64,000 nt of DNA from Plumapathes pennacea (Eukaryota > Cnidaria > Anthozoa > Antipatharia > Myriopathidae), in NCBI GenBank assembly GCA_964036295.1, contig OZ038462.1:27889759-27953758 (forward strand), in the 5' to 3' direction. Below the pieces are notes generated by a model. The model made no database searches. It worked only from the letters and a program-made list of their open reading frames with translations, and was not told where the DNA came from. Made by a program: the position numbers and the translations under genes. Positions 1-64,000 of the stretch are shown piece by piece (positions within the stretch are counted from its first letter, which is position 1; each line of letters starts with the position of its first letter).

Positions 1-3000
1 CTGAACACCCACCTGATCAAAGCGCACAGCGTCACTTGAAACAAGATTAAGAATGTTCCCACTTGTGATCTTTCCCAAGTTTGACTGGTTGAGCTCAAGT
101 ACCTGAGAAGTGTAAGATCACGAAGATAATCATTGTGGCTTTTGATGGCCGTGAAAGCCTTGGGTACGTTTTCTTGGTCTCGTTTTGTTCCGGAACAGGC
201 CGTTAGCAGAACACTTAACAGTAAAAAACTTAGGCCCATAACACTTAACAGTGAACCCCGTCTAGGCCCTCTTGTCTTGTTTTATTTAATATCCAGTCTT
301 GTAGGTTGGTTGTGATCGTCCGGGTTAGAGTAGTCTCCAGAAAGACTGTTGTTGGTGACTGACGTTTCGACTACCTGAGCGGAAGTCATCTTCAGAGTCA
401 AGTGAAAAGTATTCGTCAGATGGCGGTATATATGTCTCTGGTTGTAGAAGTGATTGGTCCGTTATGTCGGTCTATGGTTGGTCGAGTCGGCTTGGTTGTG
501 TTTCGTTATTGGTCAGTTGATGTTCTTTTGTCCTGTTGATTAGTCTATTGTTCGTTCGGTTGCGTTTGATGTCATCTATCAGTCGTTTGTATGGTGCCGG
601 TAGTTGTTGACATCTGTTGAGTGGTTTCCGTTCTAAGTTTGTGTACCAGCTTTCCAGTGTAAGTCGTTGGTAGTAGTTGGTACTGTGGCTGATGCATTCA
701 GCAGAGTCCCAGTTGATGTCGTGTTTAGTCTGTCGGTGGTGTTCAGAAATGTGATTTCTGATGTCGCCGTTTCTGGTAGCTCGTTTGTGTTCAGTAAGTC
801 TCGTGTTCAGGTTTCTGCCAGTTTCACCGATGTAGGTGGCTTTGCAGTCAGTACAAGATATTCTGTATACTGTTCCCTGTCTGTTGATGGGTTCGTCTTT
901 GTCCTTTACGTTGGTCAGTAAGTCGCGTAGAGTCGTGATGGTGATTGTGATGCAACACATCGAAGAACGCGCCCTTGCAACCTACGAACAAACGCTGCCT
1001 CTCTGGCTACGATACGTTGACGATACGTTTACTGCTGTACACAAAGACGACATTGACTCCTTCCACAAACACCTGAACGACCAAAACCCTGACATACAGT
1101 TCACTAAGGAAATCGAAGACAACGGAAAACTTCCGTTCTTAGATTGCCTCGTGAGCCACGACAACGACAGGCTACGAACTACAGTCTACAGAAAACCAAC
1201 GCACACTGACAGACTACTTGACCAGACTTCTTACAACCCTACTTCACACAAGGCTACCACGATCAGAACGCTGACGAAACGAGCGCAACTACTTTGTGAC
1301 TCTCCCGACGACTTACTTAACGAGACCCGACACCTGGAACGCGTTTTCCAGAAGAACGACTACGACCCTAACTTTGTCAAACGCAACACTCACAAGAACA
1401 CCGCACCCAACGAGACCACCGACAACGAAACCACTAACGACACAACTCCATTGACCTTGGCCACACTACCGTATATCAGAGGCACCTCTGAGACGATAGC
1501 ACGTATTCTACGACCCTACAACATCCGGGTAGCCCACAAACCCATCACGACTCTACGCGACTTACTGACCAACGTAAAGGACAAAGACGAACCCATCAAC
1601 AGACAGGGAACAGTATACAGAATATCTTGTACTGACTGCAAAGCCACCTACATCGGTGAAACTGGCAGAAACCTGAACACGAGACTTACTGAACACAAAC
1701 GAGCTACCAGAAACGGCGACATCAGAAATCACATTTCTGAACACCACCGACAGACTAAACACGACATCAACTGGGACTCTGCTGAATGCATCAGCCACAG
1801 TACCAACTACTACCAACGACTTACACTGGAAAGCTGGTACACAAACTTAGAACGGAAACCACTCAACAGATGTCAACAACTACCGGCACCATACAAACGA
1901 CTGATAGATGACATCAAACGCAACCGAACGAACAATAGACTAATCAACAGGACAAAAGAACATCAACTGACCAATAACGAAACACAACCAAGCCGACTCG
2001 ACCAACCATAGACCGACATAACGGACCAATCACTTCTACAACCAGAGACATATATACCGCCATCTGACGAATACTTTTCACTTGACTCTGAAGATGACTT
2101 CCGCTCAGGTAGTCGAAACGTCAGTCACCAACAACAGTCTTTCTGGAGACTACTCTAACCCGGACGATCACAACCAACCTACTGTTCACACTCCTGGGTT
2201 CAAACCATTTGCCATCCAGTCTTGTAACACTAAACTGTAATTTTTTACATTATAACACTTAACATTAATTTTTTAGGCTTCATAACACTTAACAGTAAAA
2301 ATATTCAGGCCCATAATACTTAACAGTAAACCCCATCTAGGCCCTCCCACATGTCTACGTGAACGCCTACCTTCTTGAAGATCAGTCCAACAGTCGCTAT
2401 CTTCCATCTCACGGACAGTAAATAGGTATTATTCAGGGTATGACACGTGGCCCACCCACAAATAGCGCTGCTTATGCATATTCCTGCACCATAGATGTAG
2501 ACCCACCAGAGCCTTTCATTTAGTGTCTCGGACATGAGAAGTGGCAGCAATAAGCTCAGCAACACCGGCTGAAGCACCTGAAAAATAATATTGATGACGG
2601 AGATGCTAAGCTGAAAGGCGTAATCATACCAACTGAACATCTTCAATAGCGCTTTGAACAAATTGAATTGTCTAGAGTACAGGCCTCCTCGGTTGGAGCT
2701 GAGCTCTTTATTCCAGGCCTCCTCCAATTTCTCCGTTTGTCCCTGGCTTTGAAGCTCGTCCAGAAGTGGAAATAAGTCGCTGTTTTCCAGAGGTCTTGTT
2801 TTTCCTGTGGCGAGGATGTCGTTCATCCAGCTGAAGGTAAACCGAGAAAAGATTCCTGCTTCTGTTTTTGGGTTTATTTCGCAGTTCTTTGTTTCTCGTA
2901 GTTTCTCGTAGGTAGCGGCCATGTTTTCAGTAGGCTTGAGGACTAAAAAAGAAAACAAGAGAGCATATTGAGAGCAAAGTCTAGTTAAATATAATCATCA

Positions 3001-3102
3001 GACTGAAAATAGGCTTGTGATCAGAAAATCCCTGAAGATAAAAATATTCTTTTTACCACCGTTTCCTAGTCGATCGATTAGCTCATCCACATCGACGACC
3101 AT
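1..3102 (-). CDS. ABCC4/MRP4-like ABC transporter, 5' part (runs off the left edge)
   Basis: Three exons can be followed on the minus strand: 3102-3057, 2942-2371 and 102-1. Reading phase is kept and GT-AG borders are present. The large exon encodes an N-terminal segment typical of ABCC half-one: a short cytoplasmic leader with FSRFTFSWMNDI, a linker (RPLENSDLFPLLDE), then hydrophobic helices starting the first ABC membrane domain (YAFQLSISVINIIFQVLQPV). The next exon reads NLGKITSGNILNLVSSD followed by VRFDQ, matching the conserved 'TTGQIVNLLSNDVNKFD' region of MRP4-type exporters. The family exports organic anions, cyclic nucleotides and drug conjugates across the plasma membrane. Translation could start at 3102 (MVVDVDELIDRLGNG) or at the internal ATG at 2919 (MAATYEKL), which has a good Kozak context; the first choice is uncertain. 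The intron 103-2370 holds a Penelope-like insertion. The transporter core lies outside the window. Confidence 0.82.
301..941 (-). repeat. Left inverted arm (pseudo-LTR) of the Penelope-like element
   Basis: This is the reverse complement of 1542-2182. Read on the minus strand it again encodes the GIY-YIG domain, ending at the same stop. It is an inverted partial copy of the 3' half of the element, not a separate gene. Confidence 0.9.
304..2213 (+). mobile_element. Penelope-like retroelement with inverted terminal copies
   Basis: The element lies between two copies of ATCCAGTCTTGTA (291-303 and 2214-2226), a 13-bp target-site duplication. Its two ends are inverted copies of one another (301-941 against 1542-2182, 641 bp). 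The stretches compared base by base are identical and so are the encoded proteins, so the insertion looks recent. A 31-bp tail (2183-2213) follows the right arm, as is usual for Penelope elements. The central unique part (942-1541) carries the end of the reverse transcriptase. The copy is 5'-truncated, since most of the RT is missing. It sits in an intron of the ABCC gene. Confidence 0.85.
942..2011 (+). pseudogene. Penelope-like RT (3' part) plus GIY-YIG endonuclease, 5'-truncated
   Basis: The frame from 942 to the TAG at 2009-2011 contains the RT catalytic box LWLRYVDDTF (about 1000-1025) and the thumb region with DCLVSHDNDRLRTTVYRKPT. It ends in a GIY-YIG nuclease domain: VYRISCTDCKATYIGET, then GRNLNTRLTEH and NHISEHH. 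The CxxC pair before YIG and the RxxEH spacing are typical of Penelope endonucleases. No start codon belongs to the element itself; open frame upstream of 942 is only the antisense of the inverted arm. RT fingers and palm motifs before YVDD are absent, so the copy cannot make a full enzyme. Confidence 0.85.
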
Positions 3103-3414
3103 GTCAACTGATTAAATCTGAAAACAGCAAGGAATATTAAAGTGCTTCATGATATTATCTTTATAGCAATTAAAGGCATCTAAACTTCTTTGTATGCTTT
3201 TATTGATGCCTTTTAGGGTTCAAAAGGAAAATTCCCGACGAGCATCCCCGTCTATTTTATGTGGGAGTCCCTCAGGGAAGGGGGAGAGGGGGGGAACCAG
3301 TACATTGCTCTCGCACTTGCACGTGGCCAATACACATGTGTTTTCTGAATTCAAAGATTCTCCAAAGATGTTTTAAAGTTTTGCCTCACAGCCGGACCTA
3401 AAGCCTGGTTTGAG

Positions 3415-3535
3415 CACCGAGCCGCTACGCCTTGAGCAACTCTCTACGCTTCTCTCGTACTCTCCCAACTTCCCGCACGCATCCATAACTCGATAGACGC
3501 ACGCTAAGCATGAACCAATTCTTAAATTTATTGCA
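3415..3535. repeat. Dispersed repeat fragment, second copy at 49091-49160
   Basis: The stretch with CTCTCCCAACTTCCC, GCATCCA, ACTCGATAGACGCAC and AGCATGAACCAATTCTT is repeated almost word for word at 49091-49160. There it forms one arm of a palindrome; here only half of the palindrome remains. Confidence 0.7.
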
Positions 3536-3640
3536 TGGGGATCATAGTTTGTTCAGGCAAAATTGTATGAAGTCTGTGTGGTAACGGAAGATGATTTGTG
3601 GGGTCACTCAATACGATACTGTGTATCTGTGAGATGTAGC

Positions 3641-4010
3641 ATCGACTGGTATGTCTAAGTTGTTTGTTTATAAAATTGTCTCGAGCGGATTTTGTCGCTA
3701 ATGAAAAATCGACTGAAACATCGACAGGAAATTTTACTGTGAATCCTTTTCATCACCGTTCGAATAGCACGAGAAACGGGTTTGTTTGGCTGGAGTCTTC
3801 GCATGATATGTTTGTTGACACATTATTTCATGACATAATTATTGCAGATGCAGATCGACTGTGGTATGTCTGGATTGTTTGTTTATAAAAGTAAAAGCGG
3901 GTTTTGTCGCTAATGAAAAATCGACAGGAAATTTTACTGTGAATCCTTTTCACCACCGTTCGAAGAGCACGAGAAACAGATTTCATTGGCTGGAGTGTGT
4001 TACGTTAATG
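3641..4010. repeat. Tandem duplication, period about 215 bp
   Basis: The block 3641-3805 is repeated, diverged, at about 3851-4005. Shared phrases are TTTTGTCGCTAATGAAAAAT, GACAGGAAATTTTACTGTGA and CACGAGAAAC. Open frames across it have no recognisable protein content. Confidence 0.75.
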
Positions 4011-4425
4011 GAGCGTGTTACGTTAATACGAAGCTATTATAACGAGTCAAAATCTGGCTTACTTCGCAGAAATTTACAGAACGACTTGAAATATTTTGAC
4101 AAGCTATACTTTGCTCCTTTTATGTCGATCAGTTCAAAATAATTATATAATAAACTGTCATGTTTGTGCATTTGTGTTTGGTCATGCATAGTACGTAGCT
4201 GGCGTAGTGTAAAATCCCGACCAAACGGTGATAATATTCAATGATAGTTTGAACTCTCACGCCCGTTTTAACACGAACTATCATGAACTATCATGCACTA
4301 TCATAGACGATCATCAATCAGGAGATAGCTTCACGTACGCTTTGCGGACCTATGCATGTTTATTATTATAGCCCGCACTTGTAACTTATGTATGCGTATC
4401 CGCTCATACACAATGAGCTACAAAC

Positions 4426-4589
4426 CTGGGGCCGGATTCACAAAACTTGCGTACGAACGCAAATGTTCATAAGTATAATTTACGCATCGGAACAATGACT
4501 TACGCATATTATCTTGTGCAAGATAGTATGCGTAAGTCATACTTACGAACATTTTCGTTCGTACGCAAGTTTTGTAAATCCGGCCCCAG
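4426..4589. repeat. Hairpin MITE-like element with CTGGGGCCGGATT ends
   Basis: The left arm starts CTGGGGCCGGATT and the right arm ends AATCCGGCCCCAG. Inner arms pair through ACTTGCGTACGAACG against CGTTCGTACGCAAGT. It is a foldback element of about 164 bp without coding capacity. Confidence 0.8.
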
Positions 4590-5011
4590 CTCCTTCCACT
4601 ACACGTACTACTCGTTTTCACTTCTCATTGGATGCTTTCATTCGGTGAGCGACTTTTTATCAAAACGGCACGCCTCGCTTCACATGCAAAACAATATTTT
4701 ACGGCGTTCATTTTTTACCGCCACTCAGACCTTAGAAAATATACTTTTCTATACATTGTGCATGACAAACTGGCCAACTGCATGTTTGAATAAACAAGGA
4801 TCTCATATTTGATTTCCTTCAGAGCTCTTCCCTCACGAGAGCAATATTGAATAAATACACTCAAGCCGTGTTATACTCACCAAGCGTCTCTAGGAACTAA
4901 AAACCCCCGGCCAATTCACATCATGATCTTTGTTATGTTGATGCCGGCGCGCTTACTCCAAGTTAGTACTAAATTTGCATAAGATTTACATTTGCCGCCA
5001 ACCCGTAGTTA

Positions 5012-5065
5012 GGGGTGGGGGGATGAGGGGGGGGGGGGGGGGGGGGGGGGAAGGGGGGGGGGGGG
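5012..5065. repeat. G-rich homopolymer tract
   Basis: Two long runs of G are separated by a few A and T. The tract could form a G-quadruplex and is a likely site of length variation or assembly error. Confidence 0.8.
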
Positions 5066-5394
5066 ATATTTCGTGATTTACTAAATCCAATAGTATACCA
5101 CTACCACATGATAAGGTTTACAAACCACATACAAAGTAAACGATTATTCGTGACTTTGCGATAACCACATAACAACGTTTATTCTTGATACGTGCTGTAA
5201 ACGAAATTTTGTCATTATAGTCCAAATTATCGCAAAAAATTGTTTAGTAGTTATACTAGAAATACGATAATCGCAGATATCCCCTCGCTTTGTAGTGGGG
5301 AAGCGGGATTCTTGTCTTTTTCCGCTTGGAGATTAAAAATTGTTTTTGCAAACCATGGTTGTATCTTCGCGCACAGTGATGTAGCTTACAAGGC

Positions 5395-5497
5395 AGGCGT
5401 TGACGTTCGTTTTCAGGCAACATTCTTTCGGGAGTAAGACTGGGGTGAGGCACTGCACTCCAGAAAGAATTTTGCTTGAAAACGAACGGGAACGCCC
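5395..5497. repeat. Imperfect hairpin just upstream of ATG7
   Basis: GGCGTTGACGTTCGTTTTC on the left pairs with GAAAACGAACGGGAACGCC on the right, with a central GC-rich spacer. It ends about 85 bp before the ATG7 start codon, so it may lie in the promoter or 5' UTR. Confidence 0.65.
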
Positions 5498-5583
5498 GCA
5501 TTGCAGACTGATCGCAGAGTACTGGGCACAAATTTGTGCCCTCACATCAAGACCAGTGACCAGCGGATGACTGTGATTGCAAA

Positions 5584-8500
5584 ATGGCAGCCGAGCAGGA
5601 GACTCTTGTGAAGTTTGCCCCGTTCTCTAGTGCTGTTGACGTAGCGTTCTGGCACAAATTGAAAGAGAAGAAGCTTGAAGTCTACCAGCTAGATGACAAG
5701 CCTAAGGCTGTACGGGGAAACTTCACGAACAGTAAGTTTCGCGATCTCGAAAATGCAAATACAAGATTCACTTCTACTTTTTGACGTCTGAATGAATTTT
5801 TCATTTTCAAGATGTGTCCTGTTCCTGCGCAATGACTACTTTATCATCTTATCTTCTCCTCTCTTACTGTATACGTCGGATATAAGGAAAAAATATATAT
5901 ATATAAAAAAAAACAAGAGATGGGGTTGTTGGTTGTGGGTGATCTCCCAAAATCAAAATGGGCCGATGTTAGAGTAAAAGGGACTATTTTGAAAAGCCGA
6001 AGCCAAAGGCTACGACGTTTGCTGCACATAGTAATAATTAAGTTTCTACTGGCCTGGTCAAGTTCAAATTTAAAAAGTGAGAAAGATTTAGGTCTGGAAT
6101 GTCCGTTGGTCTTTTCAGCCTTGACGTACTGACTTACTCTGGTCATTGTCATGTGGATTTTTGGGTTTTGCTTTAAAGTTAATTTCACGAGATGAAACAG
6201 AGGAACTTGAACCAACTGTATGTTGGATACATAACTGTTTTATCGCTTTATTTTCAAAATCCTCTGTCATTTTAGGTGATTTGCCTGGGCTACCATGTCG
6301 TCTAAATCTGGACTACAATGCATTTGATATGTGAGTAAACAAGACTCAGTGTGTCGTAACTGCATACTATGTACTAAAATAATATTATTTACTTAACTGT
6401 AAATGTGATTTAGGATAAAGTTACTTAGTTTACATAACGTTGTGTAATAACTGCATCTAATTATCTCAAAAGTTTAAATAACCAATCTACCTCCACCACC
6501 ACCCCCTGAGTTGGCTGTAGTTGTTTCTCTGCACCGTGATAAATTATCCTTTCATTGCAATGATGTGTTGGCTAGGGGTCAATGTGTGAAAACTGGACTC
6601 CATTAAATTTGTTGAGCTGATATTTCGAGCATTAGCCCTTTCTTGACACACTAGCGATCTACAGTTAGTAGTCAGTTAACCATATGACATCTGTTTTTAC
6701 ATTGATGTAGTCTAAAACTATTTCTCAAATAAATTTGGAGAAAATGGCAGGTGATATCTTCTTCTTGGTTTCAAACTGGGTATACTTATCAACATTTCTA
6801 ATGACTATTTATATATTATGTCCCAGGCTAGATAAAAATGTTCATTCGGTTGTCATAATTCACTGTATTCAATAATACCTTTCTGCTGTCTGAAAATGAG
6901 TTCTTCAATTCAATAGTATCGCTGTAAATTATCATTTAGGTTCAACAAAAATTGAACGTGGAAGGGAAGTCTTTTCTTGTATTCTTTAGACTGATAGGGT
7001 GCAACATTTTACTCTCTGTTCTTTAGTAAACACAGTTTGCCTGCAAAAACCTTTCTTTCTCATGGAGTGTTGAATAACACAAATACTATTGAAGCATTCT
7101 GGTCCTTTGATAAGAAGAAGCTGATAGATGCATCAGCAATAGAGGTAAATGCCAAAGATAATAACATTTTGTTTCAGTTTTACTCCATTGTTATGTTTTG
7201 AAGTTATCTGGTGGGAGAGTATGACTGCCGAAAGTAAGCATGTGATTGCTTTAATTGGTTTAACTTGCATTTGCTATTGCTTTCTGATTGGTCCAAACAA
7301 GTTTTTCCAGTTAGGAACAAGTTGTTGTTGCCTGGCACCTATCAACAAGGATTTCTCCAAATATCTATCAATTTAGTTTTTAGTTGTCACAAAACAGTTA
7401 TGTTTGCTGTGGAAACATAAAATATCAGAGCCGCACATGCAGACTTTGTATAAATACTAAATCCATAATTCCTGTTTCAAACACTATGCTACTGTCATAT
7501 TGTCATATTCACTAGTGAGGATATGGAAAATATGCCACTCAGGTCCCAGATTTTGTTTTGTGTAGATTTTATGCATGGTGCAGTATATTTTCCATTAAAA
7601 TAATTGTGTCTATATAATTAACTGGTATCTCTGGTGATAGAGTGAAAAGAGAGCATTGAAGTCAAACACTGGCATAAAGTCTCTGTCCTCTTTTCACACT
7701 GAGATGCACTGTAGTCCCCTGGGACTGTTAGTGTTTTACGGTTTAACATCTCTACAATGCATGTAGATCTGGGATGCTATAAAGTCAGGAGCAGCTGTTG
7801 AAGATCCTTCCATCCTTTGTAAATTCATCTTACTCACATATGCAGTAAGTATGCCACAAAATGCAAGTAGTGTATACACTTACTGTAGCCTGTTCCAGTC
7901 TCTCAGTTACTGGAAAAAGGGCGACGAAAAAGCATGAAGGGCGGGACATGGGGGCTGTTTCATTGCGTTGCTGTTTCTTCACACTTTTCTCCAGTATTTG
8001 AGAATATGGAACAAGCTAGTTTGCACTTAGCTTAATGCTGTGAATCCTGGCTCTTCCCCTATGGCTATTAGTTTGTAAGGGGTTTTTGTTGGGCTTGTAA
8101 CCTGGATGAAAAAAGAGCATGCCATTGTATACTGTTGTATACATGATAAGGAACAAAGTGAGAAGTATAGAAGCTGCTCCATTCAAACTTTATTAACTTT
8201 GGTGTAGAACGAGAAAAGTAGAAGGAAGGCGGAGAAGAATTATAGCCAGGATTTTATGGTATGCATAGACATTATTCCTGTGTGTACATGCAGTGGGGCT
8301 GTCTCCTTCGCAGCTGTTTCCTTTGTCATCACAATGTGCTTCACATTAATTTTAATGTTTTTAGGTGACTCACATTTTGCTTATGAATTGAAGAATATTT
8401 GTTGGATTATGTTTTTTATCTGGGAGTTTGTGACGACAAAGGAAACGGCTGCAAAGGAGACAAGCAGTGGGGTTGATGAATGAAGGACTTACTTGTAAAA

Positions 8501-11500
8501 TGCATAATTTATGTAACTAATGTTCATTGAATTATTGACCCTTGGAGAAGTCTTTGCTACAACAGTGCAATGAGTGCAAATTCAAAATCATGAAAACATT
8601 TGTTGAATTGACCAATGTTTTCTTTTGCTCCTCAGAATTTGAAGAAGTTTAATTTCTATTACTGGTTTGCATTCCCTGGCCTGGTTCCTAAAGTGAATGC
8701 AACATCTTCTGTCAAACCAACACCTCTGGCTGAATGCTTTACATCAAGTCAGGTAATATATGTGCTAAAAATCTTGTTCACTGTTGTGAATGTTCATTTT
8801 GTTGTTCATTTGTCTTGGATCTTCACTGGTTCTCACAAATATTGGAGTTTCATTGGTTCTCAAAGTGCCTGGTTTTGAATGAAAGTCAGTGTTTTCTTTC
8901 TACAGATCTCAAGTCTTCTGTCTTCATATGATGCTCTCTGTCAAAATGAAAAATTAGGTAATGAGAAATTCACAGGTCTGAGTCAAATTAACTTTCTCAG
9001 ATTAAAGCTGATTGAACTATTAACTTTAGCACTTCTCTTCTTGAAATGTACTTGAAAGAATCTGTATTATATGAACTGGTGCTAAAGGATGGGGGTTAAA
9101 GTGCACATAAGCCCAAAAATGATATCTTTACAATCGATTCTACATAAAGTAAATAGTTGACTAGTAGATTATTTCTGTGTTTCAACATTGCGCCTGTAAG
9201 TTATAGAGGTTTATATTTCGAATATGGTAATGACGTGACGTCAAAGGAGTAATTCAACTTTCTCTTCGTGATTGGAACTGTTTCCAGATTCATACAAAGT
9301 ATTTGGTAAAATCATTTACACGAATTCAAATATAAAATGGACATTGATAAAATGTCAATTATCTCTGCCAACAAGATTTTGTATAATAAATTGTTCCTTC
9401 TTTGATGTCACATCATTACCATATTCAAAATATAAACCTTTATAACTCAAAGGCACAGCGTTAAAACGCAGACTTATTCTAATAGTCAACATATTTCCAT
9501 CATGTAGATTCAATTGTAAAGATATAATTTTTGGGCTTATGTGCACTTTAAGTAAGTTGTTAATAGCATCTATTTCTTTCTTTCATCCCCAGCATTCTTC
9601 CTCGTAAAAGTTTGTAGTGATGAAGTCAAGCTTGCTCATTTTAAAGACTGGGCAACATTTTTCAAAGATGAGCAGAAGGTGAGAATTGTATGTGACAAAG
9701 TCCCAGTTCACATACATTGTACTCTTATGTTACTGTAAATTTGCATGCCCATGCACAGCATTCCCAACTTGCATATTAAAAGAATGGAAAATGCATACAG
9801 TATGTAGTGAGAATACCTTGAAATAGAATCTGTAGTGTACATTCTAAATGACTGTTTGCAAGTAATTTTGTGTAATGCATCTAACTTTTGACAATGGTTC
9901 AAAATTCAAACTTGATCAGCAAGCAAGTTCTGCAAGTCGTGCATTTTACAATCAGAAAACATTGCATGAAGGTTAAGTTATACATCATAGATGTTGGACA
10001 TTTCAAAGCATATACAGTGTTACGGTGGCACTAAAAATGCAATATTTACGTACTGTAGAATTTTGTATGAAATATGTTGAGTTTACATAACATGCAGTAA
10101 TTAATAACACAACACAGTGCTCGACATTAAGGTTTTAGGTTGGTTGCCATTTGGACTGTAGATTGGCTTAAAGCAATAATTTTTATTATGGATGTTTCAT
10201 AATTTCTGGTTGGCTAGCCCTGATTTACCTGCCTGATCAAATTTTTTGGTTGCCATGGCCATAGCGGGCAACCGTTAATGTCGAGCACTGCAGCACAATT
10301 CACTTGCGACAATGACCATGAGATGCTAACCAACCCAGATATGTATGTGCATTCCTTTTCCCAGGTGATGGTTGGTTTTGCTGACCCCTGCACATTGCCT
10401 GGTAACCCAGGTTGGCCACTGAGGAACTTTCTCGCACTTGTTGCATATCACTGGTTCGTAAATAAGAGCCTTAGTAACTACAGTACATGTGTTTGTTTGG
10501 CAAGTACATTGTAGGGTGGCTTGTTATTTATATTAAACATGTTGGTACGAGCAAGCTTTGATGATCGATTTTTCTGATCTGTCACTCTATATTTGTACAT
10601 TGTTTGATGTGCTGTTGTAGGGGCCATCAAGTAACAAGCGTTCAAGTTCTGTGTTTTAGAGATAGAATGCGAGGGGGCAAAAGAGAGACTGGTCACAGCA
10701 TCGTCTTGAACGTCAATTTGCCGGTGTTCAGTAAGACAGGTAACAGCAAGCTCCTCACTTGCTGTGTTGTATTGGGTTGTGTTGTGATATGACATCTCTG
10801 CTGTACTGTGCTTTGCTGTTTTGTGATGAAAACCGCAAAACTTATATCACGATGATTTGCACATTTTACTTTACTAGACGTCCCTAAGTGTGCTGGATGG
10901 GAGAAAGACGAAAATCAGAAACTGCTTCCCCGAAAAGTGAATCTAAGTGCTACTATGGACCCAACAAGGTACTGCAGGATACAGTCAACTCCCTCTAAGA
11001 CGGACACTCTCGGTACCAGCTCCAACTGTCCGTTTTAGAGAGGTGTCCGTCTTATAGAGAGTCCAGGTAGAGAAAATGGCTCAAGAAACGCATGGGCCGC
11101 TCCTACCTGGTGTCCGTCTTAGTTCGAGGGAGTTGGTTGTAAATATATTTTATTAGGTATTTTCTTTTTCTTATGGCGCGTTCGATTAGGTCTGTTCGGA
11201 ATAGGAATAGCGATACTGATTGATAAAATATTTTGGTTTGGAGCTGAATTATGCCGAGATGTATCGGGAGCTGTTCAAAATGTCAGCGTGAAGGTTTTGA
11301 AAGCAAGCCCGAAAAAAAAAAAAAAAGAAAAGAAAAGAAAAAGAAAAACTCCCTCTTTGGATCATTTTAGCTATTCCTATTCCGGAATACGGTCAATCAA
11401 ACGTACCCTTAATTCTTTGTCCGGACATCATGTAGTCAGCGCTATGAAAACATTTGGAGAAGTTATAAAGCACGACTTTGATGCGGTTCTATTCCTCCAT

Positions 11501-14500
11501 GTTTCTCTAGAAGAATACAAAATGTTCCCCTTCCTCTTGTAGGTTAGCGGAATCATCAGTGGACCTGAACTTGCAGTTGATGCGCTGGCGGTTGCTCCCG
11601 TCGTTGAACTTGGAGCAGGTGTCGAGCACGCGGTGCCTGCTGCTTGGAGCGGGAACGTTAGGATGCAACGTAGCAAGGTGTCTCATGGTACGTGGCCGTG
11701 TTGTTTAGCCGGCGGATTCAGCTGCTTCACGTCGGGCGCAGCGTTAACTATCGGCATAAGAAAGCGCATCCTAAAATCAGTGATCCTGGGCCCCAGGACC
11801 AACTCCAACTGTCCGTTTTAGTCGGACTGAATTTGAGTGCCGTAGTCTAAAAATCTGCGAAGCTACTGTATTTTAATTTGTCCCCCGAGCTTTGCGAGGA
11901 GTTTCTAAACGTGACGCCATATCATCGGCTTAATGGGATGCGCACGTCGGATTAAATTTGACAGAATCAAAAATCTAAGAGCGGAAAATCCTTGACCAGA
12001 AATTACCGCCACGAAACGATGCTATGACAGAGAACAACTCCGCAAAGACAACAGCGTATGAAAGCAGATCGGGGGTTTCAGAAGCAAAAGTGGGCCCACT
12101 GGTGTTGTTGCAGACAACTTTGCAAAGACAACAGCACGATTGCATGAAAGTTTGAGTCAAAGGAATGTACATTGTCCCCGAGCCCTGGCCTTGCAGACGT
12201 TTGTAAAAGACCCGGATATTGTGCTACTGTATGAGAGGCAAGCTTGCCAGCTGGGAAAATGAAGGAAACGATTTGTTTAAGACATTCACGAGCACAACAA
12301 CGTACGCAGGTTTGAGTGTTGCTTCGCGACGCTACCGGTTTGTCATGAAACTCAATTTTTTCTTCACAAAAGATAAGCAAAGGTTAGTCGGTGGAAAACT
12401 GGAAATCGAACGATCAACGTGGCAAATTGCAAGTACATTGTGCTGTCCGTATTTTGTGTGACTCGATCACTTAGAGAAAATATTGAAATCATGTTGATTA
12501 ATCGGAACTTGAATCATTCAGTCAGATGCGTTGCGAGACAAGCTGCCGAGAAAATTGCACGGTGTAATAGCGCCCTTATACGGGAAGTAAATTAGTAAAA
12601 GTGTTATTTGCTATTGCGTATGATTGTAAAAGTGGCTTATATAAACACTTGAATGTTAAAGTTACAAAACCATCAGTCTGACCGCAAGCTCTCTTTTCTC
12701 CTCCCAAGGGCTGGGGCGTTCGTACCATAACATTTGTGGACAACTCGCGTGTCTCGTTTTCCAACCCGGTGCGGCAGACGTTGTTCGAGTTCGAAGACTG
12801 CAAGGCTGGCGGGAAGCTCAAAGCCGAAGCTGCGGCCGAATCGCTGAAGAGGATTTTCCCAGGAGTGGTACGCAAATTCATTGTAATACATTGTTGAGTG
12901 TTAAAAACGTTGTTGTTGTTGTTGTTGTTGTTTTCATTGTTGTTATTATTGTTGTTGTTGTGCTTGCCACTCTTGCTGTTTAAGCTTGCCGTGTTTTGAC
13001 TGTTTGGCTGCAGAATTCTTCAGGTGTGGTCATGTCTATCCCGATGCCCGGCCATCCTGTTGGCACTTGTGCTGGTAAGTCACGTTACAAGTGAGGTCAC
13101 GCTCTCTTACTTATAAGTCACACTTCCTCACTTGTAACGTAGAGTGTATAATGTGGATACCGTGTGTGAAAAAGATGTTAGTTGACGTTTCGAGCGTTAG
13201 CCCTCCGTCAAAGTAAAAACGTTTTACCCTTTGCTATGACGAAAGGCTAACACTCGAAACTTCAGCAAACACTGTGTCGTTCAGCGTTTCACTGCAACGC
13301 GGACCAGAACCAATTCAAACAGGGTCTAGTAGGCTAGGCCGTTATATCCCTTATTTGTAAGTCTCTGTTGCTCCTTCTGGCTTTTTCTTGCCATTTCTTG
13401 TCACAATACATTGACCTGCTGTATCCTGCCTGTCCCTCTCCTCCCCCTACTTTCTTTGGTCGGGTTTATCCTGTCTGCCCCTCTCCTCCCCCTATTTTCT
13501 CTGGTCGTGTTTATCCTGCCTGTCCCTCTCCTCCCCCTACTTTCTCTGGTCGTGTTTATCCTGCCTGTCCCTCTCCTCCCCCCTACTTTCTCTCTTGTGC
13601 ACCTGTTTTATTTTCATTTTGATCTTTTATTGGCAGAGGAGTTGGAGCGTGTCAAGCGTGACGTAGAACAACTCGAACAGCTCATCGACACTCATGATGT
13701 TGTGTTCTTATTGATGGATACGCGGGAGAGTAGGTGGCTGCCGACGGTCATCGCTGCGACAAAACGAAAGGTTTGTGTTGTTTGAGAATACGAGTGTCTT
13801 CACCATCACTAACCACCATGGACACAATCACACATCACGTTTGGTGTCCCAGATTTGTTTGCCTTGAATTGTAGCAAGAACTCATGCTTTGGTTTGTTCC
13901 TTTTAGTTGGTAATTAACGCTGCGCTCGGATTCGACACGTTTCTGGTCATGCGCCACGGTGCGAAAGGGTCAGCGGCTCAGGAAGGTGCCTCTTCTTTGA
14001 CCTCGATTCCAGGCTCCAGACTCGGCTGCTACTTCTGCAACGATGTCGTCGCCCCTGGCAACGTAAGCATCTCGGTGTCTCTTTTTTTGTAAAATTGTTC
14101 CCACAGGAATGTGTTTCCATTTTTGAAATTTTGGTCGCGATAATTCTATTTCATACAGGGAATGGCTTTTTATTGCGCCTGTTATCAAAATTGTATCAAA
14201 ATTTGCTCCAAGGTTTTCAATATTTGTTTTACGTCCTGTGTAGCACTAGGGTCATCGGCGAAAACTTTGACAATATTGAGTGATATGTTCAGCCATTGAG
14301 GCTCTCTGTCTTCTCTTCCCCAGTCCACTCGCGACCGCACGCTAGATCAGCAGTGCACTGTATCGAGGCCCGGCATGTCGTTCATTTCCAGTGCTCTGGC
14401 CGTGGAACTTCTAGTTTCCATTCTGCAGCATCCTGAAGGGTTGGTACTGATCGTATTTTTTTCCTCACTACCATGTTCCACTGTCCAATTTTATAAGTTG

Positions 14501-16266
14501 AAAATTTCAAATGCATGAATACTGCTCAACAACGTGAACATTAATGTTCTCATCAAGATCTTTCATTTGAACGGTTACACCTTTAGATTTCATTTGAGAG
14601 CTCAGCAGTTGAAAGGGAACAGTGCTGTCAGAACGTAGTAATTGAGAGCTTTCATTTGAGTGGTCACACCTTTATGTTTCATTTGACAGTTCAGAAGTTG
14701 GAAGCGAACACTGACTTGCAGAACATGTACTAATTGAGAACTTTTATTTAAGTGTTCACACCTTAAGGTTTCATTTAATAGTTCAGCAGTAGGCCGTTTT
14801 CTAGCTTGGGTCAAGACTGCTTTGTTTTTACGAAAACTAATTTTGAGTACTCATTTTACGTGTTTTTGTCAAACTCCTTTTTGCGCATGACAGGTTTTAT
14901 GCAGCAGCTGACACGAGTGCCAAAGATGACCACCTCACGGCTGATCTCCAGTCCCCTCTCGGTGTCGTTCCTCATCAGGTAATTCACTGCGTATGCGGCA
15001 AAAGTCGGATTAAAATGAACATACATTTGTATCAACACTCGTAGACAATTCGTAGGCTGTCAACTCATAGTTCTCAGAACTTTGGGTTTTAAACCTTGGC
15101 TTTTAAAATGTGGCTTTTCATGTTCCAGATTCGTGGCTTTTTGTCCAGGTACCACGTGGTTTTACCTGCAAGTCTGGCTTTCGACAAATGTATCGCCTGC
15201 TCTGAAACGGTGAGTTAGTTAGGCGCTGCACTTACAGCATACTACCCTGCAGTGCAATACACTGCATTACACTATACTACAGTAGTACATTTCACTTCAC
15301 TAACAGTGCACACACTAAATTCCACCTCGCAACTCTACGCACATCCCATGACATCATATCGCTCCACTGTGCAATACTGCGCCACCATAAAACAGTCTTA
15401 CCTACTTCAGGTTCTGACCAATTACGAGACGGAAGGCTTCTCGTTCCTGGAGAAAGTTTTCAACCTTCCGCAGTACCTTGAGAACCTGACGGGACTCACA
15501 AAGCTGCTGCAGGACGCGCTCGTATCCGAGGTAAGGCTATCGTTGAACATAGTGGTTTTATTATATGGGGACCAATTGATCCTTGTGTGTGTCACGTGAC
15601 CTGAAATGGGACAACACACCAAGAAAACATCTCAAAATAACAGTGAAATGTTATTTGCCAGACGTTTGCTCACTCATTTGGTATTTCTGGGCAAATTATC
15701 TGATTGAGAGTGAAAAATCTGGTAACACCGTGATATTTTACTTAGAGACGCATGTTGATGTGTTGTCTCATTTCAGGTCACGTGACATTAACTGAAGGTC
15801 AATTGATTCGATAAACATTTACACGTGTATTTTACAAGTTGAACCATCTGAAGAGTCACGGATATTGGTCTCAAATGTACGGCTGCATCTACAGTACTTG
15901 GTCATGGAATTAACGTGCGGGGAATTTGGTCCAACTTGTAAAATATCTTTTTTTAATATATTTGATTGCTTAGTCTCGGGTCAGCCCTTTGATTGTCACG
16001 TCTGCTGTTTTAGTTGGACAAAGATTCTCTTCGTGTCAATTGTATATTGGGTTATCTACCTATTACGGTATTTACGTTTATATAATCAAAGTTTGATATT
16101 CGTTGGTTGGCTTAGCGACATAGTGATTCTAAAGTTTTTTGTTTCGTTCGTTTGTTTGTTTGTTTTTTTTGCTTGCGAATGTTTGGTATGTTCGCTCAGC
16201 AACCCATTTAACGATCTATCTGTTCGTTAGGTTTGGGAAATGAGTGATGAAGAAACATTGGAGTAA
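5584..16266 (+). CDS. ATG7: Autophagy-related protein 7, E1-like activating enzyme (complete)
   Basis: Twenty exons join in phase to 681 codons plus stop (human about 703): 5584-5731, 6276-6330, 7027-7144, 7767-7844, 8636-8752, 8906-8957, 9593-9678, 10365-10453, 10621-10739, 10878-10968, 11543-11687, 12709-12867, 13014-13074, 13637-13770, 13907-14062, 14324-14439, 14894-14978, 15129-15209, 15411-15530, 16231-16266. The N-terminal domain reads [16 protein letters not shown] and later [16 protein letters not shown]. The E1 adenylation domain has the nucleotide loop GAGTLGCN (about residues 353-360), [12 protein letters not shown], the catalytic cysteine in [12 protein letters not shown] (about C547), and zinc pairs CYFC (525/528) and CIAC (624/627). 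The C-terminus [11 protein letters not shown] is typical of ATG7. The enzyme activates ATG8 and ATG12 in the cytosol and passes them to ATG3 and ATG10. All key residues are present. The start ATG is preceded by an A-rich context (GCAAAATGGC). Confidence 0.97.
8299..8463. repeat. Hairpin element in an ATG7 intron
   Basis: Arms of about 35 bp: CTGTCTCCTTCGCAGC then GTTTCCTTTGTCATCAC on the left, and GTGACGACAAAGGAAAC then GGCTGCAAAGGAGAC on the right. No coding content. Confidence 0.75.
9096..9551. mobile_element. TTAA-flanked MITE with long inverted repeats
   Basis: TTAA at 9096-9099 and 9548-9551 flank ends AGTGCACATAAGCCC and GGGCTTATGTGCACT. The arms continue inward for more than 100 bp (ATATCTTTACAAT, ATATTCAAAATATAAACC and similar). 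A TTAA target duplication is typical of piggyBac- and Kolobok-mobilised elements; which of the two cannot be decided. It lies in the intron between exons 6 and 7 of ATG7. Confidence 0.8.
10115..10290. mobile_element. Short MITE with CAGTGCTCGACATTAA ends
   Basis: The left end CAGTGCTCGACATTAAGG and right end CCGTTAATGTCGAGCACTG are inverted copies. A CAGTG terminus suggests a hAT-mobilised element, but no clear 8-bp target duplication was seen. It lies in the intron upstream of ATG7 exon 8. Confidence 0.7.
10982..11139. mobile_element. MITE with CAGTCAACTCCCTC ends and internal GTCCGTCTTA repeats
   Basis: Ends CAGTCAACTCCCTC and GAGGGAGTTGGTTG are inverted, with GACGGACAC/GTGTCCGTC just inside. 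Related pieces of the unit (ACCAACTCCAACTGTCCG) reappear at about 11798-11825 after exon 11. The TIR form resembles pogo/Tigger-type elements. Confidence 0.7.
12908..12961. repeat. GTT microsatellite
   Basis: Repeats of GTT with a few interruptions, in the intron after ATG7 exon 12. Confidence 0.85.
13177..13275. repeat. Pair of inverted 'cgaaac' termini resembling Penelope/hammerhead ends
   Basis: GACGTTTCGAGCGTTAGCC (plus strand) and GGCTAACACTCGAAACTTC (further right) face each other. A third diverged piece, ATTTCGAGCATTAGCCC, sits at about 6622-6640. The form GACGA..GGCTAACGCTC..GAAAC is the layout seen at Penelope-like termini; see the findings. Confidence 0.5.
13420..13590. repeat. 45-bp minisatellite in an ATG7 intron
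   Basis: About four copies of a unit containing CTGCCTGTCCCTCTCCTCCC, CTACTTTCTCTGGTCG and TGTTTATC. It ends about 45 bp before exon 14, so the pyrimidine-rich unit may feed the polypyrimidine tract. Confidence 0.8.
14555..14800. repeat. Tandem repeat, about three copies (same family as 26290-26545)
   Basis: Each unit carries TTGAGAGCTTTCATTTGA, a GTGGTCACACCTTTA-like piece and a TTTCATTTGACAGTTCAG-like piece. The same unit appears inverted in the WD40 gene at 26290-26545. Confidence 0.75.
15790..15955. mobile_element. MITE fragment of the 30414-30644 family
   Basis: AAACATTTACACGTGTATTT with AAGTTGAACCAT at one end and AATTTGGTCCAACTTGTAAAA at the other match the termini of the fuller copy at 30414-30644. 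Confidence 0.7.
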
Positions 16267-17159
16267 CCTGAAGACTTGGTAGCGAACCAGAATGTGAAAC
16301 AACGGACAAAGGACGAGGCGATAACACAGGAGGAACACAACAGGCGAGAAATAGATTATGTAGTATTATTAATGAATAGCCTTATATCTAGTTAATTGGT
16401 TGGTTGGATAATAGTATCCCAGAAAAGAAATCGTGATAAGCGTTAGATATTTTTGCCGTTGGTTTGGATGATCAAAGTCAGACTGACGTGATAAATGGAT
16501 TTCTGGGAAAATAGTCGTCATTAACAGTTGCCACGTGGATATACAACACTATGACTTATGCTCTGTCAACTTTGCATACTTGACAAAAAAAAAAAAAAAA
16601 AAAAAATATCAATCTGAAATAGGGATATACAGATTGCAGCCGGACAGTAAGAGCCGCCGGGATTTATATCTCGAGAGCGCAAAAGGTCTAACAAGAATCA
16701 CTGCATAGTAGCATAGTAAAGATGATTTGGAATCAATTTTCCATGAACGTTTTTGGTATTAACCTGTTCTTTGCGAGGGGATATCTTGTACTCGTCGTAA
16801 ATGCAGTCAATCTGATAGCCGTATACAAATGTACAACTGTTTCCCAGTTCTGTTCGACGTGCTGTCGACGCTTTTCGGAAATCTTTCGTAGCGACATCGT
16901 GTAACTCGGAATTTTAGCTCTCCACACTGCAACTTGAGAATATCAGTTGTTCTTTTTTCACTCTGCAGTCGTTTGGTTTTCGCTGAACGTTCATGTCACA
17001 GTAATATGGCAACATACAGATACAAATCATTCAATTTTTATCAAAAGAAACGTTTATTTGCAAACAAATAAAAGCATTGTAACACCTCAAGTATCCCTCT
17101 CATCTCATTGTGCCAAGCGAAGGAATTTTCGTATCTAATGCTGCACTGATATGCCGCGG
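16267..17159. other. ATG7 3' UTR and tail-to-tail spacer
   Basis: This separates the stop of ATG7 from the stop of the WD40 gene on the other strand. It holds an A-run at 16585-16606 and no recognised gene. A canonical AATAAA for ATG7 was not found close to the stop; AACAAATAAAAGC at about 17062 reads plus-strand and could serve as a distal signal. Confidence 0.5.
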
Positions 17160-20100
17160 TTACTTTTTCGCGCCGTTTATAAACCCGCCTGCATTCTTCG
17201 CTGACCCTCGGTTTCCGCTCGGCTTCGATCCAACAACAGGAAGAGAATTAGCGAGCTGAGACGAAATCAGAGCAGGACTGGCACTTGTTCTAGCACCGTG
17301 AGCCGGAGTAAGACTGACACTAGCTCTGCGACCGTGACTCGTAGCAGGACTGGCACTAGCTCGGGCCCCAAAGTTTGCGTGGTTGAGAGCGGGCTTCTGC
17401 GACTTCACAGAGTGTGCTCTCTGTGTCTTGTGACGCACCATCGTTGTGGAAGACGCATTGGCCCGGTGAATGTGCGCGTTCTTGAGCACTCCAGGAATCT
17501 TGTGTTCCGTAATTTGCTCGAGTTCTTTGCACGGAAGCGAGGAGTAAACGATGATCTGGTTTTGGTTGAAGCGGAGTTTGGGTGGCGGTTGCAGCAGGCG
17601 GTGTCTGGTCTTCGGCTCGTAATATCTTCCCAGTACGTCCTGAAGCGACGCATCCACGATGCTTTGGTTTTCACCTTCAAACTCCGGAGACTCTGCGCCT
17701 GCTCTGGAGAAGTCCGTCCCTCTCCTCCCCGCCAGCTGTGCGATCCTGATAATGTGCTTCGCCAGCCTGTCGTGCAATTCAGAGAAGTTAGCGAGCCGTA
17801 ATACGTCCAACCATACAAGAAGAAAATGCACGAGCGATATTTGATAATCGTAGTTTAATCTACCTTCATCTGAGCAATCTATCCAATATTGTATTATATA
17901 GAGACTGATGGAGAAAGTTGAAGTTGATCACTCTCAGGGGTGGAATGGTTCACCCTATCATCGCCATGTTTCTCCTAATTCCGTTGAAGTCCTGATTTTT
18001 TCCTGGAGCTGTTTTTGCAAATTGCTTCACAACTGCAAAGATCTCTCTCAAGTGTGTATTTTATCTTATTATCCTTTGTTTGCTTGGTCTGTACGGTACG
18101 TTATTGGCCGACTTTTAACGATGTTTCATAGCTTACGGTACGGACTAAGCAAACAAGGTTGATAAGATATTTATCATGTGGTTCCACTGAGAAAGGAACG
18201 TGGCCATAGCACGGTGTACTATTTGTATCATTATTAAACAACGTGTAAAGTTTATGACATTCAGAATAAATTACTTAGTCCCACCTCCATTTTGGGACAG
18301 CCGGACTCTTTAATGTCCTCAGTGTCTCTGGCGAGGCAATCCGCTGAACATCGTGAGGAAGTTTGCGGACACCCTTCATGACTTTCTCCAGGTCCCACGC
18401 GGTCATCTGTCCGAAGGTTCCTAAAGGTGGACAGGCGACAAAGAATTAACGCGGAAGTCTGCGATAAAGTCAAAAGGCTTGGTATTTCCTGAGAATACCT
18501 CAACAGTAATTCCTACCGATATAGCGTCCAGTGTCACACCACAGTCTCACAGAACAATCGGTCGACGCGGAGAGGATTAGGTGGTGGTTCTCCACGAAGT
18601 CGAGGCTGACGATTGGCGCCAGATGAGCCCGGAATACAGTGACCAGCGGAGGTGCCTGTTGCTTATCGTCTTGTCCAATGGGAGGCAAGACTTTCTTGAG
18701 AGCTGCCCAGCAGTTTTTAGCTGGAGGGATCGCCTCCTGCTTATTTGTTTGGTTGCAGTACGAGGAGATGTCCCAAACCTGCGTACAAATAAACCATACT
18801 TAGTGAAGAGAACCGACAAACAAGAATGGCCAAGGCGCTCGCCAATGTAGTACAGGCGCGTCATTCCTGGATACGAGAGAACTTTGGCCGAAAAGAAAGC
18901 CCGTAGCAAGCTCATGTTTCACTCTTTATGATTTATTTCTCAGTCGAACCCCGTTATTTGGAACTCGTTTAATTCGCAGTCCCCGTTATTTCGAAGTCAA
19001 GCTGAATCCCTTTGGATTAGCTTGACTAGCTTGGCTATTTCAAAACCCCGCTATTTCGAACTTTTTTTCGTGTCCCGTGGGACTTCAAAATAGCGGAGTT
19101 CGACTGTATTTGGCTCTTACCAAACAAAGTGGGTAAAACAGTACCAATGAATATTAACCTTGATGAAGCCCAACGTATCTCCAGTCACCAGCAGTTTGTT
19201 GTTTTCGTCTGTTGCCATGGACAACACTGACTCGTGATCGCCATTGGCTGCCACAAACTCAGCCAAGAGTCCTCCGAACACGCTCCACGCGCGGACCCAG
19301 CCTTGAGAGCCCGCGGTCAGCAGGGTAGCGGTATGCTGCGCATGCTCGCGCTTTTGTAAAAACAGCACCTGAAGGTGATATAAAGAATCAGGTGCGGAAA
19401 ACAGGTTGCTGTTTTTTGAAACGACGTCTTAAAACCGAAGTGTGACGAGAAGGCAGTAAGAGAAGCTAAACATTACGACCCTAAAAGAATGGGCCCAGTT
19501 GCTCAAAGCAGGATTAGGCTAATCCTGGGTTTGATAAAAAATAATAAAACTATATAATAAAAGACGCTAAAAACTTTTCAATTTCTAAACAGCTAATAGA
19601 TCTGTAGCTCATGCGACTGGACCCAATCCGTGCCTGATACCTTATCTACAGTTGAGTCGGGTCTGATATGTTCTCTACAGTTAAGTTGGGCCTAATACCT
19701 TGTCTATAGTTGAGTTGGGTCTGATATCTTCTCTACTGTTAAGTCGGGTCTAATACCTTGTCTAAAGTTGAGTTGGGTCTGATATGTTCTCTGCAGTTAA
19801 GTCGGGTCTAATACCTTGTCTATAGTTGAGTTGGGTCTGATATGTTGTCTACAGTTAAGTCGGGCCTAATACCTTGTCTATAGTTGAGTTGGGTCTGATA
19901 TGTTCTCTACAGTTAAGTCGGGTCTAATACCTTTTCTATAGTTGAGTTGGGTCTGATATGTTCTCTACAGTTAAGTCGGGCCTAATACCTTGTCTATAGT
20001 TGAGTTGGGTCTGTTATGTTCTCTACTGTTAAGTCGGGCCTAATACCTTGTCTAAAGTTGAGTTGGGTCTGATATGTTCTCTACAGTTAAGTCGGGTCTA

Positions 20101-23100
20101 ATACCTTGTCTATAGTTGAGTTGGGTCTGATATGTTGTCTACAGTTAAGTCGGGCCTAATACCTTGTCTATAGTTGAGTTGGGTCTGATATGTTCTCTAC
20201 TGTTAAGTCGGGCCTAATACCTTTTCTATAGTTGAGTTGGGTCTGATATGTTCTCTACAGTTAAGTCGGGTCTAATACCTTGTCTACAGTTAAGTCGGGC
20301 CTAATACCTTGTCTATAGTTGAGTTGGGTCTGATATGTTCTCTACAGTTAAGTCGGGTCTAATACCTTGTCTACAGTTAAGTCGGGTCTAATACCTTGTC
20401 TACAGTTGAGTCGTGATCCGTTTCATGAACTTCCTGGTCGTGTGTCACCAAGTTATTGACAGCTTTTGCGTGCATCCACGTGTCCCGTTTGGACTCTGTG
20501 CCGAGTCTGCAGGGAACCGATGTGCGCTTTTTCTTGCTGCCCTCGTCTTCGTTCTCCTGCTTTGATTTTTCCATTGCTTTCATCACCGCATTGTACACTA
20601 AAAAAAGATTGGTTTGCATTTGTTATGAGCCAGCTAAACGATTGTATGTATTATGTTACGATTACCATTAAATGATTGAGTTCCAGTGAACGTGTAAGGA
20701 TGTGCAATCAAACGCAATGTAACGCATTCATGTGGGAGATTTTAACCTGCTTGCTTTTATTCAATCAATTCCAATCCATCAACCATTTAACTAACACGAT
20801 ATGTCCAGTCAGAAGCCGCTGAACCCTACTTATTTAACGTGCGACTAAAACTGTCCAATCAGAAGCCGCGTTCTTGTTTTCCTTTCTCCACGTTTGGGAA
20901 GAGCGATTCGTCCAATCAGAAACCTCGTATCTCTTTTTTTACGTGACTGATACGATACGTCCAATCAGAAGCCGCGCACTTGCTCAACTTCTTTAATTTT
21001 GCTTCAACTTCTGATACGCACGTGTTTTGTACGAAGTGTGGTTGTCACTCACCTGCGTTATTCTTTGATACGCGCTCTTTTAGTTCCAGTGGAATAACCT
21101 GCTTCTCACGTAAACTCCCGCCATACTCTTTGGCGTTCAAAATACAGAACACGTGACCAGTTTCTAGGCTCCATATTTTCACGTCCCCGTCATAACTGGC
21201 TGTGGCCACGAGATTGGGTCTGTAAAGGTCGATTGACAAGATGTCGTCCTTGTGGAAGTTAGGCCATATGCGGGGTTCGCCTTCTTCTTCTTCTCGACAA
21301 TCCCTGAAGGAAAAAACGTGTAATTTAGTACTTCACAGCCGCAAGGTTGTCACATCTTTCACTATTATCCTTTCTGAAGGCAAGGAAACGCTACGCTAGG
21401 ATTTCCACCCCACCCGCCACGGGAGCAACATATTAAAATTCAAAATGGCGGACGCACCAGCAGCTCTTCACCAAAATACTTCTGTTTCCATTCCAGTTAA
21501 GACTAAACTGACAAATTCGTGGATTTAAATATAGTTCGAGGTCTCTTTCCTGGATTGCATTTGATGTATTTGAGGTTTAAAGGCAAATACAGTCAGGCTT
21601 GCCGCTTGTTGCAAGGCGTTTAATTCGGAAAATCGCCCGCCACTTTTCTCCATTCACTTCCACGATGAGTGCTTCATAGATAGAAGTAGTTTATTCGTTT
21701 ATTTTGTATAGCCTAATGACCAATAAGAAGCCATGTTTTATAAGTGTTAATTGATTTCGTTGTGCCTTCAAACGGGCCTGAGTGGTAAATGCGAATTAGC
21801 GTTCGCCATGTTTGTTTAATTCCTGTCCAATCAGAATTCTTCCGTAACTGTAATGAAACTATATAAGCGCGCAATTGCAGAATTTCCAACAAAATGTTTT
21901 GCAGCACTAGAAAAACTGGAAGTATGCATCGGCCAACTTACTTGTACACCGTGACTTGTCTGCTCCAACCCACAGTAATTATGCGCTGCTTGGAGCACAG
22001 AAGTCCTGTTATCTGTGTGAGACGATAAACGAACTGTGAATGAAACAGTGTCCGAGACACCTTTATCACGCTACAGCTAGTCTGCTAATTATGAACGAAA
22101 CAAACCACTGAAAAAAGCAAGCCAGGGTTCCACTCAACGAAACATTTTCCTAGTTTTTTTTACACTTCGGACCAATTTTACCACTGCCGTGGCCAAATAC
22201 TGTTGTAGTATGCAGTATGTATTTGAGAGACATTTATCAGCAATGTGTTGCAGATGTTTGTCAGATTAGAGTCTGTTTAATAGTGTTAGAGTAATGGTCC
22301 AACTTGTAAAATACAGTTGTAAATATTTACTGAATTTGCCTCCAGTTTAGCAATTGAACCAATTCTCGTAACCATATACTGACTAAAGTACGGCCAAACG
22401 TTTTTCTGAAATACAGTAGAACCCCTCTATCTCGAACTCTCCAGGGAAGCGAGAAATAGTTGGAGATAGTGAGGGATTGAGATAGTGAGGGATCGAGAGA
22501 GTGAGGGATTGAGAGAGTGAGGGATTGAGATAGTGAGGGATTGAGATAGTGAGGGATTGAGATAGTGAGGGGTCGAGATAGTGAGGAATCGAGATAGTGA
22601 GGGATTGAGATAGCGAGGGATTGAGATAGTGAGGGATCGAGATAGTGAGGGATTGAGATAGTGAGGGATTGAGATAGTGAGGGATCGAGATAGTGAGGGA
22701 TTGAGATAGTGAGGGATTGAGATAGCGAGGGATCGAGATAGTGAGGGATTGAGATAGCGAGGGATTGAGATAGTGAGGGATCGAGATAGTGAGGGATCGA
22801 GAGAGTGAGGGATTGAGAGAGTGAGGGATTGAGATAGTGAGGGATCGAGATAGTGAGGGATTGAGATAGTGAGGGGTCGAGATAGTGAGGAATCGAGATA
22901 GTGAGGGATTGAGATAGTGAGGGATTGAGATAGTGAGGAATCGAGATAGTGAGGGATTGAGATAGTGAGGGATTGAGATAGCGAGGGATTGAGATAGTGA
23001 GGGATTGAGATAGTGAGGGATTGAGATAGTGAGGGATTGAGATAGTGAGGGATTGAGATAGTGAGGAATCGAGATAGTGAGGGATTGAGATAGTGAGGGA

Positions 23101-26100
23101 TTGAGATAGTGAGGAATCGAGATAGTGAGGGATCGAGATAGTGAGGGATTGAGATAGTGAGGGATTGAGATAGTGAGGGATTGAGATAGTGAGGGATCGA
23201 GATAGTGAGGGATCGAGATAGTGAGGGATTGAGATAGTGAGGGATTGAGATAGTGAGGGATTGAGATAGTGAGGGATTGAGATAGTGAGGAATCGAGATA
23301 GTGAGGGATCGAGATAGTGAGGGATTGAGATAGTGAGGGATTGAGATAGTGAGGGATTGAGATAGTGAGGGATCGAGATAGTGAGGGATTGAGATAGTGA
23401 GGGATCGAGATAGTGAGGGATTGAGATAGTGAGGGATTGAGATAGTGAGGGATTGAGATAGTGAGGGATTGAGATAGCGGGGTTCTGCGTACTTTAAGAA
23501 GAGTCAATTGATAAAGTTAAATGAATAAAGAAAGAAAAATATTTAATACTTAAGAAAATATATAATATATAAATGTATGTATAAGGTTTTGGACAGATGA
23601 GCTAAACCCCTTGCTCGTTTACATTCGTTTACCATACAAATCCTACGAGAATTACAAATTAAAACTATTCTATGTGTACCTCATCGCTGTCTACTGAGCC
23701 CAGCTCCCGTAAACAGCAGCCGTTGTTGAAATTCCATATCTTCACGGTGCCGTTTCTCGACCCTGTCACAAGCCGACGCTTGGACGGGTCAAAGGTCATC
23801 GCTGTTATCTCGGCACCATCATGCGCATTTGAGAACTGGATGATCTTCTCGCCCGTCTCCAGGCTCCACACGCACACCACTGAGTCGTGACAGCAACTGA
23901 CAACCTAGGACGAGTGACGTCATCAGTGTTGTTTACAGCTTTGGGCTTCTACGTGAACAAGCAAAAGGGTCATGTGATATGCTACTGTACCTGGTTAAAT
24001 AGGTCATTGTACAACGCTGCGCAGATCGGTTTGAAATGACTTGTGACCTCTCGTTCTTCTGAGGGTTCTTCGCTCTTTCCCTCGATCACAGAAAGCTAGA
24101 CAAACAGACAGACAAAATGTACTTAGCTTGTAATCCTGTTGTTAACTATACATATTCCATGTCGTAAAAAGTAATAAGGACTAGAAAGAAAAAAAAAACA
24201 TAACAACAACAAAGCTAAATCCATAGACTGTTAGCACATACAGCAGATAAAATAATCTTGTCCTCATGCGTTAGTTATATATTCCTGCTTTCTAAGAGTT
24301 CAAAGTGACTTATGTTGAAGGTTTGGAAAGTTTAAATTCACACAACACCAGTGTGATTTGTGCCCAGGATTTTGTCTCTGATTTACTTTGTGTGTCTCGT
24401 GCATACATTGCTGCTGTAAGTATGAATATTGTACCTGGTTTGTGCCAACTAGGATGCAGTGTGTCTTGGGGTTGAAGTAAATGCTGGATATGGCATGAGG
24501 ACCGGGCAGTAGAGAGCGACTGGGAATTGTCTGAACACAGCACAAGTCGCGCATATCCCAAATCTTGATAACCTAATATGATCAGAAGAGAAATAGCCAT
24601 GAGAACGCGTTCTTTCCTTTTTCCTCTGTTAACTGTCCGATAGTGCCTTTTGGTGCAGAAGTCAAATGCAAGACTCCTCTTAGCTGTTCTCGCAAATTTG
24701 GGGTAATGTCGTGTGTACAAGGATTGAATAAGGCCAATTTTAGGGTTTTTAAGGTCGGCGTCTCACGAAAGTGAGAAGCACGACCTTGTTGCGGCCACGA
24801 CACCGTCAGTCCGTCAGTCAGTCCGTCAGTCAGTCCGTCATCTGTGTCAACAATAGACTTCCAAATTAGGGCACGATCACGCATGATGAAATACATTTCA
24901 AGAGATCGATTAACTTTAAAGGCACGGAATTATACGACCTTTTAATCACGGCTTTTGGTGAAAGTATGAATGCGGAAGATGCTCCAAAGGTTTATACTTC
25001 CTCTTGGCCGATACCTCGAGTGTTTCAAGCATCGCCCGATTTTCCTGATAAACTCTGTGTGAAAACAACATTTCATACTGGCGTAACGGTACGGACTTTA
25101 TATCGATCGCGTAGTTATTATTTTGTGTGAATGTTTCAGTCGGTTTGCCGTACACAGGAACCCGGCGTTCATCTCTATCGACACTCATTGTGCAGTGGAC
25201 GCGCGCGATTTTAGTTGTTTACATTCCTCAGTTTAAATTTGCCTGGATAACTTACCGCAAGACTTGAAGTATATTGTGTATGCCGAAGCCCTTGAACGAA
25301 AGGTTACTTTGGTGTTCTTCGTTGATAATGATTTACAATATTATTAAGAGTTCGCTCGAACGAACTATGCAAGAAAATAACACATTCTTGTACGTATGTA
25401 CGTATTCGGTCATCCGGTTAATATTTATCTGTTTCATCGGATTACCGAGACCGTAAATATGTGAACCTTCTATGACAGGTCATTTATGTGACTATAATAA
25501 ACTTCACTCAAAAAGCATTTTGTATTCGTCGTCATTTGAAACCCGAGTTAATGATTACCGTGAATATGTATACCGCTTGGAAGGAAGTTACGCCGCTCAA
25601 AATGATTTAAACACCGGTAAAGCGGGCAAGTTTTGTGCACTTTAGAATATATCCTGTCAATGTTCGCTTTGAGTTGAGGGGATTGCACTTTGAGGTTTAC
25701 GAGAAGTTATTTGACTCTCTGAGCTGAGCTGATTGCCTCATTAAATATGCTTGTTACGCTTGATTGAGTGCAAGCGTGTTGCCCTCATAGTGGTAAAGCG
25801 TGACGTCTTATTTTGCAAAATTTTCCATTCGAATCTCTAAACATACACAGCTGCTGCACAAACGTGTGCAAAGTTTCAAATCACTAGCCCTACTGACAGC
25901 AACCAGTTTGCTCCATACTGAACTCTCTTATTTAGCATCAGTTCTAAATCAAAGGAACCATTAACACCAAATAGGAGGGTTTAGTATTGAGCAATTTGAA
26001 CTTCAATAGCCCACATCTCAGCTGTTCAATGCGCTAAAGAGCTAATTTTTTGTGTGACCGTTTTTAGACAGGGCATTCCACAGAATTGTTTAAAATCCAT

Positions 26101-29100
26101 ATTCCAATATTTTTTGTGACATCACTTTACCACTATATTCACTCAAGGCAATCTCTACTTTAGAGCAGTTAAGACACAAGCCTGTTGTACGGACTAGACC
26201 ACAACCAAAGTCTGCCAATCAAAAAGATAGCCGACCTTACAGCGGCATCGCTGCTTTGATTGGTACAGATGAATGTCACTCGACTAGAAAGCTTCTAACT
26301 CCTGAACTGTCAAATGAAACCTAAAAGTGTGACCGCTGAAATGAAAGCTCTCAATGGGTACATAATTCTAAAAGCAACTGTTCACTTCCAGTTCCTTAAC
26401 AATCAAATGAAACCTAAATGAAAGCTCTCAATGAGTGTATTCTAACAGCAATGTTCCCATCCAACTCCTGAACTGTCAAATGAAACCTAAAGGTGTGACC
26501 ACTCAAATGAAAGCTCTCAATTAGTGCATTTTAACAGCAGTGTTCACGTTGTTATTAAATGTTTTTGCATTTTCATGCACGAGATTTCCTGTGTTACCTT
26601 GTCCTGTGCGGCGCTAATAATCTCCCCTTTGTCGCTGTTCACGATAATGTGCGTGACAGCAGTACCATGTCCCTTTAACACCTGTAACAACAAAGATGTC
26701 GAGCTTGGTCACGCAATCATTTTGACGTGCGGGACACCAGTTTAATGTTCCTTTGACTTCTGTGGCAGGTAGTGAAGTTAGTCACGTAGTCAGTTTGATG
26801 TACATGACAAAAGAACTGCGAAACTTTAATTCTACTCTTAGTCACGCAATACTTCGAGTCAGTGCATGTCATAGTCGTCAAGTGAGCAGCGGTTGTCTTG
26901 ATTTGTGCAGAGTTAAGGGGGTACTTACTGACGTGGCTTTTGAAGTAACATAAGGATTCCATAACCGCACGTGATGATCGATGCCGCCGGTAACTGGAAT
27001 GGAATGAGATGGATGGGTCACTGAACTGATGGATAAATGAAAAAACGCAATAGCTAACTGTGATGAAGAGCAGGTAGAAATCTAATTTCCAACGAACCCC
27101 AGACGGGACCTCGGAAATACGTTTTTCGACCGAGCGATCACCTTATTGTTGAGTTAGCGGTTGTGAAGAAACTTAAAACTAAGACAGGAAACTCAAATGT
27201 AAGTTAGTTCAATGCATTTTCTATAGCATAAGTTGTGCACAAGAAAAACGAGGCTTGCACACGAGGTGAAATCCGTCTTGGGTTTGGACCGAGTTAAATA
27301 GTAATGGTGACGAACGCTGACCAGCGGAAGTGACGTCAAGAACGTATTGCCACGACACTGCGACGTCTTTGCGCGACAACAACACGCGTCGTGTTGATTC
27401 ACACTGCACTCGTGCGAGGTTCAGTTTCCTGTTGCATGCGACTCTTGTAACTTTCCATTTCTTCACAACATTGCCTTAAAAAGTTCATTGAAATATCCAT
27501 AACAAATGTAACTTAGTGATCACAGTCCCGGAGGTTGGGGTGGGGGAGGGGGTGACTCCCACAAAGGACCGGGATGCTCGTCGGGTATTTTCGTTTTGAC
27601 CTCTAAAAGGTACTAGAATGGGCGTGGCTCAAGCTTATTTTGACCCCTAAAAGGTACCAATAAAAACATAACATGTAATAAAAGTTCATTCGACTGACAC
27701 TCAACCCCTAACGGTACCACGTCACATTAAAATGTCAGCATAATGTCAGCATTTGACGTTGAACACCCTAAGCGGTACCAAAACCCGTGATTTTGACCCT
27801 TGGAGGTATGACGAGCAGCCCCGTCCTTTTTTATACACGGGAGTTCCCCCCCGCCAAGTCACAGTCATGCGTCGTATTGAGATGTTCCACTTAAGGCGTC
27901 GCTCCGTGTGAATTGGCTTTCATTAGTTAACTGTCCTACTCACCGATTACGTTCCATTCCTTGCAGTAGTCGAATGATGTGATGCCTTTGCGAATTCGAA
28001 ACACAGAGCTCCTGTCAAAACAAAACAGTTGGACTTTTAAAAACTCCTAGAGGCATTCGCACATCAGGGTATCCGGTATGACTCCTGCCAGTGTCAAGTT
28101 ATTCATCTTAGGCGACTGCCGTACTTACGTCTTTTTCCTATCCACATCGCCCAGGTACAGCGAAGTGTTTGAAACTGTAGCGCAGGAGATGAAACACTGC
28201 AGGGAGGGGTAGTACTTCACTTTACGTACCCAGTCCTCGTGCAAGTTCTTGGGGAGAATTTCCAATAAAACGATCTTCAGTTACATAAACCTAAATTAAG
28301 CATTAGAAACCTAAAGGGCCGATTTTTTAAACAAGGTTTGGGCCGCGGTTAAGAAAGTCCTGGTCCAACAGTAGCCATGCTTATCGGACCACGGTTGTGA
28401 CGTGGTGTTTATAAACCGACGCCGATCAATGTTTTAAAAATCAAATCTAGCCTTTAGCAAACCCTGGTTTACAGACTGCGTCTGACCTCTAATTTAGCGA
28501 TATACCAGGTCTAAGTTAGGCTTTGTTTAAAAAATCGGCCCAAAGAGTTCATGAGACGTTGGCACGGACACAGGTAGGAACAGGCGCGAATGCTAGCGCG
28601 AAGAAAACAATGGCACATCTGTGTTTGCTTTCGACTCAGCGTTTGTGCTGCTGGATAGCAAGATGACATGAACTAGTGTATAAAATGATCCTAACTGCCA
28701 ACAATTTTAAAGCAGTCAGAATCGCAAGCGCCCGGTTCAAACGGTAACATTTGTGAAGCAAGCGCAAACGAAGGCGTTTAAGAGAATTGAAACATTTCCA
28801 TCATTCTTGCGCCTGCTTTACCGTGTGCCTCAATACGCTCAACAGTACATAATCAGACACTTCATCTGTTTCCTTGTCTGCATTTTAAGAAGTCTGGATT
28901 TATAATTCTAAGATGAGAGGGACTGTATGTACCGATTAAAGCGCGTATGACTATAATTTTATAGACAGTTTAATACTCACATTGAACTGTACAACCTTCA
29001 CATTTGGGTGTCTGCCAAGCAGCACTTCGGGAAAAGGGATCCGCCTAAAGGTAACTGGACAAAAAAAAAAAAAAAAAAAAAAAAAAAAACAGCAGTAAGT

Positions 29101-32100
29101 TTTCATCCCTGATTTGATTCGACATCAAGTAATTAAGATTCGAAGACTCCCTATGATGGACTATACTAATTTCTCCACCCGCTCCCCTTTTACACGTGCC
29201 TGAGGTGTAGAAAATGGTACGAAAACAAATAGGCTTTTCTTGGAATTCCTATAACAATATATAATAAAACTCCTTGTCTCTGTTGAGGTCTTGCCAAGGG
29301 TCTAAAATTATCGCGTGTTATTTTCTTACAGTGTGTTATGGTCCTGTTTAAGTTTTCCAGACCAAACGGACTTTCAACCCCTTACCTGGGTCAAACTGTA
29401 TTTACCGCTGGTAAAATTGTATTTCTCGTGCCATTGGCGAAGCATTCCCATGCAATATAATTTTGAGTGACACTCCACTCTTGTCCGCCATCCTTGACCG
29501 GATTTCATTTTGTATTCACAGAACGTTGGATGATACGATCAAAAGGGAAAAATGTTTTAGTTCACTCACCTGATGGAATGCTCTGGCCAATGCTGAGATC
29601 GAACAGCCCTCCAATGACGGACGAGAACTTCAGACACGTGACACAGCCACCGACGTCTCCAAACAGAAGGATGCCTTGGTTGCAGTTCTGAGGGTTCGAC
29701 CTGGAAACCGCGATGTTGTATTAAAAAGTTCATTCTCTCAAGCCCCGTGTTAAAGGTGAATTTGACCCAATCTATAGTCTTGCATACTGTTTTCTTTCAT
29801 TTGTTATAAAATATTTATTGGTGAAGTCTTAGGTCCCGTTTATATGGAAAAAAATATGTTCCCGAACCAACTTTAAATACCGAGCGTTTAAGTGGAGGAA
29901 AAGTTACAGTCCCGCCACCCAGGGCCATTCCTGAATGACTCGGAAAGGAACTAAGGTGCCTCGGGTCCCTGATACAGCTTTTGCTCTATATAAACAGGCC
30001 TCATGTTAGTCCAGGGGCTCGTCTCGGGTCCCGGCCCAGTTCATTTTGTTCACATAAATGCATTTCCTTGTGAGAAAATTGTCAATAGATGTCATAACAT
30101 ATATGCACAAAAACATAAAGTATAATCATGCAAATGAAAGCTGATGATCATGAGTACGTTCTCAGGTACCGTTTGTTTCATAATTACTTTAATTTTGCAT
30201 TTTGCTAAACAGCTAGTGCAATGAGGTACAGATTTGGTATCTTACCAATAATCCATCGACAACACACAATGTTCCAGGCACGACAAGACAAATTGTTTGT
30301 CGTAACTATTTGCAGAGCAGTCGTAAAAAGCTGCAAGTAAGTACAACAAACAGCAGTCAGACATCAAACAAAGACATCGGACAAATCCTGTAGTGAGGAG
30401 GATTTTAGACCTGAGGCCAATTCAATAAACATTTACACGTGTATTTTATAAGTTGGACCATTATTCAAACACCACTAAACGGACTCTACTCCAGCAAAGT
30501 CTGTACAATATTACAGATACCGGTCCCCAGTGCACAACCACAACAGTATTTGGCCATTGTATTGGATTAAGGTGTATTTTAACGTGTGGAGAAATTGGTC
30601 CGACTTGTAAAATACACTTGTAAATGCTTTATTGAATTGGCCCCTGATCCAACACTAACCTATTTCTCTATCTGCAGACGACACGGCAATTTTCTTGGCG
30701 TTCGGTAGGACCACACAATCTGTCACCCAAATGCTTTTGCTTGCCTTGCCCTCCTGCCCCAGATGCTGTTGGAATCAATATGACGTTACAATTATTTCAA
30801 CTCGCTTTCATCTGAGCAAGTTCAGGCTGTTTCCGGATTCTTTACCACTGTATGTTTACTTTGCCTAAAAGAGATGTGGCTGTTCTTTGTAAAGAACTGT
30901 GGCTCTTTGCTTTGTAAAGAATAATGTGGTTTTTGATTCTAAAGAATTTTGGCTTTTCTTTGCAGAGAGCTGTGGCTCTAGCTTCGTCAGTATAGAATTG
31001 TGGCTTTTTTTGTGAAGAGCTGTCAATGGCTCTTTGCTTTGCTGCAAGAATTGTGACTTTTCTTCATAAGGAGCTGTGGCCTTCCTTTAATTTGGTTTTG
31101 TTCTTTAAACTGACCGTGATGGTCCTGAGTGGATGGAAGTCGGTGCTCCAGAACTGCAGTACCCCGTCCTTACTGATGGACACGTATCTTCCTACATTGT
31201 TCTCTCCAGAGTCGTCCGTACCATGTGACATCATAGGGAAGTAAGTTATCCTCGGGATTGTGTCTCTGTGGGCGCTACGAGGGATAATTTTATGACAAAT
31301 GTAAGACTGACAAGCAATATGTCAACAATGTTAACTATTATTTTACAGTACCTGGGTATTTCTCTGGCGGGATGTGGAAATTCCATCTGAAAGTAAAAAT
31401 AAAAGAAATAGTTATAGACACGTGCACAGTGGAGATGACACAAGGTGGCTAGCACTCTCGGCGGTTTTAAAAATCTTCACATTGGATACAGGTAAGTGAT
31501 AACCATATACATTTTTATCTAAGAACTAACGTCCTTTACTCTCTAAACTGTCTGTACAGTCCTTGGTCGTGTTAACCCTTCATTTGCGTCTCTCTGAGTC
31601 GAATTTGACATAATTTAGAAAACGTCCAACTCAAATAAAAGAAAAAATAATAATAGAAATAAAAGCTCTCAGTGCGTATACCGATTCTACTTGCTGTATT
31701 CTCTGCTTTTTAGCGGCGGAGTTTATTGAGAAACTCGGCTGCACCACTAACCTCTCTGTCTTCGCTCGTCATGACATCTTTTAGTTGATTTTCGAGCAAC
31801 ATGTAGGAGCAGAACTCTTCCTGTACGGATATAATGGAAGAAAACATCCAGCTCACCGCAACTCTTTCTGCTGTGTTTTTGGCTAAGAAACTGCACAGTT
31901 TTGGTGAAAGAATAAACATTCTGCTCTTGCTCAGAGCATCACCCTTTCTTTAGCTTTGTCTCCAGGGAAAGTTCGTAACTTTAGACCATAACTTTTGCAA
32001 TTTACTTTAAGCCATGACTCGATCGATCTTGACTTTTAACCTTGGCGTTTAACTATTGACCATGATGTTTGACCATGGCTTTTCCGAGGACGAACAACCT

Positions 32101-34861
32101 GACCTCCAGCTCGGTAATCGTTTTCAGTAAAAAAAAGTGCGATTCGAGGTCAACCTGTAGATTAGAACTTCGAAGACCAGTTTCACTGTAGCGCAAAATA
32201 AATATTTTATTTAGTTGAATGTGTCCGCGGCGAGGCTAACTCCTCTTACCCAGTCGACAGTGCCGTCACAGTTTGCATCCACTTTCATAAATATGATCTC
32301 TAACTCCTTGTCATCAGGCTGAAAAAAGGAAGCAAGATAAAGGAGATAACGGTTTTCACGAGTAAAGACAGGGCATACGAAAACAAGTAACTGAGGGGTT
32401 TTCCCCTGCTTCTGTTCCCATATGTTTCTCTGTCTGTCTCTGTCCGTGTGTGTGTGTGTGTGTGTCCTTTTTTATGTCTTAGTTTTGGTCTGTGCTTGTC
32501 TGTCGCCGCGTCTGAGTCGTTTCAGAACATGTGGCCGGACGAAACATCGCAGCAGCTCGATATCGTAAAATGCAGAGCCAATGCACGAACCGCAGTTGTA
32601 AACGTCTCGAGAAGTTCTGCCGTGTTGTATTCTATTTCAACAAACATGGCGGGTTTCCTTACCACATCGCCTTTTCCCGCCATTGTTTTGATCATAGCTT
32701 GGCGAAATTCGTCCAGATCCAGGCCTCCTCCGCCATCTTCGTCCGCTTCCTGTCAACACGAGAAAAATTGGGCACAAAATCATTTATGTTTGTAAAGGTC
32801 TAGTTTTGAGCGTGGTGTTTGGTGTGTAATTTAACAAGTTTTGTCGCGTGAAAACGCGGCAGATGCTGGGATTCAAGTTTGGTGTGGCCATTATCCGCAC
32901 GCACCATTAGAATTCTTTAATGAGCAATCTCTGGACTAGAGCGGGACTCCCCCAAAGTGATCAACTTCAATTTTCTCTTTCAGTTTCTCACCAGAAAAAT
33001 ATCATACAATATAGTGATCTTGGCTTTTGACTCCTTGCTCAAATGACACCTGATTAACCTATAAATTATATTCACAACACTCGTACGTTTGCTTTAGGGC
33101 TGCCTCACAGGGTTGAGAGGATCTACATTTTGAGCTTGGGAGTGAAAACGTTGGCAAGCTAAGAAAAACAGTAATGCGTGACCTATCTCATGTCATGCAT
33201 AATTGATTATGACAGTTTGACTTCGAGCATTTGTTTCTAATCACAGGCTACGATTAATCTAGCCTGCGCTTCATTACTGATCTGTTTTTCTTGTCTTCTA
33301 AAATGCATTTCTTCTATCAGGCTTTCTTGATTTCCAGTCGGCTTGTTGTAATTTAGAGTTATTATCACCGCGGTTTCGGTAGATTGACGGTTGTTTAAGC
33401 TTATGGTAAAGTTGAAAAACCCGTGACAGCCGGGAGCGACTTTAATTTGTCGAAATGATCGTATCGTTTAATTATGTTTGCCTTGCTTCGCTTAATTTTG
33501 ACCACCAATTAAAAAACTGTACACAACTGGAAGAAGAATGCAAAAGTGAATATAATTACCCAATGAAATTATAGTATTTTTGCTTGCACGTCAATCAAAC
33601 TTCAAAATCCTAGAGGGGGGGGGGGGGGGGGGGGGGAATGTATTTTAACAATTGCCATGATACCTACGCTTTGGGTCTCGGGTGAAAACAATTATATGCT
33701 GGGCCCTTAGGCCTAGCATAAAAATCTGTACGGATAAAGTCAATTTAGAAACCACAGCTGCGTTGGTAGTTGTCATACATGAAGTAGTATTACTAGGGAA
33801 GTAAAAGGTGAAACTGCATTTCTTACCTCAAATATCTTCTGTAACGTTTCCAAGTTCTCGTTATTCATTTGATCCTCAAGTCTGACCATAACGTGCTTGC
33901 ACTGCTCCTCGTCAGCCTAGGAAAGTACAGTGATCATCTTCAATTTTCTCTTTTAGTTTCAGAAATATACGATACAGTACTGGAGCATTTGGCTTTTGAT
34001 ACCTTTCAGACAAAAGCCAATCAAATTATCAGTTCTCACTATCACTCGTACATTTTGTTCTGAAAAGGAGAATCTGTAGTTTGAGCTTGGGAATAAACGG
34101 GTAAGTGAACGCGAATTGCTGCCGGCAAACCAAAACTTGTTAGACGCCCTGCGTTGCAAAGGTGCGAAAAGTTATATTTGTTCAATCACACAAGGAGTTT
34201 GTTTGGATCGGTGTGTGTGAGAATGTCCTGCAAACATGTTATATAGTTTTTTCGTTCAGTGAAAAGTTCATTGCAAAATAGAGAAGTCCTGCATTTTTTC
34301 CCAGTAAAATGATCTGGATTGTTCTTTTTTTTTTTTAAATAATTGATTAGAGACTGGCACGTAGCCCCAGAGCTGTCCCTTTATATTAAACTACTACTCC
34401 TTCCTACACTTGCCTGTTTATCTCAATTTTTTGTGCTCTAACGAAGCGCCAACGCTTAAAATATCGAGCGATACTATTCTTTGCGGTGTAGAGACGTTCT
34501 AGACACGCGTTTCACCGTAACAAAGACACAGAACAAAACAAAAGTTCTTACTGGGACAAGCTGTCAACAATATGACTCCAAAGCTTTGTCGAAACAGGCG
34601 AGCAAACCTTTTACCAACAAAATTGCAGCTGATACAAAATAAACTTACCCGGCTTGCGCTTTGAGAAGACTTTGAGTCAGAAACGAAGCGAACCTTCTGA
34701 TCTTCCAACACTAAGAGCGCATCTTCTGTGCTGCCAATGTCTTGATCCTCCAGGGTGGCGCAGCTGCTGTCGAGGTCGTCGCTGTTATTGAGGTCGTCTA
34801 ATTGCGAATTGTCCTCCATCTTGCTCATGCAGGTTTGAAGCTTTGTTGCACTGTTGTCCAA
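17160..34861 (-). CDS. WD40-repeat protein with EF-hand region (WDR49/WDR64/EFCAB8 type)
   Basis: Twenty-five phase-consistent exons, about 1220 codons: 34861-34649, 33916-33827, 32749-32663, 32318-32250, 31820-31752, 31386-31352, 31274-31115, 30765-30660, 30330-30246, 29700-29570, 29054-28981, 28247-28129, 28011-27944, 26993-26929, 26681-26598, 24572-24435, 24095-23991, 23904-23680, 22012-21942, 21303-21053, 20597-20395, 19368-19159, 18778-18517, 18420-18285, 17766-17160. An acidic N-terminus is followed by EF-hand-like loops (ADEDGGGGLDLDEF, KVDANCDGTVDW). Then come WD blades: GRYVSISKDGVLQFWS, WVTDCVVLPNAKKIAVSS, TGGIDHHVRLWNPYV, SVVCVWSLETGEKI, VTGSRNGTVKIWNF, VATASYDGDVKIWSLETG, ILSASTDCSVRLW. 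The low-complexity C-terminus has ALNHANFGARASAS-type repeats. The family is linked to cilia and sperm by expression in other animals; its molecular role is unknown. The last junction (18285 to 17766) is the weakest: without splicing, translation stops at 18275. Confidence 0.88.
18062..18169. repeat. Hairpin repeat in the last intron of the WD40 gene
   Basis: TATCTTATTATCCTTTGTTT and GCTTGGTCTGTAC on the left pair with GTACGGACTAAGC and AAACAAGGTTGATAAGATA on the right. No coding content. Confidence 0.75.
18941..19106. mobile_element. pogo/Tigger-like MITE, CAGTCGAACCCCG ends
   Basis: The left end CAGTCGAACCCCGTTATTT and the right end AAATAGCGGAGTTCGACTG are inverted; TA follows the right end. 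Internal copies of CCCCGTTATTTCGAA suggest rounds of internal duplication. It lies in an intron of the WD40 gene. Confidence 0.75.
19634..20412. repeat. 29/58-bp minisatellite overlapping an exon end
   Basis: A 29-bp monomer is arranged mostly as a 58-bp dimer (TACCTTGTCTATAGTTGAG.. then TATGTTCTCTACAGTTAAG..), roughly 13 dimers. Its right end runs into the WD40 exon 20597-20395, whose last codons and 5' splice site (minus strand CAACTGTAGACAAG then GTATTA) are themselves a repeat unit. Confidence 0.9.
20800..20975. repeat. Four spaced copies of a CCAATCAGAAGCCGCG word
   Basis: GTCCAGTCAGAAGCCGC, GTCCAATCAGAAGCCGCG, GTCCAATCAGAAACC and GTCCAATCAGAAGCCGCG occur at roughly 40-60-bp spacing. 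CTGTCCAATCAGAA appears again at about 21823. ATTGG/CCAAT is the NF-Y motif, but whether this intronic cluster is regulatory is unknown. Confidence 0.6.
22170..22365. mobile_element. MITE fragment of the 30414-30644 family
   Basis: GACCAATTTTACCAC at one end, AATACTGTTGTAG inside, and ATGGTCCAACTTGTAAAATAC then AATTTGCC at the other end match the fuller copy at 30414-30644. Confidence 0.6.
22414..23489. repeat. 16-bp minisatellite expanded inside a pogo-like MITE
   Basis: About 65 copies of GAGATAGTGAGGGATT (T/C at the last base, with rare GAGAGAG and GATAGCG variants) fill 22445-23478. The array is bounded by CAGTAGAACCCCTCTATCTC on the left and GAGATAGCGGGGTTCTGCG on the right, with TA on both outer sides. 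It lies in the WD40 intron between exons 18 and 19. Confidence 0.9.
24690..25700. other. Intronic repeat-rich stretch without recognised gene
   Basis: CACGAAAGTGAGAAGCACGACC and a short CAGTCCGT tandem (24800-24840) lie next to an 80-codon antisense open frame (24946-25188) with no known motif. Nothing supports a gene. Confidence 0.4.
26290..26545. repeat. Tandem repeat, three copies, inverted relative to 14555-14800
   Basis: Units contain AACTCCTGAACTGTCAAATG, AAACCTAAA, GTGTGACC and AATGAAAGCTCTCAAT. These are the reverse complement of the units in the ATG7 intron. The array ends about 50 bp downstream (minus sense) of exon 26681-26598. Confidence 0.75.
27551..27850. mobile_element. MITE with GTGACTCCC / GGGAGTTCCCCC ends
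   Basis: Inverted ends: ACTCCCACAAAGGACCGGGA then TGCTCGTCG on the left, and CGACGAGCA-like GACGAGCAGCCCCGTCC with CGGGAGTTCCC on the right. Internal GACCCCTAAAAGGTACCA-like words repeat about five times. A fragment lies at 3228-3285. Confidence 0.7.
28316..28541. mobile_element. MITE with GGGCCGATTTTTTAAACAA ends
   Basis: GGGCCGATTTTTTAAACAA and TTGTTTAAAAAATCGGCCC are inverted, flanked by AAA on both sides. Arms continue inward (CAAGGTTTGGGC, AACCCTGGTTTACAG). Intronic, just upstream (minus sense) of exon 28247-28129. Confidence 0.75.
29061..29089 (-). repeat. 29-nt A-run that forms the polypyrimidine tract of an exon acceptor
   Basis: On the minus strand this is 29 T followed by GTCCAG and then exon 29054-28981. 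The tract is therefore part of the 3' splice site of the WD40 gene. Confidence 0.8.
29832..30000. mobile_element. MITE with GGTCCCGTTTATATGG ends
   Basis: GGTCCCGTTTATATGG on the left and CTATATAAACAGGCC on the right are inverted. TTA precedes it and TCA follows, resembling a mutated TTA target duplication of the Harbinger type. Confidence 0.6.
30414..30644. mobile_element. MITE with AGGCCAATTCAATAAA ends
   Basis: The termini GGCCAATTCAATAAACATTT and TGCTTTATTGAATTGGCC are inverted, extended inward by TTATAAGTTGGACCA and TGGTCCGACTTGTAAAA. Fragments of the family sit at 15790-15955 and 22170-22365. Confidence 0.8.
32945..33330 (+). repeat. Dispersed interspersed repeat, copy A (family of five)
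   Basis: Shared phrases: TTTCAGTTTCTCACCAGAAA, GATCTTGGCTTTTGACTCC, CATTTTGAGCTTGGGAGTGA, ATTATGACAGTTTGAC, GATTAATCTAGCCTGCGCTT. Further copies lie at 33930-34150 (plus), 47030-47360 (minus), 60550-60730 (plus) and 61885-62070 (plus). No coding content; probably a non-autonomous element. Confidence 0.75.
33615..33636. repeat. G homopolymer, about 22 nt
   Basis: Uninterrupted run of G in an intron of the WD40 gene. Confidence 0.9.
33930..34150 (+). repeat. Dispersed repeat, copy B
   Basis: ATCTTCAATTTTCTCTTTTAG, TTTGGCTTTTGATACC, CACTCGTACATTTTG and TTTGAGCTTGGGAATAAACG match copy A. It starts only about 15 bp from the acceptor of WD40 exon 33916-33827. Confidence 0.65.
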
Positions 34862-37219
34862 ACGTCATAACTGAATACGACGTAATGAGCCAGCGCGCGC
34901 ACTTGTCTGTACGTAGTTGTTTCGAATAGACCAGGGCCCAGTTTTTCAAAGCACGATTAGGCTAATCCAGGATTAGGTGTAAACTTTCTTGTCATTCATA
35001 AGCCTGAAAATGTGAAGGTTTTGTCCTGCAACGATTTCCTTGATACGTTTTCAGCTAAAACTAAGATTTTGTGCGCATCCAAGCTGGCCAAGATATTCAA
35101 AATCCATTTTCTTTCGTTACGGCCGTAGATGGTTCACGATGCGCTCTGTATTTAAGGACCTCCCTGAAAATATCTTCGGTGAGCGGAGCACCTTCCTAAA
35201 TATTTCTATTATTCAAGTTATGACGACTATCTTCCTTTTTTCCCAATGTCTATACCACATTCAGTGCTCGCTAAGAAAATCTATATCAGAGGCCTTTTCT
35301 CATATCCAAGGTTGTGACCCGTCAAGACTGGATGCGTGCGCAACCTCCAGGAACTGGTCTATTAGGCCACAAAGCCGGTTGGCTGAGCGTTCTGGTAAAT
35401 CTAGGCCACTGAACGCAAGTTAACTGCTTGCGTTGACTTCTGAACCCATTTGCCCAAAAGTCTGTCCGCGCGCAAGTTCCAATTTTGTCGATCAAGTTTT
35501 GGCGAAGTGTCCTCAGTGTCGTCTCCTTCCCAAACGGCACAACACAAAGCAGCATGCAAATAGCCCAACCCACAGGGTTGCTCGCGGTCTTGTGTGCACT
35601 GTGAAGTGTTATAAGTTCCTTTTCTTCGCATGAAACATTCAATCAAGCTATATCAGTTAATTGCATTGGTTGTCTATCTTTATTGCAAAATCAGATTTTA
35701 AGGTGGCTCCATAGGGTTTTCAGACGCAATTTCGCGTGGGCACCAAAATCACAATGAAATAAAAACCCGACTTTTGTAATTCTCTGGAGGAAATCTGAAT
35801 TTAACAGGAAATCCTAAAATCTCGGAGTAAAAACAGTTTACGATGCGTGCACGGTTCTTCGAGTCACGAAGAAACCAAACTTGAAAGCCTTTCAATCAAA
35901 CTAAGTACACGCCGGCTTTACTTGATCGCCGATCTTTATCACTTTACCGACTTTGAATGTATATAACTCTACTGAATTAGTTTGAAAGTATTGTTTCTGC
36001 ACATCCTGTCAGGCCAATATAACTAAACAAACAACACAACGATGAAGAAGTTCTACAATTCAGATTTTATTCTGTTTAACTTTGAAATGAACAGCCGTCA
36101 CAAACGCGGCTCGAACGGTCATTTCGGCAATCATCAGTTGCAATGGACAAACCAGTTCATTCGGCCTAGTCACAACACTGACAGCAATTCTTGGAAGTAA
36201 GCAAACTTAGACAGAAATTATTGGCGTTGTTATGAAGCTTTGCAAATCCTACTAACCTGCAGAGTTTGATCCCGTGTCAGTCTGTGGCATATTATCTCAG
36301 GTGAGCAGTCGCAAAACTAAATATTCACGAACTGTACTGAATAAGTATGAATGAACTTGATGGGACACAACTGCCAACAAACTTGTTGGGAGCTAGTGGA
36401 CTAGCATTCGACGGCTTGAACTGACGACTTTCGAACTGTCTTCACGGCTTTGTATTGAAAAGGATTGAGTTGTTGAACAGCTATCACCCTCAAATTGTTC
36501 GAGACTTCGCTAACAGTAGTTTGCACAGCATAATTCGTGGCTGACATATCCAGTACGAGCTTCTCAAGACAGAAATTCAGGAACTGCATGGTGTTTCCTT
36601 TTAGCTTTGCACCAAGAAAACTTGCTGTACTTGCAGGCGTGCGATCGCCGCTTTCTCCTCGTGTTTACATGCACACATTACGGCTAACGCATACGCCCTT
36701 GTCGATCTTGTCAAGTCATTATTTTGCATTTGATGGCGCAATACGCACGTAAAATATCAAGTTTTTCTTTGCATTTTTCTCGAGTTTCCTTCGGTGAATC
36801 TGTCTTAAATTTTGCAGGCAAACGAAGATTATATCCGGTTTTGTAATATTTGATTTTAATGGAAATTTATGGAGCAGAATTTCTTTTATTTGCAAAAAAC
36901 ATAAATTGCCAATTAGCTCGGAATCCGCTCCCCTTACCCCAACTTTTTTTCGCAGTTATGTTTACCTTATACAAATTTCTAAACATACTGAAAGTTTCAG
37001 AAAAATTCACCGAAGAAAACTCGAGAAAATAGAGCAGAAAGTTTGAAAACGGGGTAGAAGACCTTTATTTCAAGGACGTATTGTTTCCATAGAAACCACA
37101 CTAGAGTGACAAAAGTAAGACGTATACGCAACAGACCTTTCGAAACATCTACCCTGCAAATTTGATCAAGAAAGAATATAATGAAATGAAAATATGACGG
37201 TTTTGGTGTCATAAACTAA

Positions 37220-37335
37220 ATACGAGCAAGTGCAGGGACAACCTCGTTCCCAGGCTCTTTCATCTCCCGGGCCCCGCCCCCGAAGAAAGACCCTGGTTCA
37301 GGCTGGTCACGTGTCGGCCAGAATCTGGCCGGTTG
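37220..37335. repeat. Repeat fragment, 'acaacctcgttcccaggctc' type
   Basis: CAACCTCGTTCCCAGGCTCT with CCCGGGCCCCGCCCCCG, then GGTCACGTG and GCCAGAATCTGGCC, looks like an end of a common interspersed element. A related inverted phrase, CCAGGGAACGAGGTTG, occurs at 58705-58720. Confidence 0.5.
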
Positions 37336-37481
37336 CAAAAAAGGAAACCAAGGGAGAGGCCGTTAAGTCGGAAATTTACTTTACTTTGTCTACTGGGGAA
37401 AGAAAAATTTGGATATAAAATTTAACACCTCCCATGTAGTTGGTTAGTTAGTTAGTTACGCTGCGTCTGAACAACAAGTCA

Positions 37482-37722
37482 AGTTGTTGCAGGCCTTGTA
37501 GTTCTGTGGGAGACCACTGCAAAAACGTATGCGGAAAACTGAGCTAATAAGGCACTTCTCGAAACAGCGAAAGAGTTTTACAGCAGCTCGGTGCCACAGA
37601 GCGAAGGTTTGCCGCATTTAATCTGCAGACAATGTGAAAGACGCCTCGACAACTTCAGAGCTTTCAAAAAAGGTCATTTCGAGAGTCAAGGCTCCTTCGG
37701 AAGGGTGAAAAGATGCATTTAA
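37482..37722 (+). pseudogene. Broken cysteine-rich (ZAD-like) zinc-domain fragment
   Basis: Two frames must be combined. The first has CCRPCSSVGDHCKNVCGK and runs into stops. The second, one frameshift later, reads VPQSEGLPHLICRQCERRL and then DNFRAFKK..ESQGSFGRVKRCI before TAA. The pattern of two CxxC pairs with a GDHxKN stretch and RRLxNFxxFK resembles ZAD-type DNA-binding zinc domains. It is a relic of a multicopy gene or transposon, with several lesions. Confidence 0.5.
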
Positions 37723-38217
37723 ATACGAAGGTGCGCTATAAAAGGCCGTTGGCCGCCTCTTTCGACATCAAATTTGCATAATGTTTGTTGAATCGCACGT
37801 GCGTCCACAGCGTTCAGAAGTCGCTCTGTCCATGAAATTTCTCTGCAGCAACTAAAAGTATACCTAAAACTAAACACATACGGGCAACTTTAATGTGGAG
37901 TCCTGGACGGAAGGATTTGAAACGATATTTTTCTCTTGGCTGCCAAAATACATTTTGAATTTCGCGATGCAATACGACCACCAAGCATATTTAATTTTTT
38001 GCTTTGAAGATTATTCTTGGATTTACTCAAATTGCACTCCAAATGAATGTTTATGTGATGGAAAATTGGTGAGGCAACATTATCTTGTTTTGCGTGGTAT
38101 TCAAGTACAAGAAAAACAAAATTTGGACATTTTTGGCTTTCTACTAATTAGGAGCTGTTGTCTCGGTCGCTGTTGATTGACAAGTGGCTCTGCGCTTCCC
38201 TGGGAAGCGCCCTTTTA

Positions 38218-38232
38218 GGCCCCGTTTACACT
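38218..38232 (+). repeat. Left terminal inverted repeat of the RAG1-like transposon
   Basis: GGCCCCGTTTACACT preceded by TTA; exact reverse complement of the right end. Confidence 0.85.
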
Positions 38233-38731
38233 TGAAAACTGTTTCGGATACAAAGTCACGGCCGTTTCGCGCGAGACATTAGTTTCCAGACTACCTCTCT
38301 TTCAATGATCACTTACGCTGAGAACTCGCGGGCGCATAAACAAAGCGATTTTCCGCCATTTTTAAAGTCTTGCAGTGAACCGGCTTTTCTTAAACAAATT
38401 ACTTTCATACGTTCGTAGTTTACAACTTTTACATGTAGTGCCATACTTTTCACGTCTTTCCACGAAGTTTTTTAGCCAGGCAACATTTCTGCACTTTTTT
38501 CACGGCCTTCATGCTCGGTCGTTCGGAACTGACGTCCGTCAATATCGTCCACTAAAGTGGCAGGGAAGAAACTGAAGGAAGGTTTTCTCCTCGACAGGTA
38601 CGTCATTTTCTGAGACTACTACGGTTACTATGTATCTAACTTACTATCAATTCTTTGCAACTATTTTTTTTGCGCAAGGAAACAAGCCGCTGAAAGTGTT
38701 AATTTGTTCGCGTTTTACAGGCCTTTTTAAA

Positions 38732-41700
38732 ATGTCTTTGTGCCCCAGTATCGAGTTTCATCGCAACAAACTGGAACGTTGTTGTCTGGTCTGTGGTGAG
38801 TTTATTAAAAGCCGTGGTTTTTGTGCCAAAAGATTCAGAGACGACCTCCAGAACTGCTTTAGCATTAACGGACAAGAAGACTCGGAATGGCAACCCACGA
38901 AATTCTGCAAGTGTTGCTCGAGTAAGACGTCTAAGTGGAAGGCAAAAGATGGCAAATACCAACACTCAACACAGGTCATGTCATGGACCCCACATACAAA
39001 CGAGTCATGCTCTATTTGTGAATTTTATTTGCAAAGATGTAAAGGTGGAGCCAAGAGAAAAAGCACCAAAGGAAGAGGTCGGCCATCTGGTAACAAGAAA
39101 TTGCAACAACAATCAGCTCGGCAAATGGCCAGTTCAACATTTAAAATTCCTGAAGACATGGTAAAATCATTGTTTCCCAGAACTGCCATGCCACCTCTTG
39201 GCAAAGTCTTGTCTCCAGGCGAATTGATCATCTGCCCCATATGTAGGGAGGTTATGGATGCTCCTGTTCTTGGCCCCTGTGAGCATGCATACTGCTCAAT
39301 ATGTCTGCAGACATGGGCTGAACACTGTCAACAGAATGGTCAGCAGGTTACCTGTCCAGAGTGCAAGTGTGAGCTTCATGAAGCAAACATTTGTCCCCCA
39401 CCAAGGTTGCTGTTACAGCTGATTAATGACACCAAAGCTAGCTGTAGGAATTGCAATAACATTTATGCACTGGATGCAATGGAGCAACATGAGCTCACTT
39501 GCACTAGAGCTAGAGTGCCACTGCAAACCCTCATTCAAGGCCCAGAGAATGTACCCCAAGTTATGTCCAGAAGCTTGGATAAACCTCTGAGCCATGTAGA
39601 GCAACATCTTGTAAGCCGCCTGGTGCAAAGGAAAATCCGCACAGAAGGAAACACAGTGTTATCCCTTGTTACACAGGGCACAGTATGTATTTTCTGCCTT
39701 TTATTCCCAGTGGAATCTAACCACTTTCTCACTGTTAGAAAATACTAAGAACAAGAAAAGTAATTATTACAAATGCAAACATACAATGTTACTAAAATGT
39801 ACAGGAACCTGCAGCTTAGTAGGATGAATTTAACTACCACAAATATATCAATACTTCTTTCTTAGCCTTTGAGCATGGCCATTCTTCACAAGGGAAGAAA
39901 ACCTCAGGTTTCACATCGCACTGTGCAGCGACGGGTCAATCATGTAAAACACCTTTGCACAACTATTTCCGGTGGAGATCCAATATCCCTTGTCACAGCT
40001 GAGATGAGCCAGCTTCCAAAGTCAGAACGACAAGTGCTAATGAAGGATGCTGGCTTCAAACTTGAAGTTCCTGAAGGTGAAGGGCTGGCAATGAAAGCAA
40101 GCCTTGGAATACCATGGAGCAAACTGCGCCACCTAAGAAGGTATAAAACTTTACTACATGAATAAAATGTTTTCCTGGAATGGCTAATCTTTTACTCTTT
40201 TATTGCAGGATGTCATGTTCAGTTTAGTCTGCACACCATTACCAGTAAATTTACTATTACTTGCTGGAAACTATGTTTGAAATCAACCACTTATTGTTTC
40301 AGATGGTTTAGTAGCTGGGGCCTATCTATCCAGAGCGAAAAAAGGGACCGCCTGCTGGCTGGGACTCAGGAGTTGGGCCACATCAACACGGAGAAATTAC
40401 CTTTCACGTTTCCCCTGAAAAAGGGTACAGAAATATGAGCAGCCACATGTGCCTGGATCGATGACCTTGCTGGTGCAATCCAAATGCACCTGGAAGAAAA
40501 CCAGAGGTTAGCAATGTATCATTATTTCACCATGTGGCATGACATTACACTGTTTTGTATGAAAGGCTTTTAGTTATTTTTTCTACATTTCTATGTTTAT
40601 TTCAGATGCAATCGTTTAACATGGCATAATGGGGTGATACCACCCAAGGAAATATGGATAAAGATTGGAGGAGACAAAGGAGGTGGCACCTTCAAAATGT
40701 CATTCCAAGTTGCCAACACTCCATCCCCTAATTCAGCCCAGAACACAGTAGTCTTCAACATCTTTCAAGCCCCAGACTCCTACAGCAACATTAGACTAGC
40801 TCTAGAGAGATATGTGCCACAAGTGGAGCAACTACAACAACTAGTCTGGAAGTAAGTGCCAATTTCATGTTTATGGAGATACAATCTGACTGAAAAAATT
40901 TATAACCTATGCTAATGTACAAATTCACTTTCTTACACAAAGTGGACAACACTGTCAGGGTTCTTAACTTTTTAGGCCACTTGCAAATATTCGCTAGTAT
41001 AACGATTAATTTTCACTAGTATCATAAGTGAAGCCTCTAGCAGTTTCTTTCAAGCAGCTGTTTTCTTTTCAGGCTTCTATAATAAAGATACAGATGTTTA
41101 TTTGCAAATGTGTGCTAGTGGATTTTTGGCTTGCAAACTTTAAAGACCAGCATTTTGAAAGTTGGTGAGCACTGATTTTGAGCCCTGACTGTATCATGAC
41201 AAAATATCCAGATGGCCACAATTAATGGGAGAATGCTCATATAGATATTTATGTGTATTACTTTCCCTTGCAGTGAGAAGAAACTGAAGCTATTTGTATT
41301 TGGGGATTATGCCTTTCTATGCACTTTGTTTGGATTAAGTGGAGCTAGTGGTGAGTAAACCACATCAGTACATGCACTGTAAGTGCAAACCAATATATGT
41401 ATGCTATACTGCATATCACTGTGAGAAGGTACACTAGAAAGTTTGATTTTTGACATTCTCATGTCATTTTGACTGTCAAAATTTAGGTCATCATTGTTGC
41501 CTCTGATGTTGCATCCGCAAGGACGAACTAGCAGTTCCACCAGAAATCAGAGGAAAGAAGGAAAAAAGAACACTTGAGAGTCTGGAAAATACCCACAAGG
41601 AATTTGTGGCCGCAGGAGCACACCTCCAGTCAACAAAGATGTTCTACAATGCCATCCACCTCCCTCTGTTTAAGATTCCATTGATTCAAGTAAGTTCATA

Positions 41701-43666
41701 TTATACTATACAGTACAAGGATGTTACAGGTAAAAGAAAGTATCTTTATAATCAAGTTTTAATTATAAAACCTAAAACTAACTCTGTTGCTTGACGTTTG
41801 TCAAATTTAGATTTGCATTCCTGGACTTCATATCAGCCTGGGGATATTTAAACGCCTGCATGTGCTCCTTGTACAAGAGCTTGATCAGTTAGATCTTCTG
41901 ATTGCAAACAACACTGCACAAGATGGAAAGAAGGTAAGACTTTTCCTTGATCATCTGGAAACAGTGAAAACAATTTAAAAGTAAGGTAAATGTGTTTGCA
42001 CATTTCAACAGGCTGGTGAAGTTGAGTTTCAGAAATACACAGAAACTCTTGGGAAGATTCATATGGGCCAGAAACACCTGGATGACCTTCAGCAGGAACT
42101 CCATGATGTGAACACACTGGCATACTACCTCAATCTTCAGGATGAGAGTGTAAAAGTGCAAACTCAGCTGAACTACCTCCAGTGCAGGGAAACTGAACTC
42201 AAGAAAATGATTGAACAACAGGTTTGTATACCAGAGGACCAAATTGCAGCTATACTTGCAAACGTTTCACATAAGAAGGAGAAATGAAAACTGAAGTCTG
42301 ATTTCTTTTGCATTTAAAATGGCATTTGCCTACACTGTTTGGATGTAACAACCTTTTTGGGATTGACTACACACTAAGTACTGTACAGCTGTATATTCAT
42401 TTGTTTTATTACCAGTTTATAAGTATGCTAATTTATTGCAGGAGGAATCACTTAAAACACTTAAAGGCAAGCTGAAATTTGTAGGGGGAAGTGGCCCATG
42501 CAATAGGGCATTGGAACAAGCATTGAATGACATGCATGTTCAACGTCAAGCCTATCATGGTGGAGAGTTTGTTGGTAATCATGTGGACAAGTGTCTAAAG
42601 GTAAACCATCTGGAGAAAACAGTTATGCAACAAATCTTTCGGTATCCCTATTTACTTGTTTTAATCTTCTAAATGTATGGACCATTAAAAAAAAACATAT
42701 GCTCAACCCTCTGATAAAAGTCCCACATTGATTTGGAAATGTACTGATACCTGCACATGATAAATGCTTTGTCTTTAGCTGGTCCACACTTCATGTTATT
42801 AAAAAAACAGTTGTTCACAAATAAAAATAATGTAAACAGCATTTGGTGGTTCAACTATAGAACAATAACATTGTGATTAACTACTAACTCTAGATTTTTC
42901 AACAGCCTCAAAACATTGACAAGATTACCAAGTCATGGCTGGGAGTAATTAGTGAGTTGTGTCCAGAGCTACTTCCAAGATCTAACAATGTGAAGAACAG
43001 ATTCAGAAACTTGTTTCTTGCGTTTTCGTGCTGTCACGCGGTCTACAATAGCGGACAGAGGATTACTGACAGTGAAATCAAGAAGCTGGGTAAAGTACTA
43101 TAACCATGCCGTCTCAGATCACAACGTTCACCGATATTAGACACTTGGTATTTAGTTAGTTGTTTTTTGAAAAAACCGGCCTATTAAAATCTTCTCTTGC
43201 AAACTTACACTAAATATTAACAATCACCTCTTTATCATCGGTTTCTTCTCATCAACGGAGTAAGATGATTAGGCAAACCTAACCGTTTAAATGATATGGC
43301 AAGGAGACCGAACAACTCAGATACAATGTAATGACAAATTCATCACTTACATTTTCACAGGCGAGGACATCCAGTACTTCATGACTGTTTACAGGGCTAC
43401 AGCAAACTCCAGTCATCGTTAAGATGCACATCCTAGAAGACCACGTTACTGATTTTATTTCAGATTTCAAAGTTGGACTGGGCTTTCTCGGAGAGCAAGG
43501 AGGGGAATCGATCCACAAGAAGTTCAACGAGCTCGAAAGAACCATGTGCATGCCAAATTCTCTTCAGCGGTTTGAGGCTATACTCAAAGAACATCATCGA
43601 CAGACCTTTCCAGCTAATGTGGCGAAGGCTCCAAAACCCAAGAGCAGGAATCTAAAGGAGGAATAA
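38732..43666 (+). pseudogene. RING-finger, RAG1-N-terminal-like protein with D-D-E core, decayed
   Basis: Exons (phase consistent): 38732-39682, 39866-40140, 40303-40506, 40606-40851, 41274-41350, 41487-41689, 41811-41933, 42012-42221, 42442-42600, 42906-43089, 43361-43666; about 978 codons. A non-coding exon may end at 38597. N-terminus: CCLVCGEF, FCKCCSSK, SWTPHTNESCSICEFY and GGAKRKS follow the order of cysteine pairs and the KRK stretch in the RAG1 non-core region. A C3HC4 RING follows (CPICREVMDAP, GPCEHAYCSICL, CPECKCEL), then a CxxC..H..C finger as in RAG1. The core has GGDKGGG (D about 500), LFVFGDYAF (D about 570), CIPGLHISLGIFKRL, a coiled-coil stretch, and GEQGGESIHKKF (E about 926). 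Lesions: TGA at 40436-40438, TGA at 41504-41506, and one extra A at 43404-43406. The stop TAA (43664-43666) overlaps an AATAAA. Confidence 0.75.
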
Positions 43667-44039
43667 AGCCCTGTGAAGTTGAACTTGAAATGATCACCAT
43701 CGATCCTTGATGAACATAATCAAACGCTGAGGGCATATTTATGTTCATGTCAATTTCAATCATATTTCTTGTACAGCCCAGGTTTTACAGTACAAAGCAA
43801 AACCTGTAAACGAACCAAATCCAAATGATCAATCGATTCAAAGTATAAAATTGGCGAGACGAAACAGCCGTGGCGATCGTAATCGCCGTGAATAAAATCG
43901 AATGATTTGTTTTCAGAAATTGCTCAAAACAAGACTTTGCAGATTGATCGACTGTTCCAGTGTAAGAACCCCAGATAAATGATCAGGGGGAAAAATAGTT
44001 GCAAGACTCTTAACAAAGAAAAGGGGAAAAACAATGTTT

Positions 44040-44130
44040 AACGAGGACTTATATCACTCACCTTCGGATCGCTGATGCTTCCATCTTCATCAAACTGCCT
44101 CCTTTTTCCCACACAAAACAAAAGCTGATT
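44040..44130 (-). other. Possible small antisense exon in the transposon's right side
   Basis: On the minus strand, codons reading RRQFDEDGSISDPK end at a good 5' splice site (CCGAAG then GTGAGT, about 44065-44059). The frame looks like an acidic loop. No partner exon was found, so this is only a candidate second gene of the element. Confidence 0.2.
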
Positions 44131-44556
44131 CTGCTAGGATTTGTTATTCACCGCGCTAGAAAAAACCTTTGATTGCGACGACAGCAACAGAGAATAACGA
44201 TCCATAAACGGTGAAGCACATGTTACATCCGAGAAGACAGGCGAGCACAATATCGACGGCCCTTTCCGATAAAATATTGATTGAACAACAGCCTGTCGTA
44301 CGTCATGAATCGCTCGCGCATGAAATGATCGAGCGCCCTCGAACAGTTTGACGGAGAAGAAGTCTGGAACCGAATGTCACGAATTTGGCCTGCTGAAACG
44401 CGGGCCGTGAAGTATCCGGATACAAAGTTCCCACTTTCGATTCCGGATTCGTTTTCTCTCCGGATTCACTAAAAATGACCCCGTATTCACAAAAACTAGT
44501 GTAAACGCTTTCACGAATTCGGAAACAAATGCCTCGAATCCGGATAAATTCGCTCT

Positions 44557-44571
44557 AGTGTAAACGGGGCC
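44557..44571 (-). repeat. Right terminal inverted repeat of the RAG1-like transposon
   Basis: AGTGTAAACGGGGCC followed by TTA. A second copy of AGTGTAAACG lies about 60 bp further in (44499-44508). Confidence 0.85.
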
Positions 44572-44639
44572 TTATAGGAAGCTTGCCAAAAAGCGTGGCT
44601 GATTTGTGTCGTTTGTGCTTTCTGTTTTGATTTGACAAA

Positions 44640-44790
44640 CGACAAATTTCTTCAAATTATATTTTTACATGTATGCAAATGCGTGTGCTTTGTACAGTAG
44701 CTTGGCATTTTTGGCCTGTGTGTTCTGTTTACAGTGTAAATTTTGAGATAATTTTTGTAATAACATTGTCAGACTGCTATTTGATCACCA
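44640..44790 (+). repeat. Dispersed repeat, second copy at 48890-49030
   Basis: Shared phrases: TTATATTTTTAC, TGTATGCA, GTAGCT, TTTTGGCCTGTG / ATTTGGCCTGTG, TGTTCTGTTTAC, GTGTAAATTTTGAG and GTAATAACATTGTCAGACTG. Both copies lie in this spacer in the same orientation. Confidence 0.75.
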
Positions 44791-45094
44791 TATATGGACA
44801 GATCTCCTAGGGGATTGTACTTCAGGGCATATGAACAATATGAGTTTGATAATTAAAAGGAAGTAGACAAGAGTAAATTTAATTGCTTTTGGATAGGAAT
44901 TTATAAGTCATTTTTAATCTGAGTGTGCCATTACCTTTTTATCACACATGAGTTCCTGTTTTTGTTTACTTATTGTCAAGTACAGCACATGTAAAATGAC
45001 AAAATCCCATGTGATGGCTAATTTTCTTGTCATTTTTATACTGTACCTATAAAAGTCTGTGGAACATGCACGGGTAAACTGGATTTCAGGGAAC

Positions 45095-45494
45095 GATTTT
45101 TGGCTGGCGTTCACAAGTTCATCGTCATAAGCGTAAACAAATGTTTGATGGATTCGATTATATTTAATGGACATCGCTACAGGATTGCAAATAACTCTGT
45201 CGCCGCTAATTATTTAGCCCCGACGAACTTTCTGTGGCGACACGACTAAGTACCTCTGGGAAGATACCAGGCCAAAAACGGACGCCAAAGCCATGACGAA
45301 CTTTTGCCGTAAACAATGATGATTGAGCCCCGGTATTTCCGGTATTTCCGGAGTGTTGTAACGCATTAATTCTTTATAGTAACAGCATCAAAGAACAGAT
45401 TTCCAGTCACACACACTGAATACTCTTATGATAAAATGGCTCCAGAGAAACTCGATTCAGCCCCCCACAATTCCCAACCCCCACCCCCTCTCAA

Positions 45495-45535
<41 letters not shown>

Positions 45536-46020
45536 GCAACCCTGTTTGCTGTTTTTTTGCTTAGTGATTTTATTCCTTGTCCACCTCTTCAACAGGGCAA
45601 TGCATAACGAAAAAAACAAAAAAACAAAAAAACAAAAAAACAAAATGTCCGAAACGGTCGAAAACTCGACAGGAGACTACATACCAAACTTGAAACCGAA
45701 ACGGCTGTAACAATTTCCTATTTGTGACAGAGTGATAGGAAAACGGAAACCAAAGCTACGATGACCTTTAGCCATAAAACAATGGCGATTTATGCTTTAC
45801 ACTGTACATGACATCTGTTGGCTCAAAATGTGCTTCTGCTTATCGCACAATGCCTGTTGAAATGTTTCTTCCATTCGATTTTTGGCTTGCGTTCTTAAGT
45901 TCACCGTCATAGCCGTACACAAATGTTTGATGGATTCCGATTATATTTAATGGCTACCGCTACAGGGTTGCAAATAACTCTGTCGCCGCTAATTATTTAG
46001 TCCCGACGAACTTTGGGCAC
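45095..46020 (+). repeat. Direct repeat pair (45100-45245 and 45876-46015)
   Basis: Both copies contain ACAAATGTTTGATGGATTC, GATTATATTTAATGG, TTGCAAATAACTCTGTCGCC and GCTAATTATTTAG..CCGACGAACTTT. A third, inverted copy lies at 62178-62316 in the plexin intron. Confidence 0.75.
45497..45535. repeat. CA microsatellite
   Basis: A run of about 19 AC dinucleotides. An A7C-type run (AAAAAAAC units) follows at 45609-45643. Confidence 0.9.
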
Positions 46021-47029
46021 ACAAAGCTTTCCTTCAAATTTTTGATGTCGAAGTTCCATGTCTTTCAAAGTGAAATAGGTATATGTGCAACAAATACCTT
46101 GACCGCAAAGGCGGTAAACAAATGAATCAGGAATCTGATTTCATATCATTGTTTAGTTTTAGTTTTATGATTTGTGGCACTCGGAAGCCGTAGAAAAGAA
46201 GCAGCCGGGTGGATCACTGTGCGTATTTCTTGACCAGGCGACGTACAACACATCTATTTGGACAAGGTTGACTTTCATAAATTTTTGCATTGAAATCTGT
46301 ATATGGAGGTATTGCGACTTGCGTGATGAACGTGACCAGCCGGTCAAGGCTTTAACTGCCACAAGTGCGACAAATATGGCCTGCCAATCGTATAATCGAA
46401 CTTTAGGGAATCCGAATCAGAACTTTCGAAAGGCTATAGGCAACGAGGCGAGCTTGGCGGCGACACTGCTTAGATATACAGTTTACGCTAACATTGGCCC
46501 GACATCAAAGCACTGCTATTTATCTCATTGATCAGGGCAAAGGTTACGCCGGAAGATGATATCGTTTACAGTTGCTAACGTCTGTCTGCTTTTACTGTGA
46601 TTAGAGCTCCGGATGAGTGCACCTACAGCTGTGGCAGTGTTAATCACAGGTTTTGTTGAGGCTCTGTTAAACTTGGCGGCAGCTCATAGCAGAATTTGAC
46701 AAACATTCAGCCGTCTCACCGCCATGGTGAGACACGTACTGACTTAGCAACCGCGCCAAAAAGCTAACACACCGAGTGAGTGCTACGCATATCCGTGAGT
46801 CAAAAACGAAAACAAACAAACTCCGTTTTTAAGGTCGCCGCAGCCGCGAGCAAATACACCGAAATAGTCCTGAACATTGAGTTTGTTAGTCACAAATGAC
46901 TGAACACGCTGTGAACAAAACCGCAATAATATTGCAAACAAGTCTCATGTTACATTCCTCGCTTTCAATTTATATTTGTTACAGAGCGCGAATACTCGAA
47001 ATTTAGTAAAAAAAACATAAGTATTGAAG

Positions 47030-47360
47030 CGAAGCCTAGCTTATCGTGGATCGACTGTGCATGAAAAGATAAGTCACACATTACTCTTTTCTTGCTGGCT
47101 AACTTTTCACTCCAAAGCTCAAAATGCAGAATCGCTCAACCTTTAAGAAGCAAGTGTATGAGTGTTGTAATGACAATTTATACCAATAGGTTTCATTTGA
47201 GCAAGGTGTGAAAAGTCAAGTTATCTATACTGTGTGATATTTTTCTGGTGAGAAACTGAAACTCTCTTTTGGGAGTTTCGCTCTTGTCCCTACTTTCCAA
47301 TTTAGTTTCTTCTGGTCTCGACCCCACCCAACGAGCTCACTGGCAATCCAGTCTTGTTTG
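47030..47360 (-). repeat. Dispersed repeat, copy C (family of 32945-33330)
   Basis: Read on the minus strand it carries AGACCAGAAGAAACTAAATT, GAGTTTCAGTTTCTCACCAG, AAAATATCACACAGTATAGA and TTGACTTTTCACACC, then AAAGGTTGAGCGATTCTGCA. It is the longest copy of the family in the window. Confidence 0.75.
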
Positions 47361-49030
47361 GTTTTAAAACATTTAAAAGAATTCTTTACATCCGTTCTTT
47401 TAATCCTATCAGGTTTCCCCCATATTAGGCATTAAGCTTGCCATACCTTTGATTAAACAGATAATCCATTTCATGCTTCAATTAACATGGGATTCACACC
47501 CCAGTGGTTTGGACCTCTCAGTATGAAGTTGTACCATTCTTTTCACATGCTTCTGAGTTTAATTATTTAACTTGTCAGTATTCTAAATTTATATTAAGTT
47601 TATTGGCAGAATAAAGAAGTGTTCTGAGCTGTAACTTTTGTGACTGTTCTAAAGTCTAAAGCTACATTTTTATTCAGTAGGCATTAATCTTACAGAATAA
47701 GACCCTAAAACATAGGTAATATTTACTATGTTTAAATATTCCCTTTGTGAATAACCACATTTATACAGTAATTTAGATATAGTCCTTCCAGTTGATTTTC
47801 GGGCCCTTCTATAATATAAAATTTGTAATATTTCAATCCTTTCAATTTAGATATATATATTCATTGCTCTACAAAAAAGGCAAACTTTTCATTCAGAGGT
47901 TGTTAGTTTCTGTTACAAAAGAAGGCATTCTTACATAGTGGTATTTCTCTTATGGCGGTTTGTCTGTTTCTTATATAAGACTCTATGCCCAGATAGCGAT
48001 AATGAGCCACTCACCCTCTTTCTGGCCCTAATGTTCGAAGCTCAGGCATGTTTTGAAGTGCGTTGTGACCTTTGACGCGCCAGTTAACCACACAGCATAA
48101 TTTAGGGTTGGTCATCATGTATCTGGAATGTTCTGCTGCGTCGCTCAGATAATTCCGTGTTAAACGAAAAGAAACTACTCAGTGCTAGAATCCACTAGAT
48201 GATTGACCTATTTTGATAAGGGATTCCAAGCGGCAAATAATCGCCGAACGACCTTTTGGATTAAACCGCGCCCGCAATCTGTTGATCAATTTGTTGCCAA
48301 GTTTTCAGTTTCGAGGAGAGCGTTCTAAGTGCTCTTTCGCTCTCGGTAATATCCTCAACGTGTCATAACAACAGGTATGTGATCAGATTTCATTTCTTGT
48401 TTGCCTGTGAACTCCACGGTTCTCGACTAATTGTCTGGTGGCCATTTATTTTTGTCCTTGCGGATTGCTGCGCGGGGGAAATCAACAACTAACACAGCGA
48501 AGCTTTGTTATTCCCGTGAGTAGTGCCCTAAAAGTCAGAGTGAAGTTGTAAAATTCCAGCTCATCTTGACGCTCTTGATATTGCGGAGTACTGTAAATTT
48601 TCAATTAATTCCTTATCGTTGTGTTGTAATATATCACCTGCCATGCATGTACGTAGGATTTACATGCTCTCTGCTTGTTTCTACTTTTGCTAGTACGTCT
48701 TCTAATAACAGCTTCAAGGTATAAATTAGACAAAAGAAACCCTACCATTTATTTTATTATTAGCGCACAGAGAAAGATAAGATCAGTGTCGACTTCATAT
48801 CACAGTACGTGATGAGGAATATAAGCGTCCGGGTCCGTTTCTCGTTACAAAATGAGTTTGCAAACATTTTCTCGATCGCTGATTTCTCGATCGTTTTGGA
48901 TTATATTTTTACTTGTATGCAGATGAGTGTGTATGAATTGTACTGTAGCTGTGGCATATTTGGCCTGTGTTCTGTTTACTGTGTAAATTTTGAGGTACTT
49001 GTTGTAATAACATTGTCAGACTGCTTAGCA

Positions 49031-49160
49031 TGCGTCTATCGAGTTACGGATGCACGCGGGGAGTTGGGAGAGCAACTCTAGTTTCACGAGTGCTCTCCCA
49101 ACTTCCCAAGTGCATCCAAAACTCGATAGACGCACAGCTAGAAGCATGAACCAATTCTTT
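49031..49160. repeat. Palindrome (hairpin repeat)
   Basis: GCGTCTATCGAGTT..GGATGCA..GGGGAGTTGGGAGAGCA pairs with TGCTCTCCCAACTTCCC..TGCATCC..AACTCGATAGACGC around a short centre near 49085. It shares its right arm with 3415-3535. Confidence 0.8.
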
Positions 49161-49869
49161 TAGGCACAGGAAAATTACGAGCGAAAAACAAAATTTAGTT
49201 TCTGATTGAATGCAAAATTCTCTTTCAACGCGCAAAAGGAAAAACAAACTCTCTCATTGGCTGATTAAAAACACGCCACAACTTACTAACATTTCTGTCA
49301 TCTAAGCTTTAATGAGAGTCGATGAAAAATTAAAAGGTGTTGTTTAATCGACGAAACACTGTAAGTACTGTTAACCTGGCGTGGTGAAAGCCAGCAGCCT
49401 AACTTTAGAATTTATGGGAGACAATGCCGGTCCGGAAAAACAAAGTGATCATTCCAAGAATGTGAGCAAACACAATGAACAAAAGAGATGTTTGCCGAGC
49501 GAACTTGTTTGTTATTCGAGCTGCAAGCAAACTGTACTGTTAACACTGCAAGCATGGCAGCTTTCGGAATGAGTGAACGCCGCTTTATTTCAAAATTATT
49601 GAAGTCTTGACGGACATTTATCTTTGTTGTGATGAGTCTCATTGTCTACGAGGACAATTAAAGGACAAATGCAAAGTCCAAAACGACTTTTGCTCATTCG
49701 AAAGTATACTTCCCATAATATCCCGGACTTTCATTAGATTATTTGCGCTAGTTTTAGAGATATCGCGCATTTAGTGTGACTTTCCGAGAGCTTCCCGACG
49801 CCATTTCCGAAATCTTACTTTTTTTGGCCGCGAGTGGACTGGATCGCATTTGTGACGTCGCTCGCAGCA

Positions 49870-51440
49870 AGAAGAATTAGGGTTAGCACTCGTTCACACG
49901 CTTCAAAAGGAGGTTCATTAAATATTCATGCTGAATCTCATTAGCATTCAGGTCACGCGCCAGCCATGTGATGCGTGATGGCGGTGTCTTCCGACAGCTC
50001 AACGCTACCTCGTAAGTTGCAGAAGTCGACTTATCGTATATTGTTCAATTGAAAAGCACAGTGTAAGGGCGGACGGACAGACAGACAGTTGAACCTCGAC
50101 GGACAACCTCGTTTCATGAAAGACCTCCTTTTGAGTGTTGTGACTAATGCCGAACTTGCCGCTGGGCACTTGTTCACACGCCTCAAATGGAGGTTCGCCA
50201 CAATTTAATGTCCTGTTCACTGTACGTGTTCAGTTTGAACGACCACGCTTTTTGATAGAAACACTATTTACATTGTCGTGGAGTTTCTCTCCAAGAATTA
50301 GGAATGGACCCCAGAAAATGGGATCTGCTCATCTCTCCACTGTACCTTATGTGGCTTCTTAGCAGGATCTGATGTAATATGAACCCAAGAGACAAGTGAA
50401 TATTTTTTCAATATTTCCTTTATTACAATAAAAATACATGGAAAAAATGAGTATGAATGTGAGATAGGGGGAGGAAGAGGGATGGGGATGGAGGGAAGGG
50501 TAGAAGTGAGGTGAGGTTCTCAGTGTTGGCTGCAGGGATGTTCTTCAGGTCTCAAGCCATTCAATACTGGATACAACAACACACGTTTAAAATTTACTTT
50601 ACATAAAGCTGCTCTGGAAAAAACACCCGATGACATATGATCAATGCCAAGCGGTCATGTGATACGATGGTGACATGATACCGGAAATTTCACTATCTTG
50701 GGCTTCTAATCTTTAGATCTTCCTTTTGCCGTGGTTTAAAATACCAGTACTTAAGTTTTCAGTCAGAAGTGTACTCAGTCACCAATCCTGCCGAAGTTTT
50801 TATCTGAGCGGACGTAACAGAATCTGCTCGAAGTTCTTGTCTCGAACGCTTCAATTTTCTCTTTTGCTTCCTCTGCGGTATCCCGGTAGTGTCTGAGCCA
50901 TGTTTTGAGAAAGCGCGCGAAGACCCGCGTAAGCTGAGACCACATTTAAGTTATTTAATCAGTCGTTAATTGCGATGAAGTGTACTTTTTATTTAAACCA
51001 GTTCATGGCACTCAGTCTCCGTTGCTTCGATATGCCCAAAATGTTTTATTTTGAACTTCAACTGCACGTAGAAAATTCCCTTTGGCCCTTGATGGGCTTG
51101 ATCCCTTGACCTCCGTGTGAGGCGTGTGAACGAGTGCTTAGCGGCGAGTTCGGCATTAGTCACAACACTCAGAAGGAGGTCTGTCGTGAAACGATCGTTA
51201 TCCGTCTCTAACGTTGTTCTTCTCAACTGAAAAATGTAAAAATATACGATGAATTACCTCGTCTGACAAGTACAAGGATCAAAGCATCTCAAGCCTACTG
51301 TGCGATTGCGGCGTGACCGAGCACTTGGAGTCTGCGTGACACGTTGGTGACACACTAATGAGATTCAACAGGAATATTTAATGAACCTCCTTTTGAAGCG
51401 TGTGAACGAGTGCTAACCAAGAATTAGTGTGGAGCTGGAG
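49870..51440. mobile_element. 1.57-kb element built of two nested inverted-repeat pairs
   Basis: Outer pair: GGTTAGCACTCGTTCACACG then CTTCAAAAGGAGGTTCATTA (49878-49925) against its reverse complement at about 51362-51415. Inner pair: GACCTCCTTTTGAGTGTTGT then GACTAATGCCGAACTTGCCG (50122-50165) against about 51128-51185. A CACTCGTTCACACGC.TC phrase occurs in all four arms. The unique centre (50200-51100) has no recognised protein. The family is unknown. Confidence 0.65.
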
Positions 51441-51619
51441 TTTCTTCTCATCGAATGCAGCAGTTTAGGAGGTTTACGAGAGCGACTTTTGATTTGGAAA
51501 CAAGACTTCTATTCATGTCAGTTTGTTTGTTAGCAGAAAACAGTGAGAGCGAACATAAAACCTCTTCCAATAGCGATAAAGACTGAGGTTGCAGAAGCAT
51601 TACCTGAACTGCGTGACTG
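51440..51619 (+). other. Candidate untranslated first exon of the plexin-like gene
   Basis: The stretch ends in a strong 5' splice site (GCGTGACTG then GTAAGT) and lies about 2.1 kb before the first coding exon. There is no independent support. Confidence 0.25.
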
Positions 51620-53713
51620 GTAAGTTTTGTTTTGTGCTACTGTCGCCTTACTGTACGTGTAGGTGAACTATATTTACTTGACTCTTTACTTGACTAAAGC
51701 TAAGCCAGTTGTTTCTCTCGTTTTCAAGGTACTGTATACAAAAGACAACCATTATAAACACTGAAGTTTGTTTCTTAATTTGTTCTTTGCAGCACTTATC
51801 GCTACATCGTTGATCAGCGCAGCGGTGCATAGGACGAATTTTCGGGAGTCTTGGCCTTGTTATTTAAATTTCGAAACCCTTCTGCCTTGTTGAATCGAAA
51901 GGACAGTTTTCTTTGATATGGTGAATTTTGTAATAAATTATATCAAGCTTGCATTCCAATATGAGGTAGTACCCTAGAGTAAATAATGTTATTGTTGCAT
52001 GAGCATTCTATGTCCAATGTAATTCATTGCAATATGTAGAGAAAGGAACAGGTTGTGAGAATTTGTGTGTTATATAAATGTGCATACCAGCTGCGGATCT
52101 ACCATACTAAGTATCTGTATTTAACAAACATACATGTTTCCTTACAGTTTACCCTTCCAAAGTTTCATACACAGCAGACATTTTTATGAGAGCTGTTGAG
52201 AAATTTTGTAAAAGAGTAAATCATTTCATTTATTCAGATGACATGACAACTCATAATTAAAATGTCTACTTTTGAAGCTTGTCCATAATTGCTACATTGT
52301 TTACAATGGATGCCAAGGGTGAATATACTCGCAGAGCCCTATGTAGTCTGTTTTATAAATCCATGACAGCTTGCATGAGTTCATCCACATAAGGTAAGCC
52401 AAGGGAAGGTAGTGTACAATAAGACTATTTTAGTACTGGCACCTTCACTCTTACATTGTTGCCAATACTCGCTACGACCTAACCAGCCAATTCTTCTCCA
52501 GAAATCAATAATAATGTGCAATTATTCTGTATATGATGCAAGGCAGCTAAAAGCAAACCTTTGAAAAACAGGTTCAAAAAACCAAAATGTAAACAAACTT
52601 TTCTGGTAATTCTGAATATTTCTTGGTCAAACCTGGAAAAATTTAATATGATATACTTCTGAAGCAATTGTAACTATGAGTATTTTCTGACAGGCCCTTT
52701 TAGTCTACACCTAAATACAAAGCTTTACAGTTAACTGCTTTACCAGTTTAATCTCCAAAACCTAATTATAATAAACAACCCTGATACAACATGTGAGAGA
52801 GAATAGGCTTACTATCCTCGAGCTTCTTCGTATGTTGAGCCGTATTAGCATTTAAGTGCATTTAGGTTTATTTAAGTGCATATGCCTGAAAGAAAAGGAT
52901 ATGGTCAAGTAGAAGTGGCGATTCCTTGCCTTGGTACTGTATCACAAAAGCAATCTAAAAGCGCCCTACAGTCACTGCTTCTTGACACTTCATTTTGAGA
53001 GCATGTTGTTCCTTTTTTCCTGTAATGTTTTATTTGTGTTGGAATATATTCGGTAGTGCACCCGCTCAGTTAGGTTCTGTTGGTCGCAGGATGCAATCAA
53101 CGCTAGATCCTGAATGAAACCTGTGTTCATCATCTCTTCGAAAATAGCAGTGTTCACAATTGAAGCGGTCGGTGGATCCTGCTCAGAATACTTCGGCACC
53201 GTTTCCTTTTCACGTTAAACACTTTTCTTTGCAAGTTGTTTTGATTAGAAAATGAACAAAAGCTGGTACCAGCCTCAAATGGTGCCACACAGTGCACCAT
53301 CTTCACTCTGTTTCTTGTTGCGTTCGGATTGCTTTGGGCAACTATGACATCACACCAAATGATTTCTGGTCTAGTGCTGACAAAAGCCGAAAGTACGCCA
53401 TCTTAATTGTTTCCGATAAAAAAAGCAAAAAAGAAACTGTTGTAGCTCCGAAAATAAAACTATCTTTTCCATAAAACTTTGGAATTAAGCGATTCATATA
53501 AAAGTCTTTTAGATGAACGAAAGTCGTTTTGGGCTTTGTCCGTCTGTTGCTTTGTTTTGCATAAATAATCATACAGTAATGAAGAGAGGCTCGTATCTTG
53601 GTCTCTTAGTTTGTATTGACTTGCTGTAACTCTGTACCTTGTTTTAACATGTACAGTACTGCACCTTTTATTTTAAACAAGAAACTCAGATGTTTTTTCA
53701 TTGTTTTCCATAG

Positions 53714-56700
53714 GTGCCATATCCAACCTGTGACTTCAGCGAGGTTTCTCAGGAAAGTAGAGATGGCACATGTTAAATATTTTGCATTTTTTACCTGGGC
53801 ACTTCAGATGGCCAATGCTACCAAAGAATTGACATCTCAGTATCCGTTGTATGATATTGAAGTCGATAATGAAACAGGAGCTGTTTTTCTGGGTGGAGAG
53901 AATGTTATTCTTCGAGTCACAAAGGAATTACAACTGGAAAAAAGTGTAAGCACTGGCCCTGTAAAAGATCACCCAGATTGTCGTCCCCCAAGAGTTCCAC
54001 CTGATTGTGGACTTGAAAGAGTTTTGACAAAGAACAGAAATAAAATTCTACTCATAGACAAAGGTCGGCGGAACCTTATCACTTGTGGAAGTGTGTACTT
54101 TGGTGCTTGTCAGTTGCGGGACCTAAATACTCTGAGCACACTTAGAGAAGTAAATGATCAATTTGTGGCTTCAAGAAGTCCTAGCTCATCCATTGCATTC
54201 ATTGCACCTGGATCAACTGATGACAAGCCAGTAATGTATGTTGGTGCAACTTGGGATAACACTCCACTTGTGTATTATCAAGCAGCAGTTGCCAGTCGAA
54301 ATCTTGACAATGGAAAGGAGTTGTTTCACTTTGTTGAAACACAGCTTGGTGACCCCATTTCATATATTACCTTTAAGGATCCTCAAAATTTTATTGTGAA
54401 GTACATTTATGGATTTTCCTCTGGGACATTCAGTTATTTTGTGCAGGTGCAACAAACACTTAATTCATATGAAGTTGGAGATAAAAGATACCACACAACG
54501 ATAGGCCGTGTCTGTCAGAAGGACAAAGAATATGCTTCTTATGTAGAAATGCCCTTGGTATGCCAGTCTAGCAGTGGTGAGGAATACAACATCGCACAGT
54601 CCGCTTTCCTTTCAAAGCCTGGGAAATTCCTCAGCTCAGAACTTGGGAGTAGCGGGGATGCTTTGTTTGTTGCCTTCAGTAATTCATCACTGGGGTCACC
54701 AAATGCTACTAGGTACTCGGCCATGTGTGTTTATTCTATTGAGGATATTAATCAGAAGCTGTCTGAGAATATCAAGAAATGCTTTAGTGACTCCAAACAG
54801 AACAAAGGAATGCCGTGGGCTAAAGGAGGTGGACAAACATGTGATGGAAGTACGGTGAGTACAATACTTTGTAGTACTGTATCATATACTTTTTAGATGT
54901 TGGTCATCTGAATTTGTAAAACCCAACTCTTACATCGGGAAAAATTACCTCCACCCACCCTTTCTTGGTCATTTTTTGTCCATTCCATTGTTATCCACAA
55001 CCCTGAGTTAGCCAATTTCTTGAGCTCAAGAAAACTCTGTCTCATGGTAACCATCATGGGGTGCAGAATCAAATAAAATTCATATGCAAATGCAATAAAC
55101 ATCTCTCCTTTGTTTAGCTACATTATGTAATGACACCTTGCACATGCAGCAAGTTACACCAATTTAAGCGCAACCTGATAAATGCAATAAAACAGCTTCG
55201 ATTGATAGTTTTATGGCTGGGATACTGGGATTGCCAACCATGGAAATGGAACTTCCACAGAGCGATCCAGTTGAAATGAGCTCAGGGTGTTAGTGTTTCC
55301 GCTTTTGTTTAAACTTTGTGGTTGCTCTTATTTTTAGGGTACTGACACCAGTGAGCCATTCTGTCCAGGAACAAGAATAAGTGGAAATTACCCAAACCAT
55401 CCTATTGGAGGAGAAATACCAGTGACTGCTAGTGCGACCTTTCTGTATGACTCAGCGTCGCTTACGGCCATTGTGGCCATGCCAGTTAACGACTACACTG
55501 CTGTCCTTCTTGGAACTGCACATGGTCATTTGCTAAAGGTACAGTACAGTCTCAGTTATATGGCACAACATTATTCATAGACAAGGGTACTAAGTACATT
55601 TATGTTTCTTTGGGCCTTGTATTTTTATGTTGAATTAATGCCCTACTGTACTTCAAGGCAACCTCTTTTGTACTGTACATAAGCTTAAACACTGTAGTGG
55701 TTCATTGGTTGAACCAGACCACGTGACCACCTGTATAATAAGCCTGTTAATATATTCAATAGATTAGTATGTGTTATGAACTACTCGTGGTTGGTCTACT
55801 ACAAACACGAAGACGTGGTATAAAAGGAGAGATGCCTAAGGTTTCTTGCCTTCAGTTGTCAATCAACCGCCGTCTGTGTCGGACGCTCTTATGAGATCTC
55901 TCTCTGAAACAAAAATTGTTCCGTCATTTGCCATTATGCGTATGAATCTGTAAAGTTCAGGACATACCGTCGTAAATACTAGAAATACGATATTCGCAAA
56001 GGTCCCACGCCCAAGTAATCGATTATGTATGACATTGCTGGGTAGAGCTCTCATGTAATGTGACTGAAGGCAATTAATGACACTACAGTTGAAGCTCTCT
56101 GGCGGACACTCTCGTAAGCGGACAGCACTACTTACGAACACATCTACGAGACCTATTTAAACTCTAGCTAAGTCAAACTTTGCAATTACCCATTCTCGTA
56201 AGCAGACAGTTATTTCCCCACAGTAAGCATAGAAAGTGTCCATAACTGTGTCCATTTACGGGAGCTTCAACTGCATATCAGCATTTACATGATATTGACA
56301 TGCGTGGTATAAGCATACATGAGAACTCTACCCATTGCCGTTTGAAGAGCACAGTAATTCTGTTATATATGTTGGTTGGTCGTGAAAGTTATTCTTCTCT
56401 TTCACACAAAATGCCATGTTCATTTCACAGTGATTTATTTTGTTCCATAAATATTAAGAAAGTATACAGAGACGGTCTTTGCACTGCATTCGTTGGTGAA
56501 ATAAAACGTATATATATTTCTCAAGTATACACCCTACTTTTCAAGGTTTCAATATTGTTGCATGTGTTCCCTGGTACATGTACTAAAGCACAAAATCCCA
56601 TGCCAGGAAAAAATAACCCTAAACCTATACTCCCCTTCATATTGGAAAATTGGAAGTTCCTGTGAGAGTGAAAATGGAAAAAATGCATTTATAAAATATA

Positions 56701-59700
56701 CAATGATTCTACAGAATATTAGACAACTTAGCAGATTCTCTACCACTGTAAGATGCTTTGTGACATGAGAAGAGTCTCATTTCCCATGTCATATGGGTAA
56801 ACTAACTCTTCATAATAATCACAGAAAGGTACTTTTTCCAGTTTGGCTCAGTGAATTTCTTCTCAAGGAAAAGGAAGAAATCAATGTACGTAGTAGAAAG
56901 CTGGCACGAGTAAAATGTTACTAATTGTGGTAAAAGCTGATTCTTTAATTGGCTTATAATTGTTATTGTATCTTTGCAAATTTATTATTAACCTTGAGGC
57001 ACTGAAGGCATCCAGGACTCAATGTCTCTGTCAGTGCTATCCAATTTTAACTTTTTAGATGGCATTTTTTTCTGCCCACACCAGCTGGTAAATAATACAG
57101 TAAATCTCTTCTGAACATTATTCTTTATACAGTATGTATACCAGCTAAACAGGTAGTTCAAAAAAGCACTGAAAATCAGAGAACAAGATACACTTGAATA
57201 TTATGTGGGTGAACCTGAAGTAATCCAATACTTTGAACTTGTTTCAGTGATACTAATCCCTCCTTTCAGCTTAGCACTATTTAAATTAAAAGTGAGAACC
57301 TGGTATTAAGGGTCCAATACCCCTTAGAAAAAAAACTCTTGGAAAAGCATGGGATTTTATTTCTCAAATCTTTGTTTTGCATTTTATGTTTTTGACATCA
57401 TCGTAATGGTCATGTGACTTTCAGTGAATATATAAACACTTTAGCATATTACAATACCTGCAAAATTATAGTCATGCAAATTTGAACTTCTGCAAATCAT
57501 CATAACAACCTTTTTATAGCTAAACAGTGTTTACAGAGTTCCCTCCTCTATACATGTACTCATGTTGATCTACATTGTGTCAAGGACCTCTTTCTGAACC
57601 TGAAGTACAGTACAGTGAACTTTTTTCAGTATATTATTTCACTCTTACAGCCTAGCAATATTTAAATTATAATCTCTTGGACAAGCATGGGATATTATTT
57701 CTTAAATCTTTGTTTTGCATCTTATACTTTTGACCTTTACACCATCGAAATGGTAAAGGTAGTTGTGAATCCTAGTGAAAATATAAACACTTTAGTTTCA
57801 ATGCCTGCAAAATTATCATCCTGCAAAGTCACAAGATATTCTATTACTGTCCTGATGTTAAGGGGTTTCTTGAATTTGTTTTGACAATGCAGCCATGCAT
57901 GTAGTGCACTAAACTACACAGCAAAAAAAAAGATACAGGTCAAATAACATTTAATCTATACAGTTTTATGCAGTACATGATAAATGCAACATAGTTTAAA
58001 CAACTGCAGGTACAATCAATTAGTTTTTATAACAAAAATCTAGTTCAAACCAAAATTCACAAGTTTTTCAATTGCAAAAGGTTTCACAGTCTTTTTACTC
58101 CATGTTCAAAATTTTGATTGAGCATTGTATAATTTTTCAAAGGGTTAAACTGAAATGGTTTATAGTGCTGGAATGCAAATACACATGTAGTTCTTTCTAA
58201 TCAAATGCACAGATTCTTCTGTGTATGACTAAGTTATGTGCTGTGAGCTTTAAGATTTGTCTGAGCAAGTTGTCAAGTGGCAAATATCTCTGAACACAGG
58301 CTCCCCAATCTTACTGTATGACTTGAAAAAGAAAAGTTTTCAAATTAAAGAAATACTTCACCTATATTGTTCCTTGTGTGCTTTTATCATTTCTGGGCAG
58401 TTTCAAGCCGTTCATCTGGTGCTGATTCAGTCTGTATATAAAATGACATTTTTTTCTGTATGTCATTTTATATATACAGACTGAATCAGCACCAGATGAA
58501 AATCGCTCAAAACGGCTTGAAACTGCCCAGAAATGATACACATTTAAGGAATAAAAGCACACAAGGAACAACATAGGCGAAGTATTTCTTCAATTTGAAA
58601 ACTTTTTTTTTTTTCAAGTCATACAGTAAGATTGGGGAGCGTGCTCTGAACTGTATGACACTCGAACTGACTATCGAGATTCGAGGTCGCGAGAGGAAAG
58701 AGCCAGGGAACGAGGTTGAAGATTCTGTTCCGGTGTTTTACCCAGCAAACCCCGCTGCGCGGGGAGGTCGCCCAGTGAACGAAAAACATTAAAAAACGAT
58801 ATGGTGTTCAGATTAGTACCCACGCAGGGCGTGGGAATAAGAATTCAGATGTTGAAATGATGGAGGAATGTGATGCTGAGGTTATCGGTATACAGAAAAG
58901 GCGAACGCGGCTGCCACTTCAGAATATAATTTTGACACAGGTGCCCGTCAGCCCCAGCCCAGGTATGTACATGGAAACTTCACAAGACCGCAAGTAAATG
59001 ATTTTAATGAATAAAATAAAGCCTAAATTAACGCTTTCAGATTACCTGTGTCTCTGGTAGGATTTTGAGACATTTTAGCCAGCTTTTGCTCGGAAGGGAA
59101 GCCGTGTGAAAACAACACGGCTGGAGTTTCCGATTACCAACGGTCTTAGCTCGAAGCCCGATAAATGCATTCAAAATGGTCAGAACTCCATCAAATCCCA
59201 CCGAACACATCTATCGACAACATTCCTGTCGATATTCCATCCACTGAATTTCAAAATCCGTCAAAAAGTCACCATGAAATGATTCTCTTGCGACTCAGCT
59301 TGATGTTGATCAAAGACTATAATCCGAGGCGTTCTTCAGCCGATCGACGTTTCCTCCCTGCTGTGGAATGATCACTGGTCGCCACATCGAGAAAAACAAA
59401 CCAGGAAACAAAAAAAGTCGTTGCCGAAGAGAAACGGAAGCCACAACTATTGCTGTAGCGTTGATCGAGCGATAATTGTAACTTTCGTTCTTCGACACAA
59501 TGTTATGCAATTATTTTTGCGCAATTACAATTACATGTCTGCTTATAATATCATGAAAACACTGCTTCTTAGCATATCTAGCGATAGAAGGCTCAGAAGA
59601 CCGAGGGAGAACCCGGAGAATAAGAAGTTCGAAGCGCGAAATTTGAATATGGTACAATAGCTGTTCTCCCAGTGATATAAAAAGTCAATAAACGGGCGTA

Positions 59701-59994
59701 AAACTTCACAGATGCTTTATAATCAGTAAAGAGCTTCCATTTCTATATTAGGAGAGGAAATCAAGGCAGATTGTTAGTTTTTATTTGAATTTCCGGAGAG
59801 CATTTTGACCGTTGGAAGCCATTTTGGTCAGTTCACAGTGTGAATACTAATTAGGGGCGGAGCATTCCCTTTTATAGCGTGTCTTTGTGTTTAAACATAC
59901 ATGTAAAGACAAAACTATAAATATGTCTGCTTATTAGAAAACATGGTTTGAAATCAACTTTTTGTGCTCAGTCACATTGTTATGTTTTGGTTGT

Positions 59995-60025
<31 letters not shown>

Positions 60026-63000
60026 TTACTCCCAGCACTAAATCCCATCATTTCTGACTCAAGCATATCTGGGAGTCATTGCTGTCTACAATTTATTTTC
60101 ACTCACTGTGTTAAACTTTTTGGCTCAAGCCAACTGAGTATTATAATGGTCAGATTGGTTCTGTTCACTGCTCTACCTGTTCCATCAACTTATAATAGAA
60201 CGTCAAAGGATTTACTGTGTGATTAACACTACAAACTGCAATTGTTGACCCAGGGCCCTTAATCACAATAAAAGCAGAATGAAGCTTTCTGCAGCAATAA
60301 GTGACTTCACAACCAACATACCAAGGGTCCATGATGTGACCCTCCCTGTCAGAATAACTCTCTGCTCACCGACGGACAATTGATTGAATAATGTGGGATT
60401 GCTCCTAGGTACAGTAACAAGGGATCTTATAGCTCCCTCCTCTCTCTTGTAACAATATATCATCCATATACAAGTTGAATTATTTTATTGACAGATTTTG
60501 TATCGTCCAACTTCCCGTGATCTTTGCCCTAATTCAATAATTGTCTAACTAGACTGGCATTGCCAGTGAGCTCGCGGCGTGAGTTAGGTCGAGACCAGAA
60601 TATAAAATGGAAAGTAGGGGACAAGAGCGGAATTCCCAAGAGTATAGATCACACAGTATAGAGAACTTGGCTTTTGACACCTTGCTCTTTTGACACCTTG
60701 ATTAAACTAAAAATTATCATTACAACATGTTGTGAACAGTTTATGGACATTACGTATAATAGGAATTTTAATGATTAACACTTCGAACGATCGAGTCTGT
60801 CAACAAGTATATAACTAAGCAGACAATTTACGTGGATTTTGTATCAGGCATGGGTCGCACTTAGCAAAGTTTGGTGAGGATTTGTTTACTCTGCAGTTGA
60901 AATCTGTCAGCGGCGCCCGTCGCGAAATGCGACCCCAAGTTTTGTAGCTTGGCAAAACTTTGCAAATTGGCCGAAACATCAAAGAGGCCGTAGTGCTTGG
61001 GTGGGGCAGGCAGATCTTTCGAAAATCGAGTTGAACAATGGCAATCTGAGCGGTAGCTGTCAAGTCCTGTCATCCTGTGTTATATTTCGAAAAGCGCGGG
61101 ATTTTTATTTGCCCGCGTTCTGCAGCAATGGACGGACGTCGTGGTTTCTATTACCCCGCTCCACAATTCCAGGCGTATTATGTTGACCATCCTCTCCAGC
61201 AGCAGTTTCCGTCGTATCCCGTGCCACAGGCTGCCAATTCACAGGAGAGCTCGCCGGTGGCCGCTTCAACCCCTTCATCGTCGTCGTCGTCCGGATCAGA
61301 GGGGAGAAGATCATACGATCGCTGGTTGACCGAAGAGGAAACATGTTGATCGACCTGTGGACGGAAAATTTTGACCGCATCGAGAGCCGAGAGGTACGGA
61401 AAGCCGAATCATCCGAAACATTTGGCTTCATCTGATAAGACCTCCGACAAGCGCGACCCTAATCAGTTGTCAAAGTTTTTCCCTTCCGGTTGCGGTTGCA
61501 AACATTTGTGTTTATTTTCGCCGGCAAAGACGGCAACTTTGCTTAAGTGCGACCCATGCCTTACTAAAAGGCGTGTTGTCAGTTTTGGTTATCGCGATCA
61601 GTCAGATCAGATTAGTTAAGTTCATCGCTAATATTTTTACCGCGCAAGGATTCACCCTTCAGTTGAATTGTATTCAGTGATTTGTATTCTATAACACGAC
61701 TGTGCTCGATTCAGTTAGCAATATATGCTTAGTTCTTGTGATTTCGTTACATCGTCGGTTATAGATTGTATAAGGCCCCAAATATGATTAGAATGTTATC
61801 TTCATTTTCAGAATAATTTCTTTTTAATAAAGATATTTTAGATCCTTGAGGCCGGTGATTCATCTTCGTATTTGTACCACAACACTTGCTTCTTAAAGGT
61901 TGAGCGACCCTGCATTTTGAGAATGCGTGACATATCTTTTTATGCACAATCGATTATGACAGTTTGACCTCGACTCTTATTTCTAATCAGAGGCCACGAT
62001 TAATCCAGCCTTCGCTTCACTACTTATGTGTTTTCTTTTATTAACTCAATACGTTTCTTCTATCAGATGTCATGTACAGAGTAAAGGAGAAAGCGTCATT
62101 GTTTTACGGGTAAAGCTCACCTAGCTTTGGTTTCTGTTTTCGCCCTGTTATCTTCCCAAAAGTATTTCGTGTCGCCACAGAAAGTTTCGTCGGGACTAAA
62201 TATTTATCGGCGACAGAGATATTAGCAATCCCCCAGCGGTATCCATCAAATATTTGTTTACGGCTATTCTCAAAGCTTCCGCGGTGAACACGAGCCAAAA
62301 TCGTTCCCGAAAATCCAGTTTATCCGTGCATATTCCACAGAGCCAAATGGTGTTGAGTTTGGATGGGATGCAGTTAACTTTTACTCACAAGTAATGAGCA
62401 ATTCACTGGCCACATCTCGAGTTGTTTAGCGAAGTCAATTACGTCATCGCTTAGCACGTGATAATATGAACCAATCACCGTGTGCTGATTCTCGACCCAC
62501 AAAAAGGAAAATAAATAAATAAAAATTTCTCTTTTTAAGCTCGCTTGGGCCTTAGGCCCCCGCGAGCAATTATTTATAATTATAATTTACTAATATTATT
62601 AGTATTTTGACAATCAGCAAAAGAAAACCCATATCACGTGCTTGAACACTCTTGTTTGTTGTGTGCGTTATAGTTCTTCTATTTGTTGTGGTAAATGTTT
62701 TGCGCTGTTAGAGCTGTGTATTGAGAAATCTATCCGTGAGTCAGCCATTGCTTCTATGTTTCTTGTACCGGCTGGCACACATTATTAAATTTTAGTCATT
62801 TGGAACAAGTATTCTTTACAGTACTGTCCTTATTCACACCCTCGCTGTAAAACGTAAGGAACCATTCATCCTGTCTTTCATTTTGCTTCATTCTTGATTT
62901 ATTAGCTGGTTAAATCTGTGATTCTGTTGTAGGCCTCAACTGACAATGGAATCTGTGAAGATGCTACTGTTGATCAGGGCGGTGCAGTCAAGCGGCTGAA

Positions 63001-63046
63001 GTTTTCTGCAGACAGTCAAGCAGTGTATGCTCTGAGTAACAAAAAA
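53714..63046 (+). CDS. Plexin-like receptor, 5' part (continues past the right edge)
   Basis: Exons: 53714-54854 (ATG at 53763 after an acceptor at 53713), 55338-55538 and 62933-63046, all phase 0 joins; 469 codons here. The start gives a likely signal peptide (VKYFAFFTWALQMANA) followed by TKELTSQYPLYDIEVD. The rest is a semaphorin domain of the plexin kind: GAVFLGGENVILRVTKEL, KILLIDKGRRNLITCGS, GACQLRDLNTLS, SGEEYNIAQSAFLSKPG, DALFVAFS, SAMCVYSIEDIN, then VNDYTAVLLGTAHGHLLK and GGAVKRLKFSADSQAVYALS. Plexins are plasma-membrane receptors for semaphorins that signal through an intracellular GAP domain, which would lie beyond the window. Intron 55539-62932 is 7.4 kb and repeat-rich. An alternative is another sema-domain receptor, but the order of motifs fits plexin best. 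Confidence 0.87.
56086..56273. mobile_element. pogo/Tigger-like MITE, CAGTTGAAGCTCTC ends
   Basis: CAGTTGAAGCTCTC on the left and GGGAGCTTCAACTG on the right are inverted; TA precedes the left end. CTCGTAAGCGGACAG / CTCGTAAGCAGACAG are repeated inside. Confidence 0.75.
57268..57830. repeat. Diverged direct duplication, about 375-bp offset
   Basis: 57268-57490 and 57645-57830 share ATTTAAATTA, CTTGGA.AAGCATGGGAT.TTATTTCT, AAATCTTTGTTTTGCAT, AATATAAACACTTTAG and TGCCTGCAAAATTAT. Plexin intron; no coding content. Confidence 0.7.
58292..58655. repeat. Large near-perfect palindrome
   Basis: The left arm begins CTCCCCAATCTTACTG..GACTTGAAAAAG; the right arm ends CTTTTTTTTTTTTCAAGTC..CAGTAAGATTGGGGAG. 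Inner arms GCTGATTCAGTCTGTATATA and TATATACAGACTGAATCAGC meet at a short TTTTTTCTGTA centre near 58457. Arms are about 170-185 bp with a few small gaps. Confidence 0.85.
58857..58962 (+). CDS. Possible small 5' exon in the plexin intron
   Basis: ATG-ATG-GAG-GAA begins a 35-codon open stretch (MMEECDAEVIGIQ, then KRRTRLPLQNIILTQV and PVSPSP) that ends at a good 5' splice site (CCCAG then GTATGT). No partner exon was identified and no family is recognised, so it may be chance. Confidence 0.2.
59996..60025. repeat. C homopolymer, about 30 nt
   Basis: Uninterrupted run of C in the plexin intron; G-rich on the minus strand. Confidence 0.9.
60550..60730 (+). repeat. Dispersed repeat, copy D (family of 32945-33330)
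   Basis: ACTGGCATTGCCAGTGAGCTC, GGTCGAGACCAGAA, GGAAAGTAGGGGACAAGAGC, CACACAGTATAGAGAACTTG and GCTTTTGACACCTTGCTC match copies A and C. Confidence 0.7.
60847..61560 (+). mobile_element. Harbinger-like remnant with GGCATGGGTCGCACTTA ends
   Basis: GGCATGGGTCGCACTTA followed by GCAAAGTT (60847-60871) is the inverse of AACTTTGC..TAAGTGCGACCCATGCC (61535-61560, one extra base). TCA precedes and TTA follows, which may be a mutated TTA duplication. Inside lies a broken SANT/trihelix-like frame, as expected for the second gene of PIF/Harbinger elements. No transposase remains. Confidence 0.6.
61128..61420 (+). pseudogene. SANT/trihelix-like DNA-binding fragment, frameshifted
   Basis: From ATG 61128 the frame reads MDGRRGFYYPAPQFQAYYVD, a Pro/Ser-rich stretch, and RRSYDRWLTEEET, then hits TGA at 61347. 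Shifting frame continues with LIDLWTENFDRIESREVRKA, the usual continuation of a Myb/SANT or trihelix helix. A one-base loss near 61344 has broken it. It probably belonged to the surrounding element. Confidence 0.6.
61885..62070 (+). repeat. Dispersed repeat, copy E (family of 32945-33330)
   Basis: TTCTTAAAGGTTGAGCGACC, TGCATTTTGAGAATGCGTGA, ATTATGACAGTTTGACCTCG and CCACGATTAATCCAGCCTTC match copies A and C. Confidence 0.7.
62178..62316 (-). repeat. Inverted third copy of the 45.1/45.9-kb repeat
   Basis: On the minus strand: AAATATTTGATGGATACCG, GATTGCTAATATCTCTGTCG, CCGATAAATATTTAGTCCCG and ACGAAACTTTCTGTGG, parallel to 45100-45245 and 45876-46015. Confidence 0.65.
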
Positions 63047-63640
63047 GTGAGTTGTCTTGACAGAAATAATAATCATTGAACTTTTGAATGAGTGATGGAA
63101 GCTGGCTTGTAATGTATGTAATAAAATTGTGTCCAATTTTCAAATTTGTTAAGCAGTCAGGGTGCTATTGTTTGCCTGCATAGGCACCACAGCCACAATG
63201 ATCTGATGTCTTGCATCAATCTGCAACAGGCTTCTACTGTAGCTAATTTCCCATACTGTAAGAGTCATATGGATACATTGCACACGAAGTTGTCCCCCCT
63301 TTTTATTGTAATTCGTATAGGTAAATCGCATGATTTCGAGTGCAATTTGGAATAAATTAGCATGAGTAAATTTTTCAAAGACCACAAAATTGCACGAGCA
63401 AAAGATGAGACCATATATGGACTGCAATAGCGGCTAGCCAGTGGTATCTACAGAAGCTGACAGATGCTTTTATCTGCACCTGTAATTCAGCCCTACGTTG
63501 TAAAGGACACCTACCAACCATCTATCTATTACAATAATGGAGTATGTTTCTGGTACATTAAACAAAAAAAGGATTCATTGCAAACAATTATACTATGCTG
63601 TAAAAATTTCTATCCGGTAATTTGTAGAATGAAGTGTATA
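63047..63640. other. Plexin intron sequence
   Basis: No further plexin exon was recognised between 63047 and the window end. Open frames here show no family motif apart from the antisense BEN exon. Confidence 0.4.
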
Positions 63641-63648
63641 ACACTTAC

Positions 63649-63847
63649 TCAATATGCTGTCCAGGATATCTGGATCCAGGCAGTGCTTCCCATTTTTCCC
63701 TGTTAAACTCTTTCCAGCAAGTTCATCATCTTTGAAAAAGCAACTAAGTAGAAAACAGGCAGTTACAGTGGCTGTTGTTTTTGAAAAAACCTTTGTGAGA
63801 TGAGTATCATACACATACACCCTTTTCCCTGGAGACAGTTCTATCAT
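63649..63847 (-). CDS. BEN-domain exon, antisense in the plexin gene
   Basis: An exon follows a 3' splice site (TATGCTTGTAG at 63858-63848) and ends at a 5' splice site (CATATTGA then GTAAGT, 63649/63648). It encodes about 66 residues: MIELSPGKRVYVYDTHLTKV, a variable stretch ACFLLSCFFKDDELAGKSLT, and LDPDILDSILS. The order VELxPGxxVYVY .. LL..FF..EELAGKSLxG .. LD..I..AI is that of BEN domains, which bind DNA and chromatin partners and are also found in some transposon and viral proteins. No adjoining exon was found within the window, so it may be a nested gene's exon or a relic. Confidence 0.55.
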
Positions 63848-64000
63848 CTACAAGCATAAACATAAAATGGTAATTTATAGATTGATGTAATTCACACATG
63901 CATGTATATAAATTTGATGTGATCTGTGTAATTATTAATGTTGTACAAAGCATTTTGTGTATTATTGTTTAATTATTATAAATTAATATACAAACTGAGT

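Follow-up and report, generated by a model that had tools for sequence, protein, structure and literature searches.

The 64,000-nucleotide stretch of Plumapathes pennacea DNA analyzed here (contig OZ038462.1, positions 27,889,759 to 27,953,758 of the forward strand; hereafter, the window) almost certainly holds a decayed 6153-bp Chapaev (CMC group) DNA transposon whose insertion into a 197-bp MITE gave rise to a duplication of the target AAGT. The transposon occupies positions 38257..44409 on the + strand, reads 5'-CACGGCC...GGCCGTG-3', and was delimited by comparing its ends with those of other genomic copies. Its target-site duplications, which carry no strand, lie at 38253..38256 (left AAGT, inside the MITE) and 44410..44413 (right AAGT). 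The element carries an eleven-exon gene in which a RAG1-like N-terminal zinc region precedes a D-D-E transposase core, a combination that the sequence-only reading of this DNA had proposed and that both parts of the gene bear out.

The sequence-only reading had taken a pair of perfect inverted repeats flanked by TTA as the ends of the transposon carrying this gene. These repeats are real: 15-bp inverted GGCCCCGTTTACACT copies are present at 38218 and 44571 with TTA on either side, but they delimit a 197-bp MITE that is found without the gene in at least 35 other places. The left piece of this MITE (GGCCCCGTTTACACT...AAAGT) spans 38218..38256 (+) and the right piece, which ends in AGTGTAAACGGGGCC, spans 44414..44571 (+), both recognized from gene-free copies elsewhere in the genome, while its unstranded TTA target-site duplications, read at the borders, lie at 38215..38217 and 44572..44574. 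When a 74-base query from the left repeat was searched against the host genome, 36 of the best 40 of 146 candidates (window included) matched the query perfectly over its first 39 bases or more, and matches elsewhere broke off at or near base 39, which is where the gene-bearing element starts in the window. A second query was then built from both flanks joined with a single AAGT (38218-38256 plus 44414-44571). Among the best 40 of 349 candidates, which gave 41 rows, 35 rows spanned all 197 bases, so that at least 35 full-length (1-197) gene-free relatives with 92-98% identity exist in the host genome, none of them the window, whose own row spans 36-197. Twenty MITE loci were read for target-site duplications, of which one was partial and set aside and two pairs had common flanks, each pair being maybe one insertion. 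A matching 3-bp duplication was found at 18 of the 19 full-length loci (7 TTA, 6 TAA, and 5 other). Because gene-free 197-bp copies with 3-bp duplications occur elsewhere, the outer repeats are those of a MITE with mostly TWA duplications that hosts a later insertion, the gene-bearing element having jumped into it. The MITE itself is perhaps Harbinger-like.

The inner ends were located by comparing the window with 9.9-kb stretches from nine other loci that carry the gene. On the left, three of these align (L024, L026, and L029), and all three have the homology border at 38256-38257; on the right, it falls at 44409-44413 in the two that align (L024 and L025), and a further comparison puts it at 44409 in L054. 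The GGCCCC repeat was absent, allowing up to two mismatches, from all nine 9.9-kb loci, some of these stretches falling short of one copy end. Four copies could be read at both ends, and three have an intact 4-bp duplication: the window copy (AAGT), the C4 copy, which has the same CACGGCC...GGCCGTG ends and the duplication CCTG, and the C5 copy, with ends CACAACC...GGCCGTG and the duplication GCCT. The fourth, L032, has CATGG as its left end, and its duplication (AAAG/AAAA) is imperfect.

The gene was modeled by inspection from the DNA alone as eleven coding exons that span 38732-43666 on the + strand, separated by ten introns that are all GT...AG and across which the frames join, in agreement with the spliced eleven-exon gene proposed earlier. 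Exon 1 (38732..39682) encodes the RAG1-type, Chapa-like N-terminal zinc region, a RING, and a C2HC finger. It is followed by exon 2 (39866..40140), exon 3 (40303..40506), and exon 4 (40606..40851), which contains GGDKGGG with the presumed first catalytic D (codon 40673-40675) and the DUF1280 match. The presumed second catalytic D (codon 41305-41307) lies in the FGDYAF of exon 5 (41274..41350), the C(2)C motif in exon 6 (41487..41689), and PGLH, the LH motif, in exon 7 (41811..41933). Exons 8 (42012..42221), 9 (42442..42600), and 10 (42906..43089) lead to exon 11 (43361..43666), which holds H(4)H and GEQGGESIH with the presumed catalytic E; all eleven exons are on the + strand. Joined, they give 979 residues as read. 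The copy is broken, which the sequence-only reading had missed: in-frame stops are present at 40436-40438 (exon 3) and 41504-41506 (exon 6), and the frame changes at about 43403-43422 (exon 11). As read, the window copy cannot yield a full protein.

The core very probably belongs with Chapaev transposases. Pfam DUF1280 matched the core of the window copy at 56.3 bits (E 4.5e-15), above its cut-off of 25, and also matched two paralogues (49.6 bits, E 5.2e-13, and 36.3 bits, E 6e-9). The acidic motifs pointed out earlier (GGDKGGG, FGDYAF, and GEQGGESIH) are all present, and in an alignment of five of the seven cores built from the host genome (all but L025 and L027), both D residues, C(2)C, and PGLH are invariant in all five. 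H(4)H and GEQG[GA]ESIH occur in four of these five cores, i.e., in all four that reach that far. L026, a decayed copy outside this alignment, has lost the D of FGDYAF. The cysteines of C(2)C lie 19 and 22 residues from the second D, the same spacing as that between D708 and C727 and C730 of RAG1. A search of PDB sequences with the core profile returned no RAG1 or Transib structure at an E value of 10 or below. We assign the element to Chapaev because of its CAC...GTG termini, its 4-bp duplication, its D-D-E core with C(2)C, LH, and H(4)H motifs, and its DUF1280 match. It also has the RAG1-type module followed by a RING, the Chapa domain being scored here as similarity to RAG1 and RING models rather than against the published Chapa alignment. 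In its passages on these families, PMC3985635 equates DUF1280 with Chapaev transposases and groups them with RAG1, while the corresponding part of PMC4079192 gives 3- to 4-bp duplications, CAC...GTG ends, and a D-D-E core with motifs including LH and H(4)H as Chapaev hallmarks. C(2)C and H(3-4)H are described as typical of the wider group in the relevant section of PMC12730594.

The N-terminal third of the protein is RAG1-like beyond its RING, as supported by profile comparisons. All landmarks listed earlier for this region were found in the noted order, with CxxC pairs at residues 18, 59, and 93, W.PH ahead of the third of these, a G.KRK stretch, a RING at residues 168-211, and CxxC...H..C at residues 238-257. 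Exon 1 used as a single query against the PDB retrieved RAG1 as the top match (E 1.1e-6, residues 40-262 against 155-381), with TRIM5 a close second (E 3e-6). Without its RING, the window exon 1 alone gave RAG1 as the better of two PDB matches at an E value of 0.084, which is only suggestive. A RING-free profile of six paralogues placed RAG1 (21wb) first among 177,635 PDB sequences (E 7.1e-7) and 7po9 second (E 0.0013), and these two were its sole matches at an E value of 10 or below; the full N-terminal profile, RING included, matched RAG1 residues 102-378 with an E value of 5.2e-18. The Pfam model RAG1_imp_bd (cut-off 23.3) was exceeded outside the RING in two of the six members, namely, L028 (41.9 bits, residues 37-121) and L031 (32.3 bits, residues 42-125), and had no match at an E value of 10 or below in the other four, among them the window copy. 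The NCBIfam search gave nothing but RING-type and zinc matches below threshold, rad18 among them, and AlphaFold modeling of exon 1 from a six-row alignment failed (pLDDT of 36).

The RING (39233..39364, + strand), recognized above cut-off by Pfam zf-C3HC4 and zf-RING_UBOX, was considered as evidence for RAG1 and rejected. Alone, it matched TRIM31, BRCA1, and RNF125 with E values of 5.5e-12 to 9.9e-12 compared to 1.5e-11 for the best RAG1 chain, and since it matches these unrelated proteins equally well, it is no argument for RAG1. Two outcomes had been named beforehand as damaging to the RAG1 comparison: a RING resembling TRIM or RNF proteins best and an absence of RAG1 similarity outside the RING. 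The RING indeed shows no preference for RAG1, but the similarity outside it is present. As the likeness holds through the RING-free profile, the N-terminal observation stands, which it would not on the RING argument alone.

The single spliced gene encodes a cut-and-paste transposase in which a RAG1-type zinc module (Chapa domain), a RING, and a C2HC finger come before an RNase H-like D-D-E core bearing the C(2)C and H(4)H motifs. By analogy with the family, the core would bind the CACGGCC ends, cut both, and join them to the target with a 4-bp stagger. By analogy with RAG1, the RING probably serves in ubiquitin ligation or in dimerization.

Other readings of the locus were weighed against this nested Chapaev insertion. 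If the whole interval were a 6.35-kb transposon with GGCCCCGTTTACACT ends, TTA duplications, and the gene as its own transposase, the existing repeats and TTA copies would be accounted for; we nevertheless consider this very improbable, given that the same ends bound the gene-free unit at so many other places, that the repeat is missing from the nine gene-bearing loci (some of them, as said, short of a copy end), and that homology of the gene halts at CAC/GTG, inside the MITE. Just as improbable is a RAG-like (RAGL/Transib) transposon or N-RAG-TP relative with a core of the RAG1/Transib lineage, i.e., an early-animal RAGL. The RAG1-like N-terminus speaks for it, as does the 19/22 spacing, which equals that of RAG1, and RAGL pairs exist in cnidarians according to the part of PMC7204232 concerned with them. 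Against this, the duplication is 4 bp and not 5 bp, the core is a DUF1280 domain, and its profile found neither RAG1 nor Transib among PDB sequences at an E value of 10 or below. Furthermore, open frames of at least 150 amino acids in the element all overlap exon 1, a survey in which a spliced RAG2-like gene would not show. Least probable of all is a host RING gene or domesticated transposase that is not a mobile element: the first exon is long and open and the splice sites are regular, which would suit it, but the terminal repeats and target duplications, the core matches at nine other genomic loci, and the stops and frame change in the window copy do not.

Outside the insertion, the window contains several other features. 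At 836-2011 (+), a 391-amino-acid frame has its end repeated almost identically in the adjoining minus-strand frame 472-981 (-); by eye, these frames are reverse-transcriptase and GIY-YIG-like, and they perhaps belong to a Penelope-like element with an inverted piece. A long repeat array that stays open in three frames and has a recurring LSQSLTISIPHYLNP-type unit occupies 22327-23516 (-). A 428-amino-acid open frame at 53610-54896 (+) resembles, by eye, a semaphorin/plexin-type extracellular domain.

Chapaev DNA transposons were reportedly described by Kapitonov and Jurka in 2007, and N-RAG-TP of Aplysia is said to have been described by Panchin and Moroz in 2008. The sequence-only reading had placed a RAG1-type N-terminus joined to a D-D-E core in early animal transposons, and in substance this is already in print. 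In its sections on the N-terminal region, PMC4411706 (Kapitonov and Koonin 2015) gives the name Chapa domain to the RAG1-type N-terminal part, with reference to Chapaev transposons of the lancelet and starlet sea anemone. It reports Chapa followed by RING, as in RAG1, in two Chapaev subgroups and infers that Chapa, RING, and core were fused in an ancestor shared by Chapaev and Transib. Like those Chapaev elements with Chapa and RING, the Plumapathes element has CAC...GTG ends, a 4-bp duplication, a DUF1280-type D-D-E core, and a RAG1-type zinc module followed by a RING. Compared by that published description, nothing fundamental differs, and the element represents one more family, with paralogous lineages of its own in this host. 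Chapaev3, as characterized in the pertinent part of PMC4079192, shares the D-D-E core with C(2)C, LH, and H(4)H, and also the Chapa domain by the account in PMC4411706, but has TWA 3-bp duplications where ours are 4 bp. With RAG1, RAGL (ProtoRAG), and Transib, the element shares the RAG1-similar N-terminal zinc region and RING as well as the C(2)C and H(4)H pairs attributed to the wider group in PMC12730594, whereas its core is dissimilar by sequence profile and its duplication is 4 bp rather than 5 bp; for RAGL transposons, the portion of PMC7204232 that treats them gives 5-bp duplications and RAG2L genes. A role for N-RAG-TP as the nearest relative, put forward earlier, is not supported: it is likewise a transposon with a RAG1-N-terminus-like protein, but by its description in PMC8355894, as far as that passage goes, it carries only the RAG1 N-terminal-like part, which in our element is joined to a transposase core.

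A wider kinship of the zinc module is possible but doubtful, namely, that the Chapaev/RAG1 N-terminal module belongs, as a divergent member, to the ZAD (zf-AD) fold found in animal transcription factors. This is suggested because 7po9 came second in the N-terminal profile search and because L024 has a weak zf-AD match (E 0.053, below cut-off); Pfam assigns the 7po9 stretch aligned to the RING-free profile to zf-AD, at 28.4 bits with a cut-off of 28. An open frame at 37543-37719 (+), about 0.5 kb to the left of the MITE, has a zf-AD match of its own (E 1.1e-5, 26.1 bits, under the cut-off of 28). Profile comparison of the N-terminal alignment with this ZAD-like frame gave a probability of 1.3% over 21 columns, which counts against the kinship, but the frame is a poor yardstick because it finds no PDB chain at an E value of 10 or below when searched alone. 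Among the paper titles and abstract beginnings listed, none concerned a link between RAG1 and ZAD. If the kinship were true, the RAG1 N-terminus and ZAD would have a common origin, possibly spread by such transposons.

Diverged Chapaev paralogues of the host genome retain open first exons at L028 3049-3759, L031 6014-6853 (-), and L030 5980-6951 (-), and their N-termini share 30-38% identity with that of the window copy. Since the RAG1_imp_bd model recognizes both L028 and L031, these two are better bait than the window copy for RAG1 N-terminal relatives. The ends of the element are corrected here, and the case shows that nesting can mislead classification. Our results agree with the published joining of a RAG1-type N-terminus and RING to a D-D-E transposase in Chapaev and add diverged paralogous lineages of such elements from one genome.
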